A stretch of DNA of 64,000 nucleotides from NCBI RefSeq assembly GCF_002355155.1, contig NZ_AP017369.1:992001-1056000 (forward strand), read 5' to 3'. This DNA is from Corynebacterium suranareeae (lineage in GTDB: Bacteria; Actinomycetota; Actinomycetes; Mycobacteriales; Mycobacteriaceae). The translations under genes were made by a program, and so were the position numbers. The notes under the pieces were generated by a model. That model saw only the letters and a program-made list of their open reading frames with translations. It searched no databases and was not told where the DNA came from. Shown here piece by piece: positions 1 to 64,000 of this stretch. The first letter of the stretch is position 1; each line of letters begins with the position of its first letter.

Positions 1-36
1 GATGATGCGCATGGCGTCTATGGCGAAATGCGATAG
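1..36 (+). CDS. ftsE: FtsE, C-terminal end (cut by window edge)
   Basis: Only the last 11 codons are present (ending ...GVYGEMR, TAG at 34-36), in frame from base 1. The assignment rests on position: the next gene is ftsX, and ftsE-ftsX form an operon in actinobacteria, where FtsE is the cytoplasmic ATPase of the complex that controls peptidoglycan hydrolases at the septum. The tail alone is too short to identify the protein by similarity. Confidence 0.7.
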   Translation, partial: DDAHGVYGEMR

Positions 37-51
37 GGGAGATCTTTAAAC

Positions 52-954
52 ATGGCATTTGGATATGTATTGCGTGAAGCGGTTCGTGGCATGGGCCGCA
101 ACCTCACCATGACCATCGCGCTGATAATTACCACCTCCATTTCTTTGGCTCTGCTGGCTACTGGGTTCCTAGTCACAAACATGACCGAGCGGACTAAAGA
201 TATCTACCTGGATCGTGTGGAAGTAATGATCCAGTTGGATGAAGACACCTCTGCTAACGATCCAGACTGTGCGGCAGAAACCTGCACGCAAGTCCGTGAC
301 GAATTAGAGAAAATCGATGGCATCGACTCCATCACGTACCGATCCCGCGAAGCTTCCTACGAACGATTTGTAGAAGTATTCAAAGACACCGATCCTGTAC
401 TTGTTGCAGAAACCTCCCCGGATGCACTGCCCGCAGCATTCCACGTCCGACTCGGAGATCCACTAGCCGTAGAGATTCTCGATCCGATCCGCGAGCTTCC
501 CCAAGTAAGCAACGTGATTGACCAAGTTGATGATTTGCGCGGAGCAACAGAAAACCTTGACTCCATCCGCAACGCCACCTTCTTGATCGCCGCAGTCCAA
601 GTGCTAGCCTCAATCTTCCTCATTGCAAACATGGTTCAGATCGCTGCCTTCAACCGACGCGAAGAAACTGAGATCATGCGTATAGTCGGCGCATCGCGGT
701 TCTACACCCAAGGCCCATTCGTTTTAGAAGCAATCCTTTCCACCTTGGTTGGTGCGGTCCTGGCAACCGTGGGATTGTTCCTAGGTAAAGAACTGGTTAT
801 CGACAAAGCACTTCGCGGACTCTATGAATCGCAACTGATCGCGCCAGTAACCACCACCGACATCTGGCTGGTTGCACCAATAATTTCCGGAATCGGCATC
901 GTGGTCGCAGGCATTATTGCTCAGTTAACGCTACGTTTCTACGTGAGGAAATAA
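52..954 (+). CDS. ftsX: Cell division ABC-transporter-like membrane protein FtsX
   Basis: A 300-residue protein with the FtsX layout: a short cytoplasmic start, one membrane segment (about residues 20-43), a ~130-residue extracellular domain containing a CAAETC cysteine pair (about residues 74-79), then three membrane segments (about 175-195, 222-245, 270-293). The motif RREETEIMRIVGAS (about 202-215) just after the second segment is typical of the FtsX permease domain. FtsX works with FtsE to transmit ATP hydrolysis to cell-wall hydrolases during division. The ATG at 52 lies 15 bases after the ftsE stop, preceded by GGGGAGAT. Confidence 0.95.
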   Translation: MAFGYVLREAVRGMGRNLTMTIALIITTSISLALLATGFLVTNMTERTKDIYLDRVEVMIQLDEDTSANDPDCAAETCTQVRDELEKIDGIDSITYRSREASYERFVEVFKDTDPVLVAETSPDALPAAFHVRLGDPLAVEILDPIRELPQVSNVIDQVDDLRGATENLDSIRNATFLIAAVQVLASIFLIANMVQIAAFNRREETEIMRIVGASRFYTQGPFVLEAILSTLVGAVLATVGLFLGKELVIDKALRGLYESQLIAPVTTTDIWLVAPIISGIGIVVAGIIAQLTLRFYVRK

Positions 955-990
955 GACTATTGATCTTTGTGCCGTAGACTTGGAAAGACT

Positions 991-1485
991 ATGGCCAAGA
1001 AGAAAAAGAAAGTCGACGACAACAACGCTGTTCTCGCGACCAATCGCAAGGCCCGCCATGACTACCACATTATTGATACGTGGGAGGCGGGCGTGGTGCT
1101 TTTAGGCACCGAAATTAAATCGCTACGCGAAGGCAAAGTCTCCCTCGTGGATTCTTTCGCCACCGTGGAAAATGGAGAAATTTGGCTCCAGCACCTCCAC
1201 ATCCCGCAATATTCCATGGGATCGTGGACGAACCATTCACCCAAGCGCACCCGAAAACTTTTGCTGCACCGCAAAGAGATCGACTCACTCATGGGTAAAG
1301 TCCGCGATGGCAACCGCACGCTCGTACCTCTGAAGCTGTATCTGAAAAACGGTCGCGTCAAGCTCGAACTTGGACTTGCGCAAGGTAAACAGGACTACGA
1401 CAAGCGCCAAGACATCAAGCGTCGCACCGAGGAACGCGAAGTCACCCGCGAGCTCGGCCGTCGCATTAAGGGAATCAACGCGTAA
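991..1485 (+). CDS. smpB: SsrA-binding protein SmpB
   Basis: A 164-residue basic protein starting MAKKKKKVDDNN. It carries SmpB signatures: NRKARHDY near the N-terminus, GVVLLGTEIKSLREGKVSL, and the C-terminal KQDYDKRQDIKRR. SmpB binds the tRNA-like part of tmRNA and brings it to stalled ribosomes. The start is taken at ATG 991, with GGAAAG at 982-987; a TTG further upstream (967) would add eight residues not expected in the family. The tmRNA gene itself lies about 430 bases downstream, so the two trans-translation partners are neighbours. Confidence 0.96.
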   Translation: MAKKKKKVDDNNAVLATNRKARHDYHIIDTWEAGVVLLGTEIKSLREGKVSLVDSFATVENGEIWLQHLHIPQYSMGSWTNHSPKRTRKLLLHRKEIDSLMGKVRDGNRTLVPLKLYLKNGRVKLELGLAQGKQDYDKRQDIKRRTEEREVTRELGRRIKGINA

Positions 1486-1839
1486 ATGAATATTCACATC
1501 GCAAAAGTCCACGACGTCCTCAAAGGTGAAAAAACCTACGGCACCACCATTTTGGTGGATCGGCTCTGGCCGCGCGGTGTGAAAAAAGACGACCTTGAGC
1601 CAGACCTCTGGCTCAAAGGTGTCGCGCCCACCCCTGACCTGCGCACATGGTTCGGCCACGACCCAGCTAAATTCTCCGAATTTAGCAAACGCTACATCGA
1701 CGAGCTCAACGCCAGCAACGACAAAGACCTAGAAACGCTTGTCGACGCCACCTCCCGCCACCCCGTAACCCTCCTCTACGGTGCTGCCGGCCGCGACCAC
1801 AACCACGCCATGGTTCTAGCCACGTGGCTACAGAAATAA
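1486..1839 (+). CDS. DUF488 family protein
   Basis: A 117-residue protein. The ATG follows the smpB stop directly (TAAATG), so it is probably translated by coupling with smpB. Motifs LVDRLWPRGVKKDD, LWLKGVAPTPDLRTWFGHDP and VTLLYGAA are the DUF488 (YeaO-like) signature. The biochemical function of this family is not settled. It has no membrane segment or signal peptide. Confidence 0.85.
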   Translation: MNIHIAKVHDVLKGEKTYGTTILVDRLWPRGVKKDDLEPDLWLKGVAPTPDLRTWFGHDPAKFSEFSKRYIDELNASNDKDLETLVDATSRHPVTLLYGAAGRDHNHAMVLATWLQK

Positions 1840-1843
1840 CTCC

Positions 1844-1873
1844 TTGCAAATAGTTGCAAACTTAAGTTATGAT
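1844..1873 (+). promoter_or_regulatory. Probable ssrA promoter
   Basis: TTGCAA at 1844-1849 and TATGAT at 1868-1873, separated by 18 bases. The expected start of transcription near 1880 would leave a 5' precursor of about 40 nt before mature tmRNA, as in other bacteria. Confidence 0.5.
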
Positions 1874-1917
1874 GAACCATCTTGTGGAACTCGCACGAGC
1901 CCACCATAAGAATCAAT

Positions 1918-2291
1918 GGGGCTGACATGGTTTCGACTACGTTGATTTAGCCAGGGGAAGCGTGCCGGTGAAGGCTGGAGACCACCGTAAGCGTCGCAGC
2001 AAACCAATAAGCGCCGAGAAGTCTCAGCGCGACTACGCCCTCGCTGCATAATCCAGCGACCGCGTGTCTGTCAGCCTAGGGAAGTCCCTGACCTAGATCC
2101 TGGCATCGACTAAGGGACTTGCTGTTCAATCGCGTCAGCGGGGTTGAACGGGACTTTTACCGTTGACTGGGCTCATCATCCGGAAGTGTTCGTCCTAGCC
2201 GGAGGGCCAAGCAGAGATCTTTGCGCGAACTGCGCACGGAGAAGCCCTGGCGAGGTGACGTAGGACCCGGGTTCAATTCCCGGCAGCTCCA
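1918..2291 (+). ncRNA. ssrA: tmRNA (transfer-messenger RNA)
   Basis: One-piece tmRNA. The 5' GGGGCUG pairs with 3' CAGCUCC (2284-2290) to make the acceptor stem, followed by discriminator A at 2291. The conserved 5' GACATGGTTTCGAC and T-arm GGGTTCAATTCCC are present. The tag reading frame at 2013-2051 encodes AEKSQRDYALAA followed by TAA, ending in the -ALAA degron common to tmRNA tags. The CCA end is not fully encoded. Rescues ribosomes stalled on broken messages together with SmpB. The exact 5' and 3' ends are inferred from the stem. Confidence 0.97.
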
Positions 2292-2304
2292 CTGAAACGA
2301 AGTT

Positions 2305-2340
2305 CCTCACACCATCTGGTGTGGGGTTTCTTTGTTTTTC
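2305..2340 (+). terminator. Rho-independent terminator of ssrA
   Basis: Nine-base-pair stem (2305-2313 with 2318-2326, loop ATCT), followed by a T-rich run (TTTCTTTGTTTTT). Confidence 0.85.
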
Positions 2341-2776
2341 ACTCTCATAAAAGGGGGAAATGTCTTCCTATGCGTACATTCGCCGGCAAGATTTGGTCAA
2401 AATCAGGATATCTTGTGGTCTAATGCACCATGGGGTAGAAGGAAAGGCGGGTAAGTTCGGATTGGCTCGAATTGTCGCATTGTGCGCCGACTGAAGCGCC
2501 CTGTCTATCCCTACCTGGTGCCGAAAAAATTGCTCGGTGAGCATCAAACGGCTAGGTGTCCGTCGTGGAGACAGGTTTTCTTAGCGATTATTTTGAAGAG
2601 AATGTGGCTACTATCCATGCTAGTTGTGTTGCGGAGCTGTGGGAATTGAACCCGGAACCTCGGTTTTCCACTGGGAATTCGCCAATAATTGGTAAAAAAT
2701 AATAATGGGTGTACAGTGATCATCGAAGCAAACAGCGAAAGCATGTTGTTTCAACATAGGTAGCAATACATAGCGT
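2341..2776. other. Intergenic stretch without a supported gene
   Basis: About 435 bases between tmRNA and the initiator tRNA. Short open frames here lack ribosome sites and family features. The only structured element I see is an inverted, slightly diverged copy of the tmRNA 3' end at 2633-2655. Confidence 0.6.
2633..2655 (-). repeat. Inverted partial copy of the tmRNA 3' end
   Basis: The minus-strand reading of this 23-base stretch matches the T-arm/acceptor end of ssrA (2267-2290) at 22 of 24 aligned positions, with one gap and one substitution. tmRNA 3' ends are classic integration sites, so this may be a relic attachment site or a tRNA-like remnant. The inverted orientation is unusual for a simple attL/attR pair. 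Confidence 0.5.
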
Positions 2777-2850
2777 CGCGGGGTGGAGCAGCTCGGTAGC
2801 TCGCTGGGCTCATAACCCAGAGGTCGTAGGTTCGAATCCTGCCCCCGCTA
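2777..2850 (+). tRNA. Initiator tRNA-fMet (CAU)
   Basis: 74-nt cloverleaf with anticodon CAU in the loop CTCATAA. Two initiator hallmarks are visible: a mismatched first acceptor position (C1 opposite U72) and three consecutive G-C pairs at the base of the anticodon stem (GGG/CCC). The CCA end is not encoded (sequence continues ACTAAG). Confidence 0.96.
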
Positions 2851-2858
2851 CTAAGATT

Positions 2859-2896
2859 CCAAAACCCTCTTCAACTTTTGTTGAAGAGGGTTTTGG
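2859..2896 (+). terminator. Terminator after tRNA-fMet, probably bidirectional
   Basis: A 17-bp perfect stem (CCAAAACCCTCTTCAAC with its complement, loop TTTT). The stem arms supply A- and T-rich ends on both sides, so it can serve the tRNA on the plus strand and the gene ending at 2921 on the minus strand. Confidence 0.85.
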
Positions 2897-2920
2897 CGTT
2901 CTGGGGTCTGAATCTGAAAG

Positions 2921-3748
2921 CTAATCTACGGTTCGTCGGCCGTATTTCCAGTAGCCGAGGAAAGTGATTCGTGAGGAATCAACTCGGTAGCTGTTGATTA
3001 GTTCTTTGCGAATGAAGCGCACCATGCTAGTTTCACCGGCGATCCAGAAGTGTACTGAAGGATCTGCTGCATTGGCTGAAGCCCATTGGAAGACCTTTGC
3101 TTTGTAAGCGTCGATGTCTTCGAAAGTGAGCTTGGTAGAGCTATCGGCGATCAATACATCATCTTCTAGGCTGTCTAGGTGGAGGAAAACCGTAGTAGGT
3201 ACTTTTGATTGATTGACGATATTTGCGATCGCGGGAGCTGATGCACAATCGCCGATGAGACAGAGGCGATCGATCGCAGAAGTCGGATGATAGGTGATTC
3301 CGTAGCCGGTTTCTCCTGCGCGTACGTCAGGGCCGGTGATGATTAGTTCATCGTCAACACTGCAGTTCTTTGCCCATCTGGATACTGGTCCCGAAGGGTT
3401 GTGAAGATAGATATCAATGTCTACTTCGCATAGTTCGGGTCGGACCGCAGATGGGGTGTAGGTGCGCAAGATCGGTCGTTGGTCCGCTGGAAAAGACTTA
3501 GCGCGAGGAATCCACGTTGTCGGTGGGGGAGTGGGCTCTTCGAGGATTCCGAAATCGGGGATGTTTCCAGCAGGGCTTGGGATGATCACTTTGATGCGTT
3601 GATCCAAGCCCCATTGGCCAAAGAACCGGAGCTTTTCACCCGTGACAGTGATCCGCATGAAGCCGGGACTGAGCCGTTGTTTTTGCGAGATCTGTACTGG
3701 GAAGGCACTGTATTCCCACTTGAGCTGGTGCGGGAGCGCGGTGGACAT
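2921..3748 (-). CDS. Siderophore-interacting protein (FAD-dependent ferric-siderophore reductase, SIP/ViuB family)
   Basis: A 275-residue cytoplasmic flavoprotein. The N-terminal half is the FAD-binding barrel, with RTYTPSAVRPELCEVDID (about residues 94-111) giving the RxYT flavin motif. The C-terminal half is the NAD(P)H-binding domain (CLIGDCASAPAIAN and HFWIAGETSMVRFIRKEL). Such enzymes reduce iron in imported ferric siderophores to release it. The ATG overlaps the stop of the upstream binding protein by one base (TAATG), so the two are translationally coupled, and both sit behind a DtxR-box-like site. Confidence 0.9.
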   Translation of the reverse strand: MSTALPHQLKWEYSAFPVQISQKQRLSPGFMRITVTGEKLRFFGQWGLDQRIKVIIPSPAGNIPDFGILEEPTPPPTTWIPRAKSFPADQRPILRTYTPSAVRPELCEVDIDIYLHNPSGPVSRWAKNCSVDDELIITGPDVRAGETGYGITYHPTSAIDRLCLIGDCASAPAIANIVNQSKVPTTVFLHLDSLEDDVLIADSSTKLTFEDIDAYKAKVFQWASANAADPSVHFWIAGETSMVRFIRKELINSYRVDSSRITFLGYWKYGRRTVD

Positions 3749-4668
3749 TACTGCTGTGCGTCGAGGAAGGCATCGATGTCTTCCAAGACTTTGCTGCCGC
3801 CAAGTGGACCAACGCCGGATACCCAGTAGCTGGTATCGACAAGGGTGAGCGATGGGAACTGTTCGCGGTTTTCTCGGATTACTTCGGGGAGCTCGTTTTC
3901 ATCAGTGACATCGGTTGCGGTGACAAAGACGTAGTTGGCGGTGGCGAGCATAAAGTTCTCAGGAGCGATATCTGCCTGGAGGCCGTCCTTCCATTCTTGA
4001 TCAGGAATGGTGAGTCCTGCGCACTCCAAGGAGCTGCCGGCAAATGAGGTTGGGCCGTACAAGCTCATGGTTTGCTCGTCGCGGGGACGAATCATGTTGA
4101 CGGTCTTGCCTTCGACGTCGTGCTCGGACTTGATCTCTTCGCATTTGTCGTTGAAGCCTTGGATGAGATCCTCGGATTCCTGCTTCTTGCCCAGCGCATC
4201 ACCGATGAAGACGACGTTGTCTTTCCAAGGATCGACATGGGTTGTCATGAAGACAGTGGGGGCGATGGATTCGAGGCGATCGTAGATTTCGGCGTGACGG
4301 GAATCAGTGCCCAGAATTAGGTCGGGTTCGAGAGCAGCGATCGCTTCGATGTTTGGCTCAGAAACGGTGCCGACTGGTTCGATTCCATCGACACCGAGAT
4401 ATGCAGGAATACCAGTGACGTTGTTGGCGACAGCTGCACCCACTGGGGTGATTCCGAGGGCGATTGCGGTGTCTAGTTCAAGTGGCTCGAGGACAACGAC
4501 GCGCTGAGGGTTTTTGGGAACTTCGGTTGTTCCGTGAACGTCAGTGAACTCGCGGGTCGCAGAGCTGGTGGATGCTTCCTCTTCTGAGCTGGAGGAACAA
4601 GCGGAGAGAGGGAGTGCTGATGCGAGAAGCACGATCAGTGCGGAGGAGAGTTTCCTGCGAGATGACAT
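3748..4668 (-). CDS. Iron-siderophore ABC transporter substrate-binding lipoprotein
   Basis: A 306-residue protein with a lipoprotein signal peptide (lipobox LSAC, Cys about residue 24), followed by a Ser/Glu-rich linker and a periplasmic-binding fold of the FecB/FepB type: VVVLEPLELDTAIALGITPVG and EALEPDLILG-like motifs around residues 57-125. It would capture ferric siderophore outside the membrane. No permease or ATPase is adjacent in this orientation, so it probably uses the permease/ATPase at 7041-9902 or another system. Followed by the siderophore reductase gene in one operon. Confidence 0.9.
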   Translation of the reverse strand: MSSRRKLSSALIVLLASALPLSACSSSSEEEASTSSATREFTDVHGTTEVPKNPQRVVVLEPLELDTAIALGITPVGAAVANNVTGIPAYLGVDGIEPVGTVSEPNIEAIAALEPDLILGTDSRHAEIYDRLESIAPTVFMTTHVDPWKDNVVFIGDALGKKQESEDLIQGFNDKCEEIKSEHDVEGKTVNMIRPRDEQTMSLYGPTSFAGSSLECAGLTIPDQEWKDGLQADIAPENFMLATANYVFVTATDVTDENELPEVIRENREQFPSLTLVDTSYWVSGVGPLGGSKVLEDIDAFLDAQQ

Positions 4669-4704
4669 GGGCTGTGAATATCCTGACTTTAAGAATGAAA
4701 AAGA

Positions 4705-4723
4705 TTAGGCAAACCTTACAGCT
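4705..4723 (-). promoter_or_regulatory. DtxR-box-like site upstream of the siderophore-binding protein/SIP operon
   Basis: TTAGGCAAACCTTACAGCT matches the DtxR consensus TTAGGTTAGCCTAACCTAA at 11 of 19 positions by eye. It overlaps a possible -10 (TAATCT on the minus strand). A weaker resemblance lies at 4742-4760. In C. glutamicum DtxR represses iron-uptake genes when iron is sufficient; binding here is inferred. Confidence 0.6.
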
Positions 4724-4778
4724 TCGGTCAGGTGTGTGTAAATAGGCAAAACTTAACGTGGGGTGGGCGTCGACAAGC

Positions 4779-4815
4779 AAAAAAGACCGGCACAACCGCA
4801 AAGGTTGAGCCGGCC
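4779..4815 (-). terminator. Terminator of the VKOR-family gene
   Basis: Stem 4787-4797 with 4803-4813, interrupted by one A-A mismatch. On the minus strand it is followed by TCTTTTTTG, a good U-tract. Confidence 0.8.
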
Positions 4816-4831
4816 TGAAAACCCTAAATTC

Positions 4832-5422
4832 CTAGAACATGTAGCGGAATGACCACACGGCTGCGGCTGCGATGAGCAGCAGCCAGACGATCGCGATGAC
4901 CCACTTGTATTTGTACAGTGCGTTGACGAACGCGCTGTCGGAGCCGCTGAAAGTTTTCACATTCCATGTAGTGACCAGCACGAACATGATGATCGATACG
5001 GTCCACACGCCCATGCAGTAAGGGCAGAGCGCGCGGATGACGGACATGGATTGGTAGGCGAGCCAGTGGCAGAACATTATGGCAAAAGTGAGTCCGACCT
5101 GGGCGCCGAACCAGAACCATCCGCGGAACCTGCCACCCGCGAGGATGCCGGCGCCGATGATGGCGACAGCGGCGAAACCGGCGATGCCGATGAGGGGATT
5201 CGGAATGCCAAACGCATTCGCTTGGCCGGAACGCATGACGTCTCCACAAGCTAGGACTGCATTGAAATCGCAGCTGGTGATGTGGCCGGGATCCTCGAGG
5301 ATGGCTAGTTTTTCGGCCATGATGATCACCGACAGGATGAGGCCGATGATTCCGCCGATCATGAGCACCCAGCCAAGCCACGTTGGGGCCTTGGGTGGTG
5401 CGTTGTGGATTTCGGTTGACAC
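4832..5422 (-). CDS. Vitamin K epoxide reductase (VKOR) family membrane thiol oxidoreductase
   Basis: A 196-residue protein with about five membrane segments. Both VKOR cysteine pairs are visible: the loop pair Cys51 and Cys59 (CDFNAVLAC) and the active-site CPYC (Cys133-Cys136) beside a membrane segment. Bacterial VKORs reoxidise DsbA-like proteins using quinone, driving disulfide formation outside the membrane in actinobacteria. No DsbA-like fusion is present in this protein. It lies between two iron-uptake units but has its own terminator, so a functional link to iron is not implied. Confidence 0.9.
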   Translation of the reverse strand: MSTEIHNAPPKAPTWLGWVLMIGGIIGLILSVIIMAEKLAILEDPGHITSCDFNAVLACGDVMRSGQANAFGIPNPLIGIAGFAAVAIIGAGILAGGRFRGWFWFGAQVGLTFAIMFCHWLAYQSMSVIRALCPYCMGVWTVSIIMFVLVTTWNVKTFSGSDSAFVNALYKYKWVIAIVWLLLIAAAAVWSFRYMF

Positions 5423-5690
5423 GGGGAGACCTCCGGGTGGGAAAACGTTTGTTGACTGACGATTAATCTTAAGTCTTTTGGCTTGATTTCTTGTGCTGTG
5501 CGCCGAAGTTCACAGGCTAGCTATACAGAAAGTGCCAAATTAGACAGGTTTTCGCTACAGAAAGCGTAATGCCCGTCATAAATTTATGCAGGGGTGACGG
5601 GGTTAGCTAAGACCTGCGAGTATGCAACGAAAGTATGTGTCTTAAATCGCAAAGGTTTGGCTTGGTTAACTAGCTGTGTTAACTTTCATC

Positions 5691-5709
5691 TTTAGGTAAC
5701 CTAACCTCA
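5691..5709 (+). promoter_or_regulatory. DtxR-box-like site upstream of the second siderophore-binding lipoprotein
   Basis: TTTAGGTAACCTAACCTCA: the right half CCTAACCT is exact and the left half is shifted by one base, giving about 14 of 19 consensus matches. It lies about 65 bases before the ATG, consistent with repressor control of the gene at 5774. Confidence 0.65.
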
Positions 5710-5773
5710 CTAAAACTCTGGGAATACTCTGGCAGTTTTGGTGGATTATTTTTATAGACTTTCAAAGGACGAC

Positions 5774-6790
5774 ATGGTGAAAAACCGATTCAAGCTAGTT
5801 TCAATCGCAACTGTTGCTGCCCTGGCGCTCGTTGGCTGCTCTTCCACCGACAGCACTTCTTCTGATTCTTCTTCAACTGCTGAGTCCACCGCGGCTGCAA
5901 GCACCCTGACTATCGAAGACAACCACGGCACCGAAGAGATCTCCCTGCCAATCGAGGGCGTCGCCGCGACCGACAACCGCGCATTCGAACTGCTTGACCG
6001 CTGGGGCGTAGAGCTCGTTGCAGCTCCACTTCAGCTGGTTCCATTTACCGTTACGGGCTACACCGAAGAGGGCGGCGTCGCTAACCTTGGCTCCCACCGC
6101 GAGCCAGACCTGGAAGCACTTGCTGCTGCACAGCCTTCCCTGATCATCAATGGCCAGCGCTTCGCTCAGTACTACGATGACATCGTTGCCCTGAACCCTG
6201 ACGCAACCGTCGTTGAGCTAGACCCACGCGATGGCGAGCCACTTGACCAGGAGCTTATCCGCCAGGCTGAAACCCTCGGTGAGATCTTCGGCGAAGAAGA
6301 AGATGCTGCAAAGATCGTTGCTGATTTCGAGTCCGCACTTGAGCGCGCGAAGACCGCATACGCAGCAATCTCCGACCAGACCGTCATGGCAGTTAACGTT
6401 TCCGGCGGAAACATTGGCTACATCGCTCCTTCCGTTGGACGCACCTACGGCCCAATCTTCGACCTGGTTGGCCTGACCCCAGCACTCGAGGTTGGCAACG
6501 CATCCTCCGACCACGAGGGCGACGACATTAACGTCGAAGCAATCGCAGCTGCAAACCCAGACCTGATCCTGGTCATGGACCGCGATGGTGGCACTAGCTC
6601 CCGCAACGAAGCTGACTATGTTCCAGCAGAGCAGATCGTTTCCGACAACGAGGCACTGGCAAACGTCAAGGCTGTTACAGACGGATTCGTTTACTACGCA
6701 CCTGCAGACACCTACACCAACGAAAACATCATCACCTACACCGAGATCCTCAACGGCATGGCAGAAATGTTCGAGAAGGCGGCTCAGTAG
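5774..6790 (+). CDS. Iron-siderophore ABC transporter substrate-binding lipoprotein
   Basis: A 338-residue lipoprotein. The signal peptide ends with lipobox LVGC (Cys about residue 22), then a Ser/Thr-rich linker and a FepB/CeuE-type ferric-siderophore binding fold (TDNRAFELLDRWGVELVAAP, LEALAAAQPSLIING, DLILVMDRDGG). The start is chosen at ATG 5774; AAAGGA at 5764-5769 also allows GTG 5777. An upstream in-frame GTG would add a non-signal extension and is less likely. It is followed by permeases and an ATPase on the same strand and is preceded by a DtxR-like box, so it is the natural receptor of the 7041-9902 transporter. Confidence 0.92.
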   Translation: MVKNRFKLVSIATVAALALVGCSSTDSTSSDSSSTAESTAAASTLTIEDNHGTEEISLPIEGVAATDNRAFELLDRWGVELVAAPLQLVPFTVTGYTEEGGVANLGSHREPDLEALAAAQPSLIINGQRFAQYYDDIVALNPDATVVELDPRDGEPLDQELIRQAETLGEIFGEEEDAAKIVADFESALERAKTAYAAISDQTVMAVNVSGGNIGYIAPSVGRTYGPIFDLVGLTPALEVGNASSDHEGDDINVEAIAAANPDLILVMDRDGGTSSRNEADYVPAEQIVSDNEALANVKAVTDGFVYYAPADTYTNENIITYTEILNGMAEMFEKAAQ

Positions 6791-6848
6791 GGGATTGATC
6801 CCACACTGACATCTAAGTAATGCGCAACGTTTTATGCGTAAAAATTTC

Positions 6849-6867
6849 TTAGGTTAGGCTCTAATAT
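6849..6867 (+). promoter_or_regulatory. DtxR-box-like site between binding protein and permease genes
   Basis: TTAGGTTAG at 6849-6857 is an exact left half-site of the DtxR consensus; the right half is poor. A TAATAT hexamer (6862-6867) overlaps it. It may control separate transcription of the permease/ATPase genes. Confidence 0.5.
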
Positions 6868-6869
6868 GA

Positions 6870-6905
6870 AAGGCTGTCTTGTAAAGAACAAGGCAGCCTT
6901 TTTAC
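6870..6905 (+). terminator. Terminator or attenuator after the siderophore-binding protein
   Basis: Twelve-base-pair stem (6870-6881 with 6889-6900, one T-G wobble, loop TAAAGAA) followed by TTTTTA. It lies immediately downstream of the DtxR-like box, so a transcript starting at that box would carry the hairpin in its leader. Confidence 0.75.
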
Positions 6906-7040
6906 TTGTCTTAAATAAATATTCTGATTTGAGAACCAAAGCCTCGACTTGGCCGAAAGTTCTCGATAGCTAAAAACTGTAGGAAACCAGGTTCCGCACA
7001 TGTCACACAATCGGTTTAACGGGGAAGGGGATCGGCACTG

Positions 7041-8042
7041 ATGGCAACACCAGCATCGGCTCCCACTTCCGAACCACGTCTCAAACGCACCAGAGCAAAG
7101 CTTTTTGATTGGAAGCTTCTCATCGGCGTCATTTTCGTCGCCGGCCTCATCGTGCTTTCCCTCCTCACTGGCCAATACGACATTTTCGGTGGCGATGACG
7201 GCCAACTGATGTTCGAAGCAGTACGCATCCCGCGTACCGTTTCCCTCATTTTGTCCGGTGCGGCAATGGCGATGTGTGGCTTGGTCATGCAGCTGTTGAC
7301 CCAGAACAAATTTGTGGAGCCCAGCACCACAGGAACAACCGAGTGGGCAGGTCTTGGCCTGCTCTTCGTGATTTACTTCGTGCCAGCCGCGACAGTTTTG
7401 GATCGCATGATCGGCGCCGTGGTGTTTTCCTTCATCGGAACCATGGTGTTCTTTCTCTTCCTGCGCCGAGTAACACTGCGTTCCTCATTGATCGTCCCGA
7501 TTATCGGCATCATGCTTGGTGCCGTGGTGTCATCGATCTCTAGCTTCTTCGCCCTGCAATTCGACATGCTCCAGCAATTGGGAACATGGTTCGCGGGTTC
7601 CTTTAATACAGTGTTCCGTGGACAGTACGAAGTGCTGTGGATTGTTGTCATCGTTGTGATTGCAGTGTTCTTCTTCGCAGACCGGCTCACTGTAGCTGGC
7701 CTTGGCGAGGAAATCGCGACAAACGTGGGCCTCAACTACAACCGTATGGTTTTTATCGGAACTGGCCTCATCGCCATCGCAACAGGTGTGGTCACCGTCG
7801 TGGTTGGTAGCCTGCCATTCCTCGGACTCATCGTGCCCAACGTTGTGTCCATGTTCCGTGGCGATGACCTGCGCTCCAACCTGCCATGGGTATGCCTAAC
7901 CGGCATCGCGATCGTAACCATCTGTGACTTGATCAGCCGAACCATCATCGCGCCTTTCGAAATTCCAGTATCAGTAATCCTGGGCATCATCGGCGCAGTG
8001 GTTTTCGTGATCATGATTGTGAGGCAACGTGGCCGTGGATAA
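7041..8042 (+). CDS. FecCD-family iron-siderophore ABC permease, first subunit
   Basis: A 333-residue, strongly hydrophobic protein with about nine membrane segments. FecCD motifs include RIPRTVSLILSGAAMAMCGLVMQ (about residues 63-85; broken here only for description) and, near the end, GSLPFLGLIVPN, the coupling-helix glycine region that contacts the ATPase. It forms the channel for ferric siderophore with the next gene. ATG at 7041 follows a purine-rich stretch (GGGGAAGGGG). The next gene overlaps its last 14 bases. Confidence 0.93.
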   Translation: MATPASAPTSEPRLKRTRAKLFDWKLLIGVIFVAGLIVLSLLTGQYDIFGGDDGQLMFEAVRIPRTVSLILSGAAMAMCGLVMQLLTQNKFVEPSTTGTTEWAGLGLLFVIYFVPAATVLDRMIGAVVFSFIGTMVFFLFLRRVTLRSSLIVPIIGIMLGAVVSSISSFFALQFDMLQQLGTWFAGSFNTVFRGQYEVLWIVVIVVIAVFFFADRLTVAGLGEEIATNVGLNYNRMVFIGTGLIAIATGVVTVVVGSLPFLGLIVPNVVSMFRGDDLRSNLPWVCLTGIAIVTICDLISRTIIAPFEIPVSVILGIIGAVVFVIMIVRQRGRG

Positions 8043-9150
8043 AGATATTGCAAACCGCACCTCAGACCTTTCTCGATGGGAAACCATGGAGGAATCAGCA
8101 ACGGTCGAGGGACACACCGACGTCGACCTAGCATCAGCGCCGAGCAAACGACGCACCTCAGGTGCATTCCAAACAGCGCGCGCCAAGCGCCGCTACTGGA
8201 TCATCATGGCAGCGCTGCTGGTCACCGCACTTGCCTTCACCTGGGGCCTCATTTGGTACAAGAACCCGATGCCCGTTGGGCATCCGGCCTTCGCGCTGAT
8301 TGCAGAACGACGCATGGAGTCGGTCTTTGTCATGCTGATTGTTGCGGTTTGCCAAGGCTTTGCGACGGTTGCGTTCCAGACCGTTACCAACAACCGCATT
8401 ATCACGCCGTCGATCATGGGCTTTGAATCTCTCTACACACTGATTCATACCTCTACAGTGTTCTTCTTCGGCGCAACTGCACTGCTGGCCACCAGAAATC
8501 TCGAAATGTTTGTCGGCCAGCTGGTGATCATGGTTCTACTGACCTTGGTCCTCTATACCTGGCTGCTTTCCGGAAAACGTGGCGATATGCACGCCATGCT
8601 GCTTGTCGGCATCATCATTGGCGGCGGACTCGGATCCATCTCCACCTTTATGCAGCGCATTCTGACCCCATCAGAATTCGATATTCTTTCCGCCCGACTT
8701 TTCGGATCAGTAAACAACGCAGAAACCGAATACTTCCCAATTGCCGTTCCACTAGTAGTAGTGGCGTCCGTCTTGTTGCTGCTAAGCTCTCGACGCCTCA
8801 ACGTTGTAGGCCTTGGCAAAGATGCCGCAACCAACCTTGGACTTAATCACCGACGATCCTCCATTTACACACTGGTTCTCGTCTCTGTATTAATGGCAGT
8901 ATCCACCGCACTTGTCGGACCGATGACATTCCTCGGATTCTTGGTCGCGACCCTGGCATATCAATTCGCCGACACCTACGATCACCGATACATCCTTCCG
9001 ATGTCCGCACTCATCGGATTCGTCGTACTCAGCGGCGCTTACTTTGTTATGAACCACGTGTTCCGCGCACAAGGCGTCGTGTCCATCATTATTGAGATGG
9101 TCGGCGGTACCGTCTTCCTCATCGTCATCCTCAGAAAGGGCAGACTGTGA
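8029..9150 (+). CDS. FecCD-family iron-siderophore ABC permease, second subunit
   Basis: A 373-residue membrane protein that pairs with the preceding permease. A ~45-residue hydrophilic N-terminal extension precedes the first membrane segment. FecCD features: TVTNNRIITPSIMGFESLY and GPMTFLGFLVATLAYQ. GTG 8029 overlaps the upstream stop by 14 bases and is preceded by GAGG; a downstream start (ATG near 8086) cannot be excluded because the N-terminal extension is unusual. Its stop overlaps the ATPase start by four bases (GTGA). Confidence 0.9.
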   Translation: MAVDKDIANRTSDLSRWETMEESATVEGHTDVDLASAPSKRRTSGAFQTARAKRRYWIIMAALLVTALAFTWGLIWYKNPMPVGHPAFALIAERRMESVFVMLIVAVCQGFATVAFQTVTNNRIITPSIMGFESLYTLIHTSTVFFFGATALLATRNLEMFVGQLVIMVLLTLVLYTWLLSGKRGDMHAMLLVGIIIGGGLGSISTFMQRILTPSEFDILSARLFGSVNNAETEYFPIAVPLVVVASVLLLLSSRRLNVVGLGKDAATNLGLNHRRSSIYTLVLVSVLMAVSTALVGPMTFLGFLVATLAYQFADTYDHRYILPMSALIGFVVLSGAYFVMNHVFRAQGVVSIIIEMVGGTVFLIVILRKGRL

Positions 9151-9902
9151 TTACGTTAACCAATGTCCGCAAGGAATACTCCAGCGACGTTGCCATCGGC
9201 CCCGTCAACCTTGAGATCCCAGCCGGTGGTATCACCGCGTTGGTCGGCCCAAACGGTGCAGGCAAGTCAACACTGCTCACCATGATCGGTCGACTCCTCG
9301 GCATCGATGAAGGCAACATCACCGTAGCCTCCTACGATGTCACCTCAACCGCATCCAAAGATCTGGCCAAGATCATCTCCATCCTGCGCCAGGAAAACCA
9401 CTTTGTTACCAAGCTGACCGTGCGCCAACTCGTAGGATTCGGACGCTTCCCATATAGCAAGGGCCGGTTGACTAAAGAAGACGAGGGAATCATCTCCCGC
9501 TACATCGACTTCTTCAACCTCACCGAACTCGAAGACCGCTACCTCGACCAGCTTTCCGGCGGCCAGCGCCAGCGCGCCTATGTCGCCATGGTGCTGTGTC
9601 AAGAGACGAACTACGTGCTTCTCGACGAACCCCTCAACAATCTTGACATCGCACACTCGGTGGAAATGATGAAACACCTCGAGAATGCTGCAGCCCAATT
9701 TGGCCGCACCATCATCGTGGTTCTTCACGACATCAATTTCGCCGCCCGCTACGCCGATTACATCGTGGCCGTAAAGCACGGAATGATCGAAAAAGAGGGA
9801 ACACCTGAACAGATCATGAAAAACGAGATCCTTTCAGAAATCTTCAATACAGAAATCGAAGTTATTGAAGGACCACACGGCAAGATTGCTTGCTACCACT
9901 AA
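9147..9902 (+). CDS. Iron-siderophore ABC transporter ATPase
   Basis: A 251-residue ABC ATPase of the FepC/FecE type. Walker A GPNGAGKST (residues 34-42), signature LSGGQRQRA, Walker B YVLLDEPLNNLD and switch His in VVLHDINFAARYAD are all intact. It powers the two FecCD permeases encoded just upstream; GTG start overlaps the permease stop (GTGA). A strong terminator follows. Confidence 0.95.
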   Translation: MITLTNVRKEYSSDVAIGPVNLEIPAGGITALVGPNGAGKSTLLTMIGRLLGIDEGNITVASYDVTSTASKDLAKIISILRQENHFVTKLTVRQLVGFGRFPYSKGRLTKEDEGIISRYIDFFNLTELEDRYLDQLSGGQRQRAYVAMVLCQETNYVLLDEPLNNLDIAHSVEMMKHLENAAAQFGRTIIVVLHDINFAARYADYIVAVKHGMIEKEGTPEQIMKNEILSEIFNTEIEVIEGPHGKIACYH

Positions 9903-9911
9903 ATGAAGAGA

Positions 9912-9945
9912 AATAAGCCGACATTTGATGTCGGCTTATTCTATT
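9912..9945 (+). terminator. Terminator of the siderophore transporter operon
   Basis: Thirteen-base-pair perfect stem AATAAGCCGACAT/ATGTCGGCTTATT with loop TTG, followed by CTATTTCT. Confidence 0.85.
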
Positions 9946-10097
9946 TCTCGGGTTATTCGAGCTTGAATTTAGCAGAAAGCGCTTCGACCTGCGGATTTGT
10001 AGAAAATCTGGGAGTAACGTACATTTAAACGCACACCAGCAACGTGGCCAAGAGGTTACAAGCTGGTTAAGACATACAGAATGATTAAAAAGAAACT

Positions 10098-10126
10098 TTG
10101 ACTTTTTTAAATCGACTCTGTAAGGT
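10098..10126 (+). promoter_or_regulatory. rRNA operon promoter
   Basis: TTGACT (10098-10103), a 17-base spacer, then TAAGGT (10121-10126): a near-consensus sigma-70 type promoter about 390 bases upstream of 16S rRNA. Additional promoters further upstream (9945-10090) are possible but I could not pick them by eye. Confidence 0.65.
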
Positions 10127-10184
10127 CAATCAAGCTGCTAGGGGAGCAAGAACAAACATTGTATCTTGTTTTCAGAGTGTGCGT

Positions 10185-10212
10185 GTGTTGTTTGAGAACT
10201 CAATAGTGTGCC
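10185..10212 (+). promoter_or_regulatory. rrn leader antitermination (boxA-like) element
   Basis: TTGTTTGAGAACTCAATAGTG in the 16S leader is the conserved actinobacterial rrn leader motif around boxA, bound by the NusB/NusE antitermination complex. A diverged copy occurs in the 16S-23S spacer at 12336-12360. Confidence 0.7.
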
Positions 10213-10514
10213 ATTTATTTTATTTTTGTCACTACCATTTCACATATTTTTGTGAGGTGGTGGGTCATGCCGGGTGGTGGATCGCCAAAATTATCCATCA
10301 CTGTAAACAATAAAACTATTGTTGGCATGATTATCGTGTGGGTGGTCTTGTTCCCCGTCAAGGGAAGAAACCCACACACATCATTATTTATTTTGATAAT
10401 GCCAGTAACACCCTCTTTTTTCTGGCCATGCTTTGGTGTGGTTGGTGGGGGTGTTGTTGTTTTTGTCAGGTGTTGGGCTTTTCACAAGCCTTAAGAGACA
10501 TTTTTTCATGTTTT

Positions 10515-12049
<1,535 letters not shown>

Positions 12050-12335
12050 AGCTTTATATAAACCACCACTAGAGCAGTTGTTTGGGTGTGTGGTTGTTGG
12101 TGTTGGAACCCGGATGTGGTTGCCACCAACACTTATTTAATCGGGTGGAGATGACCCCCTGGGGTGACAAAAACCAGAAACAATACTTCTGGCTGAATTA
12201 GATGGCATGCTGTTGGGTGTCTGGAATGACATCGCAAGCGCCACACTGTGTGTGGTGTGTGTGGGTTGTTTCTAACATCGAGCATTCACAGCTTAATCAA
12301 TTGCCTTTGTGGTGTTGGTTGTGGTGTGGGTGGTG

Positions 12336-12360
12336 TGTTGTGTGAGAACTGTATAGTGGA
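12336..12360 (+). promoter_or_regulatory. Spacer boxA-like element
   Basis: GTTGTGTGAGAACTGTATAGTG in the 16S-23S spacer resembles the leader element at 10185-10212, as expected for antitermination before 23S rRNA. The spacer (12046-12465) contains no tRNA gene. Confidence 0.6.
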
Positions 12361-12465
12361 CGCGAGCATCTTTATTTTTTTGTTTATTTTGTTGTGTGAC
12401 CGAACGCGCCAAACGCCATGAGATGAGCACGTTGTTGTTTATTGTGGTGGTGGTTGGTTTTTTGT

Positions 12466-15557
<3,092 letters not shown>

Positions 15558-15677
15558 CCCTTTTGGGGGTTGTTCTAACGCAACGTAACAAATGAGCATA
15601 TAAAAATGTGTGTTCGCGTCCATTATGCAGTGTCTGACACAACACAACCAGCCTGTTGGTTGGTTTGGTGTGTGGTT

Positions 15678-15797
15678 GTGTCGGTGGTGATAGTAGCAGG
15701 GAAACGCCCGGTCCCTTTCCGAACCCGGAAGCTAAGCCTGGTTACGCTGATGGTACTGCACTCGGGAGGGTGTGGGAGAGTAGGTTACCGCCGACCA
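15678..15797 (+). rRNA. rrf: 5S ribosomal RNA
   Basis: About 120 nt. The terminal helix is formed by TCGGTGGT (from 15681) and ACCGCCGA, and the core GGGAAACGCCCGGTCCC and GAACCCGGAAGCTAAGCC is characteristic. Last gene of the operon 16S-23S-5S. Confidence 0.95.
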
Positions 15798-15818
15798 AAA
15801 ACTTAACAAATAATATGT

Positions 15819-15869
15819 GAGAAGAAGCCTGACATGAACAGTTGTTTATGTCAGGCTTCTTCTCTTTTT
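15819..15869 (+). terminator. rRNA operon terminator
   Basis: Very long stem: GAGAAGAAGCCTGACAT with its complement (15819-15835 with 15848-15864), extended further inward by ACATGAACA/TGTTTATGT pairing, followed by TTTTTG. Confidence 0.9.
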
Positions 15870-15986
15870 GTGTTTTCTAGGGGGTTCGCACGCCGCGCCC
15901 TGGGGTGGGGCGTCGACAAGCACAAACTTTTTGCTTAATTGAATCCTTTGCGCACCAATTAATGGGGGATCAAATATAGTAGCTGC

Positions 15987-17150
15987 ATGAGTAATGACTT
16001 CGTCGTTTCTAGGCTTAGACCCTTTGGTGAAACGATTTTTGCAACCATGACCCAGCGAGCTGTTGAGGCGGGTGCAATCAATCTTGGTCAGGGCTTTCCT
16101 GATGAGGATGGTCCTCGTCGGATGTTAGAGATCGCGTCGGAGCAGATTGTCGGGGGAAATAATCAGTATTCGGCGGGGCGTGGGGATGCTTCGTTGAGGG
16201 CGGCTGTGGCTCGTGATCATTTGGAGAGGTTTGATCTGGAGTACAACCCTGATTCGGAGGTGTTGATCACGGTGGGGGCCACTGAGGCGATTACGGCGAC
16301 TGTGTTGGGTTTGGTGGAGCCTGGGGATGAGGTGATCGTTTTGGAGCCGTATTACGATGCGTATGCGGCGGCTGTTGCGTTGGCTGGGGCGACGCGGGTG
16401 GCGGTTCCTTTGCAGGAGGTGGAGAACTCGTGGGATGTGGACGTCGACAAGCTGCATCAAGCGGTTACTAAAAAGACGAGGATGATCATTGTTAACTCGC
16501 CTCATAACCCAACAGGAGCGGTGTTTTCTAAGAAGGCGTTGAATCAGGTCGCGGGTATTGCTCGTGCATATGACTTGTTGGTGTTGTCAGATGAGGTGTA
16601 TGAGCATCTTGTTTTTGATGATCACAAGCATGTGAGTGTCGCGAAGCTGCCTGGTATGTGGGATCGCACGGTGACGGTGTCGTCGGCTGCGAAGTCTTTC
16701 AATGTGACTGGTTGGAAGACGGGGTGGGCGTTGGCACCGGAGCCGTTGCTGGAGGCGGTGTTGAAGGCGAAGCAGTTTATGTCTTATGTGGGGGCGACGC
16801 CGTTTCAGCCGGCAGTCGCGCATGCCGTTTCACATGAGGGGGAGTGGGTTGCGCAGATGCGGGCTGGTTTAGAAACCAAGCGTGATATTTTGCGGTCTGC
16901 GTTGGATAAGGCGGGGCTGCATACGCATGAAAGTCATGGGACTTATTTTATTGTCGCGGATATCGGGGATCGGGATGGCGCAGAATTTTGCTTTGAGCTG
17001 ATAGATAAGGTGGGGGTTGCTGCGATTCCGGTGCAAGCTTTCGTTGACAATCCTGCAGAGTGGTCTTCGAAGGTTCGGTTTGCGTTTTGTAAAAAGGAAA
17101 AGACGCTGCTCGAAGCTGCACAGCGTCTTGAAGCAATAAAGACTCTATAG
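15987..17150 (+). CDS. PLP-dependent class I/II aminotransferase
   Basis: A 387-residue fold-type I aminotransferase. INLGQGFPDEDGP (about residues 31-43), NSPHNPTGAV and the PLP-lysine motif SAAKSFNVTGWKTGWA (Lys about residue 235) are present, with a C-terminal substrate-carboxylate Arg region (VRFAFCKKE). Its N-terminus resembles mycobacterial proteins annotated as N-succinyldiaminopimelate aminotransferase and the kynurenine-oxoglutarate/glutamine transaminase K group, so the true substrate cannot be assigned here. Monocistronic; its 3' end overlaps the converging gene by six bases. Confidence 0.9.
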   Translation: MSNDFVVSRLRPFGETIFATMTQRAVEAGAINLGQGFPDEDGPRRMLEIASEQIVGGNNQYSAGRGDASLRAAVARDHLERFDLEYNPDSEVLITVGATEAITATVLGLVEPGDEVIVLEPYYDAYAAAVALAGATRVAVPLQEVENSWDVDVDKLHQAVTKKTRMIIVNSPHNPTGAVFSKKALNQVAGIARAYDLLVLSDEVYEHLVFDDHKHVSVAKLPGMWDRTVTVSSAAKSFNVTGWKTGWALAPEPLLEAVLKAKQFMSYVGATPFQPAVAHAVSHEGEWVAQMRAGLETKRDILRSALDKAGLHTHESHGTYFIVADIGDRDGAEFCFELIDKVGVAAIPVQAFVDNPAEWSSKVRFAFCKKEKTLLEAAQRLEAIKTL

Positions 17151-17786
17151 ATTGAATAAGTTATTCGGGGTCTTTTTGACCTCGTCTAATTTGTTTCGGT
17201 TCTTTTCTAGTTTGGCCCATTGTTCGTGGGGGATGGTCTTCTCTGCGGCACGGATGATATCTTTGTCTGTTGTGCCCCAGGTGATTGGCATGGGGCTGAT
17301 TTCATCCCAGTGGTCTTGGTCTTTGACGGTGCGTCGCCCGGTGATAGCTACAGAGGGGATGCGTTCGCCGAGGCGTCGTTCGTGAGCGCCAACTCGGACG
17401 ATCGTTCGGGTTGCTAGTGCCCATTCTGGTTTGGCGTTGGGGTTGACGTTTCGGTTGACGAGGGCTAGGAGGACGACGTCGCGTGGGTTAACTTCTGCGA
17501 TGATGGCTGGTGCTAGTTCGTAGTTGTCGTAGAGCGTTTGGGCGTTGCCCATTTGGCGGGGGATGACGGGGATCATGATGAAGCTAAGTAGTGCGAGGAA
17601 CACCATGACGATGGCGATCATCCACATCCATATTGCACCGTCTGAGAAGTAGTAGACGGCAAAGGCTCCGCCAGCGAGGATAAGTCCTAGGCAGAGGGCG
17701 GAGATCTGTAGTCTCTTGGCATCGCGGAGGATTTCGTTGTTCTTCTTGGCGTAGGTTTCATCTACGTCGAAGGAGAAGTTGTGCAC
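17145..17786 (-). CDS. DUF3239-like actinobacterial membrane protein
   Basis: About 213 residues. Start taken at GTG 17786 (MHNFSFDVDETYAKKNNE...), one base after the upstream helicase stop (TAACGTG) with GAAAGAG as ribosome site; an earlier in-frame ATG lies inside the helicase gene. Two adjacent membrane segments (about residues 30-75) follow a charged N-terminus, then a soluble C-terminal domain with a VVLLALVNRNVNP strand and a WDEISPMPITWGT motif. Function unknown; coupled to the XPB helicase gene. Confidence 0.75.
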   Translation of the reverse strand: MHNFSFDVDETYAKKNNEILRDAKRLQISALCLGLILAGGAFAVYYFSDGAIWMWMIAIVMVFLALLSFIMIPVIPRQMGNAQTLYDNYELAPAIIAEVNPRDVVLLALVNRNVNPNAKPEWALATRTIVRVGAHERRLGERIPSVAITGRRTVKDQDHWDEISPMPITWGTTDKDIIRAAEKTIPHEQWAKLEKNRNKLDEVKKTPNNLFNL

Positions 17787-17787
17787 G

Positions 17788-19461
17788 TTATATCTCTTTC
17801 TTGGGTAGTGGGAAGAGGAGGTCATCTGCATCCATGATGCGGTATGCGTAGCCTTGTTCAGCGAGGAAGCGTTGGCGGTGTGCTGCGTATTCGGTATCGA
17901 GGGTGTCTCGGCTGACTACGGAGTAGAAGTGGGCTTCGCTGCCGTCGTGTTTTGGTCGCAATAGTCGGCCGAGGCGTTGGGCTTCTTCTTGTCGGCTGCC
18001 GAATGTTCCAGAGACCTGAATGGCTACTGATGCTTCGGGTAAGTCGATGGAAAAGTTTGCCACTTTGGAGACAACCAATACGGAAAGTTCACCGGCACGG
18101 AATTGGTCGAAGAGGGCTTCGCGTTTCTTGTTGGAGGTTTTGCCATCGATAACGGGTGCGTTGAATTCTTTTCCGAGTTCTTCTAGTTGATCGAGGTAGG
18201 CACCGATGATCAGCGTTGGTTTGCCTTCGTGTTGTTCTAGTATTTTGCGTACCACTGCCACTTTGGTGTGAGCAGAGGCCGCTAGACGGTAACGATCGCT
18301 TGCCTCAGCAGTGGCATACACCATCCGTTCCGCATCGGTCATGGTGGAGCGGATTTCCACGCAGTCAGCGGTGGCGATGAACCCTTGGGATTCAAGGTCT
18401 TTCCAGGGGGCGTCGTATCGCTTGGGGCCGATCAGACTGAAGACATCGCCTTCGCGTCCGTCTTCGCGCACAAGGGTTGCGGTTAGTCCGAGGCGTCGGC
18501 GTGATTGTAGATCTGAGGTCATGCGGAATACGGGTGCGGGAAGTAGGTGTACTTCGTCGTAGATGATTAAGCCCCAGTCTCTGGAGTCAAAAAGTTCTAG
18601 GGCTTTGTATTCGCCTTTGGTTCGTCTGGTGACCACTTGGTAGGTGGCGATGGTGACAGGTCGGATTTCTTTGCGTTCGCCGGAGTATTCCCCGATTTCT
18701 TCTTCGGTTAGGGTGGTGCGGCGCAGCAGTTCGTCTTTCCATTGGCGTCCTGCAACGGTGTTGGTGACAAGAATAAGAGTGGTTGCTTGGGCACGCGCCA
18801 TTGATGCGGCACCTACCATGGTTTTTCCTGCACCGCAGGGCAGAACCACGACGCCGGATCCGCCTTCCCAGAAGGAATCAGCAGCCATTTGTTGGTAGTC
18901 ACGCAAAGACCACTGCTCAACATCAGTTGAGAGTGCGATGGGGTGGGATTCACCATCAACATAGCCTGCTAGGTCTTCAGCAGGCCACCCAACTTTAAGT
19001 AGTTCTTGTTTCAGCCGTCCACGCTCTGAGGGGTGCACCACGATGGTTTCAGGATCAACTTGCGCACCCAGCATGGGTTTGATTTTCTTATGCCTAGAAA
19101 TTTCCACCAAAATTGCTGGCTCAGAGGATTCTAGGATCAACCCATGGGCGGGATGCTTGTGCAGGCGCACGCGACCGTACCGAGACATCGTTTCTGCAAT
19201 GTCAATAAGTAGTGCTTGGGGTACGGGGAAGCGGGAATAGCGTTCCAGCATGTCCACTACTTGCTCGGCGTCGTGTCCGGCGGCGCGTGCATTCCACAAA
19301 GCAAGTGGGGTGATGCGGTAGGTGTGAATATGCTCAGGTGCACGCTCGAGCTCTGCAAAAGGTGCTAGAGCTATGCGTGCTTCGCCTGCCAACGGGTGAT
19401 CAATTTCTAGCAGGACTGTTTTATCGGATTGGACGATTAATGGTCCATCGCCAAAAGCCAC
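17788..19461 (-). CDS. XPB/ERCC3-type superfamily 2 DNA helicase
   Basis: A 557-residue helicase. After an N-terminal domain, the RecA1 domain has Walker A PCGAGKT (residues 208-214) and DEVH (302-305) rather than DEAD/DEAH, typical of XPB; SATL-like motif III is GLTATLVRED; RecA2 has VVSKVANFSIDLPEA and the motif VI QEEAQRLGRLLRPK. Bacterial XPB is a 3'-5' DNA helicase thought to act in repair. GTG start, AGGAG 13 bases upstream. Together with the next upstream gene it forms the same pair seen in mycobacteria (Rv0861c/Rv0862c, from memory). Confidence 0.93.
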   Translation of the reverse strand: MAFGDGPLIVQSDKTVLLEIDHPLAGEARIALAPFAELERAPEHIHTYRITPLALWNARAAGHDAEQVVDMLERYSRFPVPQALLIDIAETMSRYGRVRLHKHPAHGLILESSEPAILVEISRHKKIKPMLGAQVDPETIVVHPSERGRLKQELLKVGWPAEDLAGYVDGESHPIALSTDVEQWSLRDYQQMAADSFWEGGSGVVVLPCGAGKTMVGAASMARAQATTLILVTNTVAGRQWKDELLRRTTLTEEEIGEYSGERKEIRPVTIATYQVVTRRTKGEYKALELFDSRDWGLIIYDEVHLLPAPVFRMTSDLQSRRRLGLTATLVREDGREGDVFSLIGPKRYDAPWKDLESQGFIATADCVEIRSTMTDAERMVYATAEASDRYRLAASAHTKVAVVRKILEQHEGKPTLIIGAYLDQLEELGKEFNAPVIDGKTSNKKREALFDQFRAGELSVLVVSKVANFSIDLPEASVAIQVSGTFGSRQEEAQRLGRLLRPKHDGSEAHFYSVVSRDTLDTEYAAHRQRFLAEQGYAYRIMDADDLLFPLPKKEI

Positions 19462-19510
19462 GAAATACTTCTCCTAACGAGGTATAAACGTCCATTATGT
19501 CACCATTTTG

Positions 19511-21712
19511 CTAGTTATCCACTATTACTTCAGTGATTCTGTGCAACATGAAACGATGCACCGCACCTGTGGCTTCATCCACAGCGTCCACTTGCCCGGC
19601 GTTGACGGTCAAAGGTTTCACGATGCGGTGCACGGCCACGCCTTGCTTATCGACGAACCCCAGCGTCACCGTTTTCTGCCCCCTCACCGCTGCTTGCAGC
19701 ACAGCAAGAGTGGGCTGGGTGGAGACAGTACCTTTCGAGGCTGAGTTTTCGCGTCGAATAGCTTTGACCGCCGCCGCAATGCGGCCTTCATCTAACGCTG
19801 GTACCGGTGGCCCAGGAATATAGACCGGCACGCGGGCAGGGGAGGGGGCGATGTTTAAGCTCGCGCCTTCGCCATCTTCTGCGACTGGCTGAAAACCGGC
19901 ATTGCGCAACAGCGTGATTACTTTAAGAAGTGGTGCTTGCGCAATGGCCACGGTCGGAGCGATCTGCCGCAAGGCCACATCAGCACCCGCTTCCACAGCA
20001 GAGTGCAATAGCGCGGGATCGTCACTGCGGATATAACACAGTGCAGGACCACCGCGGAGAGTGCCATGTTTGCGGGCAATATCACTGAGTAAGTATCCGA
20101 CCGATTGCGGCAGCTCAGTCATCGAGTGATCTTTGAGGAACTCAAGGATTTCAGGTGTTGTTAAGCCAACGTCTAAAGCATGACGGATGGATTTTTCACT
20201 CAGCCGGTACACCGACGCCAAACCGGGGGATTCCAAGGTAGCAATAGAATCCATCATTTTTTGCATTGTTGGGGTTAAAGGACCAGGAACCATGATGGTG
20301 AAATCGCCCTGCACATGGAAAGTCTCCACTGGAGTTGGAGCAGAAATCACATCTTCGGGCTGGGCACCCTCAACTAAAGCCCTGCCGGGAGCAGTCACGC
20401 CATCGGCATACGCGCCGATCCATTTGGCTTCCTCAATCAGATGCGTGATTGTTTCCGGTTTCATCCGACTTGCGGCGAGTGGATAATGAAACGCTAAATC
20501 TGCATGCAAATCTTCAGGAGTAACACGGGTTAGCGAGGCCATTATCTTTGCACGCGTGTCTTCTAACCCATCAATATTGTTCGAATAGCTAAGCAAGTGG
20601 ATTGGTTTATCCTTTTCATCGGCTTCACCCACCAGCCACGCAGCCCACGTTTGTTCCCACCAACCGGTCATTAACGTTGCAAGCTGCTGATTAAGATCGG
20701 CGTCTAACCACTCATCGGCCAACTCAGTGGGCGCTAAATAGTCACCGCCGTTATCGTCAGCAGGCAAAGGATCAGGAACACCTATTCTTAGCAATCTGGC
20801 ATCGGTGCCTAAACACACGAGGCGAAAGAGTTCAGTGTCATCAAACCCGAGTTCTTTTTTCAACCGAGACACAACGCGCACACCCACGCCACTGGACTTC
20901 AGGGTGGGGGCGGGAACGAGGCTGAGGGCGTCGATAAGCAATCTCATATGCCGCACAACCTCCAGCCCGGCTGCAAGGCCGGCGTCATCCGACCCCGGTA
21001 CCGCAGACGGCGTGACTTCCTTGACCTGGGCAGGCAGCTGCTCCCGGCCCTCAATAATGTGGCGCACCATCGCAGGAAGCCGCACCGTCTGCTCATCGAC
21101 GCGGGCCAGCAACCCAGCAGCAAGCAATTGCGGAACCGGCCGCGTCGGATCGGCATTCGGCCCCGCATCGCGCGTCAGACCGAAGCCACCCGACGCCGCC
21201 AGCGTGTCTAAAAGTTTCCGGTGCCTCTCAGAAAGCTTTTCGACGCTTTCCCTCACCTCCTTTTCACTTTGCCCACGATCACCCACCTCGGGAAGCAAAC
21301 GCCAAAAAGCAGGTAACGCAGCCATCGTTTCCTGAGCAATCATCACCTGCTCATCACCGAAAAGTAGCGCGTAATTTTTCAACGTAATTATTGCTGCATC
21401 AATTTGGGCTTCTGAAGGTGCATCGTCTTTTAACGTCGCGCGCAAATACTCCACCACTTCGGGGGCAGAAACCGGGTGGAGCTCACCACCGATATTCGCA
21501 GCAGCCTCCAACACCGCAAGTTCTAGCGCATTGAGCTTCAATACGGCACGCACAGCCGACGCTCTTAACTGCAAACGCGCAGCCAGAGAGCCCAAATTAG
21601 GCGGAAGAGGAAGGACAGCATCAGGTCGATTTCTTAGGATTACGGATAACTGATCATCACTTTGAGTATCCAGCCAACCCTTAAGGGTGGGGACGGGGGA
21701 GTCTTTTTTCAT
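19511..21712 (-). CDS. Helicase-associated protein with XPB/Ssl2-like C-terminal domain
   Basis: About 733 residues from ATG 21712 (MKKDSPVPTLKGWLDTQSDD). A longer upstream reading would cross the divergent gene at 21778 and is unlikely. It lacks Walker motifs. The middle part (DVGLTTPEILEFLKDHSM followed by LPQSVGYLLSDIARKHGTLRGGPALCYIRSDDPALL) and the C-terminal TLGFVDKQGVAVHRIVKPLTVNAG (a WYL-like strand region) match the 'helicase XPB/Ssl2 N-terminal' type accessory proteins of actinobacteria. It sits directly upstream of the XPB helicase, suggesting a joint role in DNA repair; the function itself is inferred. Confidence 0.8.
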   Translation of the reverse strand: MKKDSPVPTLKGWLDTQSDDQLSVILRNRPDAVLPLPPNLGSLAARLQLRASAVRAVLKLNALELAVLEAAANIGGELHPVSAPEVVEYLRATLKDDAPSEAQIDAAIITLKNYALLFGDEQVMIAQETMAALPAFWRLLPEVGDRGQSEKEVRESVEKLSERHRKLLDTLAASGGFGLTRDAGPNADPTRPVPQLLAAGLLARVDEQTVRLPAMVRHIIEGREQLPAQVKEVTPSAVPGSDDAGLAAGLEVVRHMRLLIDALSLVPAPTLKSSGVGVRVVSRLKKELGFDDTELFRLVCLGTDARLLRIGVPDPLPADDNGGDYLAPTELADEWLDADLNQQLATLMTGWWEQTWAAWLVGEADEKDKPIHLLSYSNNIDGLEDTRAKIMASLTRVTPEDLHADLAFHYPLAASRMKPETITHLIEEAKWIGAYADGVTAPGRALVEGAQPEDVISAPTPVETFHVQGDFTIMVPGPLTPTMQKMMDSIATLESPGLASVYRLSEKSIRHALDVGLTTPEILEFLKDHSMTELPQSVGYLLSDIARKHGTLRGGPALCYIRSDDPALLHSAVEAGADVALRQIAPTVAIAQAPLLKVITLLRNAGFQPVAEDGEGASLNIAPSPARVPVYIPGPPVPALDEGRIAAAVKAIRRENSASKGTVSTQPTLAVLQAAVRGQKTVTLGFVDKQGVAVHRIVKPLTVNAGQVDAVDEATGAVHRFMLHRITEVIVDN

Positions 21713-21777
21713 GATGTTGTTAAGTTTAAGCCCTGTTGAGGTGACTTTTGTTCTAAGAGTTTGAAAGAATGTAAGAC

Positions 21778-21969
21778 ATGGCAAACGTAGAGAAGAAGCA
21801 CTTCGTTGATCCGGCATGGCCGGAGCACGACCCAGCTGACGGACATGTAGTTACTGAACTTATCTCCAAGGTCGCAGGCGCATCCAGCCCATGGGGCGAT
21901 GATATGGAATTCCCAGTCCCTGCAGAAGAGACCGGATACGTTCATCCTTACACCCGGATCAACCGCTAA
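21778..21969 (+). CDS. Small conserved actinobacterial protein
   Basis: 63 residues, MANVEKKHFVDPAWPEHDP... acidic, no membrane segment. It is transcribed divergently from the helicase-associated gene across a 65-base gap and followed by a strong terminator, so it is probably a real gene. Mycobacteria have a small gene in the same position next to their XPB pair (from memory). Function unknown. Confidence 0.75.
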   Translation: MANVEKKHFVDPAWPEHDPADGHVVTELISKVAGASSPWGDDMEFPVPAEETGYVHPYTRINR

Positions 21970-21978
21970 GGAAGATCC

Positions 21979-22020
21979 TAAAAAAGAGGCAGCACCCTTT
22001 TGGGCACTGCCTCTTTTTGT
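21979..22020 (+). terminator. Terminator of the small protein gene
   Basis: AAAAAGAGGCAG pairs with CTGCCTCTTTTT, with an inner CCC/GGG pairing; U-tract at the end. Confidence 0.85.
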
Positions 22021-22160
22021 CGCTGTTTTAAGGGGTCGAAGGCTCCAGAATGACTCTTTGTGCAAAGCGGAACTGTTTGGGCGCTTGAGGGCGATTTTAG
22101 AGGGGCTACGTTTTGAGGCCACAGCGGCAGATGTGATTCCTGAAAGCTTCCAGGGCAAGG

Positions 22161-22274
22161 ATTCACCACAAACAGGCCGCGCGCTATGTAAATCGGTCAA
22201 AAACTTGCATTGAACCCTTTCTATTTGATGAATCCCCACCACAAATTGAAAAAATCCTTTAGTTTGTGGTGAAT
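22161..22274. repeat. 13-bp inverted repeat in the intergenic region before rpf1's 3' end
   Basis: ATTCACCACAAAC (22161-22173) and its exact complement GTTTGTGGTGAAT (22262-22274), with a third partial copy CACCACAAA at 22237-22245. The rest of 22021-22285 holds no supported gene. Could be paired operator sites or the ends of a lost small element. Confidence 0.6.
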
Positions 22275-22285
22275 ATTTGCATGCA

Positions 22286-22326
22286 CCAAAAAAGGGGAGA
22301 GAACCTTTTAGGTTCTCTCCCCTTTA
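22286..22326 (-). terminator. Terminator of rpf1
   Basis: Sixteen-base-pair perfect stem AAAGGGGAGAGAACCT/AGGTTCTCTCCCCTTT, loop TTT. On the minus strand it is followed by TTTTTGG. Confidence 0.88.
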
Positions 22327-22338
22327 AAAAGGAAGCAT

Positions 22339-23232
<894 letters not shown>

Positions 23233-23470
23233 TCACGTTATTTACGGAATCTATATCAATTCCAGTAGGTGAATACCCTGAATCTGCAGGTCACACCAAC
23301 CGAATTGGCGGGTGTGAAATATGTTACATTTCGGAATATTTCGGCATTTGATGTAACTCTTCGCGAAGTTTTGGACGCGATGCCTGCGGTGTATAATAGT
23401 TTCTTCTGGTTAAAAACCGCTGATCAATTTGAATCAGTAAATGAAATACGAACGAAAGTGGTGAGGACAA

Positions 23471-23854
23471 GTGCCTGTCGGAACAGTGAAGTGGTACGAC
23501 GCGGAGCGTGGTTTCGGCTTTGTCTCCAATCCAGGTGGGGAAGATTGCTTCGTCGGTAAGCAAGTTCTACCCAAGGGAGTTACCGAATTGCATAAGGGAC
23601 AGCGGATCGATTTTGATTTCGCTGCAGGCCGTAAGGGCCCTCAAGCACTTCGTGTAAAGATTCTTGAAACTCCACGCAGGCGTCCACAACACAAATACAA
23701 GCCAGAAGAGCTCAACGGAATGATCTCTGACCTCATCACGCTCCTTGAAAGCAGTGTGCAACCAGGCCTTGCCAATGGGCAATACCCGGAACACAAGGCT
23801 GGAGCACAGGTGGCAGAAATCCTTCGCGTTGTTGCTAAAGAGCTAGATTCTTAA
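23471..23854 (+). CDS. cspB: Cold-shock domain protein with C-terminal extension
   Basis: 127 residues from GTG 23471 (GAGGACAA just upstream). Residues 1-65 are a cold-shock domain with RNP1 GFGFVSNPGG and the expected V-G-T-V-K-W-Y start; binds single-stranded nucleic acids. Residues 66-127 form a basic then helical extension (RRRPQHKYKPEELNGMISDL...) absent from the usual ~67-residue Csp. Divergent from rpf1. The ~240 bases between (23231-23470) hold the divergent promoters but no gene I can support. Confidence 0.88.
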   Translation: MPVGTVKWYDAERGFGFVSNPGGEDCFVGKQVLPKGVTELHKGQRIDFDFAAGRKGPQALRVKILETPRRRPQHKYKPEELNGMISDLITLLESSVQPGLANGQYPEHKAGAQVAEILRVVAKELDS

Positions 23855-23856
23855 AA

Positions 23857-23898
23857 CATTTAAGGAGAGGATCCATATTCGGATCCTCTCCTTAAATG
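23857..23898. terminator. Hairpin between cspB and the DUF2771 gene
   Basis: Eighteen-base-pair perfect stem (23857-23874 with 23881-23898, loop ATATTC) between convergent genes. There is no strong U-tract on either side, so it may act as a bidirectional 3' end or RNA stabiliser. Confidence 0.7.
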
Positions 23899-23909
23899 CT
23901 TATATGAAG

Positions 23910-24449
23910 TTACTGGCTGTCTGCTTCTGCCATTGTAGATAGCGACCAGGTGACCGTATAAGGGCTTTCCTCACCATTTTCATCCTGACCGATCATCACG
24001 GCAGAAACCTCGACCACAACAAGACGTGGGCGCTCGCCACCTTCCTCAGTTGGATCTACCGACCCAGGAACGGTGGCTTCTGTTGTTTCATAGCTGGTGT
24101 GATAAAATTCGTCGTTGGCTGCAGGATCATCGTAGATGGTGAGCAAGTACCAATCGTGGTCATGGATTGCTTCCGGAATAACAAGGTGTAGTTCTTCATC
24201 CGCACCGACCTCAAGCGTTGGTACTTCTTGTTCCTCACACTCCACGCCAGGCTCACACATGCTGAAGGGGAAAACTTCAATTTCACCAGCTGGTGAGGAA
24301 GCAGTAATGGAGATATCTTGCGGAAGCGGCTCCGGACGGTTATTCCACCATTGTTGGAACACCACAGACACAATCACCACCAAAATCACCGCAATGATGA
24401 GACTGAGAATCTGGATGAGGTTTTTACGCTTGGTCTTCCGGCTTGCCAT
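23910..24449 (-). CDS. DUF2771-like membrane-anchored protein
   Basis: 179 residues: basic N-terminus, one membrane segment (about 12-32), then an extracellular domain with a cysteine pair (Cys63 and Cys69 region, MCEPGVECEEQEV) and IPEAIHDHDWYLLTIYDDP. Resembles the actinobacterial DUF2771 family of unknown function. Ends 11 bases... its start lies 11 bases after the stop of the upstream cyclase gene, so they are one operon. Confidence 0.7.
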   Translation of the reverse strand: MASRKTKRKNLIQILSLIIAVILVVIVSVVFQQWWNNRPEPLPQDISITASSPAGEIEVFPFSMCEPGVECEEQEVPTLEVGADEELHLVIPEAIHDHDWYLLTIYDDPAANDEFYHTSYETTEATVPGSVDPTEEGGERPRLVVVEVSAVMIGQDENGEESPYTVTWSLSTMAEADSQ

Positions 24450-24460
24450 GAGTCTTGATT

Positions 24461-25237
24461 CTAGCCAGCAGGAACGAATCTGACCTCATAGAGGTCAGGC
24501 CAACGCTTGCCAGTGATATAAAAACGATCTGTATCAGGGATGTGTGCAATGCCGTTGAGCACATTGTTTACATCGGGCGTGGCGTTATTTGGGATATTTG
24601 AGGCATCTATCACTGCGGTGACTTCGCCAGTGTCTGGGTCGATACGCATGATGTCAGTGCTTAGGAAAATATTGGCGTACACCTCACCGTTGACGCATTC
24701 CAATTCATTCAAATTCTCAACTGGCGAGCCGTCAAGGGTGACTTCAAGTGAATTGGTTTCTGCAAAAGAATCTGGGTCTCTAAAGGTAAGGAAGGAACCA
24801 CCATCAGTGGTGATCAAGGAATTTTGCGTGGAGCATATTCCCCAACCCTCCCCGTCATAAGAAACCCGATCGATTTCTTCTAAGGTGTGCGCATCGCGTT
24901 TGAACGCCACACCTTCATTCCAAGTCAACTGCCACACCACATCACCTGATTTGGTGATGCCTTCACCGAAGAACTCAGGAGCTAGTTCTTGAGATACGGA
25001 TTCCGTGCCATCAATGGAGCTGCGATAGATCCGAGAACCGCCGTATTGGCCAGTTCCTACGATCAGCTCCTCACCATCTAATTCCAGCCCTTGGGTAAAA
25101 GAGGTGGAGTCAAAAGAATAGGTGGAAATAATTTCGGGAACTAAGTATTCGACTTCCGTAGCTGAATCGTCCTTTGGGGCCGCACAGGATGTTAAAGGAA
25201 GACTAGATAAAACGGCGAGCGCTGCAAACTTTTTCAC
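24461..25237 (-). CDS. Glutaminyl-peptide cyclotransferase lipoprotein (plant/bacterial type)
   Basis: 258 residues. Lipobox LTSC (Cys about 18), then a five-bladed propeller of the glutamine cyclotransferase family: STSFTQGLELDGEELIVGTGQYGGS, NELECVNGEVYANIF and VLNGIAHIPDTDRFYITGKRWP are family motifs. It converts N-terminal Gln to pyroglutamate on exported peptides. Downstream is a DUF2771 membrane protein in the same operon. Confidence 0.9.
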   Translation of the reverse strand: MKKFAALAVLSSLPLTSCAAPKDDSATEVEYLVPEIISTYSFDSTSFTQGLELDGEELIVGTGQYGGSRIYRSSIDGTESVSQELAPEFFGEGITKSGDVVWQLTWNEGVAFKRDAHTLEEIDRVSYDGEGWGICSTQNSLITTDGGSFLTFRDPDSFAETNSLEVTLDGSPVENLNELECVNGEVYANIFLSTDIMRIDPDTGEVTAVIDASNIPNNATPDVNNVLNGIAHIPDTDRFYITGKRWPDLYEVRFVPAG

Positions 25238-25264
25238 AGGTTCGACAATAACAGTCTTGGGTGT

Positions 25265-25966
25265 CTACACCTGCTGTGCTGTTTTCCACAGGTAGTCGTT
25301 GACTTCAGAAAAAGTAGGAACGAACGCAGCGACAGGGCGCACCTCAGGAACGAGGAATTTCGAACCGTACTCGATCCAGGCGTGTACCTGGCGGATACCG
25401 GCTAGAGAATCGACTAACCAGACCTCTGAAGACCGCAGATCGTTGATATTAAAACCTTGTTCGCGGGGCTTTGCATGACAACCTTGCGCCTGGAGGTATT
25501 GGATAATCAAAGGCTCTAGTACAGAAGGCAGCGATCGCGGGTGTGTGGAGTGAAATACGGTGTCACCTTTGATCGCCAAAAGGGAAGCGTTGATAGCCAT
25601 GATCACCTGGCCGGACTCGTCGACAAGCAATCCCTCATCGGCGCCTTGGCGGCGACTGCTTGCGGTGGCCGTGTTTTGCCACGCCTTATCTAAGCCCTTA
25701 ATTTCTGGATGCCGGCGCTCATCGCGGTGACCGTGGGCGTCAATGGTGACCAGAGAATTAAGATTTCGGGGCGGTCGCAATTCCACGTTGTAATGATTGC
25801 TCTCAACCGTGATTGAAGCCTGAACCTTACCGGGGGTTTCGCGCAGCTGTGAAACAATACGATCTAAAAACTGTGAGGTTGCAGGGGCTGCAGACATGAG
25901 GCGTTCGATGTGGCCTTGGAGGTTGCGGACATGGCCGTCCATCATGAGGAAACTTGTGGTCACCAC
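25265..25966 (-). CDS. Class IV aminotransferase-like protein (aminodeoxychorismate lyase-like)
   Basis: 233 residues with the fold-type IV PLP layout: a short N-terminal domain, HPEIKGLDKAWQNT around the expected Schiff-base Lys region, DEGLLVDESGQVIMAINASLLAIKG where family members usually read G-x-V-x-E-x-x-x-S/N-N, and a C-terminal domain. The usual conserved Glu of that motif is replaced by Met, so activity as 4-amino-4-deoxychorismate lyase is uncertain. Starts with GTG (25966) without a clear ribosome site. About 28 bases separate it from the cyclase gene. Confidence 0.75.
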   Translation of the reverse strand: MVTTSFLMMDGHVRNLQGHIERLMSAAPATSQFLDRIVSQLRETPGKVQASITVESNHYNVELRPPRNLNSLVTIDAHGHRDERRHPEIKGLDKAWQNTATASSRRQGADEGLLVDESGQVIMAINASLLAIKGDTVFHSTHPRSLPSVLEPLIIQYLQAQGCHAKPREQGFNINDLRSSEVWLVDSLAGIRQVHAWIEYGSKFLVPEVRPVAAFVPTFSEVNDYLWKTAQQV

Positions 25967-26300
25967 AGTGTGTAGCTAGACCTTCCGAAATCAAAATAGC
26001 TTGAGTTTATGCATGTAATTCGAGGTTATCACTCCACTAATAAAACTGCGGATTCTATGTGTCCACCCCTTGCGTTAAAGTGTGGTCGTAGAAGAAATTA
26101 ATTTAGGCCACTGAGGTGGAAAATTAATGGGTTCGTCACTTTTAAGCGGTGAACTTGCTCCATCTGGTAGGCAGGTGGAAAAATTCTGTTGCGCTAAAGG
26201 TTTCAGCTAAAAGCGTAACTCTTTGCTAGTGGAACCAGCTGAGTTTTCCACGAGTTTTTCAGCTTTCTCACAACTTGAATAGAAATTAAGGTATCCGGCT
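25967..26300. other. Divergent intergenic region
   Basis: 334 bases between the class IV gene and the purine permease. It must hold promoters for both. AAGG at about 26287 is the probable ribosome site of the permease. I see no purine-riboswitch core and no gene. Confidence 0.5.
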
Positions 26301-27761
26301 ATGACGTCAGGGAATTCAACGAAAACTAGGGGAACCCTAGACCGATATTTCAAAATCTCGGAGCGAGGATCCACCATCGGAACTGAGGTCCGAGCAGGTG
26401 TGGTCACCTTCTTCGCGATGGCCTACATTATTATCCTCAACCCATTGATCCTCGGTACCACCCCTGACGTTGAGGGAAATACCCTAGGAATCCCACAGGT
26501 TGCGGCAGCAACCGCTCTTGCTGCAGGTGTTATGACCATTGCGTTTGGTCTCATTGCGCGCTATCCCTTCGGTATCGCCGCAGGCCTTGGCCTAAACACC
26601 ATGGTTGCAGTCACATTGGTATCTGGTGAAGGTCTCACCTGGCCAGAAGCAATGGGACTGGTTGTTCTGGACGGTATCGTCATTGTCATTTTGGCTGTGT
26701 CGGGCTTCCGTGTTGCAGTGTTCCGCGCCATTCCTGCATCAATGAAAGCGGCAATCAGCGTTGGCATTGGTTTGTTCATCGCCATGATTGGCTTGGTGGA
26801 TGCAGGCTTTGTGCGCAGAATTCCAGATGCCGCAGGCACCACCGTTCCTGTCACCTTAGGCATTGATGGATCGATTGCGTCATGGCCTACATTTGTGTTC
26901 GTAGTTGGTGTGCTGCTGTGCGGAGTTTTGGTTGTCCGCAGGGTTCGCGGTGGACTGTTCTTGGGCATTTTAGGCACCACCATTTTGGCGATCATCGCAG
27001 AAGCTCTCTTTGATTCCGGTGCTTCTTTTGAAGATGGTGAAGCAAATGCTGAAGGCTGGTCTCTGGCTGTTCCAGGCCTACCTGATTCCTTCGGTGGTGT
27101 TCCTGACCTGTCCATCGTCGGTGCGGTTGATTTGATTGGCGCGTTTAGCCGTATCGGTGTTGTTGCTGCCACCTTGCTAGTGTTCACCCTGGTGCTGGCT
27201 AACTTCTTCGATGCCATGGGCACAATGACTGCACTTGGCAAGCAGGGCAACCTGGTAGATGAAGAGGGCAATCTTCCAGACATAAAAAAGGCATTGGTCA
27301 TTGAAGGCACCGGTGCCATTGTTGGTGGTGCTTTCTCGGCTTCCTCCAACACCGTATTCGCGGATTCTTCTGCAGGTGTGGCTGACGGTGCACGAACGGG
27401 TCTGGCAAACGTTGTTACTGGTTCACTTTTTATTGCCGCGATGTTCCTTACTCCGCTGTATGAAATCGTTCCGATCGAAGCAGCAGCACCAGTTCTCGTT
27501 GTCGTCGGCGCGATGATGATGGGACAGGTCACCGAAATTGATTTCTCCAAGTTCTACATCGCATTCCCTGCATTCCTCACCATCGTGATCATGCCATTTA
27601 CCTATTCCATCGCAAATGGCATCGGCGTTGGATTTATCATGTATGCCATCATGGCTGCTGCAGCAGGAAAAGCTAAGCAGGTGCACTGGTTGATGTGGCT
27701 TGTGGCTACCCTCTTTGTTATCTTCTTCGCCATTGATCCCATCATGGGGGCGATTAGCTAG
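26301..27761 (+). CDS. NCS2/AzgA-type purine permease
   Basis: 486 residues with about 12-13 membrane segments. AzgA-family features: TFFAMAYIIILNPLILG near the N-terminus, AGLGLNTMVAV, FFDAMGTMTALGKQGN and GGAFSASSNTVFADSSAGVADGARTG. The family imports adenine, guanine or hypoxanthine with protons. The stop overlaps the next gene's GTG by one base (TAGTG). Confidence 0.9.
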   Translation: MTSGNSTKTRGTLDRYFKISERGSTIGTEVRAGVVTFFAMAYIIILNPLILGTTPDVEGNTLGIPQVAAATALAAGVMTIAFGLIARYPFGIAAGLGLNTMVAVTLVSGEGLTWPEAMGLVVLDGIVIVILAVSGFRVAVFRAIPASMKAAISVGIGLFIAMIGLVDAGFVRRIPDAAGTTVPVTLGIDGSIASWPTFVFVVGVLLCGVLVVRRVRGGLFLGILGTTILAIIAEALFDSGASFEDGEANAEGWSLAVPGLPDSFGGVPDLSIVGAVDLIGAFSRIGVVAATLLVFTLVLANFFDAMGTMTALGKQGNLVDEEGNLPDIKKALVIEGTGAIVGGAFSASSNTVFADSSAGVADGARTGLANVVTGSLFIAAMFLTPLYEIVPIEAAAPVLVVVGAMMMGQVTEIDFSKFYIAFPAFLTIVIMPFTYSIANGIGVGFIMYAIMAAAAGKAKQVHWLMWLVATLFVIFFAIDPIMGAIS

Positions 27762-28591
27762 TGATCGCACGCACGCTGATTTCTGATCCCGCTGACCCAC
27801 GCCTCGACGATGTCCGAGACCTCAACCATTCTGACTCCAGGCCAGACCTTCCAGGAGGTAAAGGCCTCGTTGTTGCAGAAGGACCTTTGGTTGTGGGGCG
27901 CCTTTTAGAATCACGATTCCCAGTGCGTGCAATCGTAGGATTCAAAAACAAACTTGATTCCTTCTTTGCAACCATCGATCCGGCGTTGGTAGAAGACATT
28001 GCGGTGTATGAAGTCACCCGGGACGTACTTGCAGAAGTAGCAGGCTTTGACATGCACCGTGGGCTTTTAGCTACCGCGGACCGCGTGGAAGAAACCCCAG
28101 TGAGCCAGGTGCTGGAAAACGCCCGCACAGTGGTTGTACTTGAAGGCGTGGGGGACCATGAAAATATTGGATCAATGTTCCGTAATGCTGCTGGGATGGG
28201 CGTAGACGCCATCCTTTTCGGCAACGGGTGCGCAGATCCTTTGTATAGGCGAGTGGTTCGTGTTTCTATGGGAAACGTGCTGCGTTTGCCCTTTGCCCAC
28301 CTCGAAGGCACATATACCACCTGGCAGCGCAGCCTTGATCAGCTTAAAGAGGCCGGTTTTTACCTCGTGTCGCTCACTCCAGATCCAGGCGCAGAGCACC
28401 TCGAAGATGCCCTGGCAGGAAAAGAAAAAGTAGCGTTGCTCGTTGGTGCAGAAGGACCAGGTCTTACCGAGCATGCGATGCGAGCAACTGATGTTCGCGC
28501 TCGCATCCCCATGGCTCCTGGAACAGATAGCTTAAACCTAGCTACCTCCGCTGCCATTGCGTTTTATGAAAGGGATCGTTCCCAACGATAA
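27761..28591 (+). CDS. SpoU/TrmH-family rRNA or tRNA 2'-O-methyltransferase
   Basis: 276 residues: N-terminal substrate-binding domain then the knotted SPOUT catalytic domain with motif 1 NIGSMFRNA, motif 2 LLVGAEGPGLTE and motif 3 SLNLATSAAIAFYE. It methylates ribose in rRNA or tRNA using S-adenosylmethionine; the exact nucleotide is not readable. Translationally coupled to the purine permease. Three bases from the converging gene at 28594. Confidence 0.93.
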   Translation: MIARTLISDPADPRLDDVRDLNHSDSRPDLPGGKGLVVAEGPLVVGRLLESRFPVRAIVGFKNKLDSFFATIDPALVEDIAVYEVTRDVLAEVAGFDMHRGLLATADRVEETPVSQVLENARTVVVLEGVGDHENIGSMFRNAAGMGVDAILFGNGCADPLYRRVVRVSMGNVLRLPFAHLEGTYTTWQRSLDQLKEAGFYLVSLTPDPGAEHLEDALAGKEKVALLVGAEGPGLTEHAMRATDVRARIPMAPGTDSLNLATSAAIAFYERDRSQR

Positions 28592-28593
28592 AA

Positions 28594-29472
28594 CTATCGT
28601 TCGCGGTCGGTGTGGCGGAGTTTTTCTGCCATCGTGTCCTTGAACTCGCGGCTAGCTTTCCACAAAGACTTACCTAGTTTCTGTGCAGAGCTGGCCGCTT
28701 TTTTAGCTTTCGAGGTCACGTTTTTTGAGACCACTCGATCCGGCGCCTCGTATTCTTCGTAGTCGTCATAAAAAGAAGACTCACGCAAACCAAGCTTTTC
28801 GACGGCCGCCCGCGTCACTTCCTCGGAGCTTAACTGGCGGGGCGCTGCGATGCGTGGCTCGGGGCGCCCATCGATGGCGTACGCCACCACGTTGATGTCT
28901 GGGGAGGTAGAGGCGTCGAATCCGAGCCAGGCGCGTTGTGCCTCGTTGACTAACTCGATGGGATTAAAAGGCAATGACAATGCGGTTTTTCGGGTACCTT
29001 TTTTACCTGCCCAAAATGGTGCTTCAAAGCCACCGGGGATACCGTCATCTTCAAAAATGCGTTCTTCAAAGGCAATAAAGGATCGTTTGACGTCGCCTTT
29101 GAAAATGTGGGCAAATCCGCCAAGCGTGGTTTCTTCATTGACTGCGAAGATGTAAATATCTGTGGCAGGCACGCTGCGCAGCAATCGGGGGCTCAATTTG
29201 GACAGGGATGTGACATCTTCCAGAACGGTTTGGATGACGGTGATGCCGGGAAAACCCGCGATATAAAACTCATTGGCGCTGGCTGGCACGGAGCGATTGA
29301 GGTCGAATTGCCCGATTGGTGTAATGGGCCAGGACGGGTTGAGTTGCGCCAGGAGTTTTCTGCCATAACCACGATCCGCTCGAGGCTCCGAGCGGATGAT
29401 GGATTGGGGATCGGATGCATTAACAAACCAGAGGGTAACGATCGCTGCGTTTTCTCCCAATTGACTTGGCAT
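28594..29472 (-). CDS. Conserved actinobacterial hypothetical protein (possibly DUF6928)
   Basis: 292 residues, no signal peptide or membrane segment. The N-terminal 200 residues are a mixed alpha/beta domain (AAIVTLWFVNASDPQSI..., YIAGFPGITVIQTV, WLGFDASTSPDINVVAYAIDGRPEP). The last ~55 residues are Lys/Ser/Ala-rich and helical (SKAKKAASSAQKLGKSLWKASREF). It recalls the DUF6928 family but I am not certain. It is nine bases downstream of sepH and likely co-transcribed. Confidence 0.6.
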   Translation of the reverse strand: MPSQLGENAAIVTLWFVNASDPQSIIRSEPRADRGYGRKLLAQLNPSWPITPIGQFDLNRSVPASANEFYIAGFPGITVIQTVLEDVTSLSKLSPRLLRSVPATDIYIFAVNEETTLGGFAHIFKGDVKRSFIAFEERIFEDDGIPGGFEAPFWAGKKGTRKTALSLPFNPIELVNEAQRAWLGFDASTSPDINVVAYAIDGRPEPRIAAPRQLSSEEVTRAAVEKLGLRESSFYDDYEEYEAPDRVVSKNVTSKAKKAASSAQKLGKSLWKASREFKDTMAEKLRHTDRER

Positions 29473-29481
29473 CAGTATTTC

Positions 29482-30426
29482 CTATTTCTTCGGGCGCTTT
29501 GTATTGGCGCGAACTCCTAAAAGGACATCTTCCCAATGAGGCGTGACTGCTTTTCGACGCCTATTTCGTGGACCTTCAGCTTCATTATCCGGTGCGCTGT
29601 CATTGCTGAGCTCAGGGACTGCGTCTAGGTTAGAATCTTCAGCATTTTTAGGTTCCTCAACGCTGTCGAAAACATCAGTCTCATCGTCATAAGACTCTTG
29701 ATTAGAGTTGACCGACGTTAAAGTGCGCACTGGCTGAATGAATTCAGGATCAATCAAATCAGCTGCAACCGGAGTACGAGGATCGGCCGTCGGGTTGCTG
29801 GTGTTGTGCATATTCAGCGTCCACTCGGCGTAGTTATCGCTCAAGCCCGCTTTCCAATCCACGCGGACAATCCACTGGTTGGTTGCATCTTTGTATGCAT
29901 CCCACGTGGAGGCCGTGAGGTCATGGCCACGGGTGGCAAAAGCGGTGGCAAGAATTTCCCACAGTGTCAGCTTTGCAGGCCCGTTTTCCCGAATGGGGTG
30001 GGATTGCTTTGCTAGTTCTGCGATTCTGGCACGTTCAAGCAACACAGGGTGGGCATAAGGCTCAATGCGTGCTTCGGTTACACCGTTTTCTTCTGCGAGT
30101 TCTTCAATTGATGCGCCTGAACGTATCCGGATCTGAATCTCGCGGGGTGACATGGTTAAAGGAGCACTGATTCGAGAATCAAGTTCTTTTTCCTCGCGGG
30201 GCTCTTCTATTGCGGTGACGGTGGTTACTGGCTCGAGCGGAGCTGGAGCAGCTTCTACCGTGGTGTCAGGTTCTACATCGGCGTCTACTGGCCTATGACC
30301 TGCAAGAATGGCGTGGAGTTCATCAGTAACAGCAATGAAAAATTCCTCAGCGCCATCCTCTTCGGAGGTCTTGAAAACCAAGGATGATTCGGTGGAATCA
30401 CCGCTGACCAGGAATATTTCCCGCAT
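29482..30426 (-). CDS. sepH: Septation protein SepH (DUF3071)
   Basis: 314 residues. N-terminal DUF3071 domain with a helix-turn-helix region (PREIQIRIRSGASIEELAEENGV, about residues 97-119; AEW and WIVRVDWKAG further on), an acidic disordered middle (about 225-280), and the conserved C-terminal motif PHWEDVLLGVR (about 296-306). SepH stimulates FtsZ assembly and positions septa in Streptomyces and mycobacteria. ATG preceded by GAAGGAGTC. In mycobacteria the same gene neighbours serC, as here. Confidence 0.9.
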   Translation of the reverse strand: MREIFLVSGDSTESSLVFKTSEEDGAEEFFIAVTDELHAILAGHRPVDADVEPDTTVEAAPAPLEPVTTVTAIEEPREEKELDSRISAPLTMSPREIQIRIRSGASIEELAEENGVTEARIEPYAHPVLLERARIAELAKQSHPIRENGPAKLTLWEILATAFATRGHDLTASTWDAYKDATNQWIVRVDWKAGLSDNYAEWTLNMHNTSNPTADPRTPVAADLIDPEFIQPVRTLTSVNSNQESYDDETDVFDSVEEPKNAEDSNLDAVPELSNDSAPDNEAEGPRNRRRKAVTPHWEDVLLGVRANTKRPKK

Positions 30427-30470
30427 GTTGACTCCTTCTAACTGGGTAAGTGATCACCCAAGCTTAACCA

Positions 30471-30516
30471 AAAAACACTCCGTACTGGTGTAACTGTACG
30501 GAGTGTTTTTCAAAGT
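30471..30516 (-). terminator. Terminator of serC
   Basis: Fifteen-base-pair stem AAAAACACTCCGTAC/GTACGGAGTGTTTTT, followed on the minus strand by TTTTTTGG. Confidence 0.85.
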
Positions 30517-30523
30517 GGGGATA

Positions 30524-31717
<1,194 letters not shown>

Positions 31718-31868
31718 TCATTAATGGCCTGACCCAACAACTATAACCCCGAACCTTAAAGTTCCAATCACTACAAACCCTTTGTATTCGTCACCTCATA
31801 GATGCGCGAAGGGGGTGGGTGGAGATGAAAATAGTTGACCAATCACCAATATGGGGGTGGTTTAAAGT

Positions 31869-31881
31869 TTTGCAAAGTTTT
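31869..31881. promoter_or_regulatory. RamB-like site in the serC-gltA intergenic region
   Basis: TTTGCAAAGTTTT is the exact reverse complement of the RamB motif AAWACTTTGCAAA. RamB represses acetate and central-carbon genes including gltA in C. glutamicum. It lies in the 746-base gap 31655-32400, which contains no supported gene; the low-quality open frame at 32056-32250 lacks a ribosome site. Confidence 0.55.
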
Positions 31882-31963
31882 CACTTTCACCGTTGTTAAT
31901 ATCGCCTGAGGTTGCATTATGTAGTGGGCATTTACCTGGGAAACACTACGGCAACCCCCTTGC

Positions 31964-31990
31964 TGTCGCCTGCATCACAAACTTTGCTAA
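31964..31990. promoter_or_regulatory. Overlapping GlxR-like and RamB-like sites upstream of gltA
   Basis: TGTCG-N6-TCACA (31964-31979) fits the GlxR consensus TGTGA-N6-TCACA at 8 of 10 positions, and CAAACTTTGCTAA (31978-31990) fits RamB at 11 of 13. The two overlap by two bases, suggesting competition. GlxR, RamA and RamB control of gltA is established in C. glutamicum. Confidence 0.5.
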
Positions 31991-32400
31991 ACTGTGCACT
32001 GCTCCACTAAATGTGGAATTTTTAATGCCTTAAAGTCCAGCATTTTCACCCTCTGTTGGGGTTGATTACTGCACTTGAAGGTCGAGAACTAAATAGCAGC
32101 ACATCGGCACAATCGAACGGAGTTCCCTCAGGCGTGACCGCATCTACTGATTACGGTAGCTGTGGGTGGTCGGGGAATGATGTAACCAACGTGATTGTGG
32201 GGGAAATGGCTCTCACTTCGGATATGGCTAAACTGCATTTATCGGTATAGCGTGTTAACCGGAACTGATTGGGAAAGAAATGTGTCGAGTAACAAAAACT
32301 GACATGCGCTAGGCGCATCCCAGTTGGTAAGAATAAAACGGGACTTCTTCCGTAATCCGGGAGAGTTTTTTTCCGAACAAATATTTTTGAAAGGGATATC

Positions 32401-33696
32401 GTGGCTACTGATAACAACAAGGCTGTCCTGCACTACCCCGGTGGCGAGTTCGAAATGGACATCATCGAGGCTTCTGAGGGTAGCAACGGTGTTGTCCTGG
32501 GTAAGATGCTGTCCGAAACCGGACTGATCACTTTTGACCCAGGCTATGTGAGCACCGGCTCTACCGAGTCGAAGATCACCTACATCGATGGAGATGCAGG
32601 AATCCTGCGTTACCGCGGCTATGACATCGCTGATTTGGCTGAGAAGGCCACCTTCAACGAGGTTTCTTACCTCCTTATTAACGGTGAGCTACCTACCCCA
32701 GACGAGCTTCACAAGTTTAATGATGAGATTCGCCACCACACCCTTTTGGACGAGGACTTCAAGTCTCAGTTCAACGTGTTCCCACGCGACGCTCACCCAA
32801 TGGCAACCCTGGCATCCTCAGTGAACATCTTGTCCACCTACTACCAGGATCAGCTGAACCCACTTGATGAGGCACAGCTTGATAAGGCAACCGTTCGCCT
32901 CATGGCTAAGGTGCCAATGCTGGCTGCGTACGCACACCGCGCACGCAAGGGTGCTCCATACATGTACCCAGACAACTCCCTCAACGCGCGTGAGAACTTC
33001 CTGCGCATGATGTTCGGTTACCCAACCGAGCCATACGAGATTGACCCAATTATGGTCAAGGCTCTGGACAAGCTGCTTATCCTGCACGCTGACCACGAGC
33101 AGAACTGCTCCACCTCTACCGTTCGTATGATTGGTTCCGCACAGGCCAACATGTTTGTCTCCATCGCTGGTGGCATCAACGCACTGTCCGGCCCACTGCA
33201 CGGTGGTGCAAACCAGGCTGTTCTTGAAATGCTTGAAGATATCAAGAACAACCACGACGGTGACGCAACCGAGTTCATGAACAAGGTCAAGAACAAGGAA
33301 GACGGCGTCCGCCTCATGGGCTTCGGACACCGCGTGTACAAGAACTACGACCCACGTGCAGCTATCGTCAAGGAAACCGCACACGAGATCCTTGAGCACC
33401 TCGGTGGCGACGATCTTCTGGATCTGGCAATCAAGCTGGAAGAGATCGCTTTGGCTGATGATTACTTCATCTCCCGTAAGCTCTACCCGAACGTCGACTT
33501 CTACACCGGCCTGATCTACCGCGCCATGGGCTTCCCAACCGACTTCTTCACCGTATTGTTCGCAATCGGTCGTCTCCCAGGCTGGATCGCTCACTACCGC
33601 GAGCAGCTTGGTGCTCCAGGTGCGAAGATCAACCGCCCACGCCAGGTCTACACCGGCAACGCATCCCGCAAGTTTGTTCCACGCGAGGAGCGCTAG
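32401..33696 (+). CDS. gltA: Citrate synthase
   Basis: 431 residues. Catalytic residues lie in conserved blocks: GPLHGGANQ (active-site His), GFGHRVYKNYDPR (His and Arg) and PNVDFYTGL (Asp). It condenses oxaloacetate and acetyl-CoA at the entry to the TCA cycle. GTG 32401 follows GAAAGGGATATC; the upstream in-frame codon is ATT here, so the longer MFERDI form sometimes annotated is not available as an ATG. Several residues differ from the ATCC 13032 sequence I remember (for example GAKINRPRQ near the C-terminus), pointing to a different strain. Confidence 0.97.
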   Translation: MATDNNKAVLHYPGGEFEMDIIEASEGSNGVVLGKMLSETGLITFDPGYVSTGSTESKITYIDGDAGILRYRGYDIADLAEKATFNEVSYLLINGELPTPDELHKFNDEIRHHTLLDEDFKSQFNVFPRDAHPMATLASSVNILSTYYQDQLNPLDEAQLDKATVRLMAKVPMLAAYAHRARKGAPYMYPDNSLNARENFLRMMFGYPTEPYEIDPIMVKALDKLLILHADHEQNCSTSTVRMIGSAQANMFVSIAGGINALSGPLHGGANQAVLEMLEDIKNNHDGDATEFMNKVKNKEDGVRLMGFGHRVYKNYDPRAAIVKETAHEILEHLGGDDLLDLAIKLEEIALADDYFISRKLYPNVDFYTGLIYRAMGFPTDFFTVLFAIGRLPGWIAHYREQLGAPGAKINRPRQVYTGNASRKFVPREER

Positions 33697-33724
33697 TTTT
33701 TAACGCCTGATCGGTATTCAACTT

Positions 33725-33778
33725 CGGCTGAAGCCATTTCGTCTGCCATAATGACAGAGATGGTTTCAGCCGTTTTTG
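33725..33778 (+). terminator. Terminator of gltA
   Basis: CGGCTGAAGCCAT pairs with ATGGTTTCAGCCG (one wobble) across a ~22-base loop, followed by TTTTTG. Confidence 0.75.
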
Positions 33779-33821
33779 TGTGAAACCAAAAAATACGATT
33801 TTCAAGGAGCATGTACAGCAC

Positions 33822-34178
33822 ATGGAAAAGCCACAGATTGAGCTACAGGTCGGTCCAGCACCGGAAGATCTCGTCATCTCTGACATCATCGTTGGCGAAG
33901 GCGCAGAAGCTCGCCCAGGTGGAGAAGTTGAAGTTCACTACGTGGGCGTTGACTTTGAAACCGGAGAAGAGTTTGACTCGTCTTGGGATCGTGGACAGAC
34001 CAGCCAATTCCCGCTGAACGGCCTCATCGCGGGCTGGCAAGAGGGAATCCCAGGAATGAAGGTTGGCGGTCGTCGTCAGCTGACCATTCCACCAGAGGCT
34101 GCTTATGGCCCTGAAGGATCCGGACACCCACTGTCTGGCCGTACCTTGGTGTTTATCATCGATTTGATCAGCGCTTAA
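33822..34178 (+). CDS. fkbA: FKBP-type peptidyl-prolyl cis-trans isomerase
   Basis: 118 residues. The single FKBP domain shows VEVHYVG, FDSSWDRGQ, FPLNGLIAGWQEGIPGMKVGGRRQLTIPPEAAYG and LVFIIDLI, with the active-site aromatic and Asp residues kept. No signal peptide, so cytoplasmic. ATG 33822 is 12 bases from AAGGAG (33804-33809), a long spacing, but the nearer ATG at 33811 is out of frame. Ends four bases into the converging accDA gene. Confidence 0.93.
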   Translation: MEKPQIELQVGPAPEDLVISDIIVGEGAEARPGGEVEVHYVGVDFETGEEFDSSWDRGQTSQFPLNGLIAGWQEGIPGMKVGGRRQLTIPPEAAYGPEGSGHPLSGRTLVFIIDLISA

Positions 34179-35707
34179 TCACTTTTCGCTGAAGCTAGAC
34201 GCTCAAAGCGACTGTGTCGTCCCGCCCTTTCTGGATTGTTTTTCAATTCGGAAAGGGCGTTGCTGATTGTCCCCAGTACTTCTTCGATGAAGGTGTCGGT
34301 TTCGCAGATGATGCCGTCGATAAGCCCTTGTTTTAAAAGCGCATGCGCGCCTACGCCTTGGCGCTCAAGGATGTCCTCGACATGATCAGTGTTGCCATAA
34401 AGAATCGCCGATGCGCCTTCAGGTGGCAGCGCGCTAAGCCATGCGCTTTCTGTCGCATAGGTCAGGTCGGTGGGCAGCAGCGCCAGCGCACCGCCACCAA
34501 CTCCTGGGCCAAGGATGACTGACACGGTGGGGGAGGGGGCGTCGATAAGCTTGGACATGGTGCGCGCAATGGAGCTTGCTATACCTCCCTCCTCAGCCGC
34601 CTGCGACAATTCCGCGCCGGCGGTATCAATGATGGTGACGATCGGCAGCTTAAGCTCGCGCGCAAGCGAGATGCCGCGCCGGGCAAAACGCAGGTCCGCT
34701 GGGCCAACAGCATAGCGCCGATCCTGGCCAATCAGCACCACGGCCCTGCCGCCAATGCGTGCCAGGGCAACGCGCACAGCCGGGCTTACGGCGCCTGCAC
34801 GGGCACCAGAGAGCTTTACGACGTCTTCCCCCAACGTTTCTACAATCTCCCCGATTCCAGGCCTCTGAGGGTCGCGTGAACGCGCTATCGCATCCATAAC
34901 CGGTACTTCCACCCCCGGCGCCGTGGGAGAAAAGCGATCCACTTCTTCAGCGGGCTGTAAAATTTTCAAGGCTTTAGACACCACTGTGCGAAGCTGTGTT
35001 GGAGCCACCACACCATCAATGACACCGTTATCCACCAGATTCTCAGCTTGTTGCACCTCACGCGGGAGTGATATTCCGGTAGTGAGTTCTACGACTTTGG
35101 GGCCAAGAAAACCAATCTGCGCGCCGGGCTCTGCGAATGTGAGATGACCAGCAGAGCCCACCGTGACCATGGCTCCGCCCATCGTGGGATTTCTTAAATA
35201 CACCAAGAAGGGTAAATGGGCATTCTTATGGCGCTGGATGCTGGCGGTAATAGAAGCCATCATGACGAAAGTTCGGTTGTCTTCTTGCATTCTGGCGCCA
35301 CCTGAAGCAGTAGAGACGAGCAAAGGCAACTTATTTTCAGTTGCGCGATGGATTGCTTTGATGATGCGTGTTGATGCCACAGCTCCCAAAGATCCACCCA
35401 GAAATGAAAAATCAGACACAATCACAGCCACCGGAATGCCATCTATGTGACCTTCTCCCGTGACTATTGCTTCATCACACTCTGATTGTGCACGAGCACG
35501 CTCAAGGGTGTGCACATAGCTTTGATCAATATCGTTATAGTGCGGTGGTTCATCCCAAGACATGAAGCTATCTGAGTCTAAGACAGATTCAATCAAAGTG
35601 TGTGCGAAAGTGTGTGCCATGACCCACACCATAGTCTGAAAAGGTGTGGGTGTTGTGCGGAATGGGGGAGGGGGAAGACTCATACTTTTGAGTGAATCTC
35701 TCATCAT
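34175..35707 (-). CDS. accDA: Fused acetyl-CoA carboxylase carboxyltransferase AccDA (beta-alpha)
   Basis: Up to 510 residues; the true start may be one of the later Met codons (35683, 35632 or 35620) since none has a good ribosome site. The first half is AccD-like (SWDEPPHY..., STASGGARMQED, MVTVGSAGHLTFAEPGAQIGFLGPKVVE), the second AccA-like (VTIIDTAGAELSQAAEEGGIASSIARTM, SVILGPGVGGGALALLP). The AccD zinc finger is missing. It is thought to transfer carboxyl from biotin to acetyl-CoA, but corynebacteria rely mainly on AccD1-AccBC-AccE, so its own role is unclear. Confidence 0.88.
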   Translation of the reverse strand: MMRDSLKSMSLPPPPFRTTPTPFQTMVWVMAHTFAHTLIESVLDSDSFMSWDEPPHYNDIDQSYVHTLERARAQSECDEAIVTGEGHIDGIPVAVIVSDFSFLGGSLGAVASTRIIKAIHRATENKLPLLVSTASGGARMQEDNRTFVMMASITASIQRHKNAHLPFLVYLRNPTMGGAMVTVGSAGHLTFAEPGAQIGFLGPKVVELTTGISLPREVQQAENLVDNGVIDGVVAPTQLRTVVSKALKILQPAEEVDRFSPTAPGVEVPVMDAIARSRDPQRPGIGEIVETLGEDVVKLSGARAGAVSPAVRVALARIGGRAVVLIGQDRRYAVGPADLRFARRGISLARELKLPIVTIIDTAGAELSQAAEEGGIASSIARTMSKLIDAPSPTVSVILGPGVGGGALALLPTDLTYATESAWLSALPPEGASAILYGNTDHVEDILERQGVGAHALLKQGLIDGIICETDTFIEEVLGTISNALSELKNNPERAGRHSRFERLASAKSD

Positions 35708-35830
35708 AATTTAGGCGATCGATTGCATAAAGGTGAGGTTGTGCAAACTGCATGCAAAGGAAGTGGTTGGTTAAAAACGAGCCAAAACGCCGGTCTGTGA
35801 AGCCCGTTAACTATTGCATTGCATCATTAG

Positions 35831-35870
35831 CAAACTTTGCAAATGGGGTAGGGGGGCTTAAAAAGGGGGT
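35831..35870. promoter_or_regulatory. RamB- and RamA-like sites upstream of mctBC
   Basis: CAAACTTTGCAAA (35831-35843) fits the RamB motif at 12 of 13. It is followed immediately by TGGGGTA, TAGGGGGGC and AAGGGGGT runs, which fit the RamA pattern of four to six G. RamA activation and RamB repression of mctC are known. The rest of 35708-36146 holds the promoter and leader but no gene I can support. Confidence 0.6.
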
Positions 35871-36146
35871 AGATCGGGAACTTTTATAAATGCAGGCCAC
35901 AGTGTGTTTTTGGGTAATTTCCCAACATTTGGGGGGAGTGAGTTTTCTGAATCGCTATCGCATTGCAATGTGAGTTAGGTAACTTCACATTCACACGTTT
36001 AGCTGTGATCGGCAACATACTTCGCGGCCGTCGGCGAGATGTGAAGAGAAATTTTCAATTGCTTTATTAGAAGCCGGCATTGCTTTAAGTAATCGTCGAT
36101 CACCGACTCCCCACTCGAGGGATATGAAAGCGAGATGAATTTTTAA

Positions 36147-36488
36147 ATGAGCTCCAGTCCAGTCATGAAGGAGCGTCGACAGCCGACGCCCCAAGAATTC
36201 CGCGAAATGCAGAGCAGCCCGGAGTTTAAAGAACTCCGCAGCAAGTTCCGCTCTTTTGCATTCCCAATGAGTATCGCCTTCTTCGTGTGGTACATCGTCT
36301 ACGTGCTCGTAGCTACCTTTGCCTCCGATTGGATGGGCACCCCACTAGTGGGCAATATCAACATCGGTGTGTTCTTCGGACTTGCACAGTTCGTGACCAC
36401 CTTTGCAATTACGTACATCTATATCGTCTTTGCGAACAAAAACCTTGAGCCTCGTCAGGCTGCTATTCGCGAGAAGATGGAAGGATAA
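36147..36488 (+). CDS. mctB: DUF485 small membrane protein MctB
   Basis: 113 residues: hydrophilic N-terminus (TPQEFREMQSSPEFKELRSKFRSFAFP is the DUF485 entry helix), then two membrane segments (about 44-66 and 78-100) and a charged tail. DUF485 proteins accompany acetate/monocarboxylate symporters of the SSS family. The stop lies three bases before the ATG of mctC region, so the two are one operon. Confidence 0.9.
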   Translation: MSSSPVMKERRQPTPQEFREMQSSPEFKELRSKFRSFAFPMSIAFFVWYIVYVLVATFASDWMGTPLVGNINIGVFFGLAQFVTTFAITYIYIVFANKNLEPRQAAIREKMEG

Positions 36489-36491
36489 TTC

Positions 36492-38141
36492 ATGAATTCC
36501 ACAATCGTGTTGGCCCAAGAAGACACTGGCAACCCAATTCTTAATATTTCCGTTTTCGTGGTGTTCATCGTTGTCACCATGACCGTGGTTATGCGTGCAG
36601 GTAAAACCACCAAGGAGGCATCCGACTTCTACACCGGTGGTGCCTCATTCTCCGGTACTCAAAATGGTCTCGCAATTGCAGGTGACTACCTCTCTGCAGC
36701 ATCCTTCCTGGGTATTGTTGGCGCTATTGCGCTGAACGGTTACGACGGATTCCTTTACTCCATCGGATTCTTCGTTGCCTGGCTTGTAGCTCTGCTGCTT
36801 GTTGCAGAACCACTGCGTAACGTTGGTCGATTCACCATGGCGGACGTGTTGTCCTTCCGCCTGCGCCAGAAGCCAGTTCGCGTTGCGGCTGCTTTCGGCA
36901 CCTTGTTCGTGTCCTTGTTCTACCTGATCGCTCAGATGGCTGGTGCAGGTTCACTTGTCTCCGTGCTTCTGGATATCCATGAGTTCCACTGGCAGGCAGT
37001 TGTCATTGGCGTCGTCGGTGTCGTCATGATTGCTTACGTCTTGCTCGGTGGCATGAAGGGCACTACCTACGTTCAGATGATTAAGGCCTGCCTCTTGGTT
37101 GGTGGTGTGTTGATCATGACCATCTGGACCTTCGTTGCAGTCAAGGGTGGCGTTGGCACCCTGCTAGAAGATGCCGTTGCTATGCACGCATCCTCCGAGC
37201 GTGCAGCAACCCTGGGCTATGAAGCAACCGCAATTCTTGAGCCAGGTCTGCAGTACGGTGCAACCGTAACCAAGCAGCTGGACTTCGTTTCCCTGGGTCT
37301 TGCACTTGTTCTTGGTACCGCTGGTCTGCCACACGTTCTCATGCGCTTCTACACCGTTCCTACCGCTACGGAAGCACGTAAGTCCGTTACTTGGGCAATT
37401 ATCCTCATCGGTTCCTTCTACCTGATGACCCTGATCCTGGGCTACGGTGCTGCAGCACTTGTTGGACCAGACCGCATCGTCAATGCGCCTGGTGCAGCTA
37501 ACGCAGCAGCTCCTCTGCTTGCACTTGAGCTTGGTGGCTCCATCTTCATGGCATTGATCTCTGCAGTTGCTTTCGCAACAGTGCTGGCTGTGGTTGCAGG
37601 TCTGGCAATTACCGCTTCTGCCGCAGTTGGTCACGATATCTACGACGCCGTTCTTCGTGATGGAAAGTCCTCTGAAGAAGAGCAGGTTCGAGTCTCACGT
37701 ATCACTATCGTTGTGATCGGTGTGCTCTCCATCGTCTTGGGTATTCTCGCGATGTCCCAGAACGTTGCCTTCCTCGTGGCACTGGCATTCGCAATCGCAG
37801 CGTCTGCAAACCTGCCTTGTATCCTGTACTCCCTGTACTGGAAGAAGTTCAACACCACTGGTGCTGTAGCCGCAATCTACACCGGCCTTGTCTCCGCACT
37901 GGTACTGATCGTCTTCTCCCCAGCAGTCTCCGGTACCCCAACCTCGATGGTTCCTTCTGACGGTGGCGGATGGGATATCTTCCCACTGTCCAACCCAGGT
38001 ATCATCTCCATCCCACTAGCCTTCATCGCTGGTTGGATCGGCACCATGGTTGGCAAGCCAGACAACTTGGATGATCTCCAGGCTGAAATGGAAGTTCGCT
38101 CCCTCACCGGTGTCGGTGTTGAAGGTGCTGTTGAGCACTAG
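36492..38141 (+). CDS. mctC: Monocarboxylic acid transporter MctC (SSS family)
   Basis: 549 residues with about 13 membrane segments. Sodium/solute symporter features: SDFYTGGASFSGTQNGLAIAGDYLSAASFLG (about residues 38-68), GYDGFLYSIGFFVAW and LPHVLMRFYTVPTATEARKSV. In C. glutamicum this carrier takes up pyruvate, propionate and acetate. ATG preceded by AGGATAATTC. Sites resembling RamA/RamB targets upstream of mctB fit carbon-source control. Confidence 0.93.
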   Translation: MNSTIVLAQEDTGNPILNISVFVVFIVVTMTVVMRAGKTTKEASDFYTGGASFSGTQNGLAIAGDYLSAASFLGIVGAIALNGYDGFLYSIGFFVAWLVALLLVAEPLRNVGRFTMADVLSFRLRQKPVRVAAAFGTLFVSLFYLIAQMAGAGSLVSVLLDIHEFHWQAVVIGVVGVVMIAYVLLGGMKGTTYVQMIKACLLVGGVLIMTIWTFVAVKGGVGTLLEDAVAMHASSERAATLGYEATAILEPGLQYGATVTKQLDFVSLGLALVLGTAGLPHVLMRFYTVPTATEARKSVTWAIILIGSFYLMTLILGYGAAALVGPDRIVNAPGAANAAAPLLALELGGSIFMALISAVAFATVLAVVAGLAITASAAVGHDIYDAVLRDGKSSEEEQVRVSRITIVVIGVLSIVLGILAMSQNVAFLVALAFAIAASANLPCILYSLYWKKFNTTGAVAAIYTGLVSALVLIVFSPAVSGTPTSMVPSDGGGWDIFPLSNPGIISIPLAFIAGWIGTMVGKPDNLDDLQAEMEVRSLTGVGVEGAVEH

Positions 38142-38160
38142 AGTCAACCTCATTTAACTA

Positions 38161-38202
38161 ACGAAACCGCCTATTCCTGTACTCGGGAATAGGCGGTTTC
38201 GT
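38161..38202 (+). terminator. Hairpin after mctC
   Basis: Seventeen-base-pair perfect stem (ACGAAACCGCCTATTCC with its complement, loop TGTACTCG-like). No U-tract follows, so it may be a processed 3' end. Confidence 0.65.
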
Positions 38203-38214
38203 CATGCAGTACTA

Positions 38215-39036
38215 TTGATCGACGTGTCAAGAACTTCTAAAGTGCACCCAGCATGGCGGGTGTCTACTATCTTGTTAACCGGGGTAGTAATCATTGGCGG
38301 AATTTTTGGTCTCACCCAAGGGGAAGACACGAAACCTTCCGAATCTCAGCCGCAGGTGAGCTCTGAGGCCAGCAGCGTTTCAACCTCTGCGGCTGCGCAA
38401 GCAATAGAAGACAGTCCGTTCGCCGAATTTATTGAAAACTCCACAGGCTCCCAAATCACGTTTGTGAGCCTGAAGGATGATTTTCGTACGGGAACCTCAA
38501 CCGAGCGTTTTGCTCGTCCTGCATTGAGCTTAGGAAAGCTCTACATCGCGGAGTACGTGCTGGAACGCGGCACGGAAAATGAGAAGGCGTTGGCACTCGA
38601 GATGATTAGAAGTTCATCTGATGTGTCAGCGGAAATTTTGTACGACACGTATCCCGATTCCATTGAAGCGATCGCAGATGAATTTGGTTTGCTTTCCACC
38701 AGGGGTGATGAGCATTGGGGATACTCGGTGACATCTACTTATGATTTGGTGAAGTTTTTAAGCACGCTGATCATCGAGCAACCAGAATCGCCGATTCTAG
38801 AAGCGATGAGAAATGCCAATGAATTTGCAGTTGATGGTTATCCGCAGGACTGGGGGACTGCGGTGCTTCCCGGCGCGGAAGGATCTAAGTGGGGTTGGTC
38901 AGATGATCGGCTTCTGCATTCATCAATAACTTTTGGTGAAGATTACGTTGTTGCAGCAGCAGTAACAGGGACAAAAGAAGACCTCACGCAGTTGGTAGAA
39001 AACCAACTAAGTGAGGTCATAAGCCGGAATAATTAG
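38215..39036 (+). CDS. Membrane-anchored or secreted serine beta-lactamase-like protein
   Basis: 273 residues from TTG 38215 (or 270 from GTG 38224); neither has a clear ribosome site. One membrane segment near residues 18-36, a Ser-rich linker, then a domain with SLGK (a SxxK active-site candidate, about residue 103), SSDVSAE where beta-lactamase-fold proteins have SDN, and KWGW near the end where KTG is expected. Motifs two and three are degenerate, so activity on beta-lactams is doubtful. Converges on the next gene with a four-base overlap. Confidence 0.6.
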   Translation: MIDVSRTSKVHPAWRVSTILLTGVVIIGGIFGLTQGEDTKPSESQPQVSSEASSVSTSAAAQAIEDSPFAEFIENSTGSQITFVSLKDDFRTGTSTERFARPALSLGKLYIAEYVLERGTENEKALALEMIRSSSDVSAEILYDTYPDSIEAIADEFGLLSTRGDEHWGYSVTSTYDLVKFLSTLIIEQPESPILEAMRNANEFAVDGYPQDWGTAVLPGAEGSKWGWSDDRLLHSSITFGEDYVVAAAVTGTKEDLTQLVENQLSEVISRNN

Positions 39037-39860
39037 CTAGACATTGTTCCCAGCGCTTTGATTATTTGATTGATTGTCTCTGCGTTAAGTCCAGTGTTGG
39101 AGTTGGAGGAGATGACTGCATCGACTTCATTTCCTGGAGTCCACTGGCCCCAGTCGTTGGCATAGACATTGTTCATATCAATGCCAACGCCGTCGAGTTT
39201 GTCTTTATCGATGCGGATTTGGTGAATGGTGGTGCGTGGGTGGATCTGTCCGTTGGAGCCCCAGTTGTGCATCCAGAAGAATTCACCAAGGCCGTCGGCA
39301 ATCGCCCAATCGATGACGTTGTAGTTGCCATAGATGCCTAGTTGGTAGCCCGCAGTAGATAGTGCAACCTTGAATGCTTGCAGGTATGGGCGGATCTGGT
39401 TGGTGTATTCGGTGCGGGTGGGGTTGTCGTCGATTGCTACGTAGATGGGGCGGTTTTTTGGTCCACCGGCAGCCACGTGCAGTGCGATTGCTTGGGGAGC
39501 GTGCGTTGCTGCGCCTGCTGCACCATTTTTCCAGTCCGCTGTGTCGGCTTTTCCGTATTGATACACCGACGCTGTTTTTAGTCCGTTTTGGGCAAAGGCC
39601 CGTGTTTCTTGCAGCGTGACGGGTTTGCCGACCATCCAGGATTCGGTGCCTGGGCGACGTTGGGACACGTAGCGAACGGCGCCAAGATGTCCGGCATTTT
39701 TGATTGATGCTGCGCTGGGGACTCCTGCTGCGTAGTCGATTACGGTACCAAGGACTGGTCCAAGTGCATGTGCTTTAGGCATAAACATGCTGGCTGTGCC
39801 GATGGTGGCAAGTCCTGCAGCGGCTTTTAAAAAGCCTCGTCTATTAAGGTGCAAGTCCAT
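39033..39860 (-). CDS. Tat-exported DUF1906 (GH25-like) protein
   Basis: 275 residues. The N-terminus has a twin-arginine motif (NRRGFLKAAAGLA) and a cleavage-like site after AHA (about residue 32). The mature part is a DUF1906 glycoside-hydrolase-like TIM barrel: GTVIDYAAGVPSAASIKNAG, VRYVSQRRPG, PIYVAIDDNPT, YQLGIYGNYNVID, FFWMHNWGS and VGIDMNNVYANDWGQW. The family is proposed to act on the cell envelope; substrate unknown. Tat use suggests folding before export. Confidence 0.88.
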   Translation of the reverse strand: MDLHLNRRGFLKAAAGLATIGTASMFMPKAHALGPVLGTVIDYAAGVPSAASIKNAGHLGAVRYVSQRRPGTESWMVGKPVTLQETRAFAQNGLKTASVYQYGKADTADWKNGAAGAATHAPQAIALHVAAGGPKNRPIYVAIDDNPTRTEYTNQIRPYLQAFKVALSTAGYQLGIYGNYNVIDWAIADGLGEFFWMHNWGSNGQIHPRTTIHQIRIDKDKLDGVGIDMNNVYANDWGQWTPGNEVDAVISSNSNTGLNAETINQIIKALGTMSS

Positions 39861-39973
39861 TGTTCTCCCAAAATTATAGGTTTAAATCCCACCAGTAACA
39901 GTGGTTAACAATAACAACACTCTTCTTAAAGGGCTAGGGCGACATTTTTCGCCCGTGTTCACCGTTGCCATTT

Positions 39974-39989
39974 TGTGATGTTGCTCACG
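39974..39989. promoter_or_regulatory. GlxR-like site between the DUF1906 gene and fasB
   Basis: TGTGATGTTGCTCACG fits the GlxR (cAMP receptor) consensus TGTGA-N6-TCACA at 9 of 10 positions. It lies in a 277-base divergent region and could serve either gene. Confidence 0.55.
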
Positions 39990-40137
39990 GGCGATGGTTT
40001 GTTTCCTGCAAAAACAAGAATTTGCCAGATAAACATGAGGGTTTAGTCATCTATTTCAGCTACGCTCACGTAACCTACGCATTCGTAAGTGGTCATGGGT
40101 CCAAGAAGCCCATTCCAAGACTTAGGAGCTTTATTTC

Positions 40138-43100
40138 GTGAGTATTTCTTCACTGACACCGCTGCATTCTTTTAAAGAACCAGCAATTCTGTACGCCGGT
40201 CAGGCTTCCGCCTGGCAGCAGGTGATCGCTGACTCCAGCGAAGACCACATCACCGCCTCGCACCTGCGTGAGCTGTTGTCTCGTTCACGTGCAAAAACTG
40301 CACCTTTCGCGCGCCAAATCACCTCCATCGTGCCAGGCTCCCTAGCCCGCCTGGAGGAACTAACCCGCGAAGACGCACAAATCGGTGCGGATATCGATGC
40401 GCAGCCAGCAGTCTCCATCCCAGGCATTTTGCTTGGTCAGATTGCAGCAACCCGCCAGTTGCGTGACCTTGGACTAGATGTCACCGCAGCTACTCGCCTT
40501 GGACATTCCCAGGGCATTTTGGGCGTTGAAGCAGTAGACAATGAAGAAGATGTCTTGGCTTTTGCCGTTCTCTTGGGTGCAGCTGCATCTCAGTTCGCAG
40601 GCAAGGGCGCACACATGCTCTCTGTCCGTGGACTAACCCGTGAGATCATTCAAGACACCATCGCCGGCGTTGATGGGGTAGAGGTATCTCTGCGCAACGC
40701 TCGCGTACACTTCGTTGTATCCGGCAAGCCAGAGGCACTGAAGAAGGCTGCTGCCGCACTGCAGCGCGCAGCGGATGCTTACAACGAAGACATCAATGAA
40801 AAGCGCAAGGGTGGATCCCTGGCAGAACCTAAGTTTGATTACTTGGATGTTGCTATTCCATTCCACCACTCCTCAATGCAGGATGCAGCCGACTTGGCTG
40901 TTGAGTGGGCAACCACCTGTGGCCTCAACGTTGATGCTCGCGCGTTGGCAGAGGCAATCCTGGTTAACCCAGCTGACTGGGTGGAGCAGATCGCTAACCT
41001 CAAGGCTGATTACGTCCTTTCCCTGGATGCAGGCGTTAGCCGTTTCACCGCGCCGCTGCTCGATGGTCGCGGAATCTCGTTGGTTCCAGCGTTTTCTGCT
41101 GCAGAGCGCGACAACTTGGCTCGCCCAGGCTTCCAGGTTCCAACTGCAGAAGACTGGTCAGAGTTCGCTCCAAAGCTGGTTAAGCTGCCAAACGGTGAGC
41201 ACAAGGTTCTCACCGGATTCTCTCGCCTGACGGGTTACTCCCCAATTATTTTGGCCGGTATGACCCCAACCACCGTTGATCCTGAGATCGTTGCAGCAGC
41301 AGCGAACGCAGGACACTGGGCTGAAATGGCCGGTGGCGGACAGTACTCCGAAGAAGTATTCACCAAGAACAAGGAAAAGCTTGTTTCCCTGCTCAAGGTT
41401 GGACGTTCCGCACAGTTCAACTCCATGTTCTTCGACCGTTACATGTGGAACCTTCAGTTCGGTGCACAGCGCATCGTTTCCAAGGCACGTGCCACCGGTA
41501 CCTCCATCAACGGTGTTGTTGTCTCCGCTGGTATCCCAGAGGTTGAAGAAGCAACTGAGCTGATTAATGATCTCAACGCAGATGGCTTCCCATACGTTGC
41601 ATTCAAGCCAGGCACCGTGGACCAGATCCGCGCAACCCTGAAAATTGCTGATGCAAACCCAGACACCAAGATCATCATCCAGATTGAAGATGGACACGCT
41701 GGTGGACACCACTCCTGGGTGAACTTGGATGACCTGCTTCTGACCACCTATGCAGAGCTGCGTTCTCGCAAGAACGTTGTTGTCATGATTGGTGGCGGAA
41801 TTGGTACCCCTGCAAAGGCTGCGTACTACCTCACCGGTGAATGGTCGACCGACTTGGGCTTCCCAGCAATGCCTGTTGACGGCATCCTCGTTGGTACCGC
41901 TGCCATGGCAACCAAGGAAGCAACCACCTCTCCTCAGGTTAAGCAGGCACTGGTTGACACCCCAGGTGTTGATCCTCAAGATGCTGGCGGCTGGGTCGGT
42001 CGTGGCGAGGCTCGCGGTGGCGTGACCTCTGGTCTGTCCCACCTACACGCTGATATGTACGAGCTGGACAATGACTCCGCTGCGGCATCCCGCCTGATTT
42101 CCTCCATCGATTCTGACGATTACGCAGATCACCGCGATGAGCTGATCGAGGCGATCAACAAGACTGCAAAGCCATTCTTCGGCGAGGTTGAAGAAATGAC
42201 CTACGCAGAGTGGATCGAGCGTTGGGTTGAGCTTGCTTACCCAACCCAGGACCCAACATGGGATGATCGTTTCTTCGATTTGGTCCACCGCATTGAAGCT
42301 CGCCTCAACGAGGCAGAGCACGGTGCTATCACCACGCTGTTCCCAGACCTGAAGTCTGTGGAAAATGAAGAGGAAGCCGTCGACAAGCTTCTTGCTGCTT
42401 ACCCGCAGGCCCGCGAGATCAAGGTCTCTGCGCGCGACGCTGCGTGGTTTATTGGTCTGTGCCGCAAGCACCACAAGCCTATGCCGTGGGTACCTGCAAT
42501 TGATGCTGACCTGGCTCGCTGGTGGGGTCTGGACACCCTGTGGCAGTCCCAGAACGAGCGCTACGGTGCAAACGCCGTGCGCGTTATCCCAGGACCTGTT
42601 TCCGTTGCCGGCATCGACCGCGTCGACGAGCCAGTTGCAGAACTGCTCGGCCGTTTCGAAGCTGCCTGCGTGGAGGCACTTGACGGTGAGGCAGAAGAAA
42701 TCTTCGCTCGCCTGAATGAATCCAAGAGTGAGCGCGAATTCCTGCTTGCTACCCCGCACATCGTGTGGCACGGCAACCTGATCGACAACCCAGCTCACGT
42801 CCTTAACGAGGGTGCTTTCGAGCTCATTGAGGAAGACGGCTACTGGGTTATCCGCATCCTGGCTGACTCCTACTTTGATGATCTGCCAGTTGAGCAGCGC
42901 CCATACCTGGTTCAGCACGTTGACATCCCAGTTGAACTCGGCGATGCTGTGTCCACCGGTGGCTCCCCAGTGGTTTCCCGTGAGAAGCTACCTGAGTCCG
43001 TCTTCGCACTTCTTGCTGGCGTTGCCGGTGTTGGATCCGTCTCTGCTGCTGGTGATGAGATCAAGGCACTGCCAGAAGCTGTTGAAGATGGCACCCCATT

Positions 43101-46100
43101 CGGTACCGTCCGCGATTCCTTTACCCTGCCTGCATCCCTTCTGACCGCGCACACCGCCGTTACCGGCGCAGCGCTAGAAGAGCACAACGTGGGCACCCCA
43201 GACGTCCTCATGGGCGCATGCTGGCCAGCAATCTACGCCGCACTGGGCACCGGTAAGCTTTCCGACGGCTACCCAGTGATTGAAGGTCTACTCAACGCAG
43301 TTCACCTCGATCACCTCCTTGACCTGCGCATCCCACTCGAGGAGCTGGCAAACGGCCGAACCATCGATGTTGAGGCACGCACCGATTCCATCGAAGAATC
43401 CGCATCCGGCCGCATCGTTACCGTGCGCATCGTTTTAACCACCGAAGGCGAAGTAGCAGCCAAGCTGGTTACCCGCTTTGCTATCCGTGGCCGCATCACC
43501 ACCAACGAAATGGCTGCACCTGCAGACGCTTACGGTGCACGCGATGAAGTTGTCGAGCCAACTCCTCGCTCCTTCATCCGCCAGGCAACCGTGTCTGCAC
43601 CTGCAGACATGACCCCATTCGCCATGGTCTCTGGTGACTACAACCCAATCCACACCTCCGACAATGCTGCAAAGCTTGTTGGACTGGATGCAGCGTTGGT
43701 CCACGGCATGTGGCTGTCTGCTACCGCACAGCACCTTGCAGGACTTGGCTCTGAGGTTATTGGTTGGACCTACTCCATGTACGGCATGGTTCAGCTCAAC
43801 GACGTTGTAGATATCACCGTTGAGCGTGTTGGCCGCGCAGGACTCAAGCCTGCATACGAGGTCACCTGCCGCATCGATGGCAACGTGGTTTCCCGTGGAC
43901 AGGCACTGCTCAAGGCACCTTCTACCGCTTATGTTTACCCAGGCCAGGGCATCCAGGCCAAGGGCATGGGCCAAGGAGACCGCACTGCAAGCGCAGAGGC
44001 TCGCGCTGTGTGGGATCGTGCAGACGCACACACCCGCGCAAACCTGGGCTTCTCCATCCAGCAGGTCATTGATGAAAACCCAGTAGAGCTCAAAGTCGGG
44101 GACACCACCTTCGTACACCCAGCTGGCGTGTTGAACCTCACCCAGTTCACACAGGTCGCGCTCGCCGTGGTTGCCTACGCTCAGACCGAGCGCCTCAAGG
44201 CCGCAGATGCAATCGTCGACGGCTCCCTCTACGCAGGCCACTCCCTAGGCGAGTACACCGCACTGGCATCCTTGGGCAACATCTTCGAACTCGAAGGTGT
44301 CATCGATGTTGTGTTCTCCCGCGGTTCCGCAATGCACTCCCTGGTTCCACGTGATGAAAAGGGTCGTTCCAACTACGGCCTGGCAGCATTCCGTCCAAAC
44401 ATGATCAACGTTGCAGCCACCGAGGTGGAAAACTGGGTTGATCGTGTTGCTGAAGAATCTGGCGAATTCCTGCAGATCGTTAACTACAACGTTGATGGCC
44501 AGCAGTACGCAGTTGCAGGCACCTTGGCTGGACTGAAGGCACTGAAGGAATCTGCTTCTGCAAACCCACGTGCTTACGTGAACATCCCTGGCATTGACGT
44601 GCCATTCCACTCCAGCGTGCTGCGCCCAGGTGTTCCTGCCTTCGCAGAGAAGCTGGATGAGTTGCTGCCAGAAACCATCGACATCGATGCACTTCGCGGC
44701 CGCTACATCCCGAACTTGGTTGCTCGCCCATTCGAGCTCACCCAAGACTTCGTGGATGCCATCCTCGCTGTTGTTCCATCTGAGCGTCTCAAGGACGTCA
44801 AGGTTGAAGACACTGATGAAAACACCCTGGCACGACTGCTGCTCATCGAGCTGTTGTCCTGGCAGTTCGCATCTCCTGTGCGTTGGATCGAAACCCAGGC
44901 GCTGGTCATCGACTCTGTCGATCAGATCATCGAGGTCGGTTTGGCTGCATCGCCAACACTGACCAACCTGGCACTGCGCACCATGGATGTCATTGGCAAG
45001 TCCCGCCCAGTCTTCAACGTTGAGCGCGACCAAGACACCGTTATGCTCAACGATGTCCGCCAGGCTCCTGTTGCTGAGGTAGAAGAAGAGCCAGAAGCAC
45101 CTGCTGCAACTCCGGAAGCTCCTGCAGCAGCTGCTCCAGAAGTTGCTGCCGCTCCAGTAGCCGCCGCAGCTCCTGCACCAGTTGGCAACGCACCTGAACT
45201 GAAGTTCAACGCTGCAAACGCCATCATGGTTCTCTTCGCTGTGCAGAACAAGATCAACATCGATCAGATCACCGCAGCAGATACCTCTGAGACCCTGACC
45301 AACGGTGTATCTTCACGCCGTAACCAGATGCTCATGGATATGTCCACCGAGCTTTCTGTCCCAACCATTGACGGTGCAGCAGATGCTGATGTGGCAACCC
45401 TGCAGGGCCGTGTTGTTACCGCAGCTCCTGGCTACAAGCCTTTCGGACCAGTCCTTTCCGAGACAGTTCGTGCACGTCTGCGCGCACTCACCGGTGCTGC
45501 TGGCCTGAAGACTTCCTACATTGGTGATCGCGTGACCGGCACCTGGGGTCTTCCAGAAAGCTGGATCGCACACGTTGAGGTGGAATTGCTGCTGGGCACC
45601 CGCGAAGGCGAGTCCGTCCGCGGCGGCAACCTGGGTAGCCTGCCAGCTACAGCATCCAGCAAGTCCGATGTCGATGCGCTTATCGACGGCGCCGTGCAAA
45701 ACGTCGCTGCAGCCAACGGCACCAGCGTTTCCATGTCTTCCGGCGGCGCTGCTTCAGGTGGCGGAGTTGTTGACTCCGCAGCACTTGATGCTTACGCATC
45801 CACCGTCACTGGTGAAGAAGGCGTGCTGGCAAATGTTGCTCGCGGCATTCTTTCCCAGCTTGGTCTAGACACCAAGGATGAGGTTGAAGGCGCAGAGATC
45901 GACACCGAACTCTACGACGCTGTCGAGGCAGAACTAGGCACCGGCTGGCTCAAGCTTGTCACACCAGTGTTCTCCGCTGAACGCGCCATCTTGTTCGATG
46001 ACCGTTGGGCTTCCGCACGTGAAGATCTGGCACGTCTGGCAAACGGTGACGATATTGCCGTCGAGCGCTTTGCTGGAACGGGGGAGGTCGTCGTCAAGCA

Positions 46101-49047
46101 AGCTGCATGGTGGGCTGACCACGTTGAAGACACCGCTCTCGCTGCAACCTTAAAGCAGGTTTCCGAGGTGGCTGCGAAGCCAGCCAACGAGCCACACATC
46201 GACGATGTTGCACTGGTTACCGGTGCGGCTCCTGAATCCATTGCCGGTGCTGTAGCAGCTCGCCTGCTGTCCCAGGGTGCAACCGTCATCTTGACTGCAT
46301 CCAATGTGTCCCAGGCGCGTAAGGAATACGCACGCAAGCTTTATGCTGAGCACGCAACTCCAAACGCAAAGCTATGGATTGTTCCAGCGAACATGTCCTC
46401 CTACCGCGATGTCGATGCAGTTATTGATTGGATCGGCAACGAGCAGCGCGTCACCGTTGGCAGCACCGTCACCGTGACCAAGCCAGCTTTGACCCCAACC
46501 CTTGCGTACCCATTCGCAGCTCCATCTGTCTCCGGCTCCCTGGCTGATGCTGGCCCACAGGCAGAAAACCAGGCACGTTTGCTGCTCTGGTCTGTAGAGC
46601 GCACCATCGCAGGTCTTGCAGATCTTGCATCCCGCGGTGTCGATGGACGCGTCCACGTTGTACTTCCAGGTTCCCCGAACCGCGGAATGTTCGGCGGCGA
46701 CGGAGCATACGGTGAGGTCAAGGCAGCATTCGACGCCATCCTTGCCAAGTGGGGATCTGAGACCGGCTGGCCACAGTTTGTCACCCTTGCTCAAGCTCGT
46801 ATCGGCTGGGTTGCAGGAACCGGACTCATGGGCCGCAACGACGTGCTGATCCCTGCCGCTGAAAAGCTGGGCATCCACGTGTACACCCCTGAAGAGATCT
46901 CCACTGAATTGGTTGGACTTAGCTCCGCTGAATCTCGTGAAAAGGCTCTGCAAGCACCGATCGATTACGATCTGACCGGTGGACTGTCCGGTGGCGTATC
47001 CATCGCAGAACTGGCAGCATCCCTGGAGGCTGACGCAGCAGAAACCACCGTTTCTGCCGAAGACACCATCAAGGCGCTGCCTTCACCTAAGCACCCAGAG
47101 CAGCCAGTTGGCGCTCCAGTTGGTGAGGTAAAGACAGACCTTGACGACATGGTTGTCCTCGTCGGTGTCGGTGAAGTGTCCTCATGGGGCTCCGGACGTA
47201 CCCGCTTCGAAGCTGAATACGGCATCCAGCGCGATGGCTCCGTTGAGCTGACCGCAGCAGGCGTTCTTGAGCTAGCTTGGATGATGGGTCTGATCTCCTG
47301 GAGCGAGGATCCAAAGCCAGCCTGGTACGACGCTGACGGCACCGAAGTGCCAGAAGAAGAGATCTACGAGCGCTTCCGCGACGAAGTCATCGCACGATGC
47401 GGCATCCGTGAGCTTGTCGACGACGCCTTCCTCGTCGACGGCGGCTCCCTCGACGCAGCTGAAGTCTTCCTAGACCGCGACATCTCCTTCACCGTTACCT
47501 CCGCTGAAGAAGCTCAGGCCTACGTTGATGCAGATGCAACCGTGACCGTCGAAGAAGCAGACGGCGAATGGATCGTGACCAAGAAGAAGGGCTCCACCTC
47601 CTTCGTGCCACGCAAGGCAACCCTGACCCGCTCCGTAGCAGGCCAGCTGCCAACCGACTTCGACCCAGCCAAGTGGGGCATCCCAGCCTCCATGATCGAT
47701 GCGCTCGACAACATCGCAGCATGGAACCTGGTTACCGCAGTCGACGCATTCCTGTCCTCAGGCTTCAGCCCAGCAGAACTCCTGCAGTCCATCCACCCAG
47801 CTGATGTGTCCTCCACACAGGGCACCGGTATCGGTGGCATGCAGTCCCTGCGCAAGCTGTTCGTCAACCGCTTCCTCGGCCAGGATCGTCCATCAGACAT
47901 CCTCCAGGAGACCCTGCCAAACGTTGTGGCTGCACACACCATGCAGTCCTACGTCGGTGGCTACGGTCAGATGATCCACCCAGTGGCAGCATGTGCAACC
48001 GCAGCTGTCTCCGTGGAAGAAGGCGTGGACAAGATCCTCCTCAACAAGGCAGACTTCGTTGTCGCCGGTGGTATCGATGACATCCAGGTTGAATCCCTGA
48101 CCGGCTTCGGTGACATGAACGCCACCGCAGACACCCAGGCAATGCTGGACAAGGGCATCGACCCACGCTTCATCTCCCGCGCAAACGATCGTCGCCGCGC
48201 AGGCTTCCTCGAAGCAGCAGGTGGCGGAACCGTCCTTCTGGCTCGTGCATCCGTTGCCGCTGAACTGGGACTCCCAGTCTTGGCAGTTGTTGCACACGCA
48301 CAGTCCTACGCCGATGGTGCTCACACCTCCATCCCAGCACCAGGACTTGGCGCACTGGGTGCAGCACGTGGTGGCAAGAAGTCCGTACTTGCCCGCGAAC
48401 TAAACAACCTGGGCCTAACCCCAGATGATGTTCGCGTGGTCTCCAAGCACGACACCTCCACCAACGCCAACGATCCAAACGAGTCTGAGCTGCACAACCT
48501 GCTGTGGAAGACCATTGGTCGCGACACCGACAACCCAATGTTCGTTGTCTCCCAGAAGTCCCTTACCGGACACTCAAAGGGTGGCGCAGCGCTCTTCCAG
48601 ATCGGTGGACTTGTATCCATCCTGGAAACCGGCAAGCTGCCTCAAAACGCATCACTTGACTGCGTTGACCCAGAGATGGAAGCAAAGGGCGAAAACTTCG
48701 TCTGGCTGCGCAAACCACTGGATCTTGGAGCAGGCTCCATCAAGGCTGGTGTGCTGACCTCCCTCGGATTCGGCCACGTAGCAGCAGTTGTTGTCCTTGC
48801 AACCAGCGGCATCTTCGAGCAGGCAATGCGCAACGCAGGCCTTGACGTTGATGCATGGCGTGTACGCGCAACCCAGCGCCTACGTGCCGGTGCAAACCGC
48901 CTGGAAGCAGGCATGGTTGGTCGAGCACCACTGTTCGAGCAGGTCGACGGACGTCGTCTGCCAGAACACGGCGCTCACCAAGCAGAGATCAACTTGCTTA
49001 TCGACGCTGACGCTCGCCTCGGTGCTAACGGCATCTACCAGAGCTAA
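40138..49047 (+). CDS. fasB: Type I multifunctional fatty acid synthase (FAS-I)
   Basis: 2969 residues, the largest gene here. Domains in bacterial FAS-I order: acetyltransferase (GHSQG, Ser124), enoyl reductase (ILAGMTPTTVDPEIVAAA, about 369-386), MaoC-like dehydratase (MVSGDYNPIH, about 1163), malonyl/palmitoyl transferase (GHSLGE, Ser1369), an Ala/Pro/Glu-rich linker (about 1645-1680), ACP (phosphopantetheine Ser in NGVSSRRNQ, 1722-1730), ketoreductase (ALVTGAAPESIAGA, about 2025) and ketosynthase (Cys2619 in AACATA, His2771 and His2812). No phosphopantetheinyl transferase domain. Corynebacteria carry two FAS-I; length and neighbourhood fit FasB (FAS-IB). GTG start with TTAGGAGCT upstream. 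Confidence 0.95.
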   Translation: MSISSLTPLHSFKEPAILYAGQASAWQQVIADSSEDHITASHLRELLSRSRAKTAPFARQITSIVPGSLARLEELTREDAQIGADIDAQPAVSIPGILLGQIAATRQLRDLGLDVTAATRLGHSQGILGVEAVDNEEDVLAFAVLLGAAASQFAGKGAHMLSVRGLTREIIQDTIAGVDGVEVSLRNARVHFVVSGKPEALKKAAAALQRAADAYNEDINEKRKGGSLAEPKFDYLDVAIPFHHSSMQDAADLAVEWATTCGLNVDARALAEAILVNPADWVEQIANLKADYVLSLDAGVSRFTAPLLDGRGISLVPAFSAAERDNLARPGFQVPTAEDWSEFAPKLVKLPNGEHKVLTGFSRLTGYSPIILAGMTPTTVDPEIVAAAANAGHWAEMAGGGQYSEEVFTKNKEKLVSLLKVGRSAQFNSMFFDRYMWNLQFGAQRIVSKARATGTSINGVVVSAGIPEVEEATELINDLNADGFPYVAFKPGTVDQIRATLKIADANPDTKIIIQIEDGHAGGHHSWVNLDDLLLTTYAELRSRKNVVVMIGGGIGTPAKAAYYLTGEWSTDLGFPAMPVDGILVGTAAMATKEATTSPQVKQALVDTPGVDPQDAGGWVGRGEARGGVTSGLSHLHADMYELDNDSAAASRLISSIDSDDYADHRDELIEAINKTAKPFFGEVEEMTYAEWIERWVELAYPTQDPTWDDRFFDLVHRIEARLNEAEHGAITTLFPDLKSVENEEEAVDKLLAAYPQAREIKVSARDAAWFIGLCRKHHKPMPWVPAIDADLARWWGLDTLWQSQNERYGANAVRVIPGPVSVAGIDRVDEPVAELLGRFEAACVEALDGEAEEIFARLNESKSEREFLLATPHIVWHGNLIDNPAHVLNEGAFELIEEDGYWVIRILADSYFDDLPVEQRPYLVQHVDIPVELGDAVSTGGSPVVSREKLPESVFALLAGVAGVGSVSAAGDEIKALPEAVEDGTPFGTVRDSFTLPASLLTAHTAVTGAALEEHNVGTPDVLMGACWPAIYAALGTGKLSDGYPVIEGLLNAVHLDHLLDLRIPLEELANGRTIDVEARTDSIEESASGRIVTVRIVLTTEGEVAAKLVTRFAIRGRITTNEMAAPADAYGARDEVVEPTPRSFIRQATVSAPADMTPFAMVSGDYNPIHTSDNAAKLVGLDAALVHGMWLSATAQHLAGLGSEVIGWTYSMYGMVQLNDVVDITVERVGRAGLKPAYEVTCRIDGNVVSRGQALLKAPSTAYVYPGQGIQAKGMGQGDRTASAEARAVWDRADAHTRANLGFSIQQVIDENPVELKVGDTTFVHPAGVLNLTQFTQVALAVVAYAQTERLKAADAIVDGSLYAGHSLGEYTALASLGNIFELEGVIDVVFSRGSAMHSLVPRDEKGRSNYGLAAFRPNMINVAATEVENWVDRVAEESGEFLQIVNYNVDGQQYAVAGTLAGLKALKESASANPRAYVNIPGIDVPFHSSVLRPGVPAFAEKLDELLPETIDIDALRGRYIPNLVARPFELTQDFVDAILAVVPSERLKDVKVEDTDENTLARLLLIELLSWQFASPVRWIETQALVIDSVDQIIEVGLAASPTLTNLALRTMDVIGKSRPVFNVERDQDTVMLNDVRQAPVAEVEEEPEAPAATPEAPAAAAPEVAAAPVAAAAPAPVGNAPELKFNAANAIMVLFAVQNKINIDQITAADTSETLTNGVSSRRNQMLMDMSTELSVPTIDGAADADVATLQGRVVTAAPGYKPFGPVLSETVRARLRALTGAAGLKTSYIGDRVTGTWGLPESWIAHVEVELLLGTREGESVRGGNLGSLPATASSKSDVDALIDGAVQNVAAANGTSVSMSSGGAASGGGVVDSAALDAYASTVTGEEGVLANVARGILSQLGLDTKDEVEGAEIDTELYDAVEAELGTGWLKLVTPVFSAERAILFDDRWASAREDLARLANGDDIAVERFAGTGEVVVKQAAWWADHVEDTALAATLKQVSEVAAKPANEPHIDDVALVTGAAPESIAGAVAARLLSQGATVILTASNVSQARKEYARKLYAEHATPNAKLWIVPANMSSYRDVDAVIDWIGNEQRVTVGSTVTVTKPALTPTLAYPFAAPSVSGSLADAGPQAENQARLLLWSVERTIAGLADLASRGVDGRVHVVLPGSPNRGMFGGDGAYGEVKAAFDAILAKWGSETGWPQFVTLAQARIGWVAGTGLMGRNDVLIPAAEKLGIHVYTPEEISTELVGLSSAESREKALQAPIDYDLTGGLSGGVSIAELAASLEADAAETTVSAEDTIKALPSPKHPEQPVGAPVGEVKTDLDDMVVLVGVGEVSSWGSGRTRFEAEYGIQRDGSVELTAAGVLELAWMMGLISWSEDPKPAWYDADGTEVPEEEIYERFRDEVIARCGIRELVDDAFLVDGGSLDAAEVFLDRDISFTVTSAEEAQAYVDADATVTVEEADGEWIVTKKKGSTSFVPRKATLTRSVAGQLPTDFDPAKWGIPASMIDALDNIAAWNLVTAVDAFLSSGFSPAELLQSIHPADVSSTQGTGIGGMQSLRKLFVNRFLGQDRPSDILQETLPNVVAAHTMQSYVGGYGQMIHPVAACATAAVSVEEGVDKILLNKADFVVAGGIDDIQVESLTGFGDMNATADTQAMLDKGIDPRFISRANDRRRAGFLEAAGGGTVLLARASVAAELGLPVLAVVAHAQSYADGAHTSIPAPGLGALGAARGGKKSVLARELNNLGLTPDDVRVVSKHDTSTNANDPNESELHNLLWKTIGRDTDNPMFVVSQKSLTGHSKGGAALFQIGGLVSILETGKLPQNASLDCVDPEMEAKGENFVWLRKPLDLGAGSIKAGVLTSLGFGHVAAVVVLATSGIFEQAMRNAGLDVDAWRVRATQRLRAGANRLEAGMVGRAPLFEQVDGRRLPEHGAHQAEINLLIDADARLGANGIYQS

Positions 49048-49056
49048 ACGCTAGAT

Positions 49057-49097
49057 AAAAAAGGCTGTATTCCCTTGACGGGAATGCAGCCTTTTTT
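49057..49097. terminator. Bidirectional terminator between fasB and the MetX-like gene
   Basis: Eighteen-base-pair stem AAAAAAGGCTGTATTCCC with its complement (one wobble), loop TTGAC; A- and T-tracts on both sides. Confidence 0.88.
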
Positions 49098-49106
49098 AGT
49101 CGGGTT

Positions 49107-50159
49107 TTAGATGGGTTCAAACAGCTCTTTCAGGTGCTTATCAACCTGCGGGATGTAATTTTCTGAAAGGTTAAACAGTCCTAGGTGTCCGCCGATGTCT
49201 TCAATCACTCGAAGCTCACTGCCGGGGATAAGTTCTTGCTCAGCAGCGCAGTCACGGACAGGGAAGAACATATCCTCACTAATCGGCATGACGAAGGTCT
49301 TTGCCTTCACTCGGCCTAAAGCTGCCGCAAGGTCGCCATCAGTATGACGTGAGACATCGCCACGCTGCCACTTCCACGCATTGTGCAAAAGCGTGTTGGG
49401 ATCCATTGACATAAACAGCGGATCCAAGAAGTCTGCAAGCACAGATTCTTTAGTTTCTAACCCAAGGCGACGCCACGCCTCCTGCTTCCAAAACTCCGTC
49501 GAAAAGCCCATTACCGCCCACAGATGTGACTGACGACGAAGCCCATCCGCCACCTCAGTATGCGAAGAATATTCACCACCGTTAAACCCTGGATCGGCCT
49601 CGATGGTCTCATTCAAGGTTTGGGTGAAAAGGAAATCATGCGGAGTATTCTTTGCCGTTCCTGCAATCGGTGCAGCGCGGTGAACTTTGTCTGGGAAACG
49701 CACAATCCACTCATAGGTTTGTTGCGCACCCATTGAACCACCCACGACAGCAAAGAGCTCGGTGATGCCAAACTCTTGGCGAAGAAGCCTCTCTTGAGCC
49801 ACGACATCATCACCAATGCGCACCTTGGGGAACTTAGACATCGAAATGCTGGTATCAGTTGTATTGGCAGGGGAGACCGACAAACCATTACCGATTTGGT
49901 TGATGGAGATAATGAAATACTTTGATGGATCTAAAGCATGATCGGTGCCAATGTACTGCTGGAACCACGTCTGGTGAGTTCCCGAGTACCACGTCGGAAT
50001 AAGAATGGCGTTCGACTTATCCTCATTAAGCGTTCCGGCTGTCGCAAAAGCCAACCAGCAATCATCGATCACACCCCCTTCTTCTAGTTCCAGCCGTCCA
50101 ATGGATGCTGTTTCGTATGGGCCCTGTACCTCTGCGGTGTAAAAACTGTTGTCGAGCAT
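49107..50159 (-). CDS. Alpha/beta-hydrolase of the homoserine O-acetyltransferase (MetX) family
   Basis: 350 residues. Nucleophile elbow GGSMGAQQ (Ser about 144), later Asp in PISEDMFFPV and His in DIGGHLGLFN make a catalytic triad. MetX hallmarks such as NAILIPTWYSGTHQTWFQQYIG and GNGLSVSP are modified from true MetX (GGSMGG, GG...SSGP), so it may act on another alcohol or be a hydrolase. The ATG is preceded by TTTAAGGAGTTTG. It borders the accessory island. Confidence 0.8.
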   Translation of the reverse strand: MLDNSFYTAEVQGPYETASIGRLELEEGGVIDDCWLAFATAGTLNEDKSNAILIPTWYSGTHQTWFQQYIGTDHALDPSKYFIISINQIGNGLSVSPANTTDTSISMSKFPKVRIGDDVVAQERLLRQEFGITELFAVVGGSMGAQQTYEWIVRFPDKVHRAAPIAGTAKNTPHDFLFTQTLNETIEADPGFNGGEYSSHTEVADGLRRQSHLWAVMGFSTEFWKQEAWRRLGLETKESVLADFLDPLFMSMDPNTLLHNAWKWQRGDVSRHTDGDLAAALGRVKAKTFVMPISEDMFFPVRDCAAEQELIPGSELRVIEDIGGHLGLFNLSENYIPQVDKHLKELFEPI

Positions 50160-50594
50160 GCAAACTCCTTAAAAATAAGGGATCTAAGTCACACTTAGTG
50201 GTGACGCCAATCTACATAACAGTTTTTATTGATTCAAGTGTGCGAAGTATTTTTCCAGGGCGAAGCTGACTCTAGTTTGGGGCTAAATTCTCAGAAAAAT
50301 CCCATGAACAGCTTTAGGGCTAATGTCTGGGCATTTTGTTCAAGGTGGTCAAGTTTTACGTTGCTAGAAATTGGAGAATAGCAGGTGAGTTGTAAAAAAT
50401 TCACGCCATTATACCTGACCTTGAGGGTCGATTAGATGTCTTGAGAATGAGTGGCTCTAAAATCCGCTAACCCCTTATCATTTTCCGACATTTATGGAAG
50501 GACAAGCTGTGTCATTTCGGGTGGAGGCTCTTATGGCACGGTTTGAGGTGAGGGGTGACCAGGCTCGAAGATCCACTGGCGTTGTCTGTGCAAG
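50160..50594. other. Left flank of the accessory island
   Basis: 435 bases with no supported gene. A 21-codon frame at 50534-50599 (MARFEVRGDQARRSTG...) may be a gene fragment but has no independent support. I did not find a repeat of the tRNA-Arg 3' end here. Confidence 0.5.
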
Positions 50595-51080
50595 CTAATG
50601 GCACGAGCTAGAAGTAAATGAGAAATAATGTCCAAAAATTCGGTTAATTAAGTTTTGAGGATCACGCAATGACGTTGCGAGACGATCAATTGAACTAACA
50701 ACTAGCTGGTCGCCAGCACGTAGGTAGTCGATGCAGTCTTCTAGCCCTTGGCGCTCAGCTCGTGAACGAGCAGAGATTTTGTCCTGAAACTCGCGGTCAA
50801 CCGGTCCGATTGCTTCTCGCTGGCGTGCGAGATTCTGTTCTGCTGTGGAGACTCGAATATAGGACACCCTCTGTCCTGTGTGCTGCGTGCTTTTAGCAGA
50901 AGATTTTGGTGTTTGAGTCTTTGCAGCAGGGGCTGCTTGGTCAGTTTTCTCTTTCGGCCATGCTTCACCAGCGTCGAAGAGAACTTGATCCGGAGGGAAG
51001 TCTTCTACGTTGCTCCATTGACCACCGCCTTCATACAGTCTTGCCTTGATGACATGCTTACGGACTCTGTGCACGCTCAA
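50595..51080 (-). CDS. Truncated serine recombinase (resolvase N-terminal domain) with a foreign N-terminal part
   Basis: 161 residues. Residues ~70-146 are a resolvase catalytic domain: VSYIRVSTAEQNLARQ with the nucleophile Ser, GLEDCIDYLRAGDQLVVSSIDRLATSL. The C-terminal helix-turn-helix and rest of the domain are missing; it ends abruptly in FGHYFSFTSSSCH. Residues 1-65 (EGGGQWSNVEDFPPDQVLFDAGEAWP...) are unrelated to resolvases, so the gene looks like a fusion or a degenerate remnant. TTG 51080 or GTG 51074 start, no clear ribosome site. Recombination activity unlikely without a DNA-binding domain. Confidence 0.65.
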   Translation of the reverse strand: MSVHRVRKHVIKARLYEGGGQWSNVEDFPPDQVLFDAGEAWPKEKTDQAAPAAKTQTPKSSAKSTQHTGQRVSYIRVSTAEQNLARQREAIGPVDREFQDKISARSRAERQGLEDCIDYLRAGDQLVVSSIDRLATSLRDPQNLINRIFGHYFSFTSSSCH

Positions 51081-51083
51081 GAA

Positions 51084-51326
51084 TCAGTTAGGCTGTTTCC
51101 CGAACGTTAGCCACGTCGCCGCATCGGGTGTGCGTTGATATTTCTCCCAGAGTTTGCCATTGTCATCGAGCACAGATGCTGAATCGACGAGTTTTGCGGT
51201 GGGGTCCCACGTCTGACCATTATCGGTGGAGAAACTCACTCGGGTGTTTTTGGGTCCTTTGCGGATGATGAGGGCACGGTGTGTGGGCTGTCCGTGCGAC
51301 CCCAGTAATGTTCCGTAGCGCTTCAT
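51084..51326 (-). CDS. Small hypothetical protein with a BNR/Asp-box-like motif
   Basis: 80 residues. FSTDNGQTWDP fits the Asp-box pattern S-x-D-x-G-x-T-W, which usually sits in beta-propellers, but a single copy in 80 residues is not a propeller. It lies three bases upstream of the recombinase fragment and in the same direction, and both proteins share Gly-Gln-Trp stretches. Function unknown; may be a remnant. Confidence 0.45.
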   Translation of the reverse strand: MKRYGTLLGSHGQPTHRALIIRKGPKNTRVSFSTDNGQTWDPTAKLVDSASVLDDNGKLWEKYQRTPDAATWLTFGKQPN

Positions 51327-51533
51327 AGTTCACTGTCTCGTTAGGGTTAATAAGATATGGATACAATGTATCAAAATTAGGCTTTAGGGCATGGTGAGAC
51401 AGTAGTTGCTGGATCGGACTGCCTGTCTCACATGGGTATACCCCAGAGCAGCAGTGGGACGGACCCTAAACAATGCAGTCGTGGTAACCCCAAAACACCT
51501 GTTTCTCGGCAGATGGGGGCACCCCTCTAGGGC

Positions 51534-51800
51534 ATGACGCAACACAATTCGTCTCCCGGTGACCTCCTGATTGGGTACTGCCGAGTCTCCACTGCCGCCC
51601 AGAACCCGGATCGCCAACTGGAGACCAGCGGACCGGTCGACCGTGTCTTCATTGATAAGGCCTCCGGCAAGAGCGGCGCACCACGCCGAGGACTCGAGGA
51701 TTGCACCGACTGCCCCCGCGATGGCGACGAACCTCGGGTTACCTCGATGGGCCGGCTCGCCCACTCCCTGATTGATCTTCGCCAGCTAGTGGCGGCGCCT
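51534..51800 (+). pseudogene. Remnant of a second serine recombinase
   Basis: MTQHNSSPGDLLIGYCRVSTAAQNPDRQ then GPVDRVFIDKASGKSGAPRRGLEDC is a resolvase N-terminal domain with the nucleophile Ser in CRVST. Similarity fades near residue 90 (DLRQLVAA), where the opposite-strand zinc-ribbon gene begins, and conserved residues are already altered (CTDCPRDGDEPRVTSMGRLAHSL). The frame stays open to 51983 but that tail is shadow of the minus-strand gene. It is homologous to, and divergent from, the fragment at 50595-51080. Confidence 0.65.
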
Positions 51801-52303
51801 GCTGGAGCTAGGTATTCCGCCGTGCTTTGCGCGGACCGAAGTGCCGGTGTCAGGCACATCAAAGTCCTGAATGCTTGTCGGCTCGAAGGGATCGGCCATG
51901 GCATAGCGCTCGATGCGTCGCTGCCAACTGCGATCTTCCCGTCTGGCCCGGCGGGTGCTCCCAGTTTTCCTGCCGGACTTTGACTCTGACCGGGTGGGTT
52001 TAGAGGATTTTCTATGTGGCGTGTACTGCTGCGGTGCGTGCTGGTGGGCCTTGTCCGCCAGAGTCAGGCGGGGCTTAGCGGGACGGGGGTTACTGCTGGA
52101 AGGATTTTTCAGCTCCGTCCCATCCGGGAACACAAAGGCGACACCGTCATATGAGGGACGACACCACTGATCGCCCTTTTTCCGGGGTGCTGTGCAAACG
52201 CTCGGAGGTCAGCAAGAAATTGGACCTTCTTACCGCATTCATGGCAATAGGCACGACCTTTTTTCACGAAGGTTCTTCTGCGGATCCCGGGCCCTAGAGA
52301 CAT
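51786..52303 (-). pseudogene. Zinc-ribbon hypothetical protein split by a one-base frameshift
   Basis: The first frame (52303 down to 52181) gives MSLGPGIRRRTFVKKGRAYCHECGKK... and then breaks at a run of five A on the minus strand (52177-52181). Adding one A restores HPGKKGDQWCRPSYDGVAFVFPDGTELKN, continuous with the long frame ending at 51786 (about 172 residues in all). The repaired protein has C-x2-C-x15-H-x8-C-x-P-x2-D-G, exactly the spacing of the intact protein at 57769-58176. The tail is basic (SRRRH end, RRARREDRSWQRR). Could also be a sequencing error in the homopolymer. Confidence 0.7.
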
Positions 52304-52545
52304 AGATCAAACTATAAGAAATATTGACATCTCTCGCACAGTTTATATTTACATTCCTCTCTAAGTGTGGCTCTTTATCTAGAATTTCTACGCCAAGACT
52401 ATCTCCGCCCTCCAGCTCCCCCGGCAATCCGGGAGGCCACCGTTGCTCCCCTAAAGGGCCTGAGTGTGACTCGAACGGCGGACTCTAATGGCCAACACAG
52501 AGCTTTCTGCCGCAAAGAAGCATTGCTTTCTGACATGATTGACTC

Positions 52546-54315
52546 ATGGCGAAGACACTGTTTCGGGATACCTCCTTTGGCCTGCTGCACCTGGTGTCCA
52601 GCATCGAGCGTGGCGATATTGCCCTGCCCGAACTACAACGCCCCTTCGTGTGGAAAAACGCCTCAGTCCGGGATCTCTTTGACTCGATGTACAAGGGATT
52701 TCCCGTCGGCAACCTCCTGATGTGGGAAACCGGCGCAGATGCCAACGCCCGACAGATCGGCACAGGAGACAAGGAATCCCGCGCACCCCGGTGGCTAGTC
52801 GTGGACGGTCAGCAACGCCTGACGTCGCTGTTTTCTGTTTTCACCGGGCAAGAGGTCGTCCGCGAGGACTACAGCACCTCTCGCATCGTGCTGTCGTTTC
52901 GCCCCCGCGACGAGTCCTTTGAGGTGGCCGGCGGGATCACCCGCAATGACCCCGAGTATCTGCCCGATATCACCCTTTTGTGGTCGGATGACTATAAAAA
53001 GGTCAAGCGCGAATTCTTCCGCCGGCTCCAGGACGCCAAGGGTGAGCTCTCCGACGATGAGGTCGACGCGATGGACGATGTGCTCGACCAGGTGCGCAGC
53101 CTGCAGAGCTTTCCCTTCCATGTCATCGAACTCGATGCCGCCATCGACGAAGAACAGCTCGCCGAGGTCTTCGTGCGGATCAACTCCGGTGGTGTGAAGC
53201 TCAACCAGGCGGACTTCATCCTCACGATCATGAGCGTGTTCTGGGACGAGGGCCGCAAGGAACTCGAAACCTTCGCCCAAGCCTGCAAAACCCCGGCCAA
53301 AGGCACCTCCTCGCCGTTTAACTGGATGATCGCACCCCAGCCCGACCAACTCCTGCGGGTGTGTATTGCCCTGGCATTTCGCCGCGCGGTCATGCGTCAC
53401 GCATACTCGGTGCTGCGCGGCAAGGACCTGGCCACCGGGATAGTCTCCGCTGAGGCGCGGGAGTCGCAGTTCGCTCGGCTCCAGGAGGCCCAGAAGCACG
53501 TTCTCGATGTCACCTTCTGGCATGAGTACCTCCGCTGTCTGGAGCGGGCGGGATTCCGCGGTGAGAAGATGATCACCAGTGAAAACGCCGTGATCTTCAG
53601 CTACGTCATGTGGCTGGTCGGGCGCATCGATTACCAGGTGCCGGTCGATGAGCTGCGCGAGGTCATCGCCCGCTGGTTTTTCATGGCACACACTACCCGC
53701 CGGTATACCGGCTCGTTTGAGACCCAGGTCGAACGCGACCTGGCCTCACTAGGGACCGTCACGGGCGCCGATGGTTTCATTCGTCATCTGGATCAGATCA
53801 TCCGGGAGCAGCTGACCAACGACTTCTGGACGATCACGATGCCCAACGAACTCGGTACCTCCGCCTCGAGGAGCCCCGCCCTGTCGGCGTATCTGGCCGG
53901 GTTGAACATTCTCGATGCGGAGTCGTTGATGTCCACCGGCCGGGTCCGGGACCGGTTGGACCCGGCCGTTACCTCTACCAAGGGTATTGAACGCCACCAC
54001 CTGTTCCCCAAGGCCTACCTGTCGAAGAAAATAGGCATTTCTGATCCCAAGAAGATCAACCAGATCGCCAACATGGCCCTGGTCGAGTGGAACGTCAATA
54101 TCGACATCTCCGATAGTGCGCCCTCGGAGTACTGGCCGAAGGTCATCGAGGCGAAGGGCCATCTCACGGAGGACAGGATCGCTGAGCAGCGCAGACTTCA
54201 CGCACTCCCGGACAGCTGGCCTGAGATCGATTACAAGGAGTTCCTTGAGCAGCGTCGACATCTGATGGCGGCCGTTACCCGCGAAGCATTCGAAAAGCTT
54301 GCTTCCGAACAATAA
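52546..54315 (+). CDS. DUF262-DUF1524 (GmrSD-type) restriction-like nuclease
   Basis: 589 residues. N-terminal DUF262 domain with LPELQRPFVW (27-36) and the nucleotide-binding DGQQR (87-91), followed by RINSGGVKLNQADF. C-terminal DUF1524 HNH-like nuclease: ERHHLFPKAYL (His484-His485) and INQIANMALVEWNVN. Fused proteins of this type include GmrSD, BrxU and SspE, which restrict phage with modified DNA, often driven by nucleotide hydrolysis. No methylase or Ssp/Dnd partner is adjacent. GC-rich relative to the island to its right; ATG 52546 has no strong ribosome site. Confidence 0.9.
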   Translation: MAKTLFRDTSFGLLHLVSSIERGDIALPELQRPFVWKNASVRDLFDSMYKGFPVGNLLMWETGADANARQIGTGDKESRAPRWLVVDGQQRLTSLFSVFTGQEVVREDYSTSRIVLSFRPRDESFEVAGGITRNDPEYLPDITLLWSDDYKKVKREFFRRLQDAKGELSDDEVDAMDDVLDQVRSLQSFPFHVIELDAAIDEEQLAEVFVRINSGGVKLNQADFILTIMSVFWDEGRKELETFAQACKTPAKGTSSPFNWMIAPQPDQLLRVCIALAFRRAVMRHAYSVLRGKDLATGIVSAEARESQFARLQEAQKHVLDVTFWHEYLRCLERAGFRGEKMITSENAVIFSYVMWLVGRIDYQVPVDELREVIARWFFMAHTTRRYTGSFETQVERDLASLGTVTGADGFIRHLDQIIREQLTNDFWTITMPNELGTSASRSPALSAYLAGLNILDAESLMSTGRVRDRLDPAVTSTKGIERHHLFPKAYLSKKIGISDPKKINQIANMALVEWNVNIDISDSAPSEYWPKVIEAKGHLTEDRIAEQRRLHALPDSWPEIDYKEFLEQRRHLMAAVTREAFEKLASEQ

Positions 54316-54836
54316 AGCAGGGTAGTAGGTCACATCGTCTCAGCCTGAAGAAACGAGCTAAGGAACTCGGGTCTTGCGACGAGTACGGGGTTAGCCAGAT
54401 GCACCCGTGCTATCGGGTGTAGGTGATGTGGTTACTCCACTGTTTCCTCAGTCGGAGAGTTCTTTTTGAACCTGGATGTCACGGGGGAAATGCGGACCGG
54501 AGAAGATGCTCATGGCTCTGATTATTTCACGTCGCTCTTCCTACTGCGCCAACTTTGCAACAGCACCTTGCTTTCGGCAATCTTGCTTGTGGGTGTGATC
54601 GGTAAATTCATGGCCGAGCTGGGTGAACTTACCGTCCTGTTCAAAGCGGGACTGGGCTGCCCGACATGCATGTAGACACGGATGTCACTGTTACTGGCGA
54701 ACGTGAGCTCCGGATTGATGGTTATGGCCCCTGCGAGTGGCTCTTTGGTGCGGATGGTCAGTGGGCCACCCGATAGGTACCGGCTCCGATTCGAGCCGAC
54801 TGGACCCAATCACTTTACGAGTGTTAAAGTTATTGT
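54316..54836. other. Intergenic region, possible mobile-element debris
   Basis: 520 bases with two overlapping low-quality frames and no recognisable protein. TTTGCAACAGCACC at 54554-54567 recalls IS6-family ends (TTTGCAACAGTGCC) with two mismatches, but no matching second end or transposase remnant is visible. Confidence 0.4.
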
Positions 54837-55262
54837 ATGGATGTAAACAGCATTTCTATTCATAATGCAACCCGTATGGTCGCCGTGGGTGAGAAGGCTG
54901 CTCATGACGCGCGGCGGACCACTCGCTGGTTCCGTGTCTTTGTGATCATGCAGGTGGCCTACGCTTTGGCGCTCACCCTGTCGATCGATGTCGCTGGTGT
55001 AGACTACTGGAAGGCCTTCGCGCCGTTCGTGCTGGTGACGCTGTGTATCTGGATGATCGCGTTCCAGTACCGGAGGACGGTTCCGCGACACGGGCTACGG
55101 AACATGGGGATCGCGGTGGCGACGTGGTTTGTGCTGTACACCCTGATGTTCGATCCGGCGCTGCAGTTGTTTGGGCTGTCGTCGCCATGGTGGTGGGTGC
55201 TGGCAGGCGTGGTTGCTGTCACTCCGATCCTCGCGTGCCTATTCGCAAGCTCACGCCGATGA
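54837..55262 (+). CDS. Small four-helix membrane protein
   Basis: 141 residues with a hydrophilic N-terminus (about 30 residues) and four membrane segments (about 33-52, 60-76, 88-107, 116-136). Not recognised by family. Its stop overlaps the ATG of the winged-helix regulator (ATGA), so it is first in a translationally coupled operon membrane protein-regulator-acetyltransferase. Confidence 0.75.
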   Translation: MDVNSISIHNATRMVAVGEKAAHDARRTTRWFRVFVIMQVAYALALTLSIDVAGVDYWKAFAPFVLVTLCIWMIAFQYRRTVPRHGLRNMGIAVATWFVLYTLMFDPALQLFGLSSPWWWVLAGVVAVTPILACLFASSRR

Positions 55263-55633
55263 CCACACCCAAAACGACAAGGTCACAACAATCTGAGTCA
55301 AAGTATGGGGGTCATCCACGCAAAGACCTCGATGCCCTCGTCCATTCCCCTGTGCGGTTTTCGTTGCTCGCCGCGTTACAGAATTTGGAGGATGTGGACT
55401 TCCGGTTCATTGCAGACCTTCTCGAGGTGAGCGACTCTACTCTCTCCCAGACGCTCACTGTGCTGGCAGATGCAGGCCTTGTGACGGTGCGCAAAGAAGC
55501 AATGGGTAGACGGACTCGTACCTGGGTCGGTATCACCGCCACCGGACGCATTGCGTTTGAACGGCACCTGGAGACATTGCAAGCCATCGTCAGCACCGGC
55601 ACAGTGGAGCAACCATCGGAGGAAACCACATGA
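55259..55633 (+). CDS. Winged-helix transcriptional regulator (MarR/ArsR-like, PF13601 type)
   Basis: 124 residues. LDALVHSPVRFSLLAAL, FRFIADLLEVSDSTLSQTLTVLADAGLVTVRK and GRRTRTWVGITATGRIAFERHL fit the winged-helix family that includes small transport/resistance regulators. Probably a dimeric DNA-binding protein controlling its own operon. Both its ends overlap neighbours by four bases. Confidence 0.88.
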   Translation: MTTPKTTRSQQSESKYGGHPRKDLDALVHSPVRFSLLAALQNLEDVDFRFIADLLEVSDSTLSQTLTVLADAGLVTVRKEAMGRRTRTWVGITATGRIAFERHLETLQAIVSTGTVEQPSEETT

Positions 55634-56220
55634 ACACGAGCATTCGAGTACGCGTCGCAGACGCAGATGATCTTGCTGCTGCTGCCGACACCCTCGCGGC
55701 TGCGTTCGAGCACTACCCCTGGACCCGCTACGTGATCCCGCAGGAGCACTATCATGAGCGTTTGCGTGCCCTGCAAAAGCTATACCTGGAGTATGCCCAG
55801 GCGAACGGCATCGTCGGCGTCGCAGGCCACTGCGATGGTGTGATTGCGCTCCTTCCCCCTGATGCACCTGAACCAGAGCCGGGGATGGTCGATGAGGTGA
55901 TGCGCCTGCATGGTGACAGGATCGGCAGGCTCCAACAGGGCGACCCGCCCGCGGGTGCGTGGCGTGTGGAGACCCTGGGCGTGCGCCCGGAACGACAAGG
56001 GCAACGGCTGGCATCGACACTCCTTGTCTTTGCGCTGGCCGAGGCAGTCCGCCGGGGCGGCGAACAGGTCGTGCTCGACACCTCCGATCCGCGAAACGTC
56101 CGCCTCTACGAACGCCACGGCTTCCACACCACGACCCACTCCGATAACGGTGATGGCCCGCTAATATGGACCATGACCGCGACCTTTGAAAACTCCACGA
56201 CAAGGGAAGCTTCCCTATGA
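55630..56220 (+). CDS. GNAT-family N-acetyltransferase
   Basis: 196 residues. GNAT motif A is clear (VETLGVRPERQGQRLASTLL, about 116-135; acetyl-CoA binding Q/RxxGxG/A version), and motif B follows (VVLDTSDPRNVRLYERHGFH). Substrate unknown. ATGA overlaps with the regulator upstream and with the broken NTF2-like frame downstream suggest one operon of at least five genes in its ancestral state. Confidence 0.88.
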   Translation: MNTSIRVRVADADDLAAAADTLAAAFEHYPWTRYVIPQEHYHERLRALQKLYLEYAQANGIVGVAGHCDGVIALLPPDAPEPEPGMVDEVMRLHGDRIGRLQQGDPPAGAWRVETLGVRPERQGQRLASTLLVFALAEAVRRGGEQVVLDTSDPRNVRLYERHGFHTTTHSDNGDGPLIWTMTATFENSTTREASL

Positions 56221-56750
56221 CAACGGCTGCCACAGTGTTAGAGGAGTATCTAGCTGTCGCGAATATGCACGACTTTGACCAAGTGTAGAAGATCGTCGCT
56301 CCCGATGCGGTCAATTTCTTCGGGGATGCGAGCTGTGTAGGTCTGGCTGAGGTGCGGACCTATTTCACGCGCACCTGGGCAATGAATCCTGTCGAGTAGT
56401 ATTGGGCCGAAAACACCAAATGGGTCACGCGCACACAGGACGCTGCTGTGCCAATCTACGCATACCACTGCAAAGGCACGATCAACGGAGTGCAGTGTTC
56501 CGGCGCCGGGCATGCCATCAACGTCTCCGCATACACTGGTCACAGATCGCAACTCACACACGAACACCTCAACCCAATGCCTCTCACTCGAATAGTCCAG
56601 CTGGGTACGGAGGTCGGAGAATGGGAAGGCTATATTTCGTGCCCCATCCCGAAGCTACACGCCACATCGACGGTCTCGTCGGCGGCTGGCACGACTCCGA
56701 ACTCACCGCCACAGGCAGAGAGGGTATCGGCGGGGTCGGAGCTTCGTTGA
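56217..56750 (+). pseudogene. NTF2-like (SnoaL-type) protein interrupted by two in-frame amber codons
   Basis: From ATG 56217 (overlapping the GNAT stop) the frame reads MTTAATVLEEYLAVANMHDFDQV, TAG (56286-56288), KIVAPDAVNFFGDASCVGLAEVRTYF..., TAG (56397-56399), YWAENTKWVTRTQDAAVPIYAYHC... and on to HEHLNPMP. With both codons read through it is a continuous SnoaL-like cone fold of about 120 residues; similarity stops near 56585. Both are TAG and no frameshift occurs, consistent with two C-to-T changes of CAG. Confidence 0.75.
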
Positions 56751-57033
56751 GAAACAGGATCCCTTCTGGTGAACACACTGAGCTGTACTCGTCAGACCTG
56801 AAGTGCGCTTCGCAGACCGCAGAAGCTATCAGTGGGCACCTGGGAATCCCGCCTGCCTTCGACGCACCCTTACGTGAGAAGTCGTACTGAGTTGCCGAAG
56901 GCAGGTCGCAGGCCTGGCTTGATGAGCATTGTCGGACTCCACCAAAAGACGAGGAACGTATGAGCCACGACAAAATATCGAGGGGGCCGAAACTATGTGT
57001 GCACTCGGCACCTGCATCTATGAAGTTGTCTAG
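56621..57033 (+). pseudogene. Broken histidine-phosphatase (phosphoglycerate mutase-like) gene
   Basis: MGRLYFVPHPEATRH...GGWHDSELTATGREGI...LYSSDLKCASQTAEAI...LREKSY is a histidine-phosphatase fold. The catalytic RHG motif is altered to PHP, TGA at 56888-56890 interrupts where GGA (Gly of REKSYG) is expected, and a one-base loss at 56972-56975 shifts the frame; the repaired tail ends at TAG 57031. It starts near the end of the NTF2-like frame. Confidence 0.7.
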
Positions 57034-57334
57034 CTTCAGATCGTCTGTGAGGGCCGTTAGCTATTAATTATGTGCTCCGTAAGGAAATAAACGTTGAAGG
57101 TTGAACTGTCATTCTAACAACAGTTTCTGTCGCCCCTCTTATAGCTTCAGCGAGAGCGTCACGCCATTTGAAAAATAAGTTCTTGTGGCGATCCGTGCTT
57201 ATTCCCAGTGCTTTTTAAAAGACAGTTACGGAGCTATTCAATTGATCTTTAATAACCCTGCAGCAGTCGATTATGGTGCCTTTTAATTGCCAGGTAATCG
57301 CCTCGTTATTGACCGATAGGGGGCAATAGGAATT
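57034..57334. other. AT-rich gap at the start of the low-GC part of the island
   Basis: 301 bases without a supported gene. It holds the promoter region for the gene at 57335, but I could not choose a promoter confidently. Confidence 0.5.
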
Positions 57335-57706
57335 ATGCAGTATCGACAGTTAAGCAAAATTTTTCATGCAGCTCATCATGCACAGGCTCGCGAGCTCGTA
57401 GAAACTACTTATCGTGAGCGGCTCAATCGTCCCGAGACAGTAAATACCGGCGTGCTGGTGGGTGGTTTTCCGCTGTTTTGTGTCGTTGACGAAGAAGTCG
57501 AAGCGTTAGTTTCTGAGCTGAAGCGGCTCGATGCACAGCTGTCGCAGCAGATTAATGGGCAGAAATTGCATGATCTCGCCGGCGAGGAAGTCGTTGCGAG
57601 TAACGGTGCTGTTGCAAAGTTGGGGCAGGTCAGATCTAACGCTGAAGACAGCTGTTTGGCATTTGCTAAACTTTGCGAATTGGGTGTTTTTGATTGGATG
57701 TTTTAG
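57335..57706 (+). CDS. Hypothetical protein
   Basis: 123 residues from ATG 57335 (TAGGAATT upstream). Mostly helical: an N-terminal helix (QLSKIFHAAHHAQARELVETTYRERL), a strand-turn (TGVLVGGFPLFCVVDEE) and a long helix (EVEALVSELKRLDAQLSQQIN) ending in FDWMF. No family recognised. Opposite orientation to the zinc-ribbon gene at 57769 and of similar low GC, so probably acquired. Confidence 0.55.
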   Translation: MQYRQLSKIFHAAHHAQARELVETTYRERLNRPETVNTGVLVGGFPLFCVVDEEVEALVSELKRLDAQLSQQINGQKLHDLAGEEVVASNGAVAKLGQVRSNAEDSCLAFAKLCELGVFDWMF

Positions 57707-57768
57707 ATACTGGTTGGATTCATTGTGGATTGGATCACAGCTACTACGTTAGACGGTTTGGTAGTTTT

Positions 57769-58176
57769 CTAGAATCTCTTCCGGCTCGACATCATAGAAC
57801 CGCCTAAAACTGTTCGTCTTTCGCTCTGTACTTCGCTGAACTCTTCCGAATTCTGACGTGAGAAGCTTTCACGGTCAAGAGCTTTTTCATCTCCTGTGCG
57901 AATCCTTTTAGCACGAAGTGCCGAAGTAACGTGCCCATTGTAGGCTTTGATCTGGTACCCATCTAGATCGGGTTCGCATGGTTCCCCAGTAGCGGTGAAA
58001 GTGTGAGGTAAAAAATTCATTATCGATCTGTCGAAGAAAATGCTTTTATAACAATTAGGACAATAGCCTCTGCTGCCGATATTAAGTTTGATTTCTGGTT
58101 TCAAGCGTGGCGCTCGTTTACTGGAGCGGTTTCTTTTGGCTAAGGGTTTCTTACGTGAGCCACGGTTCTTAGTCAT
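57769..58176 (-). CDS. Intact zinc-ribbon hypothetical protein
   Basis: 135 residues. A basic N-terminus (MTKNRGSRKKPLAKRNRSSKR) precedes YCPNCYKSIFF...FLPHTFTATGEPCEPDLDG: C-x2-C-x15-H-x8-C-x-P-x2-D-G (about residues 38-69), a Cys3His zinc site by spacing. The C-terminus is Ser/Arg-rich. The motif and spacing match the frameshifted gene at 51786-52303 exactly. A nucleic-acid-binding role is suggested by basic flanks only. Function unknown. Confidence 0.65.
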   Translation of the reverse strand: MTKNRGSRKKPLAKRNRSSKRAPRLKPEIKLNIGSRGYCPNCYKSIFFDRSIMNFLPHTFTATGEPCEPDLDGYQIKAYNGHVTSALRAKRIRTGDEKALDRESFSRQNSEEFSEVQSERRTVLGGSMMSSRKRF

Positions 58177-58417
58177 ATTGCTATCGTAATCAGTCTGGTA
58201 TTTTTACAACCAGAGGATCGGACTCGTAAAACCTAGCTAGATTGTGCCCAGTCTGGTTAAGTCTAAGTATTTCAAGATTGGTTATCGCTTTAAAGATCGA
58301 AACTACTATTTCGTTCGAAGCTGGCAAAGGAACTGCTTAAACATTAAACAATTCCAATGGAACCAACTATTCAAGCGCAGTAGTAACAAAGAGCATTTCA
58401 AGAAGCGGTTGGCATTG

Positions 58418-58936
58418 CTACCTGCGACTGACCCGTCTAGTCCATGTATTTGGAACTTGTCGCTTTGGTTGATTTTCAGCTAGAAATGCTGCGGCATCCT
58501 CGCGCTTGCTAAAACTTAAACGTGCATTCTCGCCCAGCTCCTCGCGGTCTAAGAGATTAGCTACGCGCCTGTGGCTCTTTGGAAATAGCTCGGTGCTCAA
58601 ATCAGCGAAGATCAGATCTCGAACACCGAAACGACCGTTAATTGGTTGCTGATGTGACGCCGGATCATTTGCGTCACATGTAATAGCGAGGTGCCACTTT
58701 TTACAAGAACACTTTTTCAGGTCTTCTGTCTCTGCAAAGAGTGCGGGTAATTGTGCGCGGTTCAGTGTTCCAGATGGGATCTCAGATGCTAGAGCTTGTT
58801 TATGGACAGTGCCAATCCACTTATTGGTGGAGGTTAAGATAATGTCAGCTGCTCCTGGGACAACGTCCGTGAAACGGTACATTTTTTCAGGAGTTGAGTT
58901 GTGTGTATGGTGCAATTTTTGAGCGGTTCCTTTCAA
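58418..58936 (-). CDS. Hypothetical protein with a Cys-rich centre
   Basis: Up to 172 residues from TTG 58936 (GAAAGGA lies upstream of a second TTG at 58915); ATG 58882 is a weaker option. KKCSCKKWHLAITCDANDPASHQQ (about residues 74-97) could bind metal. The C-terminal part is SFSKREDAAAFLAENQPK, helical. Not recognised. Lies between the zinc-ribbon gene and a broken small gene on the island. Confidence 0.5.
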   Translation of the reverse strand: MKGTAQKLHHTHNSTPEKMYRFTDVVPGAADIILTSTNKWIGTVHKQALASEIPSGTLNRAQLPALFAETEDLKKCSCKKWHLAITCDANDPASHQQPINGRFGVRDLIFADLSTELFPKSHRRVANLLDREELGENARLSFSKREDAAAFLAENQPKRQVPNTWTRRVSRR

Positions 58937-59147
58937 TAAGTGGGATAACCTGAAGCGGATATAGTCTCGTACTTTCTATACCGCTACAGTCATTGGACTC
59001 TTCTCTCGGATTGGCCCCTATAGAATTCTCCACTGTCTAGAGGATAGCCTCGATCGCATCAAGCCTTAAGCGATTAAACCGCTGCTTTGGACGAGCTTAA
59101 CAGGTTTACATCAGACAAAGTTCAGTAATCGCGTGGAGGAGAAAAAG

Positions 59148-59356
59148 ATGCCGCAGATAGTTTTTAACATCACCCCGGAACAGGAGCGGGCTCTGAAAGG
59201 TTGGACGGTCCACATATTCGCCAGGGAACTGGCGGTGTCTTATTTGCCGTGGAAGTCGTGGACGACAGAGAAGTGAATGCTTACACAATCGCGGTTGACG
59301 GGACGCTCGTCTCCGAGAGACTGGAAGGATTTGGTCAGGGCTGGTCTCAGTTTTAG
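59148..59356 (+). pseudogene. Small gene with a probable frameshift
   Basis: A strong ribosome site (GTGGAGGAG) precedes ATG 59148, giving MPQIVFNITPEQERALKGW and then a stop after 42 codons (59274-59276). One base missing near 59200 would join the frame GPHIRQGTGGVLFAVEVVDDREVNAYTIAVDGTLVSERLEGFGQGWSQF ending at 59356, which looks like real coding sequence (about 67 residues total). No family recognised. Confidence 0.5.
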
Positions 59357-59632
59357 ATCGAGGTATCAGACGTTGGTACGGTCGTGTCTAAGCATCGGCA
59401 ACAGGGTATTGAGAATGATTGCGCCGTGAGCACCCGGTGATCTACCCCCGAATCACCTTTTTGATGTGTTGATTTAGGGTCTTGGACTTAACCCAACAGA
59501 TTTGGGCATTAAAAGACCAGGTTAAACAGGGTAACCGAGTTTGCAATGGATCCACCCTGGGGCCGTCATGCAGACCCCTGGGGCGGGTGTTTAGCCCTAG
59601 TTCTAGCTTCCATTTCTTCTTAGGATGAAGCC
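59357..59632. other. Gap upstream of the orphan gene at 59633
   Basis: 276 bases without a gene. GACCCCTGGGGC and CACCCTGGGGCC are two similar GC-rich runs around 59545-59585. The TTAGGAT before 59633 is its ribosome site. Confidence 0.4.
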
Positions 59633-60577
59633 ATGGAAAACAAACCTAACACGAATGACAGATACCTCACCTATGGTGTTTCATTCGATCTCCACATCTC
59701 ACGATTTCCAGTAAAAAATGAATCACTGTTGGCGCAGGAAGATATTGATGCCTTGTCGACAAACTCGGTGATCAAGCTTTCGAGCGAGACCCGTGAAGCC
59801 GTGCAAGACCTGATCAAGGCGGTTCTGAAGTTGAAGAACCGCCCCCAACCCGATGAATTTCAGATTTCAAACGTGGACATGATGCTCAAAGGATTAAGCG
59901 AAATAATGACTGATAATGACTACCTGGCAAAGATCGTGAATAACGCGCAGATGCTCCCCGGTATCGATTTTCTGGCCAACCTGCTGGGTAAAGATGGCGA
60001 GGAAGTTGACAGCCCTGATGCAGACTTCGACTACACTGCTGATGTCATCAGAGGTGCTCTGGTTGTAGCAAGCCTTCAAATGATTGATGAGCTTTTCAGC
60101 GATCTGCGCCTGTTGGAGCGTAAGTACTCAGACGATGTGAACGAAGCAATTTTGATCGAAGACACGATGGTCCTTTGTGGCTTGCCACGACGGTATGCAC
60201 ATCGCTATGACATCTTGTTTACACAGCGATTTCTCATGGCTGTTGCCGATGTGAGTTCATCCATGACAAACGGATGGATTCCTTTGCCAACAGTCGCACA
60301 CCAAATGGCGTTTAATCTCCTCCTCAATAATGCTGAAGCGGTGGTCGACGCTCTCGCAGCCTCAGATGATCGGATTGTGCCTATTTGGCGGGAGATTATG
60401 GACACGGCTCTGTTTCGAGATAGGGACTTCGAGCTGCTGTACGATCCGAGGTTCGATGGCGTGGAAGACGTTCACGACAGTGTGAAGCGGTACGAGAACC
60501 TCAATTTCGATGACTGGTTCACTCCTCTTTTTGGTCCGGGATCCTTGCCATCGCCATATCCACGGAATGATACCTAG
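59633..60577 (+). CDS. Orphan hypothetical protein
   Basis: 314 residues, acidic, predicted mostly helical, no signal peptide or membrane segment. Notable stretches: an N-terminal TYGVSFDLHISRFPV strand pair, a helical core (ADVIRGALVVASLQMIDELFSDLRLLERKYSDD, about 144-176), a RYAHRYDILFTQRFLM region and an aromatic/Pro-rich C-terminus (NFDDWFTPLFGPGSLPSPYP). I do not recognise a family. It converges with another orphan of similar size across a shared terminator, which is a common arrangement in accessory islands. Confidence 0.7.
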   Translation: MENKPNTNDRYLTYGVSFDLHISRFPVKNESLLAQEDIDALSTNSVIKLSSETREAVQDLIKAVLKLKNRPQPDEFQISNVDMMLKGLSEIMTDNDYLAKIVNNAQMLPGIDFLANLLGKDGEEVDSPDADFDYTADVIRGALVVASLQMIDELFSDLRLLERKYSDDVNEAILIEDTMVLCGLPRRYAHRYDILFTQRFLMAVADVSSSMTNGWIPLPTVAHQMAFNLLLNNAEAVVDALAASDDRIVPIWREIMDTALFRDRDFELLYDPRFDGVEDVHDSVKRYENLNFDDWFTPLFGPGSLPSPYPRNDT

Positions 60578-60603
60578 TGCTTTTCATCTTGGGTGAATAT
60601 TAA

Positions 60604-60664
60604 AGACCCTGTTAGGCTTTAGTCACTACAAATATTTGTAGTGACTTGGTCTACCAGGGTTTTC
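60604..60664. terminator. Two-level bidirectional terminator between the orphan pair
   Basis: An inner 26-base perfect palindrome (60621-60646) is nested inside an outer ACCCTG-TA/TA-CAGGGT stem with one mismatch; T-rich runs flank both ends. It can stop both convergent orphan genes. Confidence 0.75.
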
Positions 60665-60671
60665 TTACTTT

Positions 60672-61577
60672 TTAATCCGTCTCATTTCTATTTTGATAGA
60701 AGCTTTTTACTGATTCCATCGTGGTTTCGTAATCTTCTACGAACAGGATTTCGTACTCAAACCAGAATTGTGGTGACGATCTAAGGCTCACTAACAACTC
60801 CGAAAGATCAGGGAAGACCCGATTTGGAAATAGTTGAGTCGTTTGAGAGAAGTTTATTTCGTCACAAATTATCGAAATGATATTGCTAATCCAATGAGCA
60901 TGCTCAAAGCATCGTAAAACGACATTGGCTGAATCCGGAAACAATGGCGCTCCGTAGTTGAATTCAAATCGGTTTACGACCGCCGCTTCTATAAAATCTG
61001 CACCTGTCGTATTCGCGATATTTTGAAGGGCTTCAGCCATTGTCTCGGGGTAAGCGCATCTCTCGATAAGCCAATCAGGTGGCTTACCAACGCTGCTCGC
61101 GAGCTTAAACCAATGATCGGTTACGCTCCTCAGAGGTTGCTTATTATCCGCTGTGCCTTTAGACAGAGACTCAAGGTGCTCATATCGCCCGGGCCCATTC
61201 GAATAGTGGGTGAGCAATTCTACCAGCGCCGTAGTGAAATCTGATGGGTTCTTAACAGGGGTAATTGGTCGACTATTTCTGTTAAAAGACAGAGCACTCA
61301 AGTCTATTTCGTCCACCTGTTTAAACAATTTATCGATATTGTGGCCAAAACTTTTAACAGGTTTAAACGTGTCGAGATTTAAATAGTCCCAGGCGGAAAG
61401 TGCTAACTTGCATAGTCTCTCAAGAGCTGTTGTCGTTGAAAGAAGACCTTCGTACAGGTGAAAATTATAGGCGCGGTGGCTTTCCCAGCAATCCCATTTC
61501 TTGGGGGGTAGGGACTCTGCTGAGCTGTAAAGCGCCGTGGTTAAACTGAGCAACACCAAATTGGCACTCTTGCGCAA
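60672..61577 (-). CDS. Orphan hypothetical protein, possibly HEPN-like
   Basis: 301 residues, AT-rich codon use. The N-terminal ~100 residues are helical with YEGLLSTTTALERLCKLALSAWDYL then GHNIDKLFKQVDE, which recalls HEPN-type folds (ALERLxKLAL...GHNIxxLF) seen in toxins and defence proteins; the canonical R-x4-6-H motif is not clear, so this is only a resemblance. A middle domain and a Trp-rich C-terminus (QFWFEYEILFVEDYETTM) follow. No membrane segments. Ends at the shared terminator with 59633-60577. Confidence 0.55.
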   Translation of the reverse strand: MRKSANLVLLSLTTALYSSAESLPPKKWDCWESHRAYNFHLYEGLLSTTTALERLCKLALSAWDYLNLDTFKPVKSFGHNIDKLFKQVDEIDLSALSFNRNSRPITPVKNPSDFTTALVELLTHYSNGPGRYEHLESLSKGTADNKQPLRSVTDHWFKLASSVGKPPDWLIERCAYPETMAEALQNIANTTGADFIEAAVVNRFEFNYGAPLFPDSANVVLRCFEHAHWISNIISIICDEINFSQTTQLFPNRVFPDLSELLVSLRSSPQFWFEYEILFVEDYETTMESVKSFYQNRNETD

Positions 61578-61788
61578 GTGCGGTCCACTGTTCGTCCTTA
61601 AACAAAGTGTCTTCTCACCTCAAAATGATTGTGTGGTTTCAGAATCTTATTGAACGTCTTGTTGGCTGTGCGATGTCGGCTTGTTTCTGATACCCCATGT
61701 CAAGCTCTTCATCAGGTAAAAAGCCATTTCAAAAAGGGTACTTAAAAGAGTACTTCCGTGATTTCAAGAGAATTTAAAAAAGGAAGAA
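61578..61788. other. Right flank of the island
   Basis: About 210 bases between the orphan gene start and the tRNA-Arg terminator, AT-rich, presumably containing the orphan gene's promoter. No gene seen. Confidence 0.5.
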
Positions 61789-61814
61789 CCCCCATTGATG
61801 CAGGTCAATGGGGG
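61789..61814 (-). terminator. Terminator of tRNA-Arg
   Basis: Ten-base-pair perfect stem CCCCCATTGA/TCAATGGGGG (loop TGCAGG); on the minus strand the downstream sequence TTCTTCCTTTTTTAA supplies the U-tract. Confidence 0.8.
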
Positions 61815-61821
61815 TATTTTG

Positions 61822-61894
61822 TGCCCTGGAGAGGAATCGAACCTCCGACACCCGCTTTAGGAGAGCGGTGCTCTATCCACTGAGCTACCAAGGC
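61822..61894 (-). tRNA. tRNA-Arg (CCU)
   Basis: 73-nt cloverleaf on the minus strand: acceptor GCCTTGG with CCAGGGC (one G-U), D-loop AGCTCAGTGGATAGAGC, anticodon loop CTCCTAA giving CCU, T-arm GGTTCGATTCC. CCA not encoded. Its 3' end faces the accessory island, the usual side for element insertion at tRNA genes. Confidence 0.95.
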
Positions 61895-62002
61895 GTACCG
61901 AACTAGATTACAACACGCGTCACGGGATGAAAAAGTGGGGGGTTACTTTCGATCTGGAAGGTAAGGTGGAGGATATTACTTTCCGGTCCTTAAGGAGTGA
62001 CA

Positions 62003-62272
62003 TTGACCAGGTATAAGCCTTCATTTCATGATGTGCAGCGTCGTCCGATTGTGGTTCACCAGATCACCAAGGACAATATTCCAGTATTAGCTGTTGATGA
62101 GATTCAAAGTGATGGTACGCCTCGCCGCATTATGTTGCTGAATAAATATGATGCAAAGCAGTTAAGTGCTGCGTGTGATCGGTATTTGCAGGAAACTTAT
62201 TCAGCTTCCTTCGCGGGAGTTAATACGGATTTATCGCCAGATGATATGGCAAAGCTATTTGGTGATGATTAA
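62003..62272 (+). CDS. Small conserved hypothetical protein
   Basis: 89 residues from TTG 62003, five bases after AAGGAG (61992-61997); an in-frame GTG at 61997 overlaps that ribosome site and is rejected. MTRYKPSFHDVQRRPIVVHQITKDN... with LNKYDAKQLSAACDRYLQETY. No family recognised; not membrane. Converges on mrx1 through a shared terminator, on the core-genome side of the tRNA. Confidence 0.7.
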   Translation: MTRYKPSFHDVQRRPIVVHQITKDNIPVLAVDEIQSDGTPRRIMLLNKYDAKQLSAACDRYLQETYSASFAGVNTDLSPDDMAKLFGDD

Positions 62273-62276
62273 ATAA

Positions 62277-62300
62277 AAAAAGAGCCGAAAGGCTCTTTTT
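62277..62300. terminator. Bidirectional terminator
   Basis: Ten-base-pair stem AAAAAGAGCC-like / GGCTCTTTTT with GAAA tetraloop between convergent genes; U-tracts on both strands. Confidence 0.85.
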
Positions 62301-62304
62301 GTTT

Positions 62305-62544
62305 TTAGGCTAGGGCTTCAATCTTGGCGATGACCTCTGCAGCTGGGGGATTAGTTGCATGCGTGCCATCGGAGTAGCGCACGGTCGGGACGATGCGGTT
62401 GCCGTCGTTGACTGATTTGACCCATTCGCCGGCTTCTTCGTCCTGGTCGACATCGATGATGTCGTAGTCTTGGCCTTCGAGGCCCTTCAGGAGAGATCGG
62501 CAGTAAGGGCACCAGTCGGTGGCGTAGATGGTTACATTACTCAT
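62305..62544 (-). CDS. mrx1: Mycoredoxin (glutaredoxin-fold)
   Basis: 79 residues from ATG 62544 (AAGGAG nine bases upstream). A glutaredoxin fold with active-site CPYC (about residues 13-16, ATDWCPYCRSLL), cis-Pro IVPTV and SDGTHATNPP. In C. glutamicum Mrx1 reduces mycothiol-mixed disulfides using mycothiol as electron donor. It lies 11 bases after folA and appears to be the last gene of thyA-folA-mrx1. Confidence 0.92.
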   Translation of the reverse strand: MSNVTIYATDWCPYCRSLLKGLEGQDYDIIDVDQDEEAGEWVKSVNDGNRIVPTVRYSDGTHATNPPAAEVIAKIEALA

Positions 62545-62555
62545 GGTTTTGCTCC

Positions 62556-63014
62556 TTAAACCTTGGTGTAGCGCTGGAACTTGTAACGATACTCGCCTGA
62601 GGTCATCCATTCAGATTCGTGAGAAAGCTGGAAGTTGTCCGGGATTTCGGGTGCGTAGACGGGAGTTTGAACATCGAAGGTGGCGTCGATAAGCGTTATT
62701 TCTAACACGTCGGCACTGCCGACGGTGGCCTTGTAGACTTCGCCGCCGCCCATGATCCAGCCGCTTTGCGGCACTTCGGTGACCACTGTGCCGCCGGTGG
62801 ACCATTCGCCGGGCTCGCGTGAGGATAAAATGAAATTCTCGCGCCCGGGAAGTGGCTTGAAAGGGAGGGATTCCCAGGTGCGGCGACCCATGATGACTGG
62901 TTGGCCCATGGTGGTTTCCTTGAAGTGTTTGAGATCTTCAGGGATGTGCCAGGGCATGCCGGTGCCGTCGCCGATGACGCCGTCGCGTCCTTGTGCCCAA
63001 ATCGCACCGATCAT
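62556..63014 (-). CDS. folA: Dihydrofolate reductase
   Basis: 152 residues. NADPH/folate-binding signature [31 protein letters not shown], then [17 protein letters not shown] and [13 protein letters not shown]. It regenerates tetrahydrofolate from the dihydrofolate made by ThyA. The ATG overlaps the thyA stop by four bases (ATGA on the minus strand). Confidence 0.96.
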
Positions 63015-63811
63015 ACGGAGACCTTGCCGCGGATAAGTGGGTGTGGATCATAGCCGGACACAGTGATGTCGTCGAAGCTGTACTCAAACATGGACGCTGC
63101 CTTGTTGAGCTCCAAAGTGGGGTAGGGGCGCGCTTCGCGGCTCAGCTGCTCTGCGACCTGTTCCTTGTGGTTGTCATAAATGTGGCAGTCACCGCCGGTC
63201 CAGATGAACTCGCCGACCTCTAGGCCTGCCTGCTGGGCAAACATGTGGGTAAGCAGCGCGTAAGAGGCAATGTTGAAAGGCACACCCAGGAACATGTCCG
63301 CGGAACGCTGGTACAGCTGGCAGGACAGCTTGCCATCAGCGACATAGAGCTGAAAGAGCAAGTGGCAAGGAGGAAGAGCCATGTTTTCAAGCTCGGAAAC
63401 ATTCCACGCCGAGACAATATTGCGACGTGAATCAGGGTTCTTCTGCAAGGTTTCTAAAGCACCTGAGATCTGGTCAATGTGGCGACCATCAGGGGTTGGC
63501 CAGGAACGCCACTGGACGCCATAAACAGGGCCTAATTCACCATCTTCATCAGCCCATTCATTCCAAATGCGGATGTTGTTTTCCTGTAGCCATTTGACGT
63601 TGGAATCACCACGAAGGAACCACAGAAGTTCCCCCACAACAGAATGGAAATGAACCTTTTTGGTGGTCAGAAGGGGGAAACCCTCATTGAGATCGAAGCG
63701 GATTTGTTGCCCGAACAAAGAGGTTGTGCCGGTGCCGGTGCGGTCGTCCTTGTGGGACCCTTCTTCTGAGATTTTTCGAAGAAGGTCTTCATATGGCGTT
63801 GGAACAGTCAT
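63011..63811 (-). CDS. thyA: Thymidylate synthase
   Basis: 266 residues, classic Thy[51 protein letters not shown], nucleophile Cys in [12 protein letters not shown], and [25 protein letters not shown]. Makes dTMP from dUMP, consuming methylene-tetrahydrofolate, which explains the coupled folA. ATG 63811. Confidence 0.97.
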
Positions 63812-63834
63812 GCTCGCAATCTTAGAGGTGCGGC

Positions 63835-64000
63835 TTAATAAGTTCCATTCGCATCGTAGTACTTAGCGCACATCGCGAGGATGTCGTCGGCAAGCTCGGG
63901 GCGGCAGATCAAAATATCTGGCATGTAGGTGTCTTTGTTGTTGTAGGTCAGCTCGGAACCGTCAAGGCGTGAGCAGTGCAGTCCTGCAGCTTTGCAGACA
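63835..64000 (-). CDS. cysQ: 3'(2'),5'-bisphosphate nucleotidase CysQ, C-terminal end (cut by window edge)
   Basis: About 54 C-terminal residues are present, reading [40 protein letters not shown]... and ending [11 protein letters not shown] at 63835-63837. The [11 protein letters not shown] motif fits the end of inositol-phosphatase-family enzymes, and cysQ follows thyA-folA in C. glutamicum (from memory). The upstream part lies outside. Confidence 0.75.

Follow-up and report, generated by a model that had tools for sequence, protein, structure and literature searches.

An undescribed family of small Cys3His proteins, predicted to form zinc ribbons, some of them encoded near restriction genes in Corynebacterium

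We investigated a 64,000-nucleotide stretch of the Corynebacterium suranareeae genome (the window), which carries two genes for small Cys- and His-containing proteins, one intact and one broken. The intact gene (57769..58176, minus strand) encodes a 135-aa protein with a pI of 10.3, to which a relative, P0001, is 91% identical. Its predicted ribbon domain spans approximately residues 28-85 (57922..58095, minus strand), with C39, C42, H58 and C67 as candidate ligands, and its C-terminal tail (57772..57828, minus strand; end RRTVLGGSMMSSRKRF; alignments A2, A4 and A6) is a divergent version of the family tail, modelled by AlphaFold2 with low confidence. The broken copy lies in two frames of the minus strand, which were kept separate, not joined, in the analysis: piece 1 (52113..52303) holds the start and C-x2-C-x15-H, and piece 2 (51786..52178), about 130 residues in the other frame, holds the last Cys, a basic linker and the tail GGIPSSSRRRH. 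The first-pass annotation had taken these pieces for one frame-split gene, and so they are, because naturally intact relatives exist that read in a single frame, namely P0002, P0003 and P0004 (172 aa each; 98, 71 and 62% identity over piece 2, respectively) and a 172-aa undamaged counterpart from another species (L061:8917-9435; 98% identity). The same single-frame relatives rule out a programmed frameshift at 51786-52303.

Divergent from the broken copy, with start codons 242 bp apart, lies a gene for a GmrSD-like type IV restriction protein (52546..54315, plus strand), which matches Pfam GmrSD_N (PF03235; E 4.3e-32; 112.3 bits against a cut-off of 33.2) and PADLOC HEC-05 (1.6e-34); GmrSD_C (PF07510) was not reported in the Pfam scan, and HNH-like residues can be seen by eye in the C-terminal third. 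The intact ribbon gene sits 3.45 kb away, at the 3' side of this gene, and its nearest neighbours encode unknown proteins. A serine-recombinase fragment (50595..51080, minus strand; Pfam Resolvase, E 2.3e-16) and, overlapping the broken copy, a serine-recombinase-like N-terminal fragment judged from its ORF translation (51534..51983, plus strand) are also present, such that Pfam bears out both the recombinase fragment and the restriction-like gene that had been proposed nearby. The ribbon gene, the nuclease gene and the resolvase-like fragment together occupy a segment (51434..54494) shared with another Corynebacterium species, with 17 mismatches and a single gap in 3062 bp (99.41% identity). 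A tRNA-Arg(CCT) gene (61821..61894, minus strand) lies at the edge of the low-GC stretch containing the intact gene. No inverted repeats were found in 52290-52560; two short candidate ones occur upstream of the intact gene.

Judging from sequence, the two window proteins belong to one undescribed family, whose members combine a basic linker with one small Cys3His ribbon or two and, in most cases, a GG...RRR tail. Both motifs lie where they had first been placed, and C-x2-C-x15-H-x8-C is common to the intact protein and the two frame pieces of the broken copy. A profile built from seven relatives, with the intact protein left out, scored that protein at 35.2 bits, whereas shuffled sequences reached at most 13.2 bits when fully shuffled (1999 scored of 2000 made) and 19.4 bits with C and H fixed (2000 shuffles). 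Family matches occur in 33 of 242 Corynebacterium genomes, taken as one genome per species, and a ribbon-only profile found one further member in another genus.

The four candidate ligands, C, C, H and C, are invariant in all 29 members of alignment A6, which excludes P0007, P0012, P0014, P0017 and P0020 (near-copies or fragments), as well as broken copies, the G070-C24 and G060 copies, and tail-only ORFs; the family place in G060 contains an internal stop, and the G400 copy is split. C-x2-C-x15-H is found in 27 of the 29, the other two having x14 and x31, and the distance from H to the last C ranges from 6 to 9, so that C-x2-C-x14-15-H-x6-9-C describes 28 members, including the window protein, with the x31 protein as the exception. 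The second shared part is the C-terminal GG...RRR tail: by pattern, 25/29 members, again including the window protein, have GG (or AG) with a basic end at most a few residues further on, and the four others form one close group ending in SSGYTQ. Of the longer signature C-x2-C-x15-H-x8-C-x-P-x2-D-G that had been proposed for the two window genes, the ribbon part stands, but the closing D-G does not characterise the family. The exact C-x-P-x2-D-G is present in just 4/29 members, and P0001, despite its 91% identity, has D-E; we dropped it, and the signature should be trimmed to C-x2-C-x15-H-x6-9-C plus the C-terminal GG tail. The proteins are basic (pI 9.6-11.5 in six members tested) and under purifying selection, with dN/dS of 0.08 (G178/G150) and 0.14 (G042/G070) for the two ribbon pairs whose synonymous distance was usable. 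Two more ribbon pairs gave 0.12 and 0.07, but at synonymous distances above 2, and three further pairs, two from the thyA site and one tail-only, were saturated.

For the intact protein, AlphaFold2 predicts strands at residues 28-31, 36-38, 45-49, 75-77 and 83-85, with block pLDDT of 79-89 over residues 21-80, and two AlphaFold models agree on the ribbon strand order (block pLDDT 78-92). No solved structure of a relative was found. The family proteins are probably zinc-binding. As had been suspected, the family has no curated name: the best matches among 24 members scanned were all weak (Pfam E 0.0024, NCBIfam 0.0012, PHROGs 0.0018), and the sources consulted label these proteins 'hypothetical protein' or leave them nameless. 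Four of the 24 weakly match the SCO2400 family (NCBIfam NF049861; best E 0.0012) across ribbon and linker, but in a scan of eight proteins it is listed for three, at 16.6, 13.5 and 13.1 bits against a curated cut-off of 55. Three uncharacterised phage families also match weakly (best E 0.0018-0.0022), phrog_6601 over a ribbon, phrog_9188 over its first part and phrog_33580 on the linker side. No helix-turn-helix family matched the window proteins in Pfam at E up to 10, nor was one present among the best 25 of the 44 Pfam families matched by the 24 members.

We inspected the gene neighbourhoods of all 22 ribbon loci, although little sequence was covered to the left of G150, and those of 10 among the 15 tail-only loci. 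The family is enriched beside type I restriction genes: among 36 family places in the genus (39 profile-match rows, after the second pieces of three genes, in G116, G000 and G400, were combined with the first), hsdM (HsdM_N) lies within 3 kb of five, about 80-fold above the 0.061 expected (Poisson P 6.5e-9), an expectation that is slightly low, resting on the HsdM_N matches listed, and a test that assumes uniform placement. In all five, hsdM is downstream on the same strand, although two of the loci, G049 and G400, probably represent one common RM lineage. The member from the other genus lies in divergent orientation to a full type I system, hsdM-hsdM-hsdS-hsdR. Wherever the nearest recognised neighbour was a non-remnant defence gene, the family gene was at its 5' side (9/9 arrangements), co-directional in G049, G045, G070-C21, G400 and G001 (tail-only), and divergent in G288, the G000/G168 GmrSD segment, G137 (PLD/ResIII/DUF3427) and G191 (Abi_C), with short ORFs of doubtful coding in between in some of them. 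Defence genes or remnants accompany 12/22 ribbon loci, and 10/22 have no recognised defence gene; these and the 9/9 are post hoc hand counts over selected neighbour ORFs scanned with Pfam or PADLOC.

This far-above-chance place of some members at the front of restriction genes suggests that the family may help control or assist those defences. The best reading, which we favour tentatively, is of a zinc-ribbon regulator of adjacent restriction genes: the ribbon and basic linker would bind nucleic acid, the tail may dock on one common partner, and the protein would act as a promoter-proximal regulator of the adjoining restriction genes, in much the way of the controller (C) proteins of type II systems. 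The invariant C, C, H, C, the AlphaFold strand agreement, basic pI, hsdM enrichment, 5'-side position and dN/dS all count in its favour. Against it, HsdM_N shows no association at the genome level (18/33 family genomes versus 106/209 others; Fisher P 0.71; HsdM_N matches listed), and GmrSD_N is common in these genomes (29 places in 18 genomes). The single shared segment next to a ribbon gene, against 0.13 expected, does not make the GmrSD link significant by itself (P 0.12). Also counted against it are the 10 loci without a recognised defence gene, the 3'-side location of the intact window gene relative to the GmrSD-like gene and of the G116 ribbon gene relative to a GmrSD_C remnant, the unknown proteins next to the intact gene, the lack of a helix-turn-helix match, of a solved relative and of inverted repeats in 52290-52560, the probable shared lineage of G049 and G400, and ribbon genes kept at one chromosomal site without an RM system in several species (L097, L098, L103).

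Such loci could also be expected of a gene that resides at integration hotspots or is cargo there, with an unrelated job, for example nucleoid- or ribosome-associated, near which restriction systems merely land. We regard this as somewhat unlikely, but it accounts for several observations: the intact gene is located past the same thyA-dfrA-mycoredoxin-tRNA-Arg(CCT) block as its ribbon counterparts in L105 and L141; a site with malQ, antiporter and GAP-like genes, judged by eye, has a ribbon gene in several species with RM present or absent; the genome-level association is absent; and in one group of species the tail-only form exists as an orderly gene of the chromosome. However, random landing predicts neither the 5'-side position nor five hsdM neighbours.

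An accessory restriction or self-protection factor, working through targeting, alleviation or phage-DNA sensing at the level of the enzyme or its DNA and not at a promoter, is improbable. The mixed types of linked systems (type I, IV-like, Abi_C and helicase) would be in keeping with a broadly useful helper that docks through one shared tail, but 106 of 124 HsdM_N-bearing genomes (HsdM_N matches listed) lack the family, which is therefore not required by type I systems. The antirestriction proteins Ocr and ArdA are acidic DNA mimics with a strong net negative charge, and the basic family is unlike them.

A defence or element-associated role had been suggested initially; neighbouring genes uphold the former, and the latter fares worse. 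A recombination or transposition accessory would fit the resolvase fragments at 50595-51080 and 51534-51983, the recent interspecies transfer of the 3.06-kb segment and an IS21-type transposase pair near L102. Yet recombinases or transposases adjoin only some loci, and at the sensitivity used no relatives were found in phages (queries P0002 and P0018), plasmids (the intact protein, P0002, P0018 and P0013) or IMG/VR viral contigs (five queries), making this role very improbable. A chance motif in two unrelated ORFs, compatible with the mere 23.9 bits over 37 residues in BLASTP of P0002 against P0001, is refuted by the profile and shuffle comparison, the 29 members with invariant ligands and the low dN/dS.

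Type II C proteins are helix-turn-helix proteins. The putative ribbon regulators resemble them in position at the promoter side and in being small proteins encoded with restriction genes, features that the available text of PMC12707154 gives for C proteins, but differ in the Cys3His ribbon, the absence of a helix-turn-helix match in the window proteins and the type I or IV neighbours. For type I systems, that text describes control by proteolysis or assembly, and controllers for type II. How type I systems are restrained on entering a new cell is understood only in part, and a dedicated small protein at the front of their operons would, if the regulator reading is true, be a testable new control layer, a handle for locating defence genes in actinobacteria and an address for this unnamed family. 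The available text of PMC4619093 reports an enrichment of GmrSD (DUF262) homologues in the vicinity of type I RM genes, and these are also the two neighbour types of the ribbon family, but the word zinc is absent from that main text. A broader proposal, which we consider unlikely, is a new class of zinc-ribbon controllers or sensors with one conserved tail plugging into varied actinobacterial restriction systems, for which stand-alone tail proteins would be partners or competitors. Three tail-only pairs have dN/dS of 0.11-0.31.

The first-pass annotation had reported a Cys3His zinc-ribbon pattern (C-x2-C-x15-H-x8-C) in two genes of one accessory stretch, and both were recovered on the minus strand: an intact gene at 57769-58176 and a broken one in two pieces (52113-52303 and 51786-52178). 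On the 3.54-Mb chromosome, the stretch is flanked by a homoserine-acetyltransferase-like gene (49107-50159) on one side and by a thyA-dfrA-mycoredoxin block (62.3-63.8 kb) on the other, names assigned by reading ORFs; among named relatives, the one closest to the intact protein comes from Corynebacterium glutamicum. Direct BLASTP between the two types (P0002, an intact relative of the broken copy, against P0001, a relative of the intact protein) gave a weak match, 23.9 bits over 37 residues. Against a profile of seven relatives, itself excluded, the intact window protein scored 35.2 bits, a value reached by no shuffle; the best full shuffle scored 13.2 (1999 scored of 2000) and the best with C and H kept 19.4 (n = 2000). 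The motifs thus align better than shuffled sequences, and the two proteins are related. The intact protein and P0002 also have in common a far C-terminus, GG-x3-S-S-R-[RK]-R-[HF], absent from the earlier annotation.

The second piece of the broken copy (51786-52178) is, over its full length, 98, 71 and 62% identical to three naturally intact 172-aa proteins, each carrying the ribbon in a single frame, and another Corynebacterium genome, G168, encodes an intact equivalent (L061:8917-9435). Because these relatives and the G168 gene read through in one frame, 51786-52303 is a broken gene, whether by mutation or by sequencing error, and not a chance frame. The surrounding segment (51434-54494), which carries the ribbon gene together with a divergent GmrSD-like gene and a serine-recombinase-like fragment, matches G168 at 99.41% identity over 3062 bp (17 mismatches, one gap); the ribbon and GmrSD-like pair was therefore recently transferred between species. 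Plasmid, phage and viral-contig searches gave no relatives of the family at the settings used, suggesting that, as far as these searches reach, it is not mobile in the usual sense. The proposed element-associated role draws on the recombinase-like fragment and the recent transfer, but these searches count against it. At the right end of the segment, 54475-54569 matches 11 Corynebacterium plasmid records at 89–95% identity, in two of them at annotated IS6 transposases, and is perhaps an IS end.

In profile searches of actinobacterial genomes for the family, alignment A2 (E 0.01) hit 21 of 201 Corynebacterium genomes and alignment A5 (E 0.001), own genome counted, 33 of 242. In an order-wide sample 3 of 200 genomes matched, namely the own genome and two weak matches (E 0.006–0.007), and at class level a ribbon-only profile, built without any tail, hit 6 of 296 genomes, own genome counted. 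Members combine one or two ribbons with a basic linker and a tail, SVRAxSGG...RRR, and often have an EDSWGxDD stretch as well; some genes encode the tail only. Across 29 aligned proteins the four ligands (C, C, H, C) are invariant. The exact spacing initially claimed holds for the first interval (2 in all) and largely for the second (15 in 27 proteins, the two exceptions having 14 and 31), but the third ranges from 6 to 9. The tail pattern occurs in 25 of the 29, the remaining four ending in SSGYTQ. Scans against Pfam, NCBIfam and PHROGs produced nothing stronger than weak matches, the best at E 0.0012. Where synonymous distance was usable, ribbon pairs had dN/dS of 0.08 (G178/G150) and 0.14 (G042/G070), the remaining ribbon pairs being near or at saturation. 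AlphaFold2 models of two members gave the ribbon with good local confidence (block pLDDT of 79–89 and 78–92) and identical strand order, with low confidence over most of the non-ribbon part; a structure search found no resembling solved structure.

Neighbors at several loci favor the suggested defense role. HsdM_N occurs in at least 124 of the 242 genomes, and 5 of 36 family places (33 genomes) have an HsdM_N place no more than 3 kb away, against 0.061 expected under uniform placement (Poisson P 6.5e-9; the expectation rests on the HsdM_N matches listed and is slightly low). In all five, hsdM is downstream on the same strand. The gap from family gene to next ORF is 66 bp in L104, 180 bp in L101, 171 bp in L146 and 122 bp in L149 (tail-only), and in L099 about 1 kb separates the family gene from the start of hsdM. 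An NYN-domain gene (in L146 matching below the Pfam cut-off) and an N6-methylase-like gene intervene in L101 and L146, and in L104 the intervening ORF looks similar at its N-terminus when inspected by eye but matches nothing in Pfam. A member from another genus (G288), found by the ribbon-only profile, ends in GGLPNSNRRRH, and its gene is divergent from hsdM-hsdM-hsdS-hsdR, 233 bp apart. Since that search used neither tail nor neighbors, this single case is the strongest independent check; near one further class-level match (L160) no restriction genes were seen by eye.

Elsewhere, GmrSD_N adjoins the broken copy in the window and its counterpart in G168, a GmrSD_C fragment lies 3.4 kb from the G116 ribbon gene, an HsdR remnant adjoins that of G121, and Abi_C and PLD/ResIII/DUF3427 proteins lie alongside those of G191 and G137, respectively. 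A manual count puts a defense gene or remnant within 5 kb of 12 of the 22 ribbon loci, including that of the intact window gene, whose GmrSD-like neighbor is 3.45 kb off. The ten without a recognized defense gene are the G168 second copy (selD/fdh), G042, G070-C24, G148, G093, G060, G178, G150, G404 and G422. The type I and GmrSD neighbors fit one defense-island setting, since GmrSD homologues reportedly cluster with type I systems (PMC4619093).

In all nine non-remnant arrangements in which a defense gene is the nearest recognized neighbor, the family gene lies on its 5' side (five co-directional, four divergent; a post hoc count). With a basic protein that has a compact Cys3His ribbon and is encoded 5' of a defense gene, the simplest reading is that it would act as a regulator on the promoter region or leader of that gene. 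The tail, which ribbon-less proteins also carry and which for that reason suggests a common partner, may bind that partner. The divergent intergenic region showed no inverted repeat; two short candidates lie upstream of the intact gene.

Ribbon genes might instead be residents of integration hotspots where restriction systems also land. HsdM_N carriage by whole genome is no higher with the family (18 of 33) than without it (106 of 209; Fisher P 0.71, HsdM_N matches listed). GmrSD_N is itself frequent (29 places in 18 genomes), and finding a single shared GmrSD_N segment next to a ribbon gene does not exceed chance (0.13 expected, P 0.12). At one malQ-antiporter-GAP-like site (named from reading ORFs), related species retain the ribbon gene alongside restriction-modification genes (G049, G400), next to a remnant of them (G121) or with neither (G042, G070, G148). 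The ribbon genes of the window (intact), G093 and G178 are all situated past a common thyA-dfrA-mycoredoxin-tRNA-Arg(CCT) block; G150 has only the nearer neighbors in common, as its contig begins there. Given the genome-level null, the malQ-site variation and the common block, we retain the hotspot explanation as a rival, somewhat less probable than the regulator reading.

The intact ribbon gene sits in a stretch of mostly 43–52% GC (56.5–61.8 kb) bordered by tRNA-Arg(CCT) at 61821-61894. A search for long repeats of the tRNA end found none. The stretch also encodes three proteins (58418-58936, 59633-60577 and 60672-61577) that match nothing in PADLOC or, at E up to 10, in Pfam. ORFs of ~640–660 aa with a helix-turn-helix-like start precede hsdM at L104:7453-9444, L101:10231-12144 and L146:10435-12354; an N6-methylase domain is present in two of them, whereas Pfam recognizes nothing in the L104 ORF, and that of L101 matches MTase_I (1.6e-27) and mad2 (2.5e-22) in PADLOC. 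Tail-only proteins of 69–75 aa occupy a common chromosomal spot in L107, L111 and L148 (one species group), the L148 ORF (L148:9460-9669) abutting a 124-aa ORF. Tail-only ORFs or remnants at L109:8747-9336, L110 and L150 adjoin a higBA-like toxin-antitoxin pair near selB, Pfam confirmation of HigB and HTH being limited to L109. The G400 copy (L146:9101-9669), beside a type I operon, appears split across two frames.
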